From assembly GCA_017993055.1 (NCBI GenBank), contig JAGONM010000028.1:1-47247 (forward strand): a DNA stretch of 47,247 nt, in the 5' to 3' direction. The notes below the pieces were generated by a model. That model saw nothing but the letters and a program-made list of their open reading frames with translations, did no database searches and was not told the origin of the DNA. A program made the translations under genes and the position numbers. Numbering within the stretch: position 1 is the stretch's first letter; each line of letters starts with the position of its first letter. Source of the DNA: Armatimonadota bacterium (GTDB lineage Bacteria; Armatimonadota; UBA5829; DTJY01). Below are positions 1 through 47,247 of this stretch, piece by piece.

Positions 1-29
1 ATACTTCTCTTAGGGTTATACTGCTCATC

Positions 30-92
30 GATGCTCCTCCGTTTCGCTCGCTTGATTCGTGACCAAATCAAGTCTACGAAACGGGGAGCATC
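30..92. repeat. Long imperfect inverted repeat (hairpin)
   Basis: Arms at 30-57 and 66-92 pair over about 27 bases with few mismatches, around an 8-base loop. Both arms carry GATGCTCC at the outer end and CTTGATT or its complement at the inner end. No T-run follows, so it is not a standard intrinsic terminator. It may be an attenuator-like structure, a small non-autonomous element or the terminator of a gene left of the window. I find no gene between 1 and 263. Confidence 0.6.
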
Positions 93-263
93 TTCGCAAA
101 TCTACACACTCAAAGCTTACGCCACTCGCAATAGATTCTCGCGTGCTGCCGCACCTCACCGCATTGACCGCGCCCTTACCCCGCGCTATACTTCATACGC
201 AGCCTGATCTGCCAGTTCTGGTTGCTTGGGCAGGTTGCTGATCTCGGGCGGATGGTATCACCG

Positions 264-902
264 ATGTCTCGAAAACACATCTCATACTTCAAAGTGCTGG
301 AAGCCCTCGATCTCCCCGGGTGTCCGATCTGCGGCCTCGTGAGTGAGAACCTTCAAAAGCGTATGGAGGCTCTGTTCTACGAACAGGTGAACGACCCCGG
401 CACGCGGCGAAGACTCGTTGACTCCCAAGGGTTCTGTGTCGCTCACAGCCGGGTTCTGCTCGAGCTGGGCAGTCCGCTCGGCGTAGCCATCATCTACCGG
501 GACATCATCGACTCCGTGTCTGACGATCTGAAGGCAGGCATCAGACTTCGGAGACCGGCGAAACACTCACAGTGCCCGGTTTGCTCATGGGAGGAGAATG
601 ACGAGCATCAGTACCTGTCGATCCTCGCCGAGCACTTCGCTGACGAGGAAATCCATTCTCGCGTCTCCGGTTGCCGAGACTTCTGCGTGCCGCACCTGCG
701 GAAGCTTCTTGGGCTCCTCCCTCCGGATCAGCAGTCCGACCTCCGGCAGATGATCCTGTCACACCTCTCCGCACTCAAGGACGAACTCACTGAGATCGTC
801 CGCAAGAGCGACTATCAGTGTGCCGAACCGTGGGGCCCCGAGGGCAATTCATGGATTCGCACCGTGCGAAAAATTAGCGGATGCGAGCCTGACACCCGTT
901 AG
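264..902 (+). CDS. DUF6062-type zinc-knuckle protein
   Basis: This 212-residue protein has two copies of a Cys/His pattern: CPIC (C20, C23) then GFCxxH (C58, H61), and CPVC (C104, C107) then DFCxxH (C141, H144). This duplicated arrangement is what I associate with DUF6062, a family without a known function. Each set could hold one metal ion, most likely zinc. There is no signal peptide or membrane segment, so it is probably cytoplasmic. I chose ATG 264 because a GGGCGGATGG stretch lies about 10 bases upstream; in-frame ATGs at 222 and 252 are alternatives. It converges on the hydrolase gene at 1134-2339. Coding is certain from composition and motif order; the function is unknown. Confidence 0.8.
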   Translation: MSRKHISYFKVLEALDLPGCPICGLVSENLQKRMEALFYEQVNDPGTRRRLVDSQGFCVAHSRVLLELGSPLGVAIIYRDIIDSVSDDLKAGIRLRRPAKHSQCPVCSWEENDEHQYLSILAEHFADEEIHSRVSGCRDFCVPHLRKLLGLLPPDQQSDLRQMILSHLSALKDELTEIVRKSDYQCAEPWGPEGNSWIRTVRKISGCEPDTR

Positions 903-1111
903 TGCGGCGCTCGGTCGGCGGGAAGGAGTCCGGCGGACTAGATTGTCCACATCACCTGCCACAGTGCGACTCTGCGAATATCCTCCCGCGTGCAGGTCAG
1001 GATTGTGATTCGGCACTGAGTGGGGGCCCATCTACGCACGTCCTCTCTCCGCTCCTCAGGATGGGCCGATGTTAGGCGTCGCTCGTGCGATTGGGAGCGT
1101 CATATCTCTAT

Positions 1112-1132
1112 GCCGACACACAACCAGTCGGC
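1112..1132 (-). terminator. Possible terminator hairpin after hydrolase gene
   Basis: GCCGAC (1112-1117) pairs with GTCGGC (1127-1132) around a 9-base loop, directly after the hydrolase stop codon on the minus strand. There is no clear T-run, so this is weak. Confidence 0.3.
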
Positions 1133-1133
1133 T

Positions 1134-2339
1134 TCAGTGCCTCACAATCTCGTGCTCGATGCTCACAGTCGCTCCCCGGTCGTCGGTTATCGTGAGGAAA
1201 TACATGATCGGTCGTGCGTCCGGAAGACGGGCGCTCACGGTAGAGCCATCGATCTTCGCGTCGGCGGAGGTCCACTTCCGCTCCCAGGACTTCGCGGTCA
1301 GGTCGGTCGTGTAGTGCAGGGATGCTCTCACGATCGGTCTTCGGGACGTGAATGTCCCGCTCACGTCGGAGCCGCGGCGTCTGCCGGCCCGCATCCCGGC
1401 GAGCGGCACCCCGCCTCTGAGGTTCTGGTCAACGAACAGGCCGATCTCCACGGGTGCCCAGCCGTCCTCGTGCGAATGCTTGAGATCCGTGGTGACGCGG
1501 ATGGTGCGGTTCTTCACGAGGCGATATGTCTTCTGATAGATGTCCAGCCAGTACGCGAAGTCGTTGGTCCCGTTGACAAACAGCACGGGCATCCCGGCCT
1601 GGCCCACGTACGCTGAAGGATCGAAGTTGGCGATCCAGAACTTCTTCTGATCGGTGGTCAGCTTCCCGGGCGTTCCAGGCGATGTGAACAGATCGCTCCA
1701 CGCGGATGACTGATGAATGAACCCGCAACCGTAGACGGGCACGGCCGCCTTCAGCCGCTGGTCCAGGCCGGCCACTATGCACGTCAGGAATCCTCCCCAG
1801 GAGATGCCCGTGATACCGATCCTGTTCGGGTCCACCTCGGGCAATGACGAGAGCAGCGACACGCCCCTGATCACTGAGGCCGCCGCATGGTATATCCAGG
1901 AATCCTTGGCTTCGTCCTCGAAGAAGACCGCCTCATCCGTCTGTTCGGGTCCGCCGTCGGGAAGGTGCTCCCCATCCGGCCCGTTTCCGCGGCAGTCCAT
2001 CGCGAGGGCAACGTATCCACGATCCGCCCACGTCTTCGCCCACTCGGCGAAGGCCTTGCCTCCCCCGCCGTGGACCAGCGCCATGGCGGGCGCGCGATCG
2101 TCTATCTTCTCGGGATAGGCGAGGTATGCGAAAACACGAGTCGGTTTGCCGTGGTAAGGTTCGCCCGTGTAGTAGATCGACGCCAGGTTGCCGTCGCGGT
2201 CGGCCGCGGTGAACTCAGGGGCCTTCTGCAGCGAGCCGAGATCCCAGGGCCCCGTGTTCGGCCTGAGCCGGGCGTCACACGCATCAGTGACAACCGCCAT
2301 AGCCGAAGCGCAACACAGGGCACAGGCAATGAGTCGCAT
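1134..2339 (-). CDS. Exported alpha/beta hydrolase (acetyl-esterase / dienelactone-hydrolase type)
   Basis: A serine hydrolase of 401 residues. The N-terminus (MRLIACALCCASAMA) looks like a secretion signal, so it should act outside the cytoplasm. The oxyanion region is LVHGGGGKA (about 88-96), the nucleophile elbow is GIS180WGG, and D260 (NGTND) and H290 (LKHSHEDGW) complete a plausible Ser-Asp-His triad. A beta-rich C-terminal domain of about 90 residues follows. The family includes acetylxylan esterases and peptidases, so deacylation of a polysaccharide fits the glycosidase-rich surroundings but is not shown. I start at 2339, where GGGAG precedes ATG by 8 bases; the frame stays open upstream to 2426 with an Arg-rich, unlikely leader. 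It is transcribed away from the aldolase operon. Confidence 0.85.
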   Translation of the reverse strand: MRLIACALCCASAMAVVTDACDARLRPNTGPWDLGSLQKAPEFTAADRDGNLASIYYTGEPYHGKPTRVFAYLAYPEKIDDRAPAMALVHGGGGKAFAEWAKTWADRGYVALAMDCRGNGPDGEHLPDGGPEQTDEAVFFEDEAKDSWIYHAAASVIRGVSLLSSLPEVDPNRIGITGISWGGFLTCIVAGLDQRLKAAVPVYGCGFIHQSSAWSDLFTSPGTPGKLTTDQKKFWIANFDPSAYVGQAGMPVLFVNGTNDFAYWLDIYQKTYRLVKNRTIRVTTDLKHSHEDGWAPVEIGLFVDQNLRGGVPLAGMRAGRRRGSDVSGTFTSRRPIVRASLHYTTDLTAKSWERKWTSADAKIDGSTVSARLPDARPIMYFLTITDDRGATVSIEHEIVRH

Positions 2340-2673
2340 GGTCCAACTCCCATTCGATGAATACCGTCGCCCGCGACGGCGTCTGACAGGACCGCCGACG
2401 CTCGGACTCACCACCTGATTGGGCAAGAAACCCTTGTTGTCCTTCCATGCACGGCACTCGCGAGAATCGTCTTAAGAGTATGACCTTCCCAAGCGCACCG
2501 TCGGCGCCGAGCGGCGGCCTACCGTGCTGAGCGTGCGGCAAGTCCGCGGAGATGGTCAGTATCGGATGCCGACGGTGGGTCAAGGCTGCACACTCATTGA
2601 CAAGAAACAGTCTTATGTTATACAGTAATGGCGGATGACTGCACCCAGGTAGAGCCGGAGCGGAGGAAGAGCC
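2340..2673. other. Gene-free divergent regulatory region
   Basis: These 334 bases separate the exported hydrolase (-) from the aldolase operon (+). They hold a sigma70-like promoter at 2597-2624 for the operon and a small palindrome, TCTTAAGA, near 2471-2478. The only longer ORF crossing this stretch begins at 2628 and runs into the aldolase gene in another frame; I regard it as a shadow. Confidence 0.7.
2597..2624 (+). promoter_or_regulatory. Sigma70-like promoter of the aldolase-transketolase operon, with operator-like sequence
   Basis: TTGACA (2597-2602) is a perfect -35 box and TATACA (2619-2624) a fair -10 box, 16 bases apart. The spacer and -10 carry AACAGTCTTAT followed by TTATACAGT (2606-2626), a loose inverted repeat that resembles the palindrome at 12644-12665. 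A repressor bound here would block RNA polymerase; the ROK protein at 7950-9140 is the natural candidate. Confidence 0.65.
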
Positions 2674-3528
2674 ATGAGATTCTGCAATACCGGAGCGCTG
2701 GTCGAGAAGGCTCGAGAGGGCGGATATGCCGTCCCGGCGTACAACTCGAACGGCGGGACGTACGACATCGCCAGAGCCGCGATCGAGGCGGCCGAGGAGT
2801 TGAAGTCGCCGCTGATTCTGCAGACCTACGAGCCGAATGCCGCATACCGCGGGTTCGAGTACTGCGCCCTCCAGGCGGCGCACCTGGCGGAATGTACAAC
2901 CGTACCCATCGCCCTGCATCTCGATCACGGGATGAGCCTGACCTCTGCGCTGCAGGCAATCTCAGCCGGATACAGCGGCGTCATGATAGACGGATCCCAC
3001 CTCCCGCTGGAGGAGAACATCCGAATCACGAAGCAGGTCATTGAGGTCGTCAGGCCGCTTGGCATCGCGGTCGAGGCGGAGATCGGCCACGTGGCGGGCG
3101 GGGTCCACTCCGGCGGCAGGGGCAGAGCCGGCTGCACCGATCCTGCTGAGGCCGTGTACTTCGTGGAGCAGACCGGCGTTGATATGCTGGCGATCGCGAA
3201 CGGGACCGTTCACGGGATCTTCGACCTCCAGGACGACCTCGACCTCGATCTCGTCCGTGATCTGAGGGCGAAGGTGCCCGTGCCGCTCGTTCAGCACGGG
3301 ACCTGCGGCATCCCGGACGAACTGCTTGCCAAGCTCGCGCAGGCGGGAATGGCGAAGATCAACTTCGGTGAGGGCTTCCGCTCGAACTACATCACGTATT
3401 TCAAAGAATACGCCGACACGCTCGATCACAAGGGCCATCCGTGGAAGATCATGCAGGCGGTCAAGGACCGGCTGAGAGAGGACATGAAGACGCTTATCCG
3501 TGCGCTGGGATCTGAGGGAAAAGCCTAA
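2674..3528 (+). CDS. Divergent class II (zinc) aldolase, GatY/KbaY/FbaA family
   Basis: This 284-residue TIM-barrel aldolase matches tagatose- and fructose-bisphosphate aldolases of class II in length and motif order. LDHG (83-86) gives the catalytic Asp84 and zinc ligand His85; His180 (NGTVHG) and His208 (QHGTCG) are the other zinc ligands. The region that holds the ketone phosphate in KbaY-type enzymes is altered: by eye, Ser211 is Cys, Thr233 of the NVAT motif is Glu (NFGE, 230-233), and the loop after His180 has Asp where Lys is usual. I infer that it does not use a normal phosphorylated donor. GGAGG at 2662-2666 supports this start. It is first in an operon with the dehydrogenase (26 bases on) and transketolase. 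Confidence 0.85.
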   Translation: MRFCNTGALVEKAREGGYAVPAYNSNGGTYDIARAAIEAAEELKSPLILQTYEPNAAYRGFEYCALQAAHLAECTTVPIALHLDHGMSLTSALQAISAGYSGVMIDGSHLPLEENIRITKQVIEVVRPLGIAVEAEIGHVAGGVHSGGRGRAGCTDPAEAVYFVEQTGVDMLAIANGTVHGIFDLQDDLDLDLVRDLRAKVPVPLVQHGTCGIPDELLAKLAQAGMAKINFGEGFRSNYITYFKEYADTLDHKGHPWKIMQAVKDRLREDMKTLIRALGSEGKA

Positions 3529-3529
3529 C

Positions 3530-3545
3530 CGCCAAGACGCCAAGG
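3530..3545 (+). repeat. 8-nt tandem repeat in spacer (CGCCAAGA x2)
   Basis: Two units, CGCCAAGA and CGCCAAGG, follow the aldolase stop codon. The second unit runs into AAGGAG, the ribosome-binding site of the next gene. Confidence 0.6.
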
Positions 3546-3554
3546 AGATTCCTA

Positions 3555-4664
3555 ATGTGGACCTACAAGCAGCCGACTGAGATACGATTCGGCACCGGGG
3601 AGCGGAAGGCGCTACCGGAAGTGGTCGCGCGGCTGGGCAAGCGTCCGATCGTCGTCACCGACACGGGCATCCGCGGGCTTCCGACGACAGCCGAGATCAT
3701 CGAGATGCTCGGCCCGGACACGCCGGTGTTCTCGGAAGTCGAGCCGAACCCGACGGTCTCCTCAGTAGACAGGCTCGCCGAGACGATCAACGCCCGTTCG
3801 TCCGACGTGGTGGTCGCGCTGGGAGGTGGAAGCGCCCTCGACTGCGCCAAGGCGGCGTGCTCGGTCGCGCTCCAGGGCGTACCGACGAGGAGGTATCACT
3901 CCGAGGGAGCGGTGTTCGACTCGCGCCGCCTGCCGTTGATCGCGATGCCGACAACCGCCGGGACCGGAAGCGAGGTCACGCCCGTATCGGTGCTGGACGA
4001 TCCGGAGAAGGGCGTCAAGGCGCCCGTGGTCCACGACAACTTCTACCCCAGCGTTGCGGTGGTCGACCCGGAGTTGACCCTGACCATGCCGGCTCACGTG
4101 ACCGCCGCCACGGGATTCGACGCGCTGTCCCACGCGATAGAGGGCTACTGGTCGAAGAACCACCAGCCGATCTGCGACCTGATGGCGCTGGAGGCCGCAG
4201 GCCTGTTCTTCAAGCACTTCCCGAACGTGCTGACGGATGGAAGCAACCTCGAGGCTCGCGAGGGAATGTCCAAGGTGGCCCTCCTGGCCGGTCTGGCATT
4301 CCAACTGCCCCGGACCGCGTCGGTGCATGCCTGCTCGTATCCGCTGTCGAGCGAGTACCACCTCCCGCACGGAGTCGCCTGCGCCATGACGCTCGACCAC
4401 TTCGTGCGGTTCAACGGCGACGCGATGGGCGAGCGGGGAGTCGCGCTGGCGCGTGCGGGTGGGTTCGCTGATATGCCGGCGCTCGCCGACGCGATCGCTG
4501 GCCTGAAGTCGCGGTCGGGGCTCGTCACGAATCTGAGCGAGGCAGGGGTCACCGAGGGCGAACTGGATGCGCTGGTGCAGGCAAGCTTCCATCCCATAAT
4601 GAACAACAATCCGAGGCGGGTCTGCGCTGAGGACCTGAGGCAGTTGTATGTGCAGATGCTGTGA
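3555..4664 (+). CDS. Iron-containing alcohol dehydrogenase
   Basis: A family III, metal-dependent alcohol dehydrogenase of 369 residues. The nucleotide-binding motif is GGGS (90-93) with GTGSE at 136-140. The four metal ligands expected for the family are present: Asp189 and His193 (GFDALSHAIEG), His258 (SVHAC) and His272 (LPHG). It should interconvert an aldehyde and an alcohol with NAD(P)H. Relatives include propanediol and butanol dehydrogenases and sulfoacetaldehyde reductases (SarD, SqwF). Beside a transketolase and a TauE-type exporter, reduction of a C2 or C3 aldehyde end product is a sensible job. Its stop codon is 11 bases before the transketolase start, indicating tight coupling. 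Confidence 0.9.
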   Translation: MWTYKQPTEIRFGTGERKALPEVVARLGKRPIVVTDTGIRGLPTTAEIIEMLGPDTPVFSEVEPNPTVSSVDRLAETINARSSDVVVALGGGSALDCAKAACSVALQGVPTRRYHSEGAVFDSRRLPLIAMPTTAGTGSEVTPVSVLDDPEKGVKAPVVHDNFYPSVAVVDPELTLTMPAHVTAATGFDALSHAIEGYWSKNHQPICDLMALEAAGLFFKHFPNVLTDGSNLEAREGMSKVALLAGLAFQLPRTASVHACSYPLSSEYHLPHGVACAMTLDHFVRFNGDAMGERGVALARAGGFADMPALADAIAGLKSRSGLVTNLSEAGVTEGELDALVQASFHPIMNNNPRRVCAEDLRQLYVQML

Positions 4665-4675
4665 GGAGACCGAAC

Positions 4676-5524
4676 ATGCAGGATAGCTTCGACCGTGAGC
4701 AGTTTGATCGGCTGGCCGGCGAGTTCCGATACGTCATCACGGACATGATCTGCCGTGCGGGATCGGGCCACCTCGGCGGCGCGCTCAGCCTCGTCGAAAT
4801 CATGATCTCGCTCTACTGGCGCGTGATGAACATCGAACCCGCGAACCCGAAGTGGGTGGACCGCGACCGACTCGTGCTCTCGAAAGGGCATGCGGGACCG
4901 GTGGCATATTGCTCGCTCGCCTACCGCGGCTTCTTCCCGAAGGAGATGTTGAAGACGCTCAACGAGGACGGCACTTCTCTCCCGAGCCACATGGACCGCC
5001 TGCGCACCCCCGGCGTCGATATGACCGCCGGATCGCTCGGCCAGGGGCTCTCGGCCGCATGCGGAATGGCACTCGCCGCACGGATGGACGGGCGGAAGCA
5101 CCACGTCTTCTGCATCATCGGCGACGGCGAGAGCAACGAGGGTCAGATATGGGAGGCCGCGATGTTCGGCGGTCACCACAAGCTCGACAACCTGATCGCG
5201 ATCTGCGACTACAACAAGCTGCAGATAGACGGCTTCACCGATGATATCCTGACGCTCGAACCGCTCGCGGACAAGTGGCGCGCGTTCAACTGGGAGGTCT
5301 TGGAGATGGACGGCCACGACTGGGACGACATATACACGACCATCAACCGCGCGAAGGCGACCGAGGGCAAGCCGGTTATGATCCTCGCCCACACGACAAA
5401 GGCGAAGGGCAACTGCGCGGTCGAGAACACGCCCGGGAGCCATAACATCAAAGTAGACGACCAAACGGCGTACGACAAGTACATGAATGCGCTCGACCTG
5501 ACGGAATACACGCTGCCGTACTGA
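4676..5524 (+). CDS. Transketolase, N-terminal (thiamine diphosphate-binding) subunit
   Basis: This 282-residue protein is the first half of a split transketolase. The thiamine diphosphate motif begins GDGESNEGQ at 149 and ends CDYNKLQ near 183; HLGG (32-35) and SKGH (69-72) are also typical. It pairs with the product of 5599-6531 to move a two-carbon ketol unit between sugars. GAGGAG at 4663-4668 places the start at ATG 4676 rather than at GTG 4661, which overlaps the upstream stop codon. Split transketolases occur both in central metabolism and in dedicated pathways (AptAB for apiose, SqwGH for sulfofructose); a place inside a sugar operon points to a dedicated role. Confidence 0.92.
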   Translation: MQDSFDREQFDRLAGEFRYVITDMICRAGSGHLGGALSLVEIMISLYWRVMNIEPANPKWVDRDRLVLSKGHAGPVAYCSLAYRGFFPKEMLKTLNEDGTSLPSHMDRLRTPGVDMTAGSLGQGLSAACGMALAARMDGRKHHVFCIIGDGESNEGQIWEAAMFGGHHKLDNLIAICDYNKLQIDGFTDDILTLEPLADKWRAFNWEVLEMDGHDWDDIYTTINRAKATEGKPVMILAHTTKAKGNCAVENTPGSHNIKVDDQTAYDKYMNALDLTEYTLPY

Positions 5525-5532
5525 CAGGACTG

Positions 5533-5582
5533 GGTGCTGGTTGTCGGCTGTTGGGGTTCCCTGGCGCCGAACACCCAACACC
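5533..5582 (+). repeat. Imperfect inverted repeat between the transketolase halves
   Basis: GGTGCTGGTTGTCGGC (5533-5548) pairs imperfectly with GCCGAACACCCAACACC (5566-5582). The hairpin fills most of the 74-base spacer and ends just before the AAGGGG ribosome-binding site of the second subunit. It could tune the subunit ratio, stabilise mRNA, or be a decayed repeat like those in other spacers here. Confidence 0.5.
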
Positions 5583-5598
5583 TCTAAGGGGTTAACAT

Positions 5599-6531
5599 AT
5601 GTCCGAAAACCTGCATGAACTCGAGATGCGCGCCGTGTACGCGCGGACGCTGATAGAGCTGGCGAACGAGAACCCGAACGTCGTCGTCATGGAAGCCGAC
5701 TTGAGCAAGGCGTCCGGCACCAACCCGGCGTTCGTCAACGCGCACCCGGACCGCTTTATCAACGCGGGCGTCGCCGAGGCCGACATGATCGGCATCGCGT
5801 CCGGGCTGGCGGTCGAGGGGAAGATTCCCTTCTGCGCGAGCTTCACCCCGTTCGCCACGCGGCGAGTCTACGACCAGGTCACGATCTCGGTCGCCTACGC
5901 CAACACCAACGTCAAGATAGTCGGCACGGCTCCCGGTATCACCGCCGGACCGAACGGCGGGACGCACATGTGCTTCCAGGACCTTGCGATCATGCGCGCG
6001 ATGCCGAACATGATCGTCCTCTCACCGGCCGACTGCTACGAACTCCGCGAGTGCCTCCTCTGGATGGCGGCGCACGAGGGGCCGGTATACATGCAGCTCA
6101 GCCGCATGAAGCAGCCGGCGGTCTTCGGTCCGAGCTACAGGTTCGATCCGAACAAGGCCGTCAACATCCACGAGGGCAAGGATGTCACGCTGGTGAGCAC
6201 CGGCTACATGACGCAGTTCGCGGTACGTGCGGCGGACGAACTGGCGTCTGAGGGAGTCTCAGTCGAACTGATCCATTATCCCAGCGTGAAGCCGTTCGAC
6301 GCGGCGACGCTGGTGCAGTCTGCGAAGAAGACCGGCAGGGTCGTGTCCGTCGAGAACCAGAGCATTATCGGCGGGCTCGGAGGCGCGGTCTGTGAAGTGC
6401 TGTCGGAGCAGCACCCCACCGCAGTCAAGCGGCTTGGCGTCCCCGACAAGTTCGGCGAGGTGGCCACTGAGCAGTACCTGTTCGACAAGCACGGGTTTGG
6501 ACCGGAACACATCAAGGCGGCGTGCAGATAG
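5599..6531 (+). CDS. Transketolase, C-terminal (pyrimidine-binding) subunit
   Basis: This 310-residue second half carries the catalytic Glu60 (GVAEADM) that activates thiamine diphosphate. His123 (GGTHM) matches the conserved His of the GxxGxTHQ region. Aligned by eye with E. coli transketolase, the phosphate-binding His461 is Ala111 and Asp469, which contacts the substrate hydroxyl, is Asn119. The residue after His123 is Met instead of Gln. Other split transketolases that I recall keep a His at the first position, so an altered substrate, perhaps without phosphate, is plausible. It follows its partner gene and precedes the isomerase in one operon. Confidence 0.9.
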   Translation: MSENLHELEMRAVYARTLIELANENPNVVVMEADLSKASGTNPAFVNAHPDRFINAGVAEADMIGIASGLAVEGKIPFCASFTPFATRRVYDQVTISVAYANTNVKIVGTAPGITAGPNGGTHMCFQDLAIMRAMPNMIVLSPADCYELRECLLWMAAHEGPVYMQLSRMKQPAVFGPSYRFDPNKAVNIHEGKDVTLVSTGYMTQFAVRAADELASEGVSVELIHYPSVKPFDAATLVQSAKKTGRVVSVENQSIIGGLGGAVCEVLSEQHPTAVKRLGVPDKFGEVATEQYLFDKHGFGPEHIKAACR

Positions 6532-6547
6532 ACTGTGGACTTCGGCC

Positions 6548-6583
6548 GTCTGACCTGTCTGACGGGTTCGACCTGTCCGACAT
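6548..6583 (+). repeat. 9-nt tandem repeat in spacer (GTCTGACCT-type, 4 units)
   Basis: Four 9-base units in register: GTCTGACCT, GTCTGACGG, GTTCGACCT, GTCCGACAT. They lie between the transketolase stop codon and the isomerase ribosome-binding site (GGAGG, 6588-6592). Copies of the same family are at 22904 and 23963. Confidence 0.75.
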
Positions 6584-6598
6584 CCCTGGAGGTAGACA

Positions 6599-7099
6599 GT
6601 GAGAATAGTCGTCGGCTCGGTAGTGAAGGGCTTTGCGCTCAAGAGTGCCGTTCGGGCGTATCTCGAGCAGAACGGCCACGAAGTGAACGACGTAGGATGC
6701 TACGACACGTCGGTATTCGCGAAGTTCCCCTCGATCGCCGAGCGGGCGGCGAAGATCCTTCGGGACGGCAAGGCCGACCTCGGCATTCTATGCTGCGGGA
6801 GCGGCACCGGGATGGCGCTCGCGGCCGGCAAGTTCAGCGGCATCTGTGCCGTGTCCTGCGAGTCGCCGCTGACGGCGGAGTTGGGGCGCAAGGTCAACGA
6901 CGCGAACGTGCTCTGCATGGGCGAAAGCATCGTGACCCCCGATGTCGCCTGCAAGATCGTCGAAGCATTCCTTGCCGCCCGGTTCCAGGACGCGCCGGCA
7001 GTCCCGGCGAAGGTCCGTGCATTCTGGGCTGAGGCCCGGGATGAGATCTCCTCCAAAGGCGTCGAGGCCCGCGACCGAGAGATCGAGACGATGGAGTAG
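6599..7099 (+). CDS. Divergent RpiB/LacAB-family sugar isomerase
   Basis: A 166-residue protein of the RpiB/LacA/LacB fold, starting at GTG with GGAGG 6 bases upstream. The family's active Cys is kept as Cys66 (CCGSGTGM), as is NDANVL (100-105). Compared by eye with E. coli RpiB, the Asp9-His10 pair is Val8-Val9 and the ring-opening His99 is Val99. Those residues bind the substrate and its phosphate, so ribose 5-phosphate is an unlikely substrate. SqwI, which isomerises sulfoerythrose after sulfo-transketolase action, belongs to this family. Here the gene directly follows the transketolase pair and the exporter starts 3 bases after its stop codon, so the three probably work together. Confidence 0.85.
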   Translation: MRIVVGSVVKGFALKSAVRAYLEQNGHEVNDVGCYDTSVFAKFPSIAERAAKILRDGKADLGILCCGSGTGMALAAGKFSGICAVSCESPLTAELGRKVNDANVLCMGESIVTPDVACKIVEAFLAARFQDAPAVPAKVRAFWAEARDEISSKGVEARDREIETME

Positions 7100-7102
7100 C
7101 AT

Positions 7103-7861
7103 GTGCCGGATTACGCTCGATACCTGATCATCGGCCTGATCGTGTTCCTGACGCACTACCAGGAGGGCATCACGGGGTTCGGGTGCGCCGCCCTCGCCCT
7201 GCCGTTCGTGGCGATGCTCGTCGGCCTGCAGACCGCGGTGCCTCTGCTCGTTATACTGGGCTGGCTGATTGCGATCGGCATCGTCCTGCTCGACCGGCGC
7301 GGGGTCGCGTGGAAGGAGTTCGCGATCATCTTGGTGCTCCTGGGCATCGGTCTGCCGATAGGTATGCGGGCCTCCAGTTCGCTGCCCGAGGACACTCTGA
7401 AGTGGATACTCGCTGGGTTTATGGTCGCAGTCGGCATCCACGGAATCATCAGGCAGGGACTCAGATACGCGCCGCCGAAGGAGATGACTCTCGCCAGGCG
7501 TCTGATGCTCAGCGCGTTCGTGCCGATGAGCGGGGTCATCCAGGGCGCGTTCGGGACGGGCGGCCCGCTCCTGGTGATATACGCGACGCGGGCCATACCC
7601 GACAAGAGCGCCTTCCGCGGGACTCTGTGCGTAGTGTGGATCGTGACCAACGCCGCCCTGATCGGGCGCTTCGCGGTCAACGGTGCTCTCACTCCCGACG
7701 TTCTCCGGCTCGTCGTGATCTGTCTCCCGTTCGTGCTGGCGGGCATGTTCCTGGGAAACCGGTCGCATTACCGTGTAAACGAGGTCATGTTTCGCCGCGT
7801 CGTCTACGGCGTGCTGACCGCGTCCGGAGCGTTTCTGGCCTGGTCGCTCATGAGACGTTGA
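7103..7861 (+). CDS. TauE/SafE-family membrane exporter
   Basis: This 252-residue protein is almost wholly hydrophobic with about 8 membrane segments. The N-terminal HYQEGITGFGCAALALPFVAML, with the glycine-rich ITGFG turn, and the second-half repeat GVIQGAFGTGGPLLVIY are typical of TauE/SafE (TSUP) transporters. Known members export sulfite, sulfoacetate or other small sulfonates, or move organic anions. I start at GTG 7103, with GGAG 7 bases upstream and 3 bases after the isomerase stop codon; an ATG at 7101 is out of frame. Its place at the end of the catabolic operon suggests that it removes an acidic end product. Confidence 0.88.
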   Translation: MPDYARYLIIGLIVFLTHYQEGITGFGCAALALPFVAMLVGLQTAVPLLVILGWLIAIGIVLLDRRGVAWKEFAIILVLLGIGLPIGMRASSSLPEDTLKWILAGFMVAVGIHGIIRQGLRYAPPKEMTLARRLMLSAFVPMSGVIQGAFGTGGPLLVIYATRAIPDKSAFRGTLCVVWIVTNAALIGRFAVNGALTPDVLRLVVICLPFVLAGMFLGNRSHYRVNEVMFRRVVYGVLTASGAFLAWSLMRR

Positions 7862-7949
7862 TCAGAGGACACGGCGATCGGCGTCTGCGATCGCTCGGCT
7901 GATTGGACGGCCGCGCACCGGGATTCGGATGCGGTACGAGGATAGGTCT

Positions 7950-9140
7950 ATGGGAATGCAGTCAGGCTCTCCAGCCTCGGCCAACTCCGCGAGAAGACGG
8001 CAGAAGTCCGCGGAGCGGACGAACGTCAGCCTTCTCAGGTACGTGCTCGATCACCCGGGAGCGACCTGCAAAGCCGCCGCCAAAGACCTCGCGATGAGTC
8101 TCCCTAACGTCTTCCGGCTCGTCGCCGGGTTCAAGGAGTCCGGGCTGATCGTCGGACGCCAACAGAAGCAGACCGGCAGGCGCGGACCGTGGTCGCAGGT
8201 GATGTCGCTGCGCTCCTCGCTTGGTGCGACTATCGGCGTGGACGTCGAGGCAACCAACGTGCGGGGCGTGGTGCTCGACTTTGCGAACGAGGTCGTTGCC
8301 GAAATGAGGCATCCCCTGCCGCCGTCTGCCGGCCCGGAGGAGATAGTCTCTGCCGCAGCCGGGGTCGCGCTCAGCCTGGTCGGGGAGTCGCGGAGGCGGA
8401 GCCTCGAGGCCTGCGCAGTCGGACTGGGCCTTCCGGGTCCGGTGAATGACGTGACTCGCGGAAGCGTGCGGACCGAACTCCAGTTCGGCAAGGCGTCCCT
8501 CGAGTTCGTCCCGCTGGTCGAGAGCAAGTGCGGCCTTCCGGTCACGAGCGCGGGAAATGCCTACTGTTTCACAGCCGGACATCACAGGATTCACAAGCCT
8601 CGAGGGACGGGCATCGAGATGGTCGTCCTCAACCGCTTCGGGCTCGCGGCGACGCTGATATGGGACGGACGGCTCTACACGGGAGCGTCTCACTACGCGG
8701 GCGACCTCGGCCTGCTCCCCTACGGCAGTCATGGAAGGCGCTACTCCGATGTGTGCACCGGCTCATCGCTGCTGAAGTGGGCCCGCCGACACGGGGATGA
8801 TCGGTCGTTTTACGACCTGCTCCGGTCGCCGGATGATCCGCTGGTGCGTGAGTGGCTCGGCGAGGCGGTGCCCGCGTTCATCCAGACGATCTGCAACGCG
8901 GTCGTGATCTACAACCCGAACAGCGTGTTGATCGAGGGGCTGTTCAACAGGTTCTCTGAGGAGACGAGGCGGCGGATACTCGACGGCGCTCTCGATGAGA
9001 TCAGCCGGATAGGCAACATGCTTCCCGAGATCGCATTCTTCGATGGCGATGACCTCATGGGCGCCAGGGGGGCCGCCCTGATGGCGCGTGACAGCGTGGC
9101 CGATCAGATACTCTCCCGACTTCTGATTCCCGGCTCCTGA
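7950..9140 (+). CDS. ROK-type transcriptional regulator with a degenerate sugar-kinase domain
   Basis: A winged-helix domain (about residues 20-80) is fused to a ROK-fold domain; total 396 residues. The ROK signatures are eroded. The ATP loop DxGxT reads VDVEATNVRG, the NDANAA substrate motif reads SAGNAYCFTAG, and the GHxxxxxCxCGxxGCxE zinc motif is missing (GDLGLLPYGSHGRRYSDVCTG). It is therefore probably a non-catalytic sugar sensor with an unusual ligand. AGGATAGG before ATG 7950 favours this start; ATG 7929 is in frame too. It lies 88 bases after the exporter gene and ends 7 bases from the convergent symporter gene. It may control the promoter at 2597 and the palindrome at 12644. Confidence 0.85.
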   Translation: MGMQSGSPASANSARRRQKSAERTNVSLLRYVLDHPGATCKAAAKDLAMSLPNVFRLVAGFKESGLIVGRQQKQTGRRGPWSQVMSLRSSLGATIGVDVEATNVRGVVLDFANEVVAEMRHPLPPSAGPEEIVSAAAGVALSLVGESRRRSLEACAVGLGLPGPVNDVTRGSVRTELQFGKASLEFVPLVESKCGLPVTSAGNAYCFTAGHHRIHKPRGTGIEMVVLNRFGLAATLIWDGRLYTGASHYAGDLGLLPYGSHGRRYSDVCTGSSLLKWARRHGDDRSFYDLLRSPDDPLVREWLGEAVPAFIQTICNAVVIYNPNSVLIEGLFNRFSEETRRRILDGALDEISRIGNMLPEIAFFDGDDLMGARGAALMARDSVADQILSRLLIPGS

Positions 9141-9147
9141 GACCGTC

Positions 9148-10917
9148 CTACTTCACCCAGACCCTTACCGTGCCGCCGACGAACAGCGCGATCATCCCGC
9201 CTACCGCCATCTCGGTCGCGGCCGGGAATGCGCGAGTCGCCGATATGATTCCCGCGAGGAACACCAGGAATCCGGCCGCGATGAGCACGAGGCCGGCCTT
9301 GCCGATCGCTGTCACGGGGATGAGATGGAAGTCGTCCCCGAGGTCGGTGCCGCGGAAATGGCCCCAGATCGTATCGCAGTTGTTGCTGGGTTGAGGCTTG
9401 CTCAACAGGCTCACGATCGGCGTCACGAGGAGCGCCGTCCCGGAACTGACGAACGGCGCGATGCTGAGCATCGAGTCCTTGTAGACTCTGCTTTGCTCGT
9501 GCCAGGCCGCCGCGTGAGCCGCCATCGAGCCGGAAATCGCCTGCAGAAGCGGGTACGTCGTGCCGTTGAAGTAGTCGGGCACGACGACCAGGTAAGAGGC
9601 GATCCCCGCCGCGCCGCCGACGAAGAAACCCGCCATCGCGCCCTGCCAGGTCGTGCGCTTCCACATGAGGCCGTAGATGATCGTGATCACGAACAGCGGC
9701 AGGTCTACGATTCCGACTACGGTCAGGTTTGCCCGCACCGCGCCGGAGTTCGAGAAGCTCAGGAGCCAGGCGACGAAGATCATCAGCCCGCCGCAGACCA
9801 GGGAACTGAACCGCGCCACTAGGATCAACTGCCGCTGGCTCGGAGCCTTCTTCTTCAGCGCCCGGAAGACGTCGTTCGTGAAGAGCGTGGCGACCGAGTT
9901 GATGTCCGCCGTGATCGTCGAGACCTGGGCGGCCACCAGACCGCAGAGCACGAACCCGAGAAGCCCTCGCCCGATGAGAGGCAGTTGCGTCGAGAGAAGC
10001 CACGGAATCGCATGGTCGGGGTTCACTATGCCCGGCGGCTGAATCCTCGCGAGCGCGATGCCCGGTAAGACCCACAGGAATGCGAGTGGCACGGTGATCA
10101 GCCCCGAAAGCAGCATTCCCTGCGCGCCGACCCGCGGGTTCCGAGCTCCGAACGCCCGCTGGAGGATGACCTGGTCAACCGTCGCCCATTTGGTCGAGAT
10201 GAGCAGAATCGCCAGGATGAAGAGCCAGTTGAACTCCCCTGCGCCGGTCGGAACCAGCTGAGTGTGGACCGCCTTCCCGTGCGTGTTGAGCCACTGGAAA
10301 AGCGATTCGGTCCCTCCGGCCAGATGGATCGCTACCGGCAGGGTGATCAGTCCGCCGACAAGGATGAACGCGAACTGTATCGAGTCCATGATGGCCACTG
10401 CCCACGCGCCGCCGATTGCTGAGTACATTATGGCGATGACGGAGAAGATCAACAGCCAGCCGAAGTAGTTGTCCCATCCGGTGATCTGCGCGCTGGCGGT
10501 TGCGGCGATGTATAGGAATATGCCCAGGAAAATGCAGAGCCTGAGGCCCCAGAACACGCCGATGATCACCCTGAGCGGACGGCTGTAGCGCATCTCGAGG
10601 AACTCAGGGATAGAGCGCACCCTGAGGCGGCGCATGACCGGGATGACGAAGAGACCCGAGAGCACGAGCGCCATGCACCCCGTCCAGTTCTGCCAGATGA
10701 TCGAGATGCCCTTCTGGAACGCAATGCCGCCCATCGAAATGAAGTGGTACATGCTCAGGTTCGTGGCGGTGATCGTCGCTCCGAGGATGAACGGAGTCAG
10801 CTCGCGTCCGGCGACGAAAATGTCGTCGGAGTGCTTTATCAGTCTCGATATCGTCAGACCGGCGAGCGCGAGCCCCGTCAGGAAGACGCCGATGATGCCG
10901 TAGTCAATCCACGTCAT
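9148..10917 (-). CDS. SLC5-family sodium:solute symporter
   Basis: A 589-residue membrane protein with about 13-14 segments. The N-terminal part (AGRELTPFILGATITATNLS, about 37-56) and GGAWAVAIMDSIQFAFILVGG are typical of the sodium:solute symporter family, which imports sugars, sugar acids or other small organic solutes. Its start overlaps the 3' end of the small accessory gene at 10904-11044 by 14 bases, and the isomerase gene is just upstream. That makes it the likely importer for the isomerase substrate. A soluble insert of about 100 residues before the last segments (near 460-540) is longer than in the shortest family members. It converges on the regulator gene without room for a terminator. 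Confidence 0.92.
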   Translation of the reverse strand: MTWIDYGIIGVFLTGLALAGLTISRLIKHSDDIFVAGRELTPFILGATITATNLSMYHFISMGGIAFQKGISIIWQNWTGCMALVLSGLFVIPVMRRLRVRSIPEFLEMRYSRPLRVIIGVFWGLRLCIFLGIFLYIAATASAQITGWDNYFGWLLIFSVIAIMYSAIGGAWAVAIMDSIQFAFILVGGLITLPVAIHLAGGTESLFQWLNTHGKAVHTQLVPTGAGEFNWLFILAILLISTKWATVDQVILQRAFGARNPRVGAQGMLLSGLITVPLAFLWVLPGIALARIQPPGIVNPDHAIPWLLSTQLPLIGRGLLGFVLCGLVAAQVSTITADINSVATLFTNDVFRALKKKAPSQRQLILVARFSSLVCGGLMIFVAWLLSFSNSGAVRANLTVVGIVDLPLFVITIIYGLMWKRTTWQGAMAGFFVGGAAGIASYLVVVPDYFNGTTYPLLQAISGSMAAHAAAWHEQSRVYKDSMLSIAPFVSSGTALLVTPIVSLLSKPQPSNNCDTIWGHFRGTDLGDDFHLIPVTAIGKAGLVLIAAGFLVFLAGIISATRAFPAATEMAVGGMIALFVGGTVRVWVK

Positions 10918-11044
10918 GTCCCTGCTTCTCCCTGAGCCTTCTTGCTATCTGCTTGAACTCGCGGATAGGCACGGCGATCCAGATGCAGAGTATCAGGACG
11001 CCGCACGCCTCAACGGACCAGAGCATCCAGTCGAAATGGTGCAT
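10904..11044 (-). CDS. Symporter small accessory protein (46 aa)
   Basis: A 46-residue ORF with one membrane segment (about 14-26, ACGVLILCIWIAV) followed by a basic tail (REFKQIARRLREKQ). GGAGG precedes ATG 11044 by 5-6 bases. The reading frame ends 14 bases inside the symporter gene, so translation is coupled. Very short single-span proteins of this kind are found directly before SLC5 genes and are known as symporter small accessory proteins; I assign it by size, topology and position. It probably stabilises or modulates the symporter. It is too short for most ORF cut-offs. Confidence 0.75.
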   Translation of the reverse strand: MHHFDWMLWSVEACGVLILCIWIAVPIREFKQIARRLREKQGHDVD

Positions 11045-11058
11045 GTGTGCCTCCGATC

Positions 11059-11103
11059 GGACTTATGGAACCTATGGGCCACATGGGGCCTATATGTCCT
11101 GTT
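11059..11103 (-). repeat. 9-nt tandem repeat in spacer (GGNCCTATG-type, 5 units)
   Basis: Plus-strand units in register: GGACTTATG, GAACCTATG, GGCCACATG, GGGCCTATA, TGTCCTGTT. The isomerase stop codon (11090-11092) lies inside the array, so the last codons of that gene come from repeat sequence. A related array is inside an ABC ATPase gene at 24780-24815 and also ends in TCCTGTT. Confidence 0.7.
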
Positions 11104-12550
11104 CCGTGAACGGCAACGCGCGTCGGTAGACTCCCGGGGTCGCCTGGCCGCCGTGGTAGACCGCCATGCCGAGATAGTTGCCGAACACCTCGTAGAGCAC
11201 GTTGCCGACGTGCGCCTGTGTGACGGCAATGTGGTGCGTGAAGCCGTCGAGCAGGATCTCCCGATAGATCTGCGGCAGGCCCGGGATGCGGCACCATCCG
11301 AGCCCTCCGAACGTCGTTGCCTCGTTGTCCTCGAACGCCCCCTCCCCGATGAAGACCTTCCATCCCTCTCCCGGCAGCCCCTGGGCCGCTCGGCAGAGCG
11401 TGGCTGGGCTCGGCTTGACCGTCAGTTCCATCGCGCCGGTCGAGATCTCCGCGCCGATGTGCTTGCTCATGATGCCCTGAGGCATGAGCTTAGGCTTCTC
11501 CTTGCCGAACGATGGAGGATAGACGCCGCAGTGCCAGAGATTCACAAGCTCGGGGTCGTCGTTGTGCAGGTTGTTCCAGTCGAGCAGCGCCGCCGGCGAG
11601 TCGGCCGCCAGCCTGAGCGCCTGCATAGAGAGCGCGCCGAGCACGTCCGCCTCGCACGCGACCGGGACGCCCCGCTCGCCCATCCGTGCGAGCACCCCGC
11701 AGGCGACTATGCCGTAGTTGAGTTGGAGCGAGTTCCAGCACTGGATCGCGACCGCGTCCATCTCGAACGTGCGGATCATCTCCTCCAGCCCGCACTCGAA
11801 CCTGGCGATTCGCACGAGGATCTCGTGCGACACAGCCGACGCGTCGGTCTCGGTCTGCAGGCTGAGCAGCTTCTCCTGCACCTTGGGATCATCGTCGCTG
11901 AGTCTGGCGATCGTCGCCAGCAGCTCGGAGAGGTCCTTCGGGGCGACGGTCACCCCGATCTGCTGGAGCATCTTCTCGTCATAGCGGCAGGTCCAGAACG
12001 CCTCGGGCCGGGTGCCGATCTGGCCGATGCGCATGCCCCGGATGCCCCTCAGGACGCGGCACACTCGGGCAAAGCGGTCCAGGTCGGCATGGAAGCTCTC
12101 CTCGTGTGGGAAGCAGATCGGCTTGTCGGCGATGGTGTACTTAACGCCGGTCTGCCGAAACGCCTCGGCGATCGAGAGCAGGCCGCAGAACGAGTCGCGT
12201 CTCGGCGCCCCGAGTTGAAGAGGCGCTTCCTCCTGGCAGCCGAAGATCATGACCGGCACGTTGGCATTCGCGCCGAGGACTGCACTAACGCAAGCCTGCT
12301 CGTCGCCGAAGTTCATGGCGCCGACGAGGATGCCGTCGACTCCGACCTTGCGAAAGAGCTCTCCGCACTTCTTGCCCTCGTCCTGGTTCTTAACGCATCC
12401 GGCCTCGCCGATCGTCTCGTCTGGCACCACGGCCTCGATGCCCAGTGCCTCCATCATTGCGAGGGTCTCGCCCCGCATCTTCGACGCCAACTCAGTCGAG
12501 AAATACCGTCTGTTCGCCGGGACGAACCCGATCGTCAGCTTCTCGTTCAT
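11090..12550 (-). CDS. L-fucose/L-arabinose isomerase-family ketol isomerase
   Basis: This 486-residue protein has the three-domain plan of FucI/AraA-type metal-dependent aldose-ketose isomerases. Probable metal ligands are Glu300 (ACEADVLGALSM), Asp324 (LDWNNLHNDDP) and a C-terminal His (His439, His440 or His447). NLWHCGVYPPSF (337-348) matches the conserved stretch after the Asp ligand. The start at 12550 has GGAGGT six bases upstream; the frame is open further but without coding character. It leads an operon with the small accessory protein and the symporter. The sugar is unknown: such isomerases act on fucose, arabinose, altrose and other aldoses. In the pathway proposed here it would make the ketose used by transketolase or aldolase. 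Confidence 0.85.
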   Translation of the reverse strand: MNEKLTIGFVPANRRYFSTELASKMRGETLAMMEALGIEAVVPDETIGEAGCVKNQDEGKKCGELFRKVGVDGILVGAMNFGDEQACVSAVLGANANVPVMIFGCQEEAPLQLGAPRRDSFCGLLSIAEAFRQTGVKYTIADKPICFPHEESFHADLDRFARVCRVLRGIRGMRIGQIGTRPEAFWTCRYDEKMLQQIGVTVAPKDLSELLATIARLSDDDPKVQEKLLSLQTETDASAVSHEILVRIARFECGLEEMIRTFEMDAVAIQCWNSLQLNYGIVACGVLARMGERGVPVACEADVLGALSMQALRLAADSPAALLDWNNLHNDDPELVNLWHCGVYPPSFGKEKPKLMPQGIMSKHIGAEISTGAMELTVKPSPATLCRAAQGLPGEGWKVFIGEGAFEDNEATTFGGLGWCRIPGLPQIYREILLDGFTHHIAVTQAHVGNVLYEVFGNYLGMAVYHGGQATPGVYRRALPFTEQDI

Positions 12551-12643
12551 CAGCAGACCTCCAGGGACGTGGAGTGCGACGGCTCGACATCGCTCCCCTG
12601 AGCCGCCGTGCTCCAAAGAAGGAATTCCGGGCATGCGCGATAA

Positions 12644-12665
12644 AACTGTCTTATATAAGTTAGTT
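12644..12665. promoter_or_regulatory. 22-bp palindromic operator candidate between divergent operons
   Basis: A perfect 10-bp palindrome CTTATATAAG (12650-12659) is flanked symmetrically by AACT (12644-12647) and AGTT (12662-12665). It lies in the 200-base region between the isomerase (-) and GH2 (+) genes, where one bound regulator could control both. It is AT-rich against a GC-rich background. I see no convincing -35/-10 pair on either strand. The sequence at 2606-2626 is related. Confidence 0.65.
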
Positions 12666-12750
12666 ACCCGGAGCATATATTCCGTGCCGGCATGCGGATT
12701 TCCTTCCGGACGATCTGCACCGCTCCGGCTGGAGTTGAGGAGGACTCTGA

Positions 12751-15549
12751 ATGTGTCGCAGATTGATTGAGCTGATGGTACTGACTGCGCTGGTGCTCGG
12801 TCTCGGAGCATCTGCGATGGCGGTCATCATCCCCGCCGACTCGAAGTACGTGCAGTCGCTCGACGGTATGTGGCGGTTCAAGCTCGAGCAGGCTTTGCCC
12901 GATGCCGCTGAACGAGCGAAGAGCAACGGCTACCGGCCGCCGGTGATCACACCGGAGACGTTCGAGCCGTTCTATGCCCTTGAATACAAAGAGGACGACT
13001 CGTGGCGCGATCTGGCGGTCCCGGCCAACTGGGAGATGCCAGGCTTCTCGCCCGCTACCTACAACGAGCCGGACAACGCCTCGGGCTTCTACCGCAAGTC
13101 GTTCGTCGTCCCGGCCGATTGGAAGGGCCGGATGGTGCTGGTCAACTTCGACGGCGTGCAGTGCGGCGCGGAGGTCTGGCTGAACGGCCAACCGGTCCAT
13201 GTCACCGAGCCGAGCTGGGGACGCAGGAACTATCACGAGAGCGGCTGGACGGCGTGGCAGGCCGACCTGACTCCGGCGGTGAAGTTCGGTGAGAAGAACC
13301 TCCTGGCGCTCCGAGTCACCAAGAACACCAGATCCTCGAACCTCGACTCGGGCGACTACTTCTTTCTCGGCGGCATCCATCGGACGGTGACGCTCTACTC
13401 CGTGCCGAAGAAGCACATCCGGGACCTGGCGGTACGAACGAAGCTCCTGGAGGGCGGCAAGGCCGAGGTCGAGGTCAGCGTCTCCGTGTGCTGCCCGGGA
13501 ACGGTCTCGATGCGCCTCGGCAGCCTCAGCCCGGTCAAGGGAGTGTCGCGCCGCGGCGAGGACATCAGACTCAGTCAGGTGGTCTCGAAGCCGAGGCTCT
13601 GGTCGGCGGAACATCCGAACCTCTATCCGCTCACTGTCCGGCTGCTCGATGAGCGTGGGAAGGCCGCTGAGACGGTGACGCGCAGGATCGGCATCCGAGA
13701 GGTCGAGATCAGAGACGGCATCCTGCTCGTGAACAGGGTTCCCGTGAAGATGACCGGCGTCTGCCGTCACGACGTGTATCTCTCCAAGGGCACGGCGGTC
13801 GGAGAGACGGTCTGGAAGAAGGACCTGGCGCTCATGAAGGCGGCAAACATCAACACGGTGCGCACCTCGCATTACCCCTACGGCGCCGGGTTCTACGACC
13901 TCTGCGACGAGATGGGCTTCTACGTCGTGGACGAGCTTCCCTATTGCTGGGGCGACACGAAGAACGTCGAGCTGCAGCCGGCGTTCCTCCAGCGCGCGAG
14001 GGAGACGATCGCTCGCGACAAGAACCATCCCTGCATCGTCATGTGGGGTATCGGCAATGAGAACGGATCGGGGCCGAATCTCCAGGCCGTCGCCGATCTC
14101 GTGAAGACGATCGAACCGACCAGACCGAGGCTCGTCTCCTGCAAGAAAGCCGACGAGTACGGCGTCGAGATGGACGATGCCCATTACACCGTGCCTGCCG
14201 AGATTCTGAAGTCGGCACAGGATACGGACCGTCGGGCGAAGTGGCCTATGATGTACACCGAGTGCCCGAACGTCTGGGATATCCGCATGGGCGCTGATGC
14301 GGGCTGCCTTGACCTCTGGGCTCAGGTGCTCCTCCGAACCTGGGAGCCGATCTGGTCGCACGACACGATCCCCGGCGGGTGTCTGTGGGAGTGGCAGGAC
14401 CGGGCCGTGTGCGACAAGTCTCCGACCAAGATGTACCACTACGATCCGGTCACCGGTGTGCAGTTCCTCAAGACGAAGGGGCTCGTAGACGGCTGGCGGC
14501 ATCTGAGGCCGGATCTCTACCATGTGAAGATGGTCTACTCGCCGATCAGCGTGGCGAAGGAGGTGGACCTGAAGTCGAAGCCCGGGTATGCGGTCCTCGA
14601 TGTCATCAACCGCTACTCGTTCACCGATCTTTCCGAGATCAACGCCGACTGGAAGCTTCTCAAAGGCAAGACGGTCCTGAAGTCCGGGACCGCCCACCTC
14701 AAACTGCCTGCTCGATCCGGCGGCAAGGTCGGACTCCAGCTTCCCGCGAACTGGAGGGCAAGTCAGCCGACATCACTCCGCATCGACTTCGATCATCCGA
14801 AGAACGGAAACGTGGTGAGCTGCGAGTTTCCTCTCGCGGCCGGAAGCCAGCCCGCGATCGTCTCAGCCCTGCCCAGCGAGTACGACGGCCTGACGCTTAA
14901 CCTGGTGGTCAACTGGACCAGGGGCGACAAACAGTGGTGGAAGGTGATAGACCGCTATCGCGGCAGCCTGATCAATATCAAGACCGATACGGGCCGGGCG
15001 CTCGATGCCGACATCGTGCTCGATAAGGATCCGACAGCCGTGGTCGGCAGGGTGCATGTGGAGTACGAGAGAGAAAGGTTCAGCTACAAGGTCGACTGGA
15101 CCGGCGAGAAGGCCGACATCCAGGAGCTTGGCTGGGCGTTCGAGATGCCCGAGGACTTCGACCGCTTCTCGTGGGACCGCCGGTCGCTGTGGTCGGTCTA
15201 CCCCGACGATCACATCGGCCGCCCGCACGGAACGGCGCTCCCCGACAGTGCCGACGTCCGCATCACGAATTGGAGCCGGCCCGATGCCTTCGATTTCAAC
15301 TCCACGAAGTACGACTGCAACTGGGCCAGCCTGACCAACAAGGCCGGGCACGGACTCCTCGCGGTCTTCGATACCGATCAGCGGCATCAGTGCAAAGGCG
15401 GATTCGGTGAGAAGGGCGGATATGAGCTCATCGTCAACAAGCAGTGCAGCCCGCCGCGGGACATCAGCAGCAACTCAGTGCCCGATCTGTACCTGGAACT
15501 GAAGCCCGGCGACTCGGTCGAGGGCAGCTTCAGAATCGGATCGAAATAG
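12751..15549 (+). CDS. Exported glycoside hydrolase family 2 enzyme
   Basis: A 932-residue GH2 enzyme with an N-terminal signal peptide (LMVLTALVLGLGASAMA). The order is sugar-binding jelly roll (from about 30), immunoglobulin-like domain, TIM barrel, then beta-rich C-terminal domains. WGIGNEN gives the acid/base Glu437 and MYTECPNVWD the nucleophile Glu504. Family members cleave beta-galactosides, beta-mannosides or beta-glucuronides; the substrate cannot be named. GAGGAGG precedes the start by 7 bases. The next gene is a close paralogue without a signal peptide, 10 bases downstream. Confidence 0.9.
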   Translation: MCRRLIELMVLTALVLGLGASAMAVIIPADSKYVQSLDGMWRFKLEQALPDAAERAKSNGYRPPVITPETFEPFYALEYKEDDSWRDLAVPANWEMPGFSPATYNEPDNASGFYRKSFVVPADWKGRMVLVNFDGVQCGAEVWLNGQPVHVTEPSWGRRNYHESGWTAWQADLTPAVKFGEKNLLALRVTKNTRSSNLDSGDYFFLGGIHRTVTLYSVPKKHIRDLAVRTKLLEGGKAEVEVSVSVCCPGTVSMRLGSLSPVKGVSRRGEDIRLSQVVSKPRLWSAEHPNLYPLTVRLLDERGKAAETVTRRIGIREVEIRDGILLVNRVPVKMTGVCRHDVYLSKGTAVGETVWKKDLALMKAANINTVRTSHYPYGAGFYDLCDEMGFYVVDELPYCWGDTKNVELQPAFLQRARETIARDKNHPCIVMWGIGNENGSGPNLQAVADLVKTIEPTRPRLVSCKKADEYGVEMDDAHYTVPAEILKSAQDTDRRAKWPMMYTECPNVWDIRMGADAGCLDLWAQVLLRTWEPIWSHDTIPGGCLWEWQDRAVCDKSPTKMYHYDPVTGVQFLKTKGLVDGWRHLRPDLYHVKMVYSPISVAKEVDLKSKPGYAVLDVINRYSFTDLSEINADWKLLKGKTVLKSGTAHLKLPARSGGKVGLQLPANWRASQPTSLRIDFDHPKNGNVVSCEFPLAAGSQPAIVSALPSEYDGLTLNLVVNWTRGDKQWWKVIDRYRGSLINIKTDTGRALDADIVLDKDPTAVVGRVHVEYERERFSYKVDWTGEKADIQELGWAFEMPEDFDRFSWDRRSLWSVYPDDHIGRPHGTALPDSADVRITNWSRPDAFDFNSTKYDCNWASLTNKAGHGLLAVFDTDQRHQCKGGFGEKGGYELIVNKQCSPPRDISSNSVPDLYLELKPGDSVEGSFRIGSK

Positions 15550-15559
15550 GCGAAGCCAA

Positions 15560-18340
15560 ATGAACAGATCAATAACTATCCCAAGTGAACCGGAGCACGT
15601 CCGGTCGCCCGACGGCACGTGGCGCTTCAAGCTCGAGCAGGCCGTTCCGGACAAGGATCAGCGCGATACCAACTGGGAGATGATCGCGCCGATCCTGACG
15701 CCGGAGAGTTTTGAGTCGTTCTTCGCGCTCGACTATCGGGAAGATGGCGACTGGCACGATATGGAGGTCCCATGCAACTGGGAGATGCTCGGCTACTCCC
15801 CGGCGACCTACGACAACCCCGACAACGCGTCCGGGTTCTACCGCAAGTGGTTCGAGGTCCCGGCATCCTGGGAGGGCCGACGCGTGCTCGTCAACTTCGA
15901 CGGTGTCCAGAACGGCGCGGAGGTCTGGCTGAACGGTCAGCCCGTGGACGTCGCCGAGCCGAGTTGGGGACGGGCGAACTACCACGAGAGCGGTTGGACG
16001 GCATGGCAGGCTGACCTGACTGCGCATGTCCGGTTCGGCGAGAAGAACCTCCTTGCCCTCAGGGTGACAAAGAACACGAAGTCTGCCTGTCTGGATTCTG
16101 GTGACTTCTTCTTCCTCGGCGGGATCTACCGACCGGTGACCCTTTTCTCGGTCCCCCAGGCGCACATCGAGGACATCACCATCACAACGACGCTCCTCCA
16201 GGGTAACCAGGCGGAGGTGAAGGTGGTGGCCGAGGTCTCTGGCAGGACGGGCACGATCTCCATGCGGCTCGGCGATTTGGACGCCGTGACCGCTCCGGTG
16301 AACTCGGGCGGCATCGCCGAACTCGTTCGGGTCGTCGAGGAGCCGAGGCTCTGGTCGGCGGAGCACCCCAATCTATGTCCGCTGACCGTCGAGCTTGCGG
16401 ACTCGCGCGGCGAGATCATCGAAACCGTCAGCAGGCGGGTCGGTATCCGCGAGGTCGGCATCAAAGACGGCGTGTACATGGTCAATGGCGTGCCGGTCAA
16501 GATAACCGGCATGTGCCGCCATGACGTTGATCTCACGCACGGCTCGGCCGTCGGCGAAGACCTCTGGCGCAGGGACCTGGAGCTGATGCGGGCAGCGAAC
16601 GTCAACTCGGTCCGTACATCTCACTATCCCTACGGCGCCGGGTTCTACGACCTGTGCGACGAGATGGGCTTCTACGTCCTCGACGAGATTCCGGCCTGCT
16701 GGTGCGAGACCAACGACCCCTCACTCGAACCTGCATTCCTTCAGAGGGCAAGGGAGACGATCGCCCGCGACAAGAATCACGCGTGCGTGGTCATGTGGGG
16801 CATCGGCAACGAGAACGTGCGCGGTCAGAACCTGCAGAAGGTCGCCGATCTGGTCAAGGAGTTGGATCCCACCCGCCCGAGGCTGGTCTCCTGCCAGCCT
16901 GCGGACGTCTACGGCGTGGAGATCGACGACGACCACTACATCCGACCGGAGGTCATCAGTCAGCACGCTCAGGACAGGGAGCGCCGTGCCAGGTGGCCCT
17001 TCCTGTACAGCGAATGCCCGAACATCTGGGATGTGCGCTACGCGGCTGACTTCGGCGCCCTCGATCTTTGGGCGGCGGTGATCGACCGCACGTGGGAAGT
17101 CACGTGGCCGGAGGACGGTCTTATGGGGCATCATACCTGGGAGTGGCAGGACCGCGCCGTGGCCGATAGGTGCCCGACCAAGCTCTACAACTATGAGCCG
17201 GCGACCGGCGTGCAGTACCTGAAGGCGAAGGGAATCGTGGACGGCAACCGCAATCCCCGGCCGGAGTACTACCATATGAAGATGGCTCACACCCCGATCA
17301 AGCTCGAGCCGCGGGCCGATCTGACGTCGAAACCGGGGTGCGTCGTGCTCGACGCCTGGAACCGCTACTCCTTCACCGACCTGAAGGAACTCACCGCCGA
17401 GTGGACGTTGCTGGATGGCGGTGCGAAGTTGGCGTCGGGCATCGAGCATTTTGACCTCGCTCCGAGGACTCGCGGCAGGCTGGAGTTGGCCCTGCCTCAG
17501 GGAGTCTCGGCCGATGCTCTGCGGATTGACTTCAGTCATGCCAGCGGGCTGAACATCGTGAGCTACCAGTTCGGACTGAAGGAGTCCGAGCCGCAGACGC
17601 CGCCGACGATGAGCACGAACCTGCCTGAGGCACTGAAGTTCCCCAGGCTCAACCTGGTCTGTAACGTGACAAACGCATGGACCACTCGATGGAAGCCGCC
17701 GACCCGGTTCAGGTGCTGCCTCAGCAACATCAGATGCGATCCGGCGATCACCGCCGATCTCTACGATCAGCGGCTGGCCGACGTCCGAATGCTGGATGCG
17801 GAGATCGTCGGGGACTGGGCGCCGACGCCGATTGTCGGTCGCGTGCACGCCGAGTATGCTGACGGCCGGTTCAGCTACCGGATAGATTGGACCGGGCGCA
17901 AGGCCGATATACAGGAACTCGGCTGGACATTCGAGAGGCCGCACCAGTACGACCGATTCTCCTGGTCGCGGCGGGCATACTGGTCGGTCTATCCCGAAGA
18001 CCACATCGGCCGCCCGATGGGCACCGCCACGCCGGACAGCGCCGATGTACCGCTGATGATCGTCACCCGCCCGGACGCGCATGACTTCGACTCGACGAAG
18101 TACGACTGCGACTGGGCGTCGCTGACCGACGCAGACGGTCGCGGCTTGAGGGTGGTGTTCGATCCGGGTCAGCGGCATCAGTGCAAGGGCGGCTTCGGCC
18201 TCGACGGCGCGTATCGGTTGGTCGTGAACAGGCAGTGCAGCCCGCCGAGGGACATCAGCAGCAGCGTCGTCCCTGACATGTATCTGGAACTCGACAAGGA
18301 TGGCTCGATAGAGGGCAGTTTCTGCGTAGGATCGGAATAG
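15560..18340 (+). CDS. Cytoplasmic glycoside hydrolase family 2 paralogue
   Basis: This 926-residue GH2 enzyme is a tandem paralogue of the gene before it; many stretches are nearly identical, for example SWGRxNYHESGWTAWQADLT and RTSHYPYGAGFYDLCDEMGFYV. Catalytic residues are Glu418 (WGIGNEN) and Glu485 (YSECPNIWD). Unlike its neighbour it has no signal peptide and begins directly with the first jelly-roll segment (EPEHVRSPDGTWRFKLEQ), so it is probably intracellular. The ribosome-binding site is weak, and translation may be coupled across the 10-base gap. A division of labour, with one enzyme acting on polymer outside and the other on imported oligosaccharide, is likely but unproven. Confidence 0.9.
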   Translation: MNRSITIPSEPEHVRSPDGTWRFKLEQAVPDKDQRDTNWEMIAPILTPESFESFFALDYREDGDWHDMEVPCNWEMLGYSPATYDNPDNASGFYRKWFEVPASWEGRRVLVNFDGVQNGAEVWLNGQPVDVAEPSWGRANYHESGWTAWQADLTAHVRFGEKNLLALRVTKNTKSACLDSGDFFFLGGIYRPVTLFSVPQAHIEDITITTTLLQGNQAEVKVVAEVSGRTGTISMRLGDLDAVTAPVNSGGIAELVRVVEEPRLWSAEHPNLCPLTVELADSRGEIIETVSRRVGIREVGIKDGVYMVNGVPVKITGMCRHDVDLTHGSAVGEDLWRRDLELMRAANVNSVRTSHYPYGAGFYDLCDEMGFYVLDEIPACWCETNDPSLEPAFLQRARETIARDKNHACVVMWGIGNENVRGQNLQKVADLVKELDPTRPRLVSCQPADVYGVEIDDDHYIRPEVISQHAQDRERRARWPFLYSECPNIWDVRYAADFGALDLWAAVIDRTWEVTWPEDGLMGHHTWEWQDRAVADRCPTKLYNYEPATGVQYLKAKGIVDGNRNPRPEYYHMKMAHTPIKLEPRADLTSKPGCVVLDAWNRYSFTDLKELTAEWTLLDGGAKLASGIEHFDLAPRTRGRLELALPQGVSADALRIDFSHASGLNIVSYQFGLKESEPQTPPTMSTNLPEALKFPRLNLVCNVTNAWTTRWKPPTRFRCCLSNIRCDPAITADLYDQRLADVRMLDAEIVGDWAPTPIVGRVHAEYADGRFSYRIDWTGRKADIQELGWTFERPHQYDRFSWSRRAYWSVYPEDHIGRPMGTATPDSADVPLMIVTRPDAHDFDSTKYDCDWASLTDADGRGLRVVFDPGQRHQCKGGFGLDGAYRLVVNRQCSPPRDISSSVVPDMYLELDKDGSIEGSFCVGSE

Positions 18341-18349
18341 GGGGCGGAG

Positions 18350-20386
18350 ATGAGGTTCATTCCGGCAGTATGCCTGATATGTGCGGCGCTCGGTCCGGTT
18401 CGCGCAGGATGGAGATACGCGCTCGACGACACAACGGCAGGGATGTCGGACATCCGGATCGCCGCAACGGCAGTCAGGTTCATGCCCGAGGTGCCGTGCG
18501 GGGTACACATAGAGGAGATCGGCTCGAAAGACGGGAATCCGGTCAGGCTGCCGAATACCGATCGGTATTCGGCTGAGATCGAGACTAGGCGCTCGGGTGA
18601 TGCGCTCCTCGTCAGAGCCGAGATCGCCGACACTATGGGAGGCGACTCGGCGGCGGATGTCTTCTATCAGATCCCGCTCGACGTGACCGGCTGGGTCTGG
18701 CATCAGACCATCTATACGAGCGCGCCGACCGGCGACGGAGGAAGCCAGTCGCAGATGCCGATCTCGGTGCTCACCGATCCGAAGACCGGCGCCGGACTCG
18801 CGGCGGCGATCACTCCGGAGACTCCCTGTATGTTCGAGGCAGGTTACGACAAGGCCCGAGGGCTGTACGTCAAGGCGAAGGTCGGCTTCTCGGGCCTGAC
18901 CAATCCTCCTTCCAGTGCCAGGGTGTGTTTCGCGGTCTATCCGGTCAATGAGTGGGGGATGCGTTCAGCCCTCGAGCAGTACTACACGCTCTTCCCTCGT
19001 GCGTTCGAGGGCCATTCCAAGGTGAACGGCCTATGGGTATTTCAGGGCAAGGCGACCACCGCTCCAAACCCGACCCAGTTCAGCTTCCATGCGCTCGGAG
19101 AACTCGGCGAGTGCAGGGTTCTCGGCAAGAAGGCGATCCATATCCTGACCCCGGATGAGATCGCCAGGGAACGCTCCTGGGGCATCGAGATCTACCCGTA
19201 CGTGATCCCCGGTCAGCGCGAAGTCGGCTTCCTCGATCACCTCAAGGGCGAGGTCGGCGGGAAGTACCAGGAGATGACCGAGAAGGACGATGCCCTTGAT
19301 CTCATCAATGCGCGATACACCGATGCCGAGGCGTTCGATCTGCTCGAAAACATGACCGTCATGAACATGACGGTCTCCCAGCGGATACAGTCGGTGCCGG
19401 ACTACATCAAGACGGTCAAGAACAGCTACCTGACCCGACCGGACGGCAGTGTGGTCACCAGGCCGCGAGTCTGCCGGTGGTCGGACAGGACGCTCACGTT
19501 CCCGATGAATCCGAATCCGTTCATCCCCGGTGGCGATAGGGGTCTCAACGCAGGCAAGGCGATCCTGAACGACATCGGCAGTTGGCTTGGCAACCCCGCG
19601 TGGGCCGGCATCTACGTTGATTCGCTCTACCGCTGGGGCGCGTACATCAACTACCGCCGCGAGCAATTCCCATACGCCAAGTACGGCCTCACGTACGGCG
19701 ATGACGGCCGTCCATGCCTTGACAACTCGCTCGAGCACCTGACGTTCCTGGACGAACTCAGAAAAGTGGTCGGGCCTCACCGCATGGTCTCGGCGAACGG
19801 GGTGAGGGACCGGTGCTTCTTCCATGCGCAACGGCTCGATGTCGCCGGCTCGGAGTTCGGGGCGAACACGTCGCTTGATGGTCTGGCATTCCGGCGGTCG
19901 ATGATGTACCACAAGCCGTACCTGGGGATGGCTCACGGCATGGGCGGTGCAGAGAGGGATCGGAGGCATCTCGCCAGGTGCTTCCTCCTCGGCCTGTACG
20001 GCAGCTCCGATATGCCCTACTTCGAGACCGCGGACTACTTGAGAGTGAAGGATATCTACGACACCTACCTGCCGATCCAGCGGCAGATGTTCCCGCTGGG
20101 CTGGGAGCCGGTCACCTACGCGCGTCCGTCCGCGGAGGGAGTGATGACCGAGCGCTTCGGGCAGAGCAAGACGATCTTCTTCAGCCTCTACCGCGACACG
20201 GGCGACGCCTCGTCCACCGACCTGGAGATCGACAGCGTGCCACTGAATCTCTCGTCGGTCAAGGCGACCGACCCGGTCTCCGCCAAGTCGCTGGAAGTGG
20301 TCGCGGACAAGCGCGGCAGGCTCACGGTCCGCGGCATCCCGATCTCCAAGGACGGCATCGGTGTCGTGATGTTGGAGCACAGGTAG
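18350..20386 (+). CDS. Exported TIM-barrel glycoside hydrolase, family not assigned
   Basis: A 678-residue protein with a signal peptide (MRFIPAVCLICAALGPVRA). The N-terminal third is beta-rich; the middle has features of a (beta/alpha)8 glycosidase such as GIEIYPYVIPG, GIYVDSLYRWGAY and MVSANGVRD. Asp424 (IYVDS) and Glu502 (VAGSEFG) sit where a nucleophile and acid/base could be. A short beta domain ends the chain. I cannot place it in a named GH family; clan GH-D-like and GH31-like enzymes are possibilities. It follows the GH2 gene by 9 bases with a GGGGGCGGAG ribosome-binding site, so the three glycosidases form one operon. Confidence 0.7.
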   Translation: MRFIPAVCLICAALGPVRAGWRYALDDTTAGMSDIRIAATAVRFMPEVPCGVHIEEIGSKDGNPVRLPNTDRYSAEIETRRSGDALLVRAEIADTMGGDSAADVFYQIPLDVTGWVWHQTIYTSAPTGDGGSQSQMPISVLTDPKTGAGLAAAITPETPCMFEAGYDKARGLYVKAKVGFSGLTNPPSSARVCFAVYPVNEWGMRSALEQYYTLFPRAFEGHSKVNGLWVFQGKATTAPNPTQFSFHALGELGECRVLGKKAIHILTPDEIARERSWGIEIYPYVIPGQREVGFLDHLKGEVGGKYQEMTEKDDALDLINARYTDAEAFDLLENMTVMNMTVSQRIQSVPDYIKTVKNSYLTRPDGSVVTRPRVCRWSDRTLTFPMNPNPFIPGGDRGLNAGKAILNDIGSWLGNPAWAGIYVDSLYRWGAYINYRREQFPYAKYGLTYGDDGRPCLDNSLEHLTFLDELRKVVGPHRMVSANGVRDRCFFHAQRLDVAGSEFGANTSLDGLAFRRSMMYHKPYLGMAHGMGGAERDRRHLARCFLLGLYGSSDMPYFETADYLRVKDIYDTYLPIQRQMFPLGWEPVTYARPSAEGVMTERFGQSKTIFFSLYRDTGDASSTDLEIDSVPLNLSSVKATDPVSAKSLEVVADKRGRLTVRGIPISKDGIGVVMLEHR

Positions 20387-20786
20387 CGCGTGGCCGCTTC
20401 GAGGCCGCCCCATACGCACCCTTGGCGCGACGCCGAGAGCTTCTCAAGAGTTCCGGTTGGGCGCGATCCTGCCGCAGTCTTTTTGCGCGCGGATCATGGC
20501 GCATATCCGGATACTGTGCTATTATCAGTATTGAAGATGAAGATGCAGACGGTTTCGTCACGGAAGCACCTGGCAGTGAATGCCGACCGCTTACGGCAGA
20601 TCGCAGTTTCGGAATCATCCTGGCGGCTGGCGGGTGCCTGTAACGTTCATCGGCGACTCGTCCGAGCCGATGCTCGGAATGCAGGCGTATCGGATCCTGG
20701 ACTGCCGTGCCGCCGGAATGTGCCCGGCGATCATTGGGAGCCGGCACGGGCGGCAGCACTCTGATAGAGAAAGGAGCAGTAAAGAG
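20387..20786. other. Gene-free stretch before the pentapeptide-repeat gene
   Basis: About 400 bases with no convincing gene. An inverted repeat, ATACTG (20511-20516) and CAGTAT (20526-20531), encloses TATTAT and may be a promoter/operator. The frame of the downstream gene is open from ATG 20580, but the added 69 residues lack features and would bury its membrane anchor. Confidence 0.5.
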
Positions 20787-21452
20787 ATGAAACCGACCAA
20801 TCAGGTCAAACTGGGCCTGGCCGTGGTGCTGTGCATCGTGTTTGGAGCCGTGGTCTATCTCCAGACGCGGCCGGTCATCATCAGACACAGGGAAACGGGA
20901 GAAGTGATCTACACCGGCAAGACCGAGAAGTCCGCGCTCGAGAAGGCCGAGAAGGAGAGACTCGACTTGTGCGGCGCCGACCTGCGCGGTGCTCACCTGA
21001 GCGGCGCCGACCTGTCCGGCGTGCGCCTGAACAGCGCCGACCTGACCGGCGCCCAGATGATCGGTGCCGATCTCTCCGGCGCTCACCTCAGCAAGGCCAG
21101 GCTTACCGGCGCCAACCTGGTCGGAGCCAACCTGGCCGACGCCGACCTGGGTGAAGCACGGCTGACCGGGGCCGACCTGACCGGCGCCGATCTGACCGGC
21201 GCCGGACTCATCGCCGCGAACCTGACGCAGGCCGACCTCACGTATGCCGACTTGAGCGGCGCCGATCTGAGCGGCGCTCACCTGATTGAATCCAACCTGA
21301 GCAGCACCGATCTGACACATGCCGACCTGACCGGCGCCGATCTCAGCAAGGCCAATCTGCACGGCACCAAACTGACACATGCCGACCTGACCGGTGCGGA
21401 CCTGACTGACATTGACCTGAGCAACGCCAGTCTCAAGGATGCCATCCGGTGA
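20787..21452 (+). CDS. Membrane-anchored pentapeptide-repeat protein
   Basis: This 221-residue protein has one N-terminal membrane segment (9-27), a short linker and then 32 uninterrupted pentapeptides (59-218) of the A(D/N)LxG type. Such repeats fold into a square right-handed beta helix; 32 repeats would give 8 coils. Only three residues follow the last repeat. Most of the chain probably lies outside the cytoplasm if the anchor is an uncleaved signal. Known members include gyrase-protecting Qnr and MfpA, but those are soluble and lack an anchor, so that role is not suggested. AGGAG lies about 10 bases before ATG 20787. It stands alone between two operons. Confidence 0.85.
   Translation: MKPTNQVKLGLAVVLCIVFGAVVYLQTRPVIIRHRETGEVIYTGKTEKSALEKAEKERLDLCGADLRGAHLSGADLSGVRLNSADLTGAQMIGADLSGAHLSKARLTGANLVGANLADADLGEARLTGADLTGADLTGAGLIAANLTQADLTYADLSGADLSGAHLIESNLSSTDLTHADLTGADLSKANLHGTKLTHADLTGADLTDIDLSNASLKDAIR
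20961..21440 (+). repeat. 15-nt coding tandem repeat (32 units)
   Basis: DNA encoding the pentapeptides: 32 units of 15 bases in phase, with GCCGACCTG and CTGACCGGC as recurring parts. Near-identical neighbouring units make slippage likely. Confidence 0.85.
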
Positions 21453-21661
21453 CGGAAGACGCGCCGCGCCGTAGTTCCTGTTTCGGGCGGCGTCTCTGGA
21501 GTCGGATCCGAGGTCGAGCCGACCGTCTCTGAGCGTGAAGCCGGTCCTGTCGGACGGTATCCCGCACGGGCAATCCCGGTACGCATCCCGGGATCAGGCA
21601 GGTTCATCATCCCCCCGCGGCGAACACGGTTGGCAGGGAACTGCATGTTCCGGGGGCGACG

Positions 21662-22918
21662 ATGACATCGAGAGAAAGGATCAGCCTCGCGCTCAGCCAC
21701 CGCGAGCCCGACCGCGTGCCGATGGATCTCGGCGCGAGCGCGGTCACCGGCATGCACGCCGCTACGGTGTACAAGCTCCGCCAGGCGCTCGGCCTCGATG
21801 CGCCCGGCACGCCGGTCAAGGTCGTCGAGCCGTACCAGATGCTCGGCGAGATCGCGCCCGACCTGATGGATGCCATCGGCGTTGACGTAGTCGGCCTCGG
21901 CGGCCCGAGGACGCTCTTCGGCTTTCCGAACGAAGGCTGGAAGGAGTGGACCTGGTTCGACGGGACGCCGCTCCTGGTCCCTGAGGGTTTCAGTACCGAT
22001 CCCGAACCGGACGGCTCGATCCTGATGTACCCCGAGGGCGACAAGTCGGCGCCCCCGAGCGGCAAGCTCCCGAAGGACGGCTTCTACTTCGACACCATAG
22101 TCCGGCAGCCGCCGTTCGATGACGGCAATCTCGACCCGAAGGACAACCTCCAGGAGTTCGGCCCGGTCTCCGACGCAGATCTCGAGCACTTCCGCTCCGA
22201 GGCCGAGCGGCTCTACACTCAGACCGACAAGGCCATTCTCGCCAACTTCGGCGGCACCGCCTTCGGCGACATCGCGCTCGTTCCCGTGCCGTGGATCAAG
22301 GAGCCGAAGGGCATCCGGGACATCGAAGAGTGGTATGTCAGCACGGCCGCCCGCCGAGACTACATCTACGCGGTCTTCGAGCGCCAGTGCGAGATCGCCC
22401 TCGCAAACTGGGCGAAGATCAACGAGGTCGTCGGCGACAGGGTTGCCGCCGTGTTCGTCACCGGTACGGATTTCGGCACCCAGCGAGGGCCGTTCATCTC
22501 GGTCCAGGCATACCGCGACCTCTACAAGCCGTTCCACAAGGAGGTGAACGACTGGGTCCACGCGCACACCGGCTGGAAGACGTTCATCCACTCCTGCGGG
22601 TCTATCTCGGCCCTGATCCCCGACTTCATTGACGCCGGCTTCGACATCCTGAACCCCGTGCAGGTCTCGGCGGCCGACATGGACGCCCGCAGCCTGAAGA
22701 GCAGGTTCGGCGACCGGATCACGTTCTGGGGCGGCTCGGTAGATACCCAGCAGACGCTCCCCTTCGGCACGCCGGACCAGGTGCGCGCTGAGGTCCGCGA
22801 ACGCATCGAGGTATTCGGCCGAGGAGGAGGTTTCGTCTTCAACGCGATACACAACATCCAGGCTCGCACTCCGGTCGAGAACCTGCTGGCTATGTTCGAC
22901 GTCGTCCGACCCGTCTGA
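21662..22918 (+). CDS. Uroporphyrinogen decarboxylase (URO-D) superfamily protein
   Basis: A 418-residue protein of the URO-D fold. The start (TSRERISLALSHREPDRVPMDLG) and the end (GGGFVFNAIHNIQARTPVENLLAMFD) match URO-D-like methyltransferases of the MtaA/CmuA type and unassigned relatives, not HemE. His310 and Cys312 (IHSCG) match the metal-binding HxC of corrinoid methyltransferases. A heme role is unlikely; it may move a methyl group or act on an unknown substrate. It leads an operon with a sugar ABC transporter and a glycyl radical enzyme. Its last codons and stop codon lie inside a 9-nt tandem repeat. Confidence 0.82.
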   Translation: MTSRERISLALSHREPDRVPMDLGASAVTGMHAATVYKLRQALGLDAPGTPVKVVEPYQMLGEIAPDLMDAIGVDVVGLGGPRTLFGFPNEGWKEWTWFDGTPLLVPEGFSTDPEPDGSILMYPEGDKSAPPSGKLPKDGFYFDTIVRQPPFDDGNLDPKDNLQEFGPVSDADLEHFRSEAERLYTQTDKAILANFGGTAFGDIALVPVPWIKEPKGIRDIEEWYVSTAARRDYIYAVFERQCEIALANWAKINEVVGDRVAAVFVTGTDFGTQRGPFISVQAYRDLYKPFHKEVNDWVHAHTGWKTFIHSCGSISALIPDFIDAGFDILNPVQVSAADMDARSLKSRFGDRITFWGGSVDTQQTLPFGTPDQVRAEVRERIEVFGRGGGFVFNAIHNIQARTPVENLLAMFDVVRPV

Positions 22919-22939
22919 CCGGTCCGATACCCTGTCCTG
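22904..22939 (+). repeat. 9-nt tandem repeat at gene junction (GTCTGACCG-type)
   Basis: Units in register: GTCCGACCC, GTCTGACCG, GTCCGATAC and the decayed CCTGTCCTG. The URO-D stop codon (22916-22918) is inside the second unit. Confidence 0.7.
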
Positions 22940-22949
22940 AGGAGCAGAT

Positions 22950-23957
22950 ATGAAGAAACTGATCATCCCTTTGATCCTGCTCGCGGCCGTGATGGCCGCG
23001 ACCTCGCTCGCACAGCGCCGCGGAGCCGACCGGTCTTCCTCCGGCGGCCTGACCGCGAGTCGAGGACATGAGGATCAGCTCTACGTCGAGGTGTCCGCGC
23101 TGGGCAACCTCGACTACTTCTACGATCACAAGCTCGGGATGGAACTCGCGGGCAAGGCTCTCGGCGTGCGCACCGAGTACGTCGGCCCGGCGGAGTACGA
23201 CATCCCCGCGATGATCACTGCTTTTGAGCAGGCGCTGGCGAAACCCGGCCTCAAGGGTATCGTCGTCGTCGGCTTCGAGCCCGCGCTCGTGCCGATCATC
23301 AACAAGGCGGTCGAGTCGGGTGTTCCCGTAGTCACCGCAGACGCGGATCTCCCCGAGTCGAAGCGGGTCGCGTTTGTCGGTACCGGCAACTACCAGGCCG
23401 GCGTTGAAGGCGGCGCCAAGCTTGCGGAACTGATCGGCGGCAAGGGCAAGGTCGCGCTGATGACGAAGGTCGGGCAGTCGAACCTCGAGGAGCGCATCCG
23501 CGGCTACAAGGATTCCCTCGCCGGGTTCCGTGATATCGAACTCGTGCAGATCGTAGACACGCAGTCCGACGCCGTCATCGCGGCGCAGGTCGCCACCGCC
23601 GTGCTTCGGAAGAACCCCGATCTCGCCGGCATCGGATGCGTCGAGGCCGCCGGCGGCACCGGCGCGGCGACCGCCGTGAAGGAATCGGGCCTCGCGGGCA
23701 AGGTCAAGATCGTCTCGATGGACCGCGGCAACGAGGTGCTCGAGTTGATCGGCCAGGGAGTCATCAGCGCCTCGATAGCCCAGCGCACCGCCCTGATGCC
23801 GCTCTATGCCGTGCAGATTCTCTACAACCTCGCGAACCAGGACGTTCCGATCACCGAGGACAACGTTAGAGCCGGCATCTCGACAACGCCGGCAAGCATC
23901 GACACCGGTGTCATCGTCGTGGACAAGAGCAACTACAAGTATTTCCTGAGGAAGTAG
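22950..23957 (+). CDS. Sugar ABC transporter substrate-binding protein (ribose type)
   Basis: This 335-residue periplasmic binding protein has a signal peptide (KKLIIPLILLAAVMAATSLAQ) and the two-lobe type I fold. Typical pieces are GIVVVGFEPALVPIINKAVESGVPVVTADAD and the hinge strand near GIGCVEAAGGTGAATAVKESG. It should capture a monosaccharide or derivative for the ATPase and permease encoded next. GAGGAG precedes the start. The ATPase GTG follows the stop codon by 3 bases. Confidence 0.9.
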   Translation: MKKLIIPLILLAAVMAATSLAQRRGADRSSSGGLTASRGHEDQLYVEVSALGNLDYFYDHKLGMELAGKALGVRTEYVGPAEYDIPAMITAFEQALAKPGLKGIVVVGFEPALVPIINKAVESGVPVVTADADLPESKRVAFVGTGNYQAGVEGGAKLAELIGGKGKVALMTKVGQSNLEERIRGYKDSLAGFRDIELVQIVDTQSDAVIAAQVATAVLRKNPDLAGIGCVEAAGGTGAATAVKESGLAGKVKIVSMDRGNEVLELIGQGVISASIAQRTALMPLYAVQILYNLANQDVPITEDNVRAGISTTPASIDTGVIVVDKSNYKYFLRK

Positions 23958-23960
23958 CCC

Positions 23961-25493
23961 GTGTCCGACCGGTCTGACAGATCCGACACGTCCCACAACC
24001 TGCTCGAAGCCCTGGAGATCGTCAAGACCTTTCCGGGCGTCCGCGCGCTTGATCGCGTGTCGTTCGACCTCCGGCGAGGAGAGGTCCACGCGCTCGTCGG
24101 CGAGAACGGCGCCGGCAAGAGCACGCTCATGCACGTCCTCGGAGGTGTCTACCAGCCTGATTCCGGGCGCGTACTCCTCGACGGCAAGGAAGTTTCGTCT
24201 ACCGATCCCCGGAGCGCGAGCCTCCACGGGATCAGCGTCGTCTTCCAGGAGCTGAGCCTCTCCGACAACCTCAGCATCGCCGAGAGCATTTTCGCCAACC
24301 GCCAGCCGACCGGAAGGGCCGGGCTGATAGATTGGGGCGAGCTTCACGCGCGCACGAGGGAGATCCTTGGCCTCTTCGACTGGGACGCCGATCCCTCCAC
24401 GCCCCTCGGCGATCTATCCGCGCCGAAGAAGCAGGTCGTCGAGATTCTGAAGGCGCTATCCCGCGAACCTGGAGTATTGATCCTCGATGAGCCGACCTCC
24501 TCGCTGACGGCGCACGAGACGGAGATGCTCTTCCGCAACATCCGCCGGCTTCGAGACGCCGGACTGGCGATCATCTACATCTCCCACCACCTCCACGAGG
24601 TTTTCCAACTGGCCGATCGGGTGACGGTCCTGCGTGACGGCAAACTCGTCGAGACCTGCGACATCGGCGATGTGACCGAGGACGATCTCGTCCGCAAGAT
24701 GGTAGGCCGCGAGCTGACCGACATGTACGGCCGGCGCACCACCCCGATCGGCGACGAGCGCTTCCGGATCGTGACCGCCGGTCCCATACGTCCCATGGGT
24801 CCTATCGGTCCTGTTCAGGATCTCTCCGTCAAGGCAGGCGAGATCGTCGGCATCGCGGGACTGGCCGGCGCGGGACGCACGGAACTCGCGCGGGCGATCA
24901 TGGGGTGTGAACCGTTCGAAGGGAGCATCTACCTTGACGGCAGGCGGATCGCGATCCGCAGCCCGGAGGACGCGGTCGCGCATCGGATCGCATACCTCAC
25001 TGAGGAGCGTAAGGTGGACGGCCTCTTCCTCGAAATGGCCATCCGGGAGAACTGCGCCGCCCCGCGCCTTCGGGAGTTCGCGGGACGATTCGGGCTGATG
25101 GACGACAGGGCAATCACGGATCGGGCCGAGGACTACCGCCGGGAGTTCGGCATCGCGACGCCGGACGCCTGGCAGAAGGTCGGACTCCTCTCCGGCGGCA
25201 ACCAGCAGAAGGTGCTCTTGGCGATGTGGATCGGCATACGGCCGCTGGTACTGATCGCCGACGAGCCGACGCGCGGGGTAGACGTCGGTGCCAGGAGCGA
25301 GATATACCGGCTCCTGCGCGGCCTCGCCGCGGAAGGCGTGGCGGTCGTCCTGATATCCTCCGACTTGCCGGAGGTCCTCGGCCTGAGCGATCGGGTGCTG
25401 GTCATGCGCACCGGGAGCATCGTTGCCGAGTTCCCGCGCGTAGAGGCGACCGAGGAGAAGATCATCGCGTGTGCGTCGGGTCTGAGCCGATAG
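23961..25493 (+). CDS. Sugar ABC transporter ATPase (RbsA type, two nucleotide-binding domains)
   Basis: This 510-residue protein contains two ABC domains as in RbsA/XylG. The first has Walker A GENGAGKS (48-55) and Walker B VLILDEPTS; the second keeps LSGGNQQKV and ADEPTRGVDVG but a degenerate Walker A (GLAGAGRTEL), as usual for the family. Two parts are built from tandem repeats. The GTG start and residues SDRSDRSDTSHN come from a 9-nt repeat, and GPIRPMGPIGPV (274-285) in the interdomain linker comes from another. Functional translation may begin later. It energises the permease encoded next. Confidence 0.9.
   Translation: MSDRSDRSDTSHNLLEALEIVKTFPGVRALDRVSFDLRRGEVHALVGENGAGKSTLMHVLGGVYQPDSGRVLLDGKEVSSTDPRSASLHGISVVFQELSLSDNLSIAESIFANRQPTGRAGLIDWGELHARTREILGLFDWDADPSTPLGDLSAPKKQVVEILKALSREPGVLILDEPTSSLTAHETEMLFRNIRRLRDAGLAIIYISHHLHEVFQLADRVTVLRDGKLVETCDIGDVTEDDLVRKMVGRELTDMYGRRTTPIGDERFRIVTAGPIRPMGPIGPVQDLSVKAGEIVGIAGLAGAGRTELARAIMGCEPFEGSIYLDGRRIAIRSPEDAVAHRIAYLTEERKVDGLFLEMAIRENCAAPRLREFAGRFGLMDDRAITDRAEDYRREFGIATPDAWQKVGLLSGGNQQKVLLAMWIGIRPLVLIADEPTRGVDVGARSEIYRLLRGLAAEGVAVVLISSDLPEVLGLSDRVLVMRTGSIVAEFPRVEATEEKIIACASGLSR
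23963..23998 (+). repeat. 9-nt tandem repeat at start of ABC ATPase gene
   Basis: Four units in register: GTCCGACCG, GTCTGACAG, ATCCGACAC, GTCCCACAA. They encode the N-terminal SDRSDRSDTSHN, which has no counterpart that I know in RbsA proteins. Confidence 0.75.
24780..24815 (+). repeat. In-frame 9-nt tandem repeat inside ABC ATPase gene
   Basis: Four units: GGTCCCATA, CGTCCCATG, GGTCCTATC, GGTCCTGTT. They encode PIRPMGPIGPV in the linker between the ABC domains. The 9-nt length keeps the frame. Confidence 0.75.
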
Positions 25494-25502
25494 GGAGACG
25501 AA

Positions 25503-26486
25503 ATGGTTGAGAGAGCGAGAAGCAATCCGATTCTGGCCAAGATCATCCGGGTCACGGAGTATCGGGAGTTCATGATAGTCTACATCATCCTCCTCGGCAC
25601 GATCGCCATCGCCCACGCAGTCCCTGGTTTCCTCGATTCGCGGAACACCTCGGCGATCCTCCTCGCGCTGGCCGACCAGAGTATCATCGCCATCGGGATG
25701 ACGCTGCTCCTCGTATCCGGCGGCTTCGACATGTCCGTCGGCTCCACCATGGCGCTCGCAGGCGTTACCACCGCGATCTGGCTCACCCTCGGGCTGCCGG
25801 TCGCCCTCGCAATCGCGCTCGGGCTTGCGGTCGGTGTGCTAATCGGCCTCATCAACGGCATGGTCGTCGCGCATATCGGCATCAACCCGTTCATCACGAC
25901 GCTTGGCATGATGAGCCTCGCGCGCGGGATGCTGATGGTTGTCTCGAACGGGAGGAACATATCCGGCCTGCCGGAGTCATTCACGGCGATCGGGCAGGGG
26001 AGTATCCTCGGCGTCCAGTACCCGATCATCATCTCGATCGTGCTGGTCTTCGCGGGCGATTTCCTGCTCAGGAGATGCCGTTTCTTCCGCCAGAACTATT
26101 ACATCGGCGCGAACGAGAAGGCCGCGCTCCTCTCGGGCATCAACGTCAGGCAGATGAAGGTCTTCAACTACGCGCTGACCGGCTTCCTCGCCGCGCTCGC
26201 CGGTATCATCATCACCGCCAGGCTCGGCTCGGCCTCGACTTCGGCGGGCAAGGGCCTCGAACTGCGGGTGATCTCGGCGGTCATCATCGGGGGCGCGAGT
26301 CTCAAAGGGGGAGTCGGCACTATCGCGGGCTCGTTCCTCGGCGCGCTCCTGATGAGCATCATCGTCAGTTCTATCAACCTGCTCGGCGTCGAGCTGAACT
26401 GGATAGATTTCGTCCTCGGTGCGACTCTCCTGCTCGCGGTGATGGCGGATACCTTCAGCCAGAAGAAGAGCGGGAGCAAGGAATGA
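25503..26486 (+). CDS. Sugar ABC transporter permease (RbsC type)
   Basis: This 327-residue protein has 8-10 membrane segments and the family hallmark LLVSGGFDMSVGSTMALAGV near 75-95. The EAA-like cytoplasmic loop is GANEKAALLSGINVRQMKVFNYALTGFLAALAG. It forms the channel of the importer together with 22950-23957 and 23961-25493. GGAGACGAA precedes the start. Its stop codon overlaps the start of the glycyl radical enzyme gene in an ATGA junction, so the two are translationally coupled. Confidence 0.92.
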   Translation: MVERARSNPILAKIIRVTEYREFMIVYIILLGTIAIAHAVPGFLDSRNTSAILLALADQSIIAIGMTLLLVSGGFDMSVGSTMALAGVTTAIWLTLGLPVALAIALGLAVGVLIGLINGMVVAHIGINPFITTLGMMSLARGMLMVVSNGRNISGLPESFTAIGQGSILGVQYPIIISIVLVFAGDFLLRRCRFFRQNYYIGANEKAALLSGINVRQMKVFNYALTGFLAALAGIIITARLGSASTSAGKGLELRVISAVIIGGASLKGGVGTIAGSFLGALLMSIIVSSINLLGVELNWIDFVLGATLLLAVMADTFSQKKSGSKE

Positions 26487-28546
26487 GACTCCAGCCGTAT
26501 GTGCTCCCGCCGGAGATTGCCGCTCTGCGCAAGATCGCGCTCAGGAAGAAGAGCGGATGGGGTTGCCCCGACGTCCTTGAGGCGGAGGCTCAGGCGTGGC
26601 TCGACCACTCTCCCGATGAGGACTGGCTGATCTGGCGCGCGCGTCGGACCGCCGCGAAACTGGCGGGCATGCCGATTGACATCCTCCGCGGAGAGCGGAT
26701 CGTCGGCCGCCCTCTGCTCCGGGAAGCGACCGAGGCCGAGAACGAGGAACTCTCCGCAGCGTGGAAGGTCCTGGAATCCGTTCCTCCATTTCCCGGCGGC
26801 GACACCGGGCATTTCAACCCCGACTTCGACAAGGTCTTCCGGCTCGGCATCGGGGGTATTCTGGAGGAAATCCGTTCGAGGCGGAATGCGTCGGAGGCCG
26901 ATAAGCATCCGTTCTACGACGCGTGCGAGATCGCGATGAAGGCGCTCTCGGATTACATCCTCCGCGTCGCCGATGCATGCGATTCCCTCATGGCGGACGT
27001 CTGTCGAAGGGTCGCGTCCGAGCCGCCTTCGACGTTCCACGAGGCCGTCCAGTTGTTATTCCTCCTGATCGTAACCCTATGGTTCGGCGAGGATCACGTC
27101 CTCTGCAATCCTGGCCGGGTAGATCGGACGCTTCGCCCGTTCTACGAGGCCGATCTCGCCGCCGGGCGCATCACCCGCGATGAGGCGCTCGATCTCATCT
27201 GCTGCCTCTACATTCAGCTCAACATGATCTGCTTCCCCGGAGCGGCAATCGCCGTCCTTGTCGGCGGCCGGAACGCCGACGGGCGCGACCTGACGAACGA
27301 CCTGACCTATCTATGCCTGGAGGCCCGGCTCGCGACGCACCTGGCCTATCCCACTGTCGGCCTGGCGTGGCACGAGGGGACTCCCCCGGAACTGACCGAC
27401 TTTGCATGCCGCATGATCGCCACCGGCGTCGGCGATCCAGCGTTCTTCAACGACGAGTTGATCTCCCGGGGCCTCCAGGACCTCGGTGTCTCGGAGGCCG
27501 ACTCGCGCGACTACATGAACTCCACATGCGTCGAGATCAAGCCTGTCGGCGCGTCGAACATCTGGGTCACGCATCCCTACTTCAACTGCCCGGAAGCCGT
27601 CCTTCAGGCGATGGACGGCGAGCCGGCTGACTTCGAGCAGTTCAGCTCAGTGGTGAGGGAGCAGCTCAGCGCCCAGGTCCGGGAGGCCGCCGAAAACTCC
27701 GACCGCATCTGGAGGGACCGATACGCGCGCGGAGGATTCGCGCTCGCCAGTTGCGTCATCAACGACTGTCTCGAGCGGGGCATTGACTTCGACCGTGGAG
27801 GCGCGCGTTACAACTGGTTGGAGAACTCGTTCGTCGGCCTCGCGAACCTCGTGGACGGCATGATGGCCGTGAAGAAGCTGGTCTTCGATTCGCAGCGTTT
27901 GTCGCTCTCCGAGTTCCGCGATATCCTCAGAGCCGACTTCGAGGGACATGAGGCGCTCCGTCAGGAGATACTGAACACGATGCCGCACTACGGCACCGAC
28001 AACCCGGAGGCCGATGCCCTCGCCGTCGAGTGGGCGCACTTCATCGAGGAGACTTCGATGTCGAACAAAGTCGGCGGAAGTCCCTACGTCCCCGGCTTCT
28101 TCTGCTGGATCATGCACGGCGAGTTCGGCGCGCGGACCGGCGCGACTCCCGACGGACGGAAGGCCGGGACCGCACTCGCCGACGGAGCCGGCGCCGCGCA
28201 GGGCCGAGAGACCGCCGGTCCGACGGCTTCGATCCTCTCGACCACCAAATGGAGCCATCGCAGCGCGATCGGCGGGCTGGTGCATAACCTGAAGCTCTCC
28301 GGCAACTCCCTGCGCACCGAGTCCGAGCTTCAGGCGCTTCGCACCCTGGTCGAGACCTACCTGCGTTTGGGCGGCTTCGAGATACAAGTCAACGTCGTGG
28401 ATGCCAGTGTCCTTCGGGACGCTCAGGCTCATCCCGACAGACACGCGGACCTCCTAGTCAGGGTCGCGGGCTACTCCGACTACTTCACCCACCTCGGCCC
28501 GGTCCTGCAGGAAGAGATCATCTCGCGAACGGAGCACGGCTGCTAG
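26483..28546 (+). CDS. Glycyl radical enzyme (pyruvate formate-lyase-like), substrate unknown
   Basis: A 687-residue glycyl radical enzyme. The radical loop RVAGYSDYF near the C-terminus gives Gly663. The thiyl Cys349 and general base Glu351 lie in NSTCVEIKPVG, the CVE arrangement of lyases and dehydratases (diol dehydratase, choline TMA-lyase, HypD, isethionate sulfite-lyase), not the Cys-Cys pair of true pyruvate formate-lyase. It is shorter than the usual 750-850 residues. An anaerobic, oxygen-sensitive elimination or C-C, C-N or C-S cleavage is expected. Coupling to a sugar ABC permease (4-base overlap) suggests that the imported compound or its product is the substrate. No activating radical SAM enzyme is encoded in this window. 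GGGAG lies just before ATG 26483. Confidence 0.9.
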   Translation: MRLQPYVLPPEIAALRKIALRKKSGWGCPDVLEAEAQAWLDHSPDEDWLIWRARRTAAKLAGMPIDILRGERIVGRPLLREATEAENEELSAAWKVLESVPPFPGGDTGHFNPDFDKVFRLGIGGILEEIRSRRNASEADKHPFYDACEIAMKALSDYILRVADACDSLMADVCRRVASEPPSTFHEAVQLLFLLIVTLWFGEDHVLCNPGRVDRTLRPFYEADLAAGRITRDEALDLICCLYIQLNMICFPGAAIAVLVGGRNADGRDLTNDLTYLCLEARLATHLAYPTVGLAWHEGTPPELTDFACRMIATGVGDPAFFNDELISRGLQDLGVSEADSRDYMNSTCVEIKPVGASNIWVTHPYFNCPEAVLQAMDGEPADFEQFSSVVREQLSAQVREAAENSDRIWRDRYARGGFALASCVINDCLERGIDFDRGGARYNWLENSFVGLANLVDGMMAVKKLVFDSQRLSLSEFRDILRADFEGHEALRQEILNTMPHYGTDNPEADALAVEWAHFIEETSMSNKVGGSPYVPGFFCWIMHGEFGARTGATPDGRKAGTALADGAGAAQGRETAGPTASILSTTKWSHRSAIGGLVHNLKLSGNSLRTESELQALRTLVETYLRLGGFEIQVNVVDASVLRDAQAHPDRHADLLVRVAGYSDYFTHLGPVLQEEIISRTEHGC

Positions 28547-29012
28547 GAGATGCAGCCGCCGGATCCTCCGGAGGAGCGGCCGACAGTCCGGCGTCGAGGA
28601 GGGTCTGGAGGGCGCGTATCGCCCCGTCGCGCGCATCTGAGGGCATCCGGCTCAACAGGTCCTGGACGCGCCGGACCCGCCTCTCATGCCGATCGCCCAT
28701 CACCAGCATTCCGTGCGCGGTCAACTGCAGGCTCCTCACGCGGCGGTCTTCCGTCTCGGCTACCCGCTCGGCTATGCCGGTCCGTTCGAGTCGGTCGGCG
28801 ATCTGCGTTATCGCGCTGAGCGATATGCCGAGTTCCCGGCTCAGCGCTGACATCGTCTGCGGACCGCCGCGGAGAATCGAGCATACGCGCAACTGGGCTC
28901 CCGGCAGTTCCATCGCTGGATCGTCGTCGGCCAGCGTGAAGCACTGGCGCATCAGCCTCGGAAGGAGCGAAGCGATCCGCTCCGCCTGCTCGTGCAGATG
29001 CCTGTCGCTCAT
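28518..29012 (-). CDS. MarR-family transcriptional regulator
   Basis: This 164-residue winged-helix protein has the MarR plan: a helical dimer region, recognition helix in ISLSAITQIADRLERTGIAER (about 65-85) and the wing AETEDRRVRSLQLTAHG. It starts 3 bases after the RND pump stop codon, so it is the last gene of the efflux operon and probably represses that operon through the palindrome at 33822-33836. Its 3' end overlaps the glycyl radical enzyme gene by 29 bases on the opposite strand. The Ala/Pro-rich tail after about residue 143 is the overlapped part and may be dispensable. Confidence 0.9.
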   Translation of the reverse strand: MSDRHLHEQAERIASLLPRLMRQCFTLADDDPAMELPGAQLRVCSILRGGPQTMSALSRELGISLSAITQIADRLERTGIAERVAETEDRRVRSLQLTAHGMLVMGDRHERRVRRVQDLLSRMPSDARDGAIRALQTLLDAGLSAAPPEDPAAASPSSRAPFAR

Positions 29013-29015
29013 CGG

Positions 29016-32000
29016 CTATTCCCTCTCGCGCCTCAGCCGAAGCGCGATCTCATCCAGTATCGAGTAGGCGGTCGGGACCACGAACAGCGTCAGCGCGGTG
29101 GAGGTGATCAGCCCGCCGATGACCACGGTCGCCATCGGCGCCTGAACCTCCGAACCCTCCCCGAGCCCCAGTGCCAGCGGAAGCATCCCGAGAACCGTCG
29201 CGGAGGCGGTCATCAGGATAGGGCGAAGCCTCGTCGGGCCGGCGAGAAGCAGGGCTTCCTCGCGGTTCATGCCGCGCCTGCGAAGGACGTTCGTGTAGTC
29301 AACGAGCAGAATGCCGTTCTTCACGACGATCCCGACCAGCATTAGGATGCCGATCAGCGCGGTAAGTCCGAATGAGCGGTTCGTGATGAACAGCGCGAGG
29401 ATGACGCCGGTCGCGGCTAACGGGACCGAGAAGAGTATGGTCAGCGGATGCACGAAGGATTCGAATTGCGAGGCGAGGAGCATGTAGATCAGGCCGATCG
29501 CCAGTATGACCGCCAGCCCTATGCCCTGAAATTCCTCCGCCTGTCGCTTCTGGGTGGTGCCCCAGTCCCAGTAGTATCCCGCAGGCGCCTGGAAGCCCGT
29601 CAGCGACTTCCGGATATCAGATTCGACGTCGCCGGACGACCGCCCCATCGGCATCCCGGAGATCGCGACGTAACGCCGCCTGTCCATGCGGGTAATCTCG
29701 CTCGGCCCCAGATCGTAGACCGGCGTCGCGACCTGCCCGAGCAGTACTCTGCCGTTGGACCCCGCCGCGTTCGCGCCGACTGCGAGGTTCTGTATGTCCG
29801 AAACGGTCTTCCGGCGATTCTCCGGCATCTGGACGATGATCGGGTACTGATAACCCTTCTCCTGGTAGTACGTGGTGATCGAACCGTTGGTCGCGGTGCC
29901 GATGGTGCTGGCGATATCCGAGAAACTCACGGCCAGTTGCAGCGCCTTCCTCCGATCTACTTTCCATTTTACTTCGGGCATGGCGTCCTGCCAGTTCACG
30001 TCCAAGCCTTCGAGGCCGGGGACTTCGCCCATGAGACCCATCGCCTGCCGGGCGAGCTGTGACAGCGTGTCGAGGTCATCTCCGAATATGTCTACCTCGA
30101 TGGTCTGGTTCCCTCCGGTCATGATTCGGGCCACGATGTCTGTCTGAGTCAGCCGGGGTCGGATGCCGGGAACTCGCCCCAACTGCTTGCGGAGGTCGGC
30201 CATGACCCGCTGGGTTGAGCCCTCTCGGTCGGCTCGGAGTTTCACCGTCATGGACCCCTGGTTCGGAGTCAGGGAAGTGGAAGATCCTCTGGTGCTCTGC
30301 GAACCGGCGGTGGACAACACGGTTTCAACATCCGGATTGCCGAGCACGATGTCCTCCGCCTGTCTCATCGTGCGGTCCGTCGTCGAGAACGCGGTTCCCA
30401 CCGGCAGTTTGATGCCGATCGAGAAATCCCCGCTGTCGGACATCGGCATCAGTTCGGTGCCGATCATCGGGTAGACGAGGAAGCTCGCGCCGGTAATGAT
30501 GATGGCTCCGGCGATCACCGTGAGGCGGTGATGGATAGCCCAACGCAGCCCGTTCCGGTAGGATGCGTCCAGCGAGTCGAACCACCGGCCGAACAGGGCG
30601 AACGCTCGCATCAGCGGGCCGGAGTGACCGTGCATGTTGCTGAGTTTCTCCGCATGTGCTTCGCCCGAGATGAAGCGCGTCGCCAGCATCGGTACGGTGG
30701 TGGTCGCGTCGAGCAGCGACACGGCGATGGAGAAGATGACTACCAGCGCGAACTGGGTGAACATCTGTCCGGCCTGGCCCTTGATGAGCAGAAGTGGAAG
30801 GAAGACCACCATGACCGTCCAGGTGGATGCCACGACCGCTGACATGATCTCGTTTGTCCCGCTCACCGCGGCTTCCAAGGCGGATTTCTTGTCCCGTTCG
30901 ATGTGCCGGAAGATGTTCTCCAGCACGACCACCGCATCGTCCACGATGAGTCCTGTCGCGAGCGCCAATCCGCCCAGTGACATGGTGTTGATCGTGAATC
31001 CGCACATGTAGAGCAGGGCGAATGTGGATATGATCGAGGTCGGGATGGACATCGCGACTACCAGCGTGCTGCGGACGTTTCGCAGGAAGAACAGCAGCAC
31101 AAGCACCGCCAGTATCCCCCCGATGATTGCGCTGTCTCGCACGTGGTTTACGGCACTCTCGATGAATCTCGACTGGTCGTAGGCCACGCGGAAATCGAGG
31201 TTGGGATACAGCTCCTTCACTCTGGCGACCTTCTCATGCACCGCCCTTGCCGTGGAGATGGTGTTCGCCTCGCTCTGCTTGGTCACTACGAGGCTCCCGG
31301 CAGGTTCGCCGTTCAGTCGCGTGTTCAGCCGCACCTCCGGAGTCGCGTCGCGCACGTCGGCGATGTCGCTTAACACTACGACCTGGCCGTCATACGACTT
31401 GATCGGTATCTGCGCGATCTCCGCCGGATTGGCGAACCATCCGAAACTGCGGATCATGTACTCCGTCTCGCCTTGCTTTGCGACTCCTGCGGGAAGGTTG
31501 AGGTTCTCCTGGGTGATGCGCCGCATGATGTCGGCGAGGGTGATGTTGCGTGCGCGCAGGCGGTCCGGGTCCACGTCCACGATGATCGCCCGCTGATGCC
31601 CTCCGGTGACCCTGGTCGAGGCAACCCCGCTTGCGGCGTCTATCATCGGCGAGATTTCATTGTCGAGCATCGTCCGCAACTTGACAGGGTCTTTCTCGCC
31701 GGAGACGCCGAATGTCAGAATCGGCATCTGGTTCGGGTCGAACTTCGATATCGTGGGTGATTGGATCGTCGGGTCGTTCGGGAAGAGCCGCCGCGCGCGC
31801 TCGACCACCTGCAGGACATCCACCGCCGCCTGCCCGATGTCCGCGCCCCACTGGAACTCCACTCGCACGGAGGAGACGCCTTCGGTGCTGCTCGAGGTGA
31901 CCTGATACATGTTCGGCACTGCGGACACGGCGCGCTCGATAGGGCGCGTTATCTGGGCCTCGATCTCCTCCGGCGCCACGTTGGGCCACTGGGTCGTGAT

Positions 32001-32138
32001 TCCGATCGTGGGCAGGGTCACCTTGGGCAGCAGGTCTACCGGCAGCCGGAGCAGGCACACTATGCCCAGCAGCAGGAACGCCGCGATTCGCATGACAACT
32101 GTAACAGGCCGGGTAACGGCGAACTTCGCAATACTCAT
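29016..32138 (-). CDS. RND-family efflux pump (AcrB/HAE1-like inner-membrane transporter)
   Basis: The length of 1040 residues and the duplicated 6+6 membrane plan with two large periplasmic loops fit the AcrB/MexB family. The N-terminus (MSIAKFAVTRPVTVVM) and the proton-relay pair in GLIVDDAVVVLENIFRHIE are typical. It should export drugs or other amphiphiles using the proton gradient, with the adaptor encoded 83 bases upstream. No outer-membrane TolC-type gene is in this window, so one must be recruited from elsewhere. The ribosome-binding site is weak. Confidence 0.95.
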   Translation of the reverse strand: MSIAKFAVTRPVTVVMRIAAFLLLGIVCLLRLPVDLLPKVTLPTIGITTQWPNVAPEEIEAQITRPIERAVSAVPNMYQVTSSSTEGVSSVRVEFQWGADIGQAAVDVLQVVERARRLFPNDPTIQSPTISKFDPNQMPILTFGVSGEKDPVKLRTMLDNEISPMIDAASGVASTRVTGGHQRAIIVDVDPDRLRARNITLADIMRRITQENLNLPAGVAKQGETEYMIRSFGWFANPAEIAQIPIKSYDGQVVVLSDIADVRDATPEVRLNTRLNGEPAGSLVVTKQSEANTISTARAVHEKVARVKELYPNLDFRVAYDQSRFIESAVNHVRDSAIIGGILAVLVLLFFLRNVRSTLVVAMSIPTSIISTFALLYMCGFTINTMSLGGLALATGLIVDDAVVVLENIFRHIERDKKSALEAAVSGTNEIMSAVVASTWTVMVVFLPLLLIKGQAGQMFTQFALVVIFSIAVSLLDATTTVPMLATRFISGEAHAEKLSNMHGHSGPLMRAFALFGRWFDSLDASYRNGLRWAIHHRLTVIAGAIIITGASFLVYPMIGTELMPMSDSGDFSIGIKLPVGTAFSTTDRTMRQAEDIVLGNPDVETVLSTAGSQSTRGSSTSLTPNQGSMTVKLRADREGSTQRVMADLRKQLGRVPGIRPRLTQTDIVARIMTGGNQTIEVDIFGDDLDTLSQLARQAMGLMGEVPGLEGLDVNWQDAMPEVKWKVDRRKALQLAVSFSDIASTIGTATNGSITTYYQEKGYQYPIIVQMPENRRKTVSDIQNLAVGANAAGSNGRVLLGQVATPVYDLGPSEITRMDRRRYVAISGMPMGRSSGDVESDIRKSLTGFQAPAGYYWDWGTTQKRQAEEFQGIGLAVILAIGLIYMLLASQFESFVHPLTILFSVPLAATGVILALFITNRSFGLTALIGILMLVGIVVKNGILLVDYTNVLRRRGMNREEALLLAGPTRLRPILMTASATVLGMLPLALGLGEGSEVQAPMATVVIGGLITSTALTLFVVPTAYSILDEIALRLRRERE

Positions 32139-32221
32139 GGTAGATCGTCAGATGAGGTCTTCGGCAGGAGGCGCGAGGTCTCTCGGGTCCGATGACCGAG
32201 TTCTCCCACGCCGCGGCCCGA

Positions 32222-33793
32222 TCATCTGCCGCCTTTCTCCTGCTGTCCCGGTTTCGGCCTGCCCTTGCCGCCGGTGTTGATCGTCTGTCCGTCGCGGATG
32301 GGGGATGCGCTCATGGTGATCAGCTTGTCGCCTGGGCGCACGCCTTCCTTGATCGCTATGGCGCCGCCGTCCTCGATTCCCGTCAGTACCGGCTGGCGTT
32401 TCGCCCTGCCGCCGGCGTCCACCTTCATGATGTAAGAGCCCCGGTCGTCCTCCTGGACTGCCTCTCTGGGTACAACCAGGGCGCTCTTCACACGCTCGAC
32501 TTCCAACGATACTCGAGCGAACATGCCCGGTTTGAAGACGCCCTCGCGGTTGCTCAGTACTGCTCGAACCGTGAACTGCCTGCTCTGAGTGTCTGCCGCC
32601 GGGTTGATCTGGATGACGCTCGCCGTGAACTCCCTGCCCGGCATTGCGTCCAGTGCGATCCTGGCGGGCTGGCCGATGTGGACTCTCGGGATGATCTCCT
32701 CGGGTACGGCGATGGTGACCCAGATCTGCTTGACGAACTGCACGGAAATGATCGGCTGGCCGGGCGCGGCCACGGCTCCCGGGTCCATTAACCGCTTTGT
32801 CACCACGCCGTCCAGGGGAGACTTCAGGACGGTGTCGGCGCGCTTCGCCTTCGCGCTGTCGAGGCCCGCCCGCGCCGCCGCGATCCCCGATCTCAGGGCC
32901 GCCAGGCTCTGCTCATAGGCGGGCTTCTGCGCCGCGTTCGCCTGCGCGTACTCGAGGGAGGCTTTGGCTTGGGCCACTTTCGCGCTCGCCGCTTCGATGT
33001 CGGCCTTGCCTTTTGTCTCGACTATGCTTCTCTGCTGCTGGACGGCCTCTCTCTGGGCGAGCGCCGACTTCAGCTGACCGCGTGCGATCTCCAGGGCGGC
33101 TTTCTGCACGCTGACGGCTGCCTCTGCGTCATCTACCTGCTGTCGGGAGACAAACCCCTTCTCGAGCAGGTTGCGCATCCGGTTCGCCTTGGCGTTCGCG
33201 TTCGCCAGGTTCGCCTCCGCGCCGTTGATCCCGGCCTGTGCGTTCTCGACCTTCGACTGAGCGTCGCTCAGGTTCGCGGAAGCGGCCGCGAGTTGGGCCG
33301 TGTAGTTTGCCTTCACCTGGTTGTAGTCGGCGGTTGCGCTCGCCACGGCCGCTTCCTGCTGCTTGATCTGAGTGTTGACCGAGACGTTCGCCGGCCCCTG
33401 AATGAGCTGAGCCTGCGCTAGGCGGTACTCGGCCTCGGCCAGATTCGCCGAGGCCTGCTGGACGTTCGCCTCGACCTCCGACGGGTCTATCCGCACGAGC
33501 ACCTGGCCCTTCCGGACCCGGTCGCCCTCTCTGAGTTCCAGGAACTGAATCCGCCCGGTAATCTTGGAGGCGATGCCCACGTCCAGCGGTGCTTCCACCG
33601 TGCCGGTGGCGTCGAACCGCCGGACCACGTCTCGTATCTGGGGCGAGGCCGTAGACACGGCCGGCGCGACTTGGGACCGCGCCGCGCGCTGGTTCGCCTG
33701 GCCGGCGGCCTCCATCCGATACTGGGCCACCCGCCAGCCGATCAGTATCGCGAGTAAGAGCGCGGGGATTATCAGCAGGGGAAGTCGTTTCAT
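32222..33793 (-). CDS. RND efflux periplasmic adaptor (membrane fusion protein)
   Basis: This 523-residue adaptor begins with a membrane anchor (LPLLIIPALLLAILIGW) and has the usual order of beta-barrel, lipoyl half, coiled-coil hairpin, lipoyl half, beta-barrel. Lipoyl motifs are GRIQFLELREGDRVRKGQVL and SPLDGVVTKRLMDPGAVAAPGQPI. The alpha-helical hairpin, rich in Ala, Gln and Lys (about 108-305), is longer than in AcrA, suggesting a wide periplasm or an unusual outer-membrane partner. GGGAG lies 6 bases before ATG 33793. It is first in the operon with the pump and MarR regulator and has a strong promoter. Confidence 0.92.
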   Translation of the reverse strand: MKRLPLLIIPALLLAILIGWRVAQYRMEAAGQANQRAARSQVAPAVSTASPQIRDVVRRFDATGTVEAPLDVGIASKITGRIQFLELREGDRVRKGQVLVRIDPSEVEANVQQASANLAEAEYRLAQAQLIQGPANVSVNTQIKQQEAAVASATADYNQVKANYTAQLAAASANLSDAQSKVENAQAGINGAEANLANANAKANRMRNLLEKGFVSRQQVDDAEAAVSVQKAALEIARGQLKSALAQREAVQQQRSIVETKGKADIEAASAKVAQAKASLEYAQANAAQKPAYEQSLAALRSGIAAARAGLDSAKAKRADTVLKSPLDGVVTKRLMDPGAVAAPGQPIISVQFVKQIWVTIAVPEEIIPRVHIGQPARIALDAMPGREFTASVIQINPAADTQSRQFTVRAVLSNREGVFKPGMFARVSLEVERVKSALVVPREAVQEDDRGSYIMKVDAGGRAKRQPVLTGIEDGGAIAIKEGVRPGDKLITMSASPIRDGQTINTGGKGRPKPGQQEKGGR

Positions 33794-33821
33794 GGGTTCT
33801 CCCGAATGAGCTGGCCGATCA

Positions 33822-33836
33822 CTATAGTTAATATAG
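33822..33836 (-). promoter_or_regulatory. MarR-type operator candidate
   Basis: An inverted repeat with arms CTATA and TATAG around GTTAA overlaps the -10 box of the efflux promoter. Size, AT-richness and position fit a MarR dimer site; the MarR gene closes this operon. Confidence 0.55.
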
Positions 33837-33858
33837 CTTAAGTATCCCTGCGTGTCAA
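33830..33858 (-). promoter_or_regulatory. Strong sigma70-like promoter of the efflux operon
   Basis: On the minus strand, TTGACA (33858-33853) and TATATT (33835-33830) are 17 bases apart, pointing to the adaptor gene about 37 bases downstream. Confidence 0.75.
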
Positions 33859-33914
33859 CTGGGTCGGGGATGGAGATTGGCCGGGCGGGGGTTGTCCGCG
33901 ATCTTCGCAGATGA

Positions 33915-33951
33915 CCGGGGCCCGACGGCGCTGTGCACTGCCGGGCCCCGG
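33915..33951 (-). terminator. GC-rich hairpin, probable terminator
   Basis: CCGGGGCCCG (33915-33924) pairs perfectly with CGGGCCCCGG (33942-33951). It lies between the end of the DUF4332 gene and the efflux promoter, where a terminator is expected. A long T-run is lacking. Confidence 0.5.
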
Positions 33952-33990
33952 TTTCGACAGGGTGCGGGGTCTCGTACCGCTCCGCGCGAG

Positions 33991-34395
33991 TCAGTAAGTG
34001 ACTACTCGCGGCAGCTTCTTCGCCTGCTCGATCCAGTCCGCTACCTGGTCGGCGGTCGGGAGCCTGCGAGTGAGGTTCTTCTCGGCGTTCACTTCGCCGA
34101 GCTTTGCGACGAGGTTCTCCGCGCTGCGCTGGGCAAGCTCCGGAACGGTGTCTACGCCGGCCGCTTCGAGCAGATCCGCGAACTCCGATCCGATGCCCTT
34201 GATCCGCGCAAGGTCCGCCCTGTTCACCCACTCCAGTATCAGCTTCTCGCCCACGTCTATTTTCCCGGCAAGGTCCTCACGGCCCTTCTTGCCCGCGCCT
34301 GCCTCCAGGAGTTTCTCGACGGTGTTCACCCCCGCCGACTCCAGCTTGGCGGCGTATACGTCGCCTATGCCTTCGATATCTGCGATATTCGCCAT
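33991..34395 (-). CDS. DUF4332 / helix-hairpin-helix protein
   Basis: This 134-residue protein has two helix-hairpin-helix units: IADIEGIGDVYAAKLESAGV (4-23) and LARIKGIGSEFADLLEAAGV (62-81), each with the GIG turn and a following helix. This is the DUF4332 layout, thought to be a nucleic-acid or protein interaction module. There is no catalytic motif. It sits 48 bases downstream of the HerA-like ATPase gene with AAAGGAG before its start, so they are probably co-transcribed. A link to DNA handling is plausible but not shown. Confidence 0.85.
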   Translation of the reverse strand: MANIADIEGIGDVYAAKLESAGVNTVEKLLEAGAGKKGREDLAGKIDVGEKLILEWVNRADLARIKGIGSEFADLLEAAGVDTVPELAQRSAENLVAKLGEVNAEKNLTRRLPTADQVADWIEQAKKLPRVVTY

Positions 34396-34443
34396 TGTTT
34401 TAGCTCCTTTCTGATCCGGGACTAACGACGGTTGTCGGGCGTC

Positions 34444-35916
34444 TCAGCGCCTGGAACCGCCGAACATTGACCCCAACACGCCGCGTATGATCTGCCGACC
34501 TATCTGGCTCCCGATGGAGCGGGCCGCGCTCTTTGCGAGCGCCTCAGCCATGCTCTCTCGCTGTCTTGCCGGTTTCTGCTTGCGAGCCTCCTTCTCGGCC
34601 GCGACCTGAGCCGCCTCCCTCGCAGCCGACTCCTGTGCCTGAACTGCGCGCGCCTGCAGCAGCTCATGGGCTGATTCGCGGTCTACTACCTTCTCGTAGT
34701 GCCCGAACAGGACCGACGAGTTGATGATCCCCTGCCTCTCAACGTCCGTTACCGCTCCGATACGGCTCCACGGCGGACACACGAGTGCGCGGTCCACTAT
34801 GCCCGGAGTGCCCTTCTCGTCCAGGAACGATATCAGGGCCTCGCCTACGCCCATCTGAGTGATCGTCGTCTCCACGTCGAGGTCCGGGTTGGAGCGGAAA
34901 GTCTCCGCGGCCGCCCTCACCGCCTTCTGATCTCTCGGAGTGAACGCCCGCAGGGCGTGCTGTACCCGGTTGCCCAACTGCCCCAGAACCGTATCCGGGA
35001 TGTCTAGCGGGTTCTGAGTGACGAAGTAGACGCCCACGCCCTTCGACCTTATCAGTCGCACGACCTGCTCGATCTTCTCCAGCAGGCTCTGCGGCGTGTC
35101 CGTGAAGAGCAGATGAGCCTCGTCGAAGAAGAAAACGAGCTTCGGCTTCTCGGGATCGCCTACTTCGGGCAGGGCCTCGAACAGCTCCGAGAGCAGCCAG
35201 AGCAGGAAGGTCGAGTAGAGCTTGGGGTACTGCATCAAGGAGTCCGACGCCAGCAGGTTGATGACGCCCCTGCCGTTGGAGTCCGTCTGGATGAAGTCCT
35301 GGAGGTTCAGCCCGGGCTCTCCGAACAGCCTCTCCCCGCCCTGTTCCTCGAGTTGAAGGAGCCCGCGCTGTATCGCCCCCACGCTGGCAGCGGATATGTT
35401 GCCGTATTGCGTCGTGTATTCGCCCGCATTGTCGCCGACGTGCCGCAGCATCGCCTGGAGGTCGTTCAGGTCCAGCAGCAGCAGTCCGTTGTCGTCGGCG
35501 ATCCTGAACGCCATGGAGAGCACGCCGCTTTGTATCTCGTTCAGGCTCAAAATGCGGCTGAGCAGCAGCGGTCCCATCTCCGAGATCGTCGTGCGGACAG
35601 GATGTCCCTTTTGGCCGAAGAGGTCCCAGAACACGACCGGGCATCCCGAGAACCCGAAGTCCGAGAGCCCCATCTTCGTCACGCGCTCGGCTACCTTCGG
35701 GTTGTCCGAGCCCGGCTGGCTGATGCCGGACAGGTCGCCCTTGACGTCGGCCGCGAAGACCGGCACCCCGATTCGGCTGAATCGCTCGGCGATCACCTGC
35801 AGCGTTACGGTCTTGCCGGTGCCCGTCGCCCCTGCTACCAGGCCGTGGCGGTTCGCCATCTTCGGCAGCATGTACTGCTCCCACTGCCCCTTGCCTATAA
35901 GTAATGGTTCGCTCAT
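34444..35916 (-). CDS. HerA-like ATPase (DUF853 / YjgR family)
   Basis: A 490-residue P-loop ATPase of the HerA/FtsK group. Walker A is GATGTGKT (29-36), Walker B is [12 protein letters not shown], and further HerA-type features are [10 protein letters not shown] and [16 protein letters not shown]. The C-terminus has a charged Ala/Gln/Lys-rich segment and a glycine/arginine end. The DUF853 role is unknown; a DNA-pumping or bipolar helicase activity is expected from the fold. GGAGG 5 bases before ATG 35916 fixes the start; the frame also has ATG 35937, whose leader would contain that site. Confidence 0.9.
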
Positions 35917-35974
35917 TTTGCCTCCATGAGGGCACACCCTCGGTTCTGCATGTTGTCGGCCCGCGGTGCATCAG

Positions 35975-36529
35975 TCACGCGAGGTACGTGTCCCGCAGGC
36001 GGTCTAGCAGTGCGTGGTATCGCTCGTGGACTCCCGGGCCGATGCGTTCCTGCTCTATCTGCTCGAAGCCCTCGGCCAATCGGGCATGCTGCTCGGGGGT
36101 CAGACGGCTCTCGGCGATGGTGAAGAGAACATCATTCTCCTTCTCGATATGCTCGCCGAGCAGGCGCGCGTACCCGTGAGCCGCATCCGCGAACGCGGAA
36201 GCGGCCCCTGATGCGCCTTCGCGCAGGCCGCGCAGAGCATCGCCCATCGCGCGGATATACTCCCGTCCGCCAGTATGCTCCGCCAGCATCACTCCTATCG
36301 GTCCGTTCTCCCTGGGAACGCCGGCGCTCTCCAGCGCCGGGAAGAGCAGGTCCTCTTCCTTCCCGTGGTGACATCGGTCCGCAAAGGTTTTCAGGAAGTC
36401 AACGATCTGCTCCACGTCGTCGAGCACCTTTCGATCGTCGGCCTCGATTCTCCCGGCGAGGCGGTCGAGCACGGCCAGGGCCACCTTGATGCCTTCATGT
36501 TCGTCTCGAAGGTCCTGAGTCGCGTACAT
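35975..36529 (-). CDS. Hemerythrin-domain protein
   Basis: This 184-residue four-helix protein carries the di-iron ligands of the hemerythrin HHE family: His11 (RDEHEGI), His55 and Glu59 (CHHGKEEDLLFP), His85 (LAEHTGG), His127 and Glu131 (GEHIEKENDVLF). Such proteins bind oxygen or nitric oxide, or help iron-sulfur repair, in the cytoplasm. This suits an organism that also carries an oxygen-sensitive glycyl radical enzyme. AAGGGGG lies 9 bases before ATG 36529. The frame is open far upstream, but that part is shadow of the alpha-galactosidase gene. Confidence 0.9.
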   Translation of the reverse strand: MYATQDLRDEHEGIKVALAVLDRLAGRIEADDRKVLDDVEQIVDFLKTFADRCHHGKEEDLLFPALESAGVPRENGPIGVMLAEHTGGREYIRAMGDALRGLREGASGAASAFADAAHGYARLLGEHIEKENDVLFTIAESRLTPEQHARLAEGFEQIEQERIGPGVHERYHALLDRLRDTYLA

Positions 36530-36691
36530 TGCAATGCACCCCCTTTGGCATTCGGCGTATGTAGTGTGTTCGGCGTCAGCGCAGCCGTGTCCTGCCGGGC
36601 GACGAGAGGGCGGCGGTCTTCGACTCCATATCATGTCCTTCTCGCCGGCATGGCTCTGCCGTTGTGGGGAGGTGAAGCCGCATCTTCGACT

Positions 36692-36720
36692 CATATATAG
36701 CCGTTCTTGCCGATCGGCAA
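36692..36720 (-). promoter_or_regulatory. Possible promoter with palindromic operator upstream of hemerythrin gene
   Basis: A perfect 14-bp palindrome, TTGCCGATCGGCAA (36707-36720), supplies a -35-like TTGCCG; TATATG follows after 17 bases (36697-36692). The leader to the start codon would be about 155 bases. The palindrome may instead belong to the end of the alpha-galactosidase gene. Confidence 0.35.
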
Positions 36721-36735
36721 ACGCGCCTGCACAGG

Positions 36736-38784
36736 CTAAGAGTAGCGGTAGAGCCGGAAGCTCCTGATGCTCGGCAGAGATACCTCGATCCCGTCCTCCG
36801 GTCGCTCGCATGTGAGCGCCGGCGAGTCGTCGGTCACGCTCTCGAAGCGCGTCGTGCGGGCGAGGAACTTCGGCCGGAAGCGGTATGACTCTCTGGGACT
36901 GTCCTCTCGGTACGCGATCAGGTATCCCGAGCCGGTCTTCGGGTCGTGCGACTGGAAGCCGGTCCACGTCGTCCCGTCCGGCATCTCGCCGAGCGGGAAC
37001 ATATGCCCCGCGTAGATCGCCGCCCGGTGCTGCTTGTACATGGCGATGAGCGGCTTCAACCGCTCCCTCGACTCCTCGGATATCGCTGCCAGCGACTCCC
37101 AGAACAACGGATTGGCGAACATCACCGTCGCCAGCAGGTATTCCGGCGTGTAGCCCTCCTCGTCGTTCGACAGCTCCATGTTCAGCTTCTGCGGCGGGAT
37201 GTACGGCGAGACCTGCCAGAGGTTGCGCAGGGTCTTCCATGGCAGGTAGCGACCGTTGTGGTCCATCGGCCGGTTCTGATAGCGGTTCTCCAGGAAGATG
37301 ATCCCATAATCCATGTAGTAATCGTAGATCGGGCGGTTCGTGCGCGTGGAATCCTGCGTGAACGTGAGGCCCGGGCGCTCGACGACCAACTCGTGCATCA
37401 GCCGCCGGAGCGCCTGGTAGTGATCGTAGAGATCGCCCTCCAGCGTATCGAAGCCGTCGCACTGGAAGGTGTCCATCTTGAACCGCTCGAACCCCTCGTC
37501 GTAGAACCGCAGGAAGTAATCCTTCATCCACTTGAAGCAGTCGGGGTTGCACAGCTCGATCCCGGTCAGCATGACGCCGCCGTAGCTCGGCTGGGTGTCG
37601 CATGGTGTCCGGTTGTTCGTCCGCGCGACCCAGTCCGGATGCTCCTTCAGCAGGTCGAGCGCGCCGTCGAGGCGGGTGGGGACCATCCACAACTCGAGTT
37701 TGACGCCGAGTTCCTTCGCCCGCTTGCAGAGTGGCGCGAACCCATTCGGGAACTTCTGGGGATCGGGGTCGCCGCCCATGACGTGCTTCGTCCATCCCGC
37801 GTCAACCGCCACGCTCTCGATCCCGAGTTCCGCGGCGGCCTCGACCTCGGCGATCAGCTTCTCCTCGTTGATATCGGTGCTGAAGTCGCCCCAACTGTTC
37901 GCGCTGATGATGTAGTCGCGTTCGGGGACTGTCTTGTACCGCGCCTTCTGGTACTCCTTCAACGCGAGGATTCCGCCGTCGAGCCCGCCGGAATAGACGC
38001 CGAATGTGAACGCGTGCGTCCTCCGCGTCTCTCCCGCCGGCAGGTTGTGGAACCCCGCCCCGACACCCTGCACGTAGTCCTTCCTCACCTTGAAATCATA
38101 GTACAGGTGATAGAGCTGTGAGTTCGGGACGGGGCTTTCCTTGTAGCCAAACACTCCCTCGCCGTTGCCCTTTTCGATGAATATGTTGTTACCGACCAGC
38201 CTGTGCGCTTCCTTGGGTCCGTACTCGGGGGACAGAGGATTGTAGATGGGATAGTCAGTAATGTTGTCGAGCTTCCGGACGGTGGCGAGGTGGTTGGTGT
38301 AATCTGTCAGATCGTGCAGTTCGATGGCTGTGGCTGTTGAGTCGTCGAAGTCAAGGAACAGCTCCTCTACAGCGGTGTAGTCAAGGCCGGAAGTATCAGC
38401 GTACGGAGTGAGTTCGAGCCATGCTCGGATTGCCGGGACTTCTGGGAAGATGTCGAAGCACTTTCTTATGCGAAACTCGAAGTCGTCGATGGTGAACTGA
38501 ACGCGAATGCAGGCTTTGCTGATGGGGGGCTCGATCACCTTGACATCAACAGATTGGACCTTTGACACGAGAAGGTTGTGGCTCCAGCCCTCCGTGGTGA
38601 TGTTCGATTCGGAGCCACCTGAGTGCCTGGACCAGTCGCGCCCGATTCGCCTGTCGATCAGGTGAGTCGTCCACAACCCCTGATGGGTTGCCCACACGCG
38701 CTCGATGCGGGAGTTCCCGAGCGTGACGGCATCGCCTTCCCGGATGAAGTAGCAGTCCTCAAATCGCAGTTCCTGTTTAGGCAT
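36736..38784 (-). CDS. Alpha-galactosidase-like glycoside hydrolase (GH36 type)
   Basis: This 682-residue enzyme has an N-terminal beta-sandwich and then a TIM barrel with GH36/GH27 features: VAVDAGW, KLELWMVPTRL and the nucleophile motif FKMD438TFQ. Asp478 (FTQDSTRT) is a candidate acid/base. It lacks a signal peptide and so probably cleaves imported alpha-galactosides. GH36 also includes N-acetylgalactosaminidases and raffinose-family transglycosidases, so the exact substrate is open. It lies 30 bases downstream of the PIN toxin gene on the same strand; a link between them is unlikely. Confidence 0.88.
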   Translation of the reverse strand: MPKQELRFEDCYFIREGDAVTLGNSRIERVWATHQGLWTTHLIDRRIGRDWSRHSGGSESNITTEGWSHNLLVSKVQSVDVKVIEPPISKACIRVQFTIDDFEFRIRKCFDIFPEVPAIRAWLELTPYADTSGLDYTAVEELFLDFDDSTATAIELHDLTDYTNHLATVRKLDNITDYPIYNPLSPEYGPKEAHRLVGNNIFIEKGNGEGVFGYKESPVPNSQLYHLYYDFKVRKDYVQGVGAGFHNLPAGETRRTHAFTFGVYSGGLDGGILALKEYQKARYKTVPERDYIISANSWGDFSTDINEEKLIAEVEAAAELGIESVAVDAGWTKHVMGGDPDPQKFPNGFAPLCKRAKELGVKLELWMVPTRLDGALDLLKEHPDWVARTNNRTPCDTQPSYGGVMLTGIELCNPDCFKWMKDYFLRFYDEGFERFKMDTFQCDGFDTLEGDLYDHYQALRRLMHELVVERPGLTFTQDSTRTNRPIYDYYMDYGIIFLENRYQNRPMDHNGRYLPWKTLRNLWQVSPYIPPQKLNMELSNDEEGYTPEYLLATVMFANPLFWESLAAISEESRERLKPLIAMYKQHRAAIYAGHMFPLGEMPDGTTWTGFQSHDPKTGSGYLIAYREDSPRESYRFRPKFLARTTRFESVTDDSPALTCERPEDGIEVSLPSIRSFRLYRYS

Positions 38785-38814
38785 GGGTGTTATCAGCAGG
38801 AGACCGGAAGATCA

Positions 38815-39213
38815 TCACGGCGGTGCATAGCGGCAGAAACCGGCGGCATCGAAGTGCCCGTCGAACCCGAGATACAGGCTGGTGTTCATCTCACGCATCA
38901 CGACAAAGCTGACTGCATCAACCAGGCTCAGATCAGCTTGTCGGGCCTGTCGCAGGTACTCGACGGCTCTAGTGTGAAGCTCTCCATCTACCCAGACCAG
39001 AGTGAAGTTGACCGCATCATCCAGGAAGTCGAGGGCGGTCTTGAGTCCCAGACGGCGTTGAAGGAGCGCAGCCGATTCTACCAGTACATAGCCGTGAGTG
39101 ACTATCTCCTCGTCAGCTCTCTGAGCGGCCTCAAACAAGCGCAGGGCTTCCTCGTGGTCCTTGTCGCCTGTGTCAGCCATGGCGTAGACGGCGGATGTGT
39201 CGAGGAAGATCAT
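38815..39213 (-). CDS. vapC: PIN-domain ribonuclease toxin, VapC type
   Basis: This 132-residue PIN-domain protein has the acidic residues for metal-dependent RNA cleavage: Asp5 (FLDTSAV), Glu46 (VLVESAAL), Asp99 (LSLVDAVSF) and Asp118 (GFDGHF). Its start overlaps the stop codon of the upstream antitoxin gene by 4 bases, the usual VapBC arrangement. VapC toxins cut tRNA or rRNA when the antitoxin is lost. Confidence 0.9.
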   Translation of the reverse strand: MIFLDTSAVYAMADTGDKDHEEALRLFEAAQRADEEIVTHGYVLVESAALLQRRLGLKTALDFLDDAVNFTLVWVDGELHTRAVEYLRQARQADLSLVDAVSFVVMREMNTSLYLGFDGHFDAAGFCRYAPP

Positions 39214-39449
39214 CGGAAGTCCTCGGACAGCGCTTCGTCATGCCGCTCGGCGATGTCTTTGTATCCCGATGCGCCCGCACTTATGAAATGGAAAGTCTTA
39301 CCGGCTATTCCCCGGGATCTCGCCTTACCCTCCAGGTGTTCGTGCAGTATATCCCTGACGACCGCCGACATAGACCTGCGCTGTCGGTGCGCCGTCTCGC
39401 GTAGCTTCTCGTATGTGGGTTCATCTATCTGCATCTGGGTCCGTACCAT
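39210..39449 (-). CDS. vapB: VapB-type ribbon-helix-helix antitoxin
   Basis: This 79-residue protein opens with a ribbon-helix-helix domain (TQMQIDEPTYEKLRETAHRQ, then SMSAVVRDILHEHLEG) that binds DNA as a dimer. The C-terminal part (about 45-79) should wrap the toxin. GGAGG lies 8 bases before ATG 39449; ATGs at 39470 and 39503 are in frame but lie inside the promoter. It should repress its own operon through the palindrome at 39468-39490. Confidence 0.85.
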   Translation of the reverse strand: MVRTQMQIDEPTYEKLRETAHRQRRSMSAVVRDILHEHLEGKARSRGIAGKTFHFISAGASGYKDIAERHDEALSEDFR

Positions 39450-39467
39450 CTCGACCACCTCCGCATA

Positions 39468-39497
39468 CATTATACCATCATGATGTAATGTAAGCAA
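39468..39497 (-). promoter_or_regulatory. vapBC promoter with overlapping palindromic operator
   Basis: On the minus strand, TTGCTT (39497-39492) and TATAAT (39474-39469) are 17 bases apart. The spacer holds a perfect palindrome, CATCATGATG (39476-39485), with flanking CATTA and TAATG, giving symmetry over 39468-39490. This is the expected site for VapB autorepression. Confidence 0.75.
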
Positions 39498-39643
39498 CAT
39501 CATGCCGCGTGCAAGACATGAATCTGCGTCTATCCGAGTCTCCGACTCGCCGCCAATCCAGGAACAATCATACCCACAGGCAAGAGAGTCATAGGTATCA
39601 GCACTGCGTTCACTGGTCGGTCATGTCAGACCCGTGCATCACA

Positions 39644-40603
39644 TCAAGTCCTGGTCGGCCGCTTGGCGACTCGGGTGCCGCGGCTCTTGACCGATGCATC
39701 CGCCACGACGCCGATCAGGATCACCAGGCCGATCACCGCGAACTCGTAGAACGTCGGGATGCCGACGAGGATGATCCCGTTGTACATCACCCTCATGATG
39801 CTCGCGCCGATGATGATCCCCAGCACCGTGCCCTCTCCGCCGCGCATCGAGCATCCCCCCAGAACCGCCGCCGCGATCGCATAGAGCTCATACGCCTGTC
39901 CGGTAGTCGCCGGCTGAACGGAGTTCGTGTAGGACGCGTGCAGTATCCCCGCGATCCCCGCCAGCACCGCGCAGGCCAGGTACGCTCCCGTCTGCATCCG
40001 GTCCACCTTCACGCCGGAGTAACGCGCCGCGTCCGGGTTTCGCCCGATCGCGTACAGGTAGCGGCCGTAGACCGTGTACCGCATGAAGAAATGCGCGATG
40101 ATGCCCACGACTATCAGTATCACGACCGGCGCGGGAATGCCCAGCCAGTCGCCGTTGCCCAGCAGCCTGAACCCGGGGAATCGCTCTCCGAAACCCATCG
40201 TCTCGTCCTCGGTCAAGCCGCGCGCCAGACCCCTCAGTATCAGCATCGAGCAGAGGGTGACGATGAACGGCTGGAGCTTGAGTCGGGTTATCAGCGCCCC
40301 GTGCGCCAGCCCGATGACGACGCAGATGCCGAGCACTATCAGGCTCGCGGTCCAGGGCGACATGCCGAACTCGTTCACGGCGTACGCGACGAACAGCCCG
40401 GTGAAGGCGATTACCGAGCCGACGGAGAGGTCTATCCCGCCGGAGAGGATCACGATCCCCTCGCCGATGGCGAACACCGCCAGCAGGGCGATCTGGCGGC
40501 TCAGGTTCTGCAGGTTCGTCGTGCCGATGAACGTGTCGCTCTTCAGGTATATAGCCACGCAGAGCGCCGCCAGCAGGACGGCCATCCCGAGTGTCTTCCT
40601 CAT
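39644..40603 (-). CDS. Sugar ABC transporter permease (RbsC type), second system
   Basis: This 319-residue protein has 8-10 membrane segments and the hallmark VILSGGIDLSVGSVIAFTG. The cytoplasmic loop is GRNPDAARYSGVKVDRMQTGAYLACAVLAG. Its start overlaps the ATPase stop codon by 4 bases, so the two are coupled. It is the last gene of an operon with the ATPase, binding protein, flavoprotein and zinc dehydrogenase. It is clearly different from the permease at 25503-26486, so the two systems probably import different sugars. Confidence 0.92.
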   Translation of the reverse strand: MRKTLGMAVLLAALCVAIYLKSDTFIGTTNLQNLSRQIALLAVFAIGEGIVILSGGIDLSVGSVIAFTGLFVAYAVNEFGMSPWTASLIVLGICVVIGLAHGALITRLKLQPFIVTLCSMLILRGLARGLTEDETMGFGERFPGFRLLGNGDWLGIPAPVVILIVVGIIAHFFMRYTVYGRYLYAIGRNPDAARYSGVKVDRMQTGAYLACAVLAGIAGILHASYTNSVQPATTGQAYELYAIAAAVLGGCSMRGGEGTVLGIIIGASIMRVMYNGIILVGIPTFYEFAVIGLVILIGVVADASVKSRGTRVAKRPTRT

Positions 40604-42078
40604 GCCTTGCCCCCCGTCGCCAGACTCATGACGCTCTCCTCCGTGGCATCGCTTCGGTCGAGGATGCCGATCTGCCTTCCTTCGTGGACCACCAGCACCC
40701 TGTCCGACAGGCCGAGGATCTCCTCCATCTCGGATGAGATCATGACGACCGCCAATCCTTCGTCTGCGAGCCTGCGTATCAGCGCGTAGATCTCGCTCTT
40801 CGATCCGACGTCTATCCCGCGCGTCGGCTCGTCGAGTATGAGTACCTTCGGCCCGATTGCGAGCCACTTCGCCAGCGCGACCTTCTGCTGGTTGCCGCCT
40901 GAGAGGAACTCTACCTGCTGCTCGATCCCGGTAGTGCGTATGTCCAGCGCCTCGATCTGTTCGGCCGCGATCTGCGACTCGCGGTGTTCGTTCATCAGGC
41001 CGATCCCCGCGCAGGCGGAGCAGAAGTCCGGCAGCGAGATGTTTTCCCTGACCGCCATCTGAAGTATCACGCCGAGATTCTTCCGGTCCTCGGGCACCAT
41101 GCCGATCCCGTGTCGAATCGCGTCCACCGAGTTGCGGACCGCCGCGGGTTTGCCGCAGAGCAGTATCTCTCCGCTGACCGCCGGTTCGATCCCGAAGAGG
41201 CTTCTCGCGAGCTCGGTGCGCCCCGCTCCCATCAGGCCGAACAGGCCGAGTATCTCGCCCCGTCTCACCTCGAAATCGAACGGGCCGGGCGCCTGCGCGG
41301 GCCGAAAGTCCCTGACGGCCATCGCCGGTTCTCCCCGGCACGACCCGGCGTCCGGGAAGAACCGTGAGATATCCCGCCCGACCATCAGCCGGACCATCGC
41401 GTCCCTGGATATCTCCCCTCGGTCGAGCGCGCCGACCCGCTCACCGTCCCTGAGTACTATCACGCGGTCGCAGATCTCCTCGACTTCGGGTAGCCTGTGG
41501 GATATGTAGACCATCGAGACCCCGGCTGCCTTCAGCCTGCGCATCACGGCGAAGAGTCCCTCGGCCTCTCTCGGAGCAAGGGAACTGGTCGGTTCGTCGA
41601 GTACGAGTATCCGCGCCGACATCGAAAGCGCCTTTGCGATCTCGACGAGCTGCTGCTGTCCGGGCGAGAGTTTCTCGACGAGGGTCGTCGCGGGGACATC
41701 GAGCCCGACGCTCGCCATCAACTCCTCTGCCCTGCAGGTGATCGCCTGGTTCCGGAGGATTCTGAGGGGCGACAAGGTCATCTCGCGCCCCAGGAAGATG
41801 TTCGAGGCGATGTCGAGGTTGTCCGCCAGGTTCAACTCCTGGTGGATGATCGAAATCCCAAGCGCGAGTGAGTCCTCCACTCCCGAGATGGGCGCCGGCC
41901 GGCCTTCGATGCAGATGCTTCCATCGTCTGCGGGGTATATCCCGGCGAGGATGCGCATGAGAGTGGATTTCCCCGCGCCGTTCTCGCCTATCAGCCCCAG
42001 GATCTCGCCCGGGTACAACTCGAGGTTCACGCGGTCGAGCGCCTGCACTCCCGGGAAGCGCTTCGTGATGCCCTCCAT
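40600..42078 (-). CDS. Sugar ABC transporter ATPase (RbsA type), second system
   Basis: This 492-residue protein has two ABC domains: the first with GENGAGKS and VLDEPTSSL, the second with FLSGGNQQKV and LDEPTRGIDVG. The start is uncertain. ATG 42078 has no ribosome-binding site, and the usual short leader before the first strand (QPLLRMEGITKRFPG) is in frame upstream without an ATG, GTG or TTG. Translation may begin at a rare codon such as CTG or ATT, or be coupled to the binding-protein gene. The missing part is occupied by a 7-nt tandem repeat. Confidence 0.9.
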   Translation of the reverse strand: MEGITKRFPGVQALDRVNLELYPGEILGLIGENGAGKSTLMRILAGIYPADDGSICIEGRPAPISGVEDSLALGISIIHQELNLADNLDIASNIFLGREMTLSPLRILRNQAITCRAEELMASVGLDVPATTLVEKLSPGQQQLVEIAKALSMSARILVLDEPTSSLAPREAEGLFAVMRRLKAAGVSMVYISHRLPEVEEICDRVIVLRDGERVGALDRGEISRDAMVRLMVGRDISRFFPDAGSCRGEPAMAVRDFRPAQAPGPFDFEVRRGEILGLFGLMGAGRTELARSLFGIEPAVSGEILLCGKPAAVRNSVDAIRHGIGMVPEDRKNLGVILQMAVRENISLPDFCSACAGIGLMNEHRESQIAAEQIEALDIRTTGIEQQVEFLSGGNQQKVALAKWLAIGPKVLILDEPTRGIDVGSKSEIYALIRRLADEGLAVVMISSEMEEILGLSDRVLVVHEGRQIGILDRSDATEESVMSLATGGKA

Positions 42079-42127
42079 CCGGAGCAGAGGCTGAGGTTCG
42101 GTCTCGGAAATATCGCGCGTACTTCCG

Positions 42128-42155
42128 GTCTCCCGTCTGCGGTCTGCCGTCTGCC
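42128..42155 (-). repeat. 7-nt tandem repeat in spacer (GTCTGCC-type, 4 units)
   Basis: Plus-strand units GTCTCCC, GTCTGCG, GTCTGCC, GTCTGCC directly abut the stop codon of the binding-protein gene (42156-42158). Confidence 0.7.
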
Positions 42156-43115
42156 CTACCTCCCCGTCATCTTCTTCAACTCGGCCCAGAACGAGTCAAC
42201 GTTGGCCCTGCTGATGACTCGGACGCCCGTGTCCACGACCTTGTTCTCGGGAATCTTCGCGTCCTCGCCGCGAGCCAGGGCAGCCAGGATTCTCATTGAC
42301 TCGTAGCCGAACTGGTAGGGCTTCTGCACCACCGTCGAGAAGACGACGCCGTCCTTCACGCCCTGCAGAGTCGCGGCTTCCTCGTCGAAGCAGACGATGC
42401 GGATCTTTCCCGCCTTGCCCGATGACTTGACCGCCTCCGCGATGGCGGGGCCGTTGTAGCTCCACAGGCCCATGAACCCGGCGATGTCGGGGTACTTCAC
42501 CATCGCGTCCTCGACGTTCGATTTCGCCTTGGCGTGGTCGGTGTTGTCAGTCAGGGTGCCGATGATCTGAACTTTCGATCCCTTGACCGCATCCTCTATG
42601 CCCTTCTTACGGTCTGCCGCGTTCTGCGCGTCGAGGGTGCCGACGAAAAGGAGTACCTTGCCTCCGTTCGGGAGCGCCTTCTTGATCTCATCGCCGGCCG
42701 CCCGCCCGGCGTTGTAGTTGTCGGTGCCGACGTAGCAGATGCGTTCCGACTTAGGCGCGTCCGAGTCCATGCAGATGAGGTTGACGGATCGCGCGGCGGT
42801 GTTGAGCACGTCAGTCTGGTTGGCGGGGTCGCGCGGCGAGATGGCGATGCCCGTTACGCCCTTCACGAGGAGGTCCTCGATGATCTGCTTCTGCTCGGCC
42901 GAAGTTCCCTGCGGCGGCATCCGGAACTCGCACTTGACGTTGAAATCCTTCTCGCCCGCCGCTACTCCGGCCTTGGCGATCATCCAGAAATCAGACACGT
43001 TGTTCGTGACGAACGCGACGGACGGAACGTCGCCCTTCCCCCCGGTCTGCTTGCCGCACGAGAGAGCGGACAGCGCCAGTAGGCATGCAAGGATCCAGAG
43101 ACAGATTCGCTTCAT
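42156..43115 (-). CDS. Sugar ABC transporter substrate-binding lipoprotein, second system
   Basis: This 319-residue type I periplasmic binding protein has a lipoprotein-like leader ending ALSALSC (Cys20), so it is probably anchored by lipid. Typical pieces are FVTNNVSDFWMIAKAGVAAGEKDFNVK and GIAISPRDPANQTDVLNTA. It should bind a sugar or polyol for the ATPase and permease encoded downstream. GGAGG lies just before ATG 43115. The spacer upstream (43116-43225) contains GTCTTATG at 43179-43186, similar to the core of the palindromes at 2606 and 12644. Confidence 0.9.
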   Translation of the reverse strand: MKRICLWILACLLALSALSCGKQTGGKGDVPSVAFVTNNVSDFWMIAKAGVAAGEKDFNVKCEFRMPPQGTSAEQKQIIEDLLVKGVTGIAISPRDPANQTDVLNTAARSVNLICMDSDAPKSERICYVGTDNYNAGRAAGDEIKKALPNGGKVLLFVGTLDAQNAADRKKGIEDAVKGSKVQIIGTLTDNTDHAKAKSNVEDAMVKYPDIAGFMGLWSYNGPAIAEAVKSSGKAGKIRIVCFDEEAATLQGVKDGVVFSTVVQKPYQFGYESMRILAALARGEDAKIPENKVVDTGVRVISRANVDSFWAELKKMTGR

Positions 43116-43225
43116 GGTTTCCTCCGAGGATTGGAAAATGCGTCGGCGAATGAGGACGCCGCCGGTATGCCCGCGATAGTCTTATGCCCGAGGCCGGGGA
43201 ATTCCTGCACGTGATCCCCCACGCT

Positions 43226-44977
43226 CTAATCCATCTTGAGAGCGCCGGATTTCAGCCCGTCGGCGATCTCCTGGGGCACGCTGACCGGCGAAACGGCGTA
43301 CTTAGGCCCGGCCTCCGTGCGGCTCGCCGCGATCTGCTTGATCCACTGCTCGTCCCGGCGTTTAGGGAAGTCGGAACGGTAGTGTGTGCCGCGGCTCTCC
43401 TCCCGCAATTTCGCCGCCCCCGCGATCACCTGCCCGAGGTCGAGCAGGTTCCTCAACTCGAGGAACTCGCGCAGGTTCCATGGGCGCGACCGTTTCAGCC
43501 TCGAGGTCATGCGGGTGAGTATGCGGTTTGCCTCCGAGAGCCCCTGGGCGTCGCGTGCGACCGACGCATAGCTCCACATCGCCGCCTTCAGGCCTTCGAC
43601 TTCGTTGGCCCAGTCTCCGCCGGGATCGGGCGGCACGGCCGACAGCGTCCGAAGCTGTCGTTCCGCCGCGGCCCTGACGAGGTCGGCCTCGTCAACGAAC
43701 TTCTGCTCGGCTGCATAGCGGGCAGCCTCCGTGCCCGCGATCGCGCCGAACACCTGGCAGTCCGCCAGCGCGTTCCCTCCGGGCCGGTCCGCGCCGTGCT
43801 GTCCGCCCGCCGCTTCGCCGCACGCGAAGAGCCCCGCGATGTCGGCGGCTGCCCTCTCGTCAATCAGTACCCCGCCGTTGAAATGCTGGATGCTCGGAGC
43901 GAACTCGACCGGCTCCTTCCGGATGTCAATCCCCTTCGCGAGCAGGTGCTCAAACGGCACCCTCGCTTTCGACTCGATCTCGGACGCCGGGTTGTGGGAG
44001 ATGTCCATCATCACCCCTCCGTGAGGCCCGGGCCGACCATGCTTCATCTCCTCGGCGATCGCGAGATCAACATACATCGAATCGTTCCTCACGCTGAACG
44101 GGAACGACACACCCTTGAGGTGCAGGGCTGCCTCGACGTCAATCCCCTCCGGCACGCGCTCGCGCAGAAACTCGTTGCCGTCGCCGTTCAAGACCCTGGG
44201 GTTCATCCTCCAGAATACGCCCGAGAGCGCGAACTTCACCGGGTGAACGATGCACGGCCCGATCTGGATGAACTCCATGTTCACGAGCCGCGCCCCCGCT
44301 CGGTAGGCCATCGCCATGCCGTCTCCCGTCATTCCGTCGGGAAAAACGTTGAACCAGTAGAGATCGCCCGGCCCGCCCGTCGAGATCACGACCGACGGAG
44401 CGGTGAAGCGGACCATCCGGCCCCCGTGCTGATTGATGCCCCAGCAGCCGACGATCCGTCTCGGCGTGGACTCGCTCACGACCAGGTCTACCGCCATAAC
44501 GCCGTCCACGAAGCGTGTGCCGATGCCCCGCGCCTTCGACAGGAGAGCCCGCATGATCTCCGGTCCGGTCTCGGCGCCCTTCCCACAGGCCCTGGGGAAC
44601 CTCGCGCCGTCGGAAAGAATCTGCACGAAACGCCCGTCGGTCTTGTCGAAACTCGCGCCGTATCGCTCTAGGTCCATCAGCCGCTCCGGCGCCTCATCCG
44701 CTATTCTGCGGGCGAGTTCCGGCCGGGCGACGAGCGCGCCCTTGATCATGATGTCCAGCCAGTGCTCGTGCGGGGAGTCGCCTGAGTCGGCGTGGCCGAA
44801 CGCCGCGCCGTAAGCCATCCAGTCCGATGCGGAATTCTGAGTGCAGCCGCTCTCTCCGGCCGCGCCCTTCTCGACGACGACCACGTCCGCTCCCGCTTCC
44901 CGGGCGGCGATTGCGGCGCGCAGGCCGGCGCTTCCCGCTCCGATGATCAGAACGTCTGACTGGTACTCTGTCTCCAT
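43226..44977 (-). CDS. FrdA / L-aspartate oxidase-family flavoprotein
   Basis: This 583-residue flavoprotein begins with an FAD-binding Rossmann motif (VLIIGAGSAGLRAA, 9-22) and has the second FAD motif GLFACGEAAGGQHGADRPGGNALADC. The plan is that of fumarate reductase/succinate dehydrogenase flavoprotein subunits and L-aspartate oxidase. The covalent-FAD His of SdhA is not evident (GCTQNSASDW) and there is no iron-sulfur or membrane subunit gene nearby, so respiratory fumarate reduction is unlikely. It lies between a zinc alcohol dehydrogenase and a sugar ABC importer, suggesting oxidation or desaturation of an imported sugar derivative. GGAGGGAGCC precedes the start. Confidence 0.85.
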   Translation of the reverse strand: METEYQSDVLIIGAGSAGLRAAIAAREAGADVVVVEKGAAGESGCTQNSASDWMAYGAAFGHADSGDSPHEHWLDIMIKGALVARPELARRIADEAPERLMDLERYGASFDKTDGRFVQILSDGARFPRACGKGAETGPEIMRALLSKARGIGTRFVDGVMAVDLVVSESTPRRIVGCWGINQHGGRMVRFTAPSVVISTGGPGDLYWFNVFPDGMTGDGMAMAYRAGARLVNMEFIQIGPCIVHPVKFALSGVFWRMNPRVLNGDGNEFLRERVPEGIDVEAALHLKGVSFPFSVRNDSMYVDLAIAEEMKHGRPGPHGGVMMDISHNPASEIESKARVPFEHLLAKGIDIRKEPVEFAPSIQHFNGGVLIDERAAADIAGLFACGEAAGGQHGADRPGGNALADCQVFGAIAGTEAARYAAEQKFVDEADLVRAAAERQLRTLSAVPPDPGGDWANEVEGLKAAMWSYASVARDAQGLSEANRILTRMTSRLKRSRPWNLREFLELRNLLDLGQVIAGAAKLREESRGTHYRSDFPKRRDEQWIKQIAASRTEAGPKYAVSPVSVPQEIADGLKSGALKMD

Positions 44978-45016
44978 GGCTCCCTCCGATCTCTCGATGA
45001 ACCCGGCCCCCGCGAT

Positions 45017-45030
45017 CCTTGAACCTTGAA
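45017..45030 (-). repeat. 7-nt tandem repeat in spacer (CCTTGAA x2)
   Basis: Two perfect copies of CCTTGAA lie between the dehydrogenase and flavoprotein genes, a few bases after the dehydrogenase stop codon in the direction of transcription. Confidence 0.5.
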
Positions 45031-45034
45031 CTGC

Positions 45035-46129
45035 TCAGAACACGATCGCCGACTTGATTACTTCCCTCGATTCCATCGCCTCGAGCGCGTCGGTCGCCTG
45101 GTCCAGTGCGAACGTCCGGGGGATCATCCCTTCGAACGAGTCCGGTCTGCGCGCGACCAGCGATAGCGCCTGATGGAGATGCCTCGCGTGGCTCACCCAT
45201 ACTCCCTGCAGTCGGAGGTGCTTGCGGACGACCTCCGTGTATGCGTCGAGCGTCACGGTCGTCCCCGGGACCGCGAAACCGACCGAGACGTACGCGCCTC
45301 CCGTCCGAAGCATGGTAATCCCCTCGTTCACCGAGTCGCCCTTGCCCGATGTTTCGATGACGGCGTCAATTCCTCCCGGCACGAGCGCTCGAACCGCCGC
45401 CAGCCGGTCCTCGGCCCGGGTGTTCCGATAGCTGAGCGTCAGGGCTGCCCCGAGGTTCGATGCGATGACGAGGCTGTCCGGCGACCCTCCCACGGTGATT
45501 ACCTTCGATGCGCCGAGCGCCTCCGCGAACGCGGTCGCGAAGAGCCCGAGCGGCCCCGATCCCTGGACGACTACCGTGTCGCCGGGCCTGATGCACGCCA
45601 GCTCGATCGCATTGGCCGCCGTCGCGCCGGAGCACGACGCGCTCGCGAGCAGGGGATAGCTCGGCCCCTCGTAGTCGTCCAGGTGGAAGACGATTGTGTT
45701 CGGCATCAGCACCAGATGGTCGGCGTAGCATCCGACGAGATGAGGAGCATCGGCGGACGAGCGGTGGATGCCGTAAGCCCAGCGATTCGGGCAGAGGTTC
45801 GGCTCGTGCCGCACGGTGCAGAACGCGCATTGCCCGCAGGTTACTCCCCTCTCCCAGATGATCCGGTCGCCCGGCCTGATCTCCCGACCGGTCACGGATC
45901 GTGGAACCTGGGATCCCGCCGCGACCTCGACGACCTCGCCCGCTCCCTCGTGGCCCAGGATCATCGGCAGAGGGGTGCGAGGGTCCTTCCCTCGCCACAT
46001 GTGTATGTCGGATCCGCAGACCCCGGCCGCGAGCATCCTCACGAGTATCTGCCTCGGAGCGAGCGGCGGCTTGTCGAAGTCGTGGATTACCAGCGGTTCG
46101 TTGAACCGTTCGAGAACGGCGGCCCTCAT
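45035..46129 (-). CDS. Zinc-dependent medium-chain alcohol/polyol dehydrogenase
   Basis: This 364-residue MDR enzyme has catalytic-zinc residues Cys38 (GVCGSDIH), His60 and Glu61 (GHEGAGEV), the structural-zinc cysteines Cys98, Cys101, Cys104 and Cys113, and the NAD(P) loop GSGPLG (190-195). It should oxidise a secondary alcohol, as sorbitol, threonine or inositol-type dehydrogenases do. It is the first gene of the operon that ends with the sugar ABC permease and has a near-consensus promoter. GGAGG lies 11 bases before ATG 46129. Confidence 0.9.
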   Translation of the reverse strand: MRAAVLERFNEPLVIHDFDKPPLAPRQILVRMLAAGVCGSDIHMWRGKDPRTPLPMILGHEGAGEVVEVAAGSQVPRSVTGREIRPGDRIIWERGVTCGQCAFCTVRHEPNLCPNRWAYGIHRSSADAPHLVGCYADHLVLMPNTIVFHLDDYEGPSYPLLASASCSGATAANAIELACIRPGDTVVVQGSGPLGLFATAFAEALGASKVITVGGSPDSLVIASNLGAALTLSYRNTRAEDRLAAVRALVPGGIDAVIETSGKGDSVNEGITMLRTGGAYVSVGFAVPGTTVTLDAYTEVVRKHLRLQGVWVSHARHLHQALSLVARRPDSFEGMIPRTFALDQATDALEAMESREVIKSAIVF

Positions 46130-46158
46130 ACGTCTTTGGTCCTCCGAATATTGCCCTC

Positions 46159-46187
46159 ATCATATTCCGCGAGGTGCGGGGTGTCAA
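46159..46187 (-). promoter_or_regulatory. Near-consensus sigma70 promoter of the dehydrogenase-ABC operon
   Basis: On the minus strand, TTGACA (46187-46182) and TATGAT (46164-46159) are exactly 17 bases apart, about 30 bases before ATG 46129. Confidence 0.82.
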
Positions 46188-46227
46188 GGCGGATGGGTCG
46201 GGGGTACTGGAACGGGGTGATAGCCGG

Positions 46228-46674
46228 TTACGTCCTCCGGCGGGGAATCGTCGAGTCTACGATCAGTCGGTGGAGGTCGGACAGCCTGCTGAGCAGGCTG
46301 CGGAGTTCGCGCATATCGCCGGGGCTGATCTCCCTCCTGAGGAACGGGCAGGTCCACTTCGTGCACTCGAACGGGCGCAGATCGTCCGGGAAGGTGCATC
46401 CGCGATCCCCCAGGTAGTCGCACGCCTCCGGCGCAGTCGGGTCCGCCGCTCCGCTGAGCGCGTCCATGCATGCGTTCACGAGGTCATCCGCCGTGCCGCG
46501 CGGCTCGATGTCGTACCCGGCGGCGCGCGCCAGCAGCACGTCGAGGTCGCGTACCTTCGTCGGCTTTCGGCAGCACGGCTCCGGACACTCGGGGCAGAGC
46601 CTCTCCGTATACGGGTCGAGGCAGCGTCGTATCCGCTTGTGGGTTGCTCTGTACTTGTCGATCAGGTTGGCCAT
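46228..46674 (-). CDS. Cysteine-rich zinc/iron-chelating protein (YkgJ-like)
   Basis: This 148-residue protein has a cysteine cluster CPECPEPCC (27-35) and later GCTFPDDLRPFECTKWTCPF, the layout of YkgJ-type putative metal-chelating proteins. The function is unknown. It is cytoplasmic, without membrane segments. I start at ATG 46674; GTG 46704 is in frame, but the promoter at 46716-46744 would place the transcript start almost on it. No clear ribosome-binding site precedes either. It is transcribed away from the STAS gene. Confidence 0.78.
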   Translation of the reverse strand: MANLIDKYRATHKRIRRCLDPYTERLCPECPEPCCRKPTKVRDLDVLLARAAGYDIEPRGTADDLVNACMDALSGAADPTAPEACDYLGDRGCTFPDDLRPFECTKWTCPFLRREISPGDMRELRSLLSRLSDLHRLIVDSTIPRRRT

Positions 46675-46715
46675 TCTAGGTCGTCCGGCGAGAAATGGTG
46701 CCACGGAACGCGGCT

Positions 46716-46744
46716 ATCCTAGCATTGACATCCGGGCGCGTCAA
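46716..46744 (-). promoter_or_regulatory. Sigma70-like promoter of the cysteine-rich gene
   Basis: On the minus strand, TTGACG (46744-46739) and TAGGAT (46721-46716) are 17 bases apart. The -35 box overlaps one of two direct repeats GTCAATCTCG (46740-46749 and 46753-46762), which may be a regulator site shared with the divergent STAS gene. Confidence 0.6.
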
Positions 46745-46823
46745 TCTCGAGTGTCAATCTCGCGAAATCGGGGTATAGACTGAGCGTACCGGCAGGCGAT
46801 CAGACTCAGGGAGGAAAGTCAAT

Positions 46824-47195
46824 ATGCAAGACGAGCGCTTGCGGGTGGATGCAGGCATCGCGGCGGGAGTAGCGACGATGCGTCCTCAAGGCGAGATTGA
46901 TCTGTACACCGTCTCTCAGTTGGAGTACGCCATATCGTCGGCCATCAGAGCGGATGCGAAGGCGATCCTGATAGATCTCAGCGGCGTCACGTATATGGAC
47001 AGTTCGGGTCTCAGCGTCCTTATCACCGCATACAAGAAGCTGACCGCGACGGGCGGCAGGCTCTACCTCATCACCTCGGACGAAGCTACCTGGGTCCGCC
47101 GGGTGCTGCAGATCACGCGTGTGGACACGTTCATCCCGGTCCTGGGATCGCTCGACGAGGCTGCGAAGGAACTGAGTGTGTCGGGTGTCGTCTGA
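46824..47195 (+). CDS. STAS-domain anti-anti-sigma factor
   Basis: This 123-residue STAS protein resembles SpoIIAA/RsbV. YMDSSGL (57-63) holds the serine (Ser60 or Ser61) that a partner kinase phosphorylates to switch binding to the anti-sigma factor off. GGGAGGAAAG lies about 10 bases before the start. Another start-like site (GGAG then ATG 47234) follows at the window edge; an anti-sigma kinase would be typical there, but too little is visible to call it. Confidence 0.9.
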   Translation: MQDERLRVDAGIAAGVATMRPQGEIDLYTVSQLEYAISSAIRADAKAILIDLSGVTYMDSSGLSVLITAYKKLTATGGRLYLITSDEATWVRRVLQITRVDTFIPVLGSLDEAAKELSVSGVV

Positions 47196-47247
47196 TGACA
47201 CGTCTCGCGACGATATGATATGGAGCGGACCGAATGATCGAAGACGT

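Follow-up and report, generated by a model that had tools for sequence, protein, structure and literature searches.

The window, a 47,247-nucleotide stretch of contig JAGONM010000028.1 from an Armatimonadota bacterium, carries near its start a class II aldolase gene followed by genes that resemble those of the sulfo-transketolase pathway (Table 1). The aldolase frame is open, begins with ATG, encodes 284 amino acids and has a GGAGG-type ribosome site directly upstream of its start (GGAGGAAGAGCC). It is gene 1 of six same-strand genes extending through the TauE/SafE-family exporter, with the ROK-family regulator next; since the gaps in this run are 26, -4, 74, 67 and 3 nt on one strand, the genes from aldolase to exporter likely form one operon. 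The promoter-like hexamer pair upstream of the run was the one pair found in the scanned region against 1.2 expected from shuffles, which is chance frequency. The Pfam profile PF01116 (F_bP_aldolase) matches the aldolase over its full length with 265 bits, and the three histidine zinc ligands and the catalytic aspartate accompany this match. Among NCBIfam models every cut-off was missed, the best score for an FBP/TBP aldolase being 246 bits against a cut-off of 343.

Table 1. Features of the window: position, strand and basis of assignment
Feature	Position	Strand	Basis or remark
Promoter-like TTGACA-N18-TACAGT	2597..2626	+	47 nt upstream of aldolase start; weak evidence
Zinc-type class II aldolase, Glu233 at the donor phosphate site	2674..3528	+	profile, alignment, tree, model
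Iron-type alcohol dehydrogenase (Fe-ADH), SqwF-like	3555..4664	+	closest solved relative is sulfoacetaldehyde reductase BkTauF (6JKO)
Transketolase N-terminal subunit, SqwG-like	4661..5524	+	profile matches
Transketolase C-terminal subunit, SqwH-like	5599..6531	+	tree grouping
RpiB/LacAB-family isomerase, SqwI-like	6599..7099	+	RpiB family by profiles
TauE/SafE-family exporter, SqwE-like	7103..7861	+	profile match
ROK-family regulator with N-terminal winged helix	7929..9140	+	profile match
Sodium:solute symporter, possible sulfosugar importer	9148..10917	-	profile match
Fucose-isomerase-like protein, distant SftI match	11090..12811	-	NF048012, 118 bits; Fucose_iso_C
Pentapeptide-repeat-like protein	20580..21452		repeated A(D/N)L motifs, read from translation
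Glycyl radical enzyme, PFL-like	26477..28546		TIGR01774 score of 384 bits, well short of all cut-offs

The Fe-ADH scores 339 bits against BkTauF, a sulfoacetaldehyde reductase (PMC6616044), and 199 against the next solved relative. In the alignment it keeps the tested residues F252, T257, H261 and H275 of BkTauF, with F265 changed to Tyr and Q196 to His, both of which are variants that occur in BkTauF homologues (PMC6616044). The transketolase C subunit groups, with support of 100/99, with transketolases of clostridial sulfoquinovose-isomerase/SF-transaldolase clusters, whose roles were assigned by context, and the transketolase tree thereby places a split SqwGH-type enzyme in the window cluster. 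For RpiB, the best match in genomes G1076 and G1095 is the copy in the sulfo-transketolase cluster, by a small margin. The sole NCBIfam match of the fucose-isomerase-like protein, the start of whose gene probably lies near 12550, is to sulfoquinovose isomerase; relatives score 138-162 bits and clostridial copies ~420 on the same model, which has a cut-off of 700, and solved structures include no close relative.

The window thus carries an apparent sulfoglycolytic transketolase operon, which would serve breakdown of a plant-derived sulfosugar. For each known step of the pathway SqvD-SqwGH-SqwI-SqwF-SqwE (PMC12890257, partial text) there is a candidate gene even when the aldolase is set aside, and the pathway therefore does not dictate a role for it. 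A probable sulfoacetaldehyde-consuming enzyme is at hand, namely the Fe-ADH in the window and a SauS-type enzyme with CoA ligase in relatives. In the window operon we found no reductase or dehydrogenase dedicated to sulfolactaldehyde, although the Fe-ADH could fill that role, and no sugar kinase was seen among the conserved neighbours of the aldolase. Elsewhere in the window, the glycyl radical enzyme gene follows a sugar ABC transporter and a UroD-like methyltransferase, and no adjoining activase was noticed.

The Glu233 clade and its active site

In KbaY/AgaY numbering, which applies with zero offset, alignment confirmed all the residues named in the original prediction: the zinc ligands and catalytic residue D84, H85, H180 and H208 are intact, and Glu233, Cys211 and Asp184 are present. 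The sequence reads G181-I-F-D184 where HGxYK184 is usual, followed by the motifs HGTC211 and KIN230FGE233. Positions 184, 211 and 233 are established donor phosphate contacts in KbaY/FBP aldolase structures, and the FBP/TBP-type set K184/S211/T233 is replaced here by D184, C211 and E233. A confident AlphaFold model (pLDDT 91, pTM 0.91, with a 28-sequence alignment as input) superposes on FBP aldolases and on the SFP aldolases 8q57-8q5a (SqiA) with TM ~0.9.

The proposed search for homologues sharing the Glu233 signature was productive. Of the 95 non-identical class II aldolases aligned, all 19 members of one clade have Glu233, while the remaining 76 have Thr (54), Ser (21) or a gap (1) at this position. 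These 19 form one side of a single branch in the maximum-likelihood tree (support 100/97; 100% of 200 bootstrap trees) and come from three phyla, namely Armatimonadota, Lentisphaerota and, through one genome, the spirochaetes. Within the clade, position 184 is Q, D, E, R or K and position 211 is C, G or S; Asp184 and Cys211 are relaxed, local features and not diagnostic. The fixed donor-side signature consists of Glu233 together with Q186, T210, F231 and G232, and on the acceptor side R59, H252, H255, W257 and K264 are invariant. All five of these acceptor-side residues are already present in the nearest outgroup sequence (39% identity), which keeps T233 and K184; this suggests that changes in the acceptor pocket preceded those in the donor pocket. 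The two other class II aldolases of the window genome both have T233, and one of them, L002, has a canonical donor site. The other lies at L003 (983-3434), where it adjoins a second SftI-like isomerase.

The original prediction held that an acidic residue at 233 should make the donor site reject phosphate. This is well supported at the level of sequence, the contacts at 184, 211 and 233 being changed or relaxed, with Glu233 as the element fixed across the clade. The accompanying suggestion of a free dihydroxyacetone donor is possible, being compatible with the lost phosphate contacts and with a kinase-free sulfo-transketolase operon. The single origin of the Glu233 signature and the sulfosugar operon are additions to that prediction.

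On the acceptor side, R236 is retained and aligns with R259 of the Giardia FBP aldolase, where R259 and R280 bind FBP and the R259A exchange costs nearly all efficiency (PMC6692403). Alignment to Thermus FBA pairs W257 with R280 and H255 with D278, so that D278-P-R280 of FBP aldolases becomes H255-P/x-W257 in the clade, with R59 as a new residue. In SF transaldolase, a Trp-Ala-Arg ('WAR') motif orients the sulfonate (PMC11659671, partial text). The site therefore probably still binds an anion at C6, through an altered set of residues that includes Arg and Trp. Retention of the acceptor Arg236 together with loss of the donor contacts makes a ligand with a C6 anion and without a C1 phosphate probable. 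Both 6-deoxy-6-sulfofructose (SF) and fructose 6-phosphate (F6P) would fit as ketohexoses of this kind, and the acceptor-side residues would equally suit a C6 phosphate; we infer that the anion is a sulfonate. Together with the operon, the acceptor-side changes point to SF as a candidate substrate over free ketoses in general.

Neighbourhoods of the Glu233 aldolases

Twenty aldolase loci were compared; many lie on MAG contigs, whose ends restrict the counts of neighbours. Next to the aldolase there is a ROK regulator in 12 loci, a transketolase C subunit in 11, an N subunit in 8, RpiB and a NagB-like isomerase in 10 each, an SftI-like isomerase and Fe-ADH in 9 each, and TauE in 8. The sulfo-transketolase context recurs in most relatives. 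Four Lentisphaerota-type loci (L010, L122, L123 and L125) have a SauS-type acylating sulfoacetaldehyde dehydrogenase instead of Fe-ADH (528 bits in L122, against a cut-off of 600), and three of them also encode a DASS transporter and subunits of an ADP-forming CoA ligase; SauS-type dehydrogenase with CoA ligase is the arrangement of the published sulfoacetate-forming variant, SqwD/SqwKL (PMC12890257, partial text).

A clade-type transketolase was found somewhere in the genome in 14 of the 18 Glu233 genomes searched; it was not found in G223, G224, the spirochaete G292 or the small assembly G625. The outgroup genome with a T233 aldolase (G643) likewise gave none at the threshold used. G223 and G224 belong to the same family as the window genome, and there the aldolase lies beside an aldehyde dehydrogenase, the phosphosulfolactate synthase ComA, a racemase of the LarA type, exporters of the YeiH and TauE kinds, a ROK regulator and a canonical TalC (SPFVGR). 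This TalC is unlikely to be an SF transaldolase, having a phosphate Arg where those enzymes have Trp. In G292, an isomerase and the aldolase occur together. With the clade-type transketolase absent and the TalC of G223/G224 lacking the SF-transaldolase Trp, the aldolase would be the sole visible candidate for cutting SF in these three genomes.

Clostridial clusters (L154, L156 and L167) show the complementary arrangement: a TalC with the SF-transaldolase Trp (SPFxGW) stands beside the same transketolase set, without a Glu233 aldolase, and no SPFxGW-type TalC was seen in the Glu233 operons. These clostridial clusters also hold RpiB, Fe-ADH and the ~420-bit sulfoquinovose-isomerase match. Bifurcated transketolase/transaldolase clusters have been published for Faecalicatena (PMC11659671, partial text) and Caproiciproducens (PMC13219744, partial text), and the latter are likewise described as being without a sulfolactaldehyde-specific enzyme.

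Several further genes were observed around the relatives. At two Armatimonadota loci from the family of the window genome, L104 (4107-9127) and L105 (10855-17326), the aldolase adjoins ComA (340 bits, over the cut-off), a LarA-type nickel-pincer racemase near malate racemases (444 bits against a cut-off of 500), a YeiH exporter, a canonical TalC and an aldehyde dehydrogenase; these genes may form a sulfolactate route that includes racemisation and C-S chemistry of the ComA type. A NagB-like protein of the glucosamine-6-phosphate deaminase family (L005, 9109-9966, and nine other loci; ~71 bits, far under the cut-offs) is the usual partner of the aldolase where an SftI-like isomerase does not adjoin; it might isomerise sulfoquinovose, as yet unrecognised in that role, or deaminate a sulfo-amino-sugar. 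GH116-family glycosidases lie near the aldolase at five loci (L007, 7819-10332; L008, 3755-6184; L009, 8086-10482; L119, 4722-7073; L121, 4258-6621) and are candidates for an unknown sulfoquinovosidase. By contrast, the GH31 protein of L004 gained no support as a YihQ-type sulfoquinovosidase, its best solved relative being an alpha-glucosidase (421 bits versus 46 for YihQ), and solved structures gave no support for reading the GFO/IDH/MocA neighbour as an NAD-dependent sulfoquinovosidase.

Candidate reactions of the aldolase

On balance, we favour the view that the clade lost donor-phosphate recognition and became a metal enzyme for unphosphorylated sulfoketohexoses, be it an SF aldolase, an SF:GAP dihydroxyacetone transferase or a sulfoketohexose 4-epimerase, within a kinase-free sulfoglycolysis in Armatimonadota and Lentisphaerota. 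For the reaction itself we propose, tentatively and at somewhat short of an even chance, that the aldolase would cleave unphosphorylated SF to sulfolactaldehyde and dihydroxyacetone, or pass the dihydroxyacetone unit on. We infer the substrate, the reaction and the role of each residue from the alignments and the gene context. In this scheme, Zn2+ on H85, H180 and H208 would polarise the C2 carbonyl of SF, D84 would handle the C4 hydroxyl, and the C3-C4 bond would then break. Glu233, replacing the phosphate-holding Thr, would hydrogen-bond the free C1 hydroxyl, while R236 with R59, H255 and W257 would hold the sulfonate. Sulfolactaldehyde would depart and leave a dihydroxyacetone enediolate at the metal, which would then come off as dihydroxyacetone or, perhaps, react with glyceraldehyde 3-phosphate to form fructose 6-phosphate. 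The aldolase would thereby provide a second, C3-yielding branch alongside the transketolase branch, which would lead from SF through sulfoerythrose, sulfoerythrulose and sulfoacetaldehyde to isethionate. Because the clostridial clusters carry the Trp-type TalC and the Glu233 operons the aldolase instead, the latter may occupy the place of SftT, the class I SF transaldolase of some Clostridia. The aldolase is not itself a class I SF transaldolase, as a TalC-type sequence with Schiff-base Lys and sulfonate Trp is not what it has.

The fate of dihydroxyacetone bears on the choice between release and transfer. A DAK1-type dihydroxyacetone kinase is missing from 13 of the 16 genomes, the window's own among them. 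Dihydroxyacetone can also be phosphorylated by glycerol kinase (PMC3863723, partial text), and this enzyme exceeds the cut-off in 10 of 14 genomes, again including the window's own, but in none of G189, G223, G224 and G325. This argues against release of free dihydroxyacetone in those four genomes and suggests that some members, at least, transfer the unit or epimerise without releasing it.

A C4-epimerase working by retro-aldol and aldol steps, whose halves are never released and which might turn 6-sulfotagatose (from sulfofucose) into SF for the transketolase, would explain the missing dihydroxyacetone sink, how often an aldose-ketose isomerase stands beside the aldolase and why the transketolase link is kept. 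Class II aldolases offer precedents via a dihydroxyacetone enediolate, namely FbaA acting on fructose 6-phosphate (PMC5434028), UxaE (PMC11194214) and GatZ/KbaZ (PMC11907403). However, the marks of GatZ-type epimerases (Glu in place of a zinc-ligand His, Cys for N24, Glu for Gln48; PMC11907403) are missing, with H180, N24 and Q50 kept, which argues against a GatZ/KbaZ-type epimerase more than against epimerisation in general. The genomes gave no evidence of sulfofucose or sulfotagatose, and in G223/G224 and G292 the lack of the clade-type transketolase, with a Trp-free TalC in G223/G224, would leave the SF formed without a visible user. We judge an epimerase unlikely, though it is the strongest of the rival readings.

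A phosphorylated substrate could be accommodated in two ways. The kept anion-binding acceptor end and lost donor site suit F6P as well as SF, so an aldolase acting on F6P (C6 phosphate, free C1) might supply glyceraldehyde 3-phosphate to the transketolase; a possible F6P aldolase has been proposed in the Faecalicatena sulfo-transketolase cluster (PMC11659671, partial text). Its acceptor site is nevertheless unlike that of phosphate-binding FBP aldolases (DPR changed to H-x-W, with the new R59), dihydroxyacetone kinase is missing from most genomes, and we give this option a slim chance. Equally improbable is an ordinary DHAP-dependent aldolase (for FBP, TBP or SFP) that tolerates Glu233: fold, catalytic residues and the model's similarity to FBP aldolases and SqiA are standard, but Glu stands where the sample otherwise has Thr or Ser, K184 and S211 are unconserved, the conserved neighbourhood has no kinase for a C1 phosphate, and the genome already holds the canonical-site aldolase L002. 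Finally, a glycolaldehyde-type aldolase splitting 4-deoxy-4-sulfoerythrose into glycolaldehyde and sulfoacetaldehyde would bypass the second transketolase step; it needs a phosphate-free donor, and sulfoerythrose is an expected operon intermediate (PMC12890257, partial text). We consider it very improbable, as the aldolase operons retain RpiB and transketolase, and genomes that lack the clade-type transketolase still have the aldolase.

Comparison with known systems

A 2026 review lists as C-C cleaving enzymes of sulfoquinovose breakdown class I and II aldolases acting on phosphorylated SF, a class I transaldolase, transketolase and KDSG aldolase (PMC12890257, partial text). A class II aldolase for unphosphorylated SF, if borne out, would add a route with chemistry undescribed so far for this enzyme family; KINFGE would be a short sequence marker for finding it in metagenomes, and sulfoglycolysis would extend to new phyla, for which a limited literature search gave no report. 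Natural class II aldolases that take free dihydroxyacetone would also be useful in synthesis, DHAP being unstable. It is a puzzle that sulfo-transketolase clusters can carry SF transaldolase genes while having no sink for sulfolactaldehyde (PMC13219744, partial text), and the Glu233 operons are a parallel case.

With class II FBP/TBP aldolases (KbaY/AgaY 1gvf, Bacillus 3q94 and 7ncc, Giardia FBPA), to which it is ~30-37% identical, the aldolase shares the fold, the zinc ligands, D84, E136, K228 and N230; it differs from them in the loss of K184/S211/T233, the fixed Glu233, H-x-W and R59. SqiA (8q57, 8q58) is likewise a class II aldolase of a sulfoglycolytic cluster, and both keep R236 and have lost R280 of FBP aldolases. 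SqiA, by contrast, still has its phosphate contacts at the donor end and belongs to a pathway that requires an SF kinase; at ~31-33% identity the two are not sisters in the tree, and with the donor phosphate site lost a SqiA-type SFP aldolase was rejected as an identity. UxaE and GatZ/KbaZ resemble the aldolase in acting on unphosphorylated or C6-anionic ketohexoses with zinc in a class II aldolase-like barrel, the GatZ/KbaZ marker residues setting the latter apart.

In content, the operon is like the sulfo-transketolase pathway (SqwGH, SqwI, SqwF and SqwE, or the SqwD/SqwKL variant). It differs from published clusters, for which the partial texts of PMC12890257, PMC11659671 and PMC13219744 mention no class II aldolase, and its isomerase is distantly SftI-like or NagB-like. 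We propose a functional parallel to SftT/SqvA: an unphosphorylated dihydroxyacetone unit would be removed from SF in both cases, and SftT-type enzymes stand beside the same transketolase set in Clostridia. The two belong to different families, with a Schiff-base lysine in SftT/SqvA and a metal in the aldolase.
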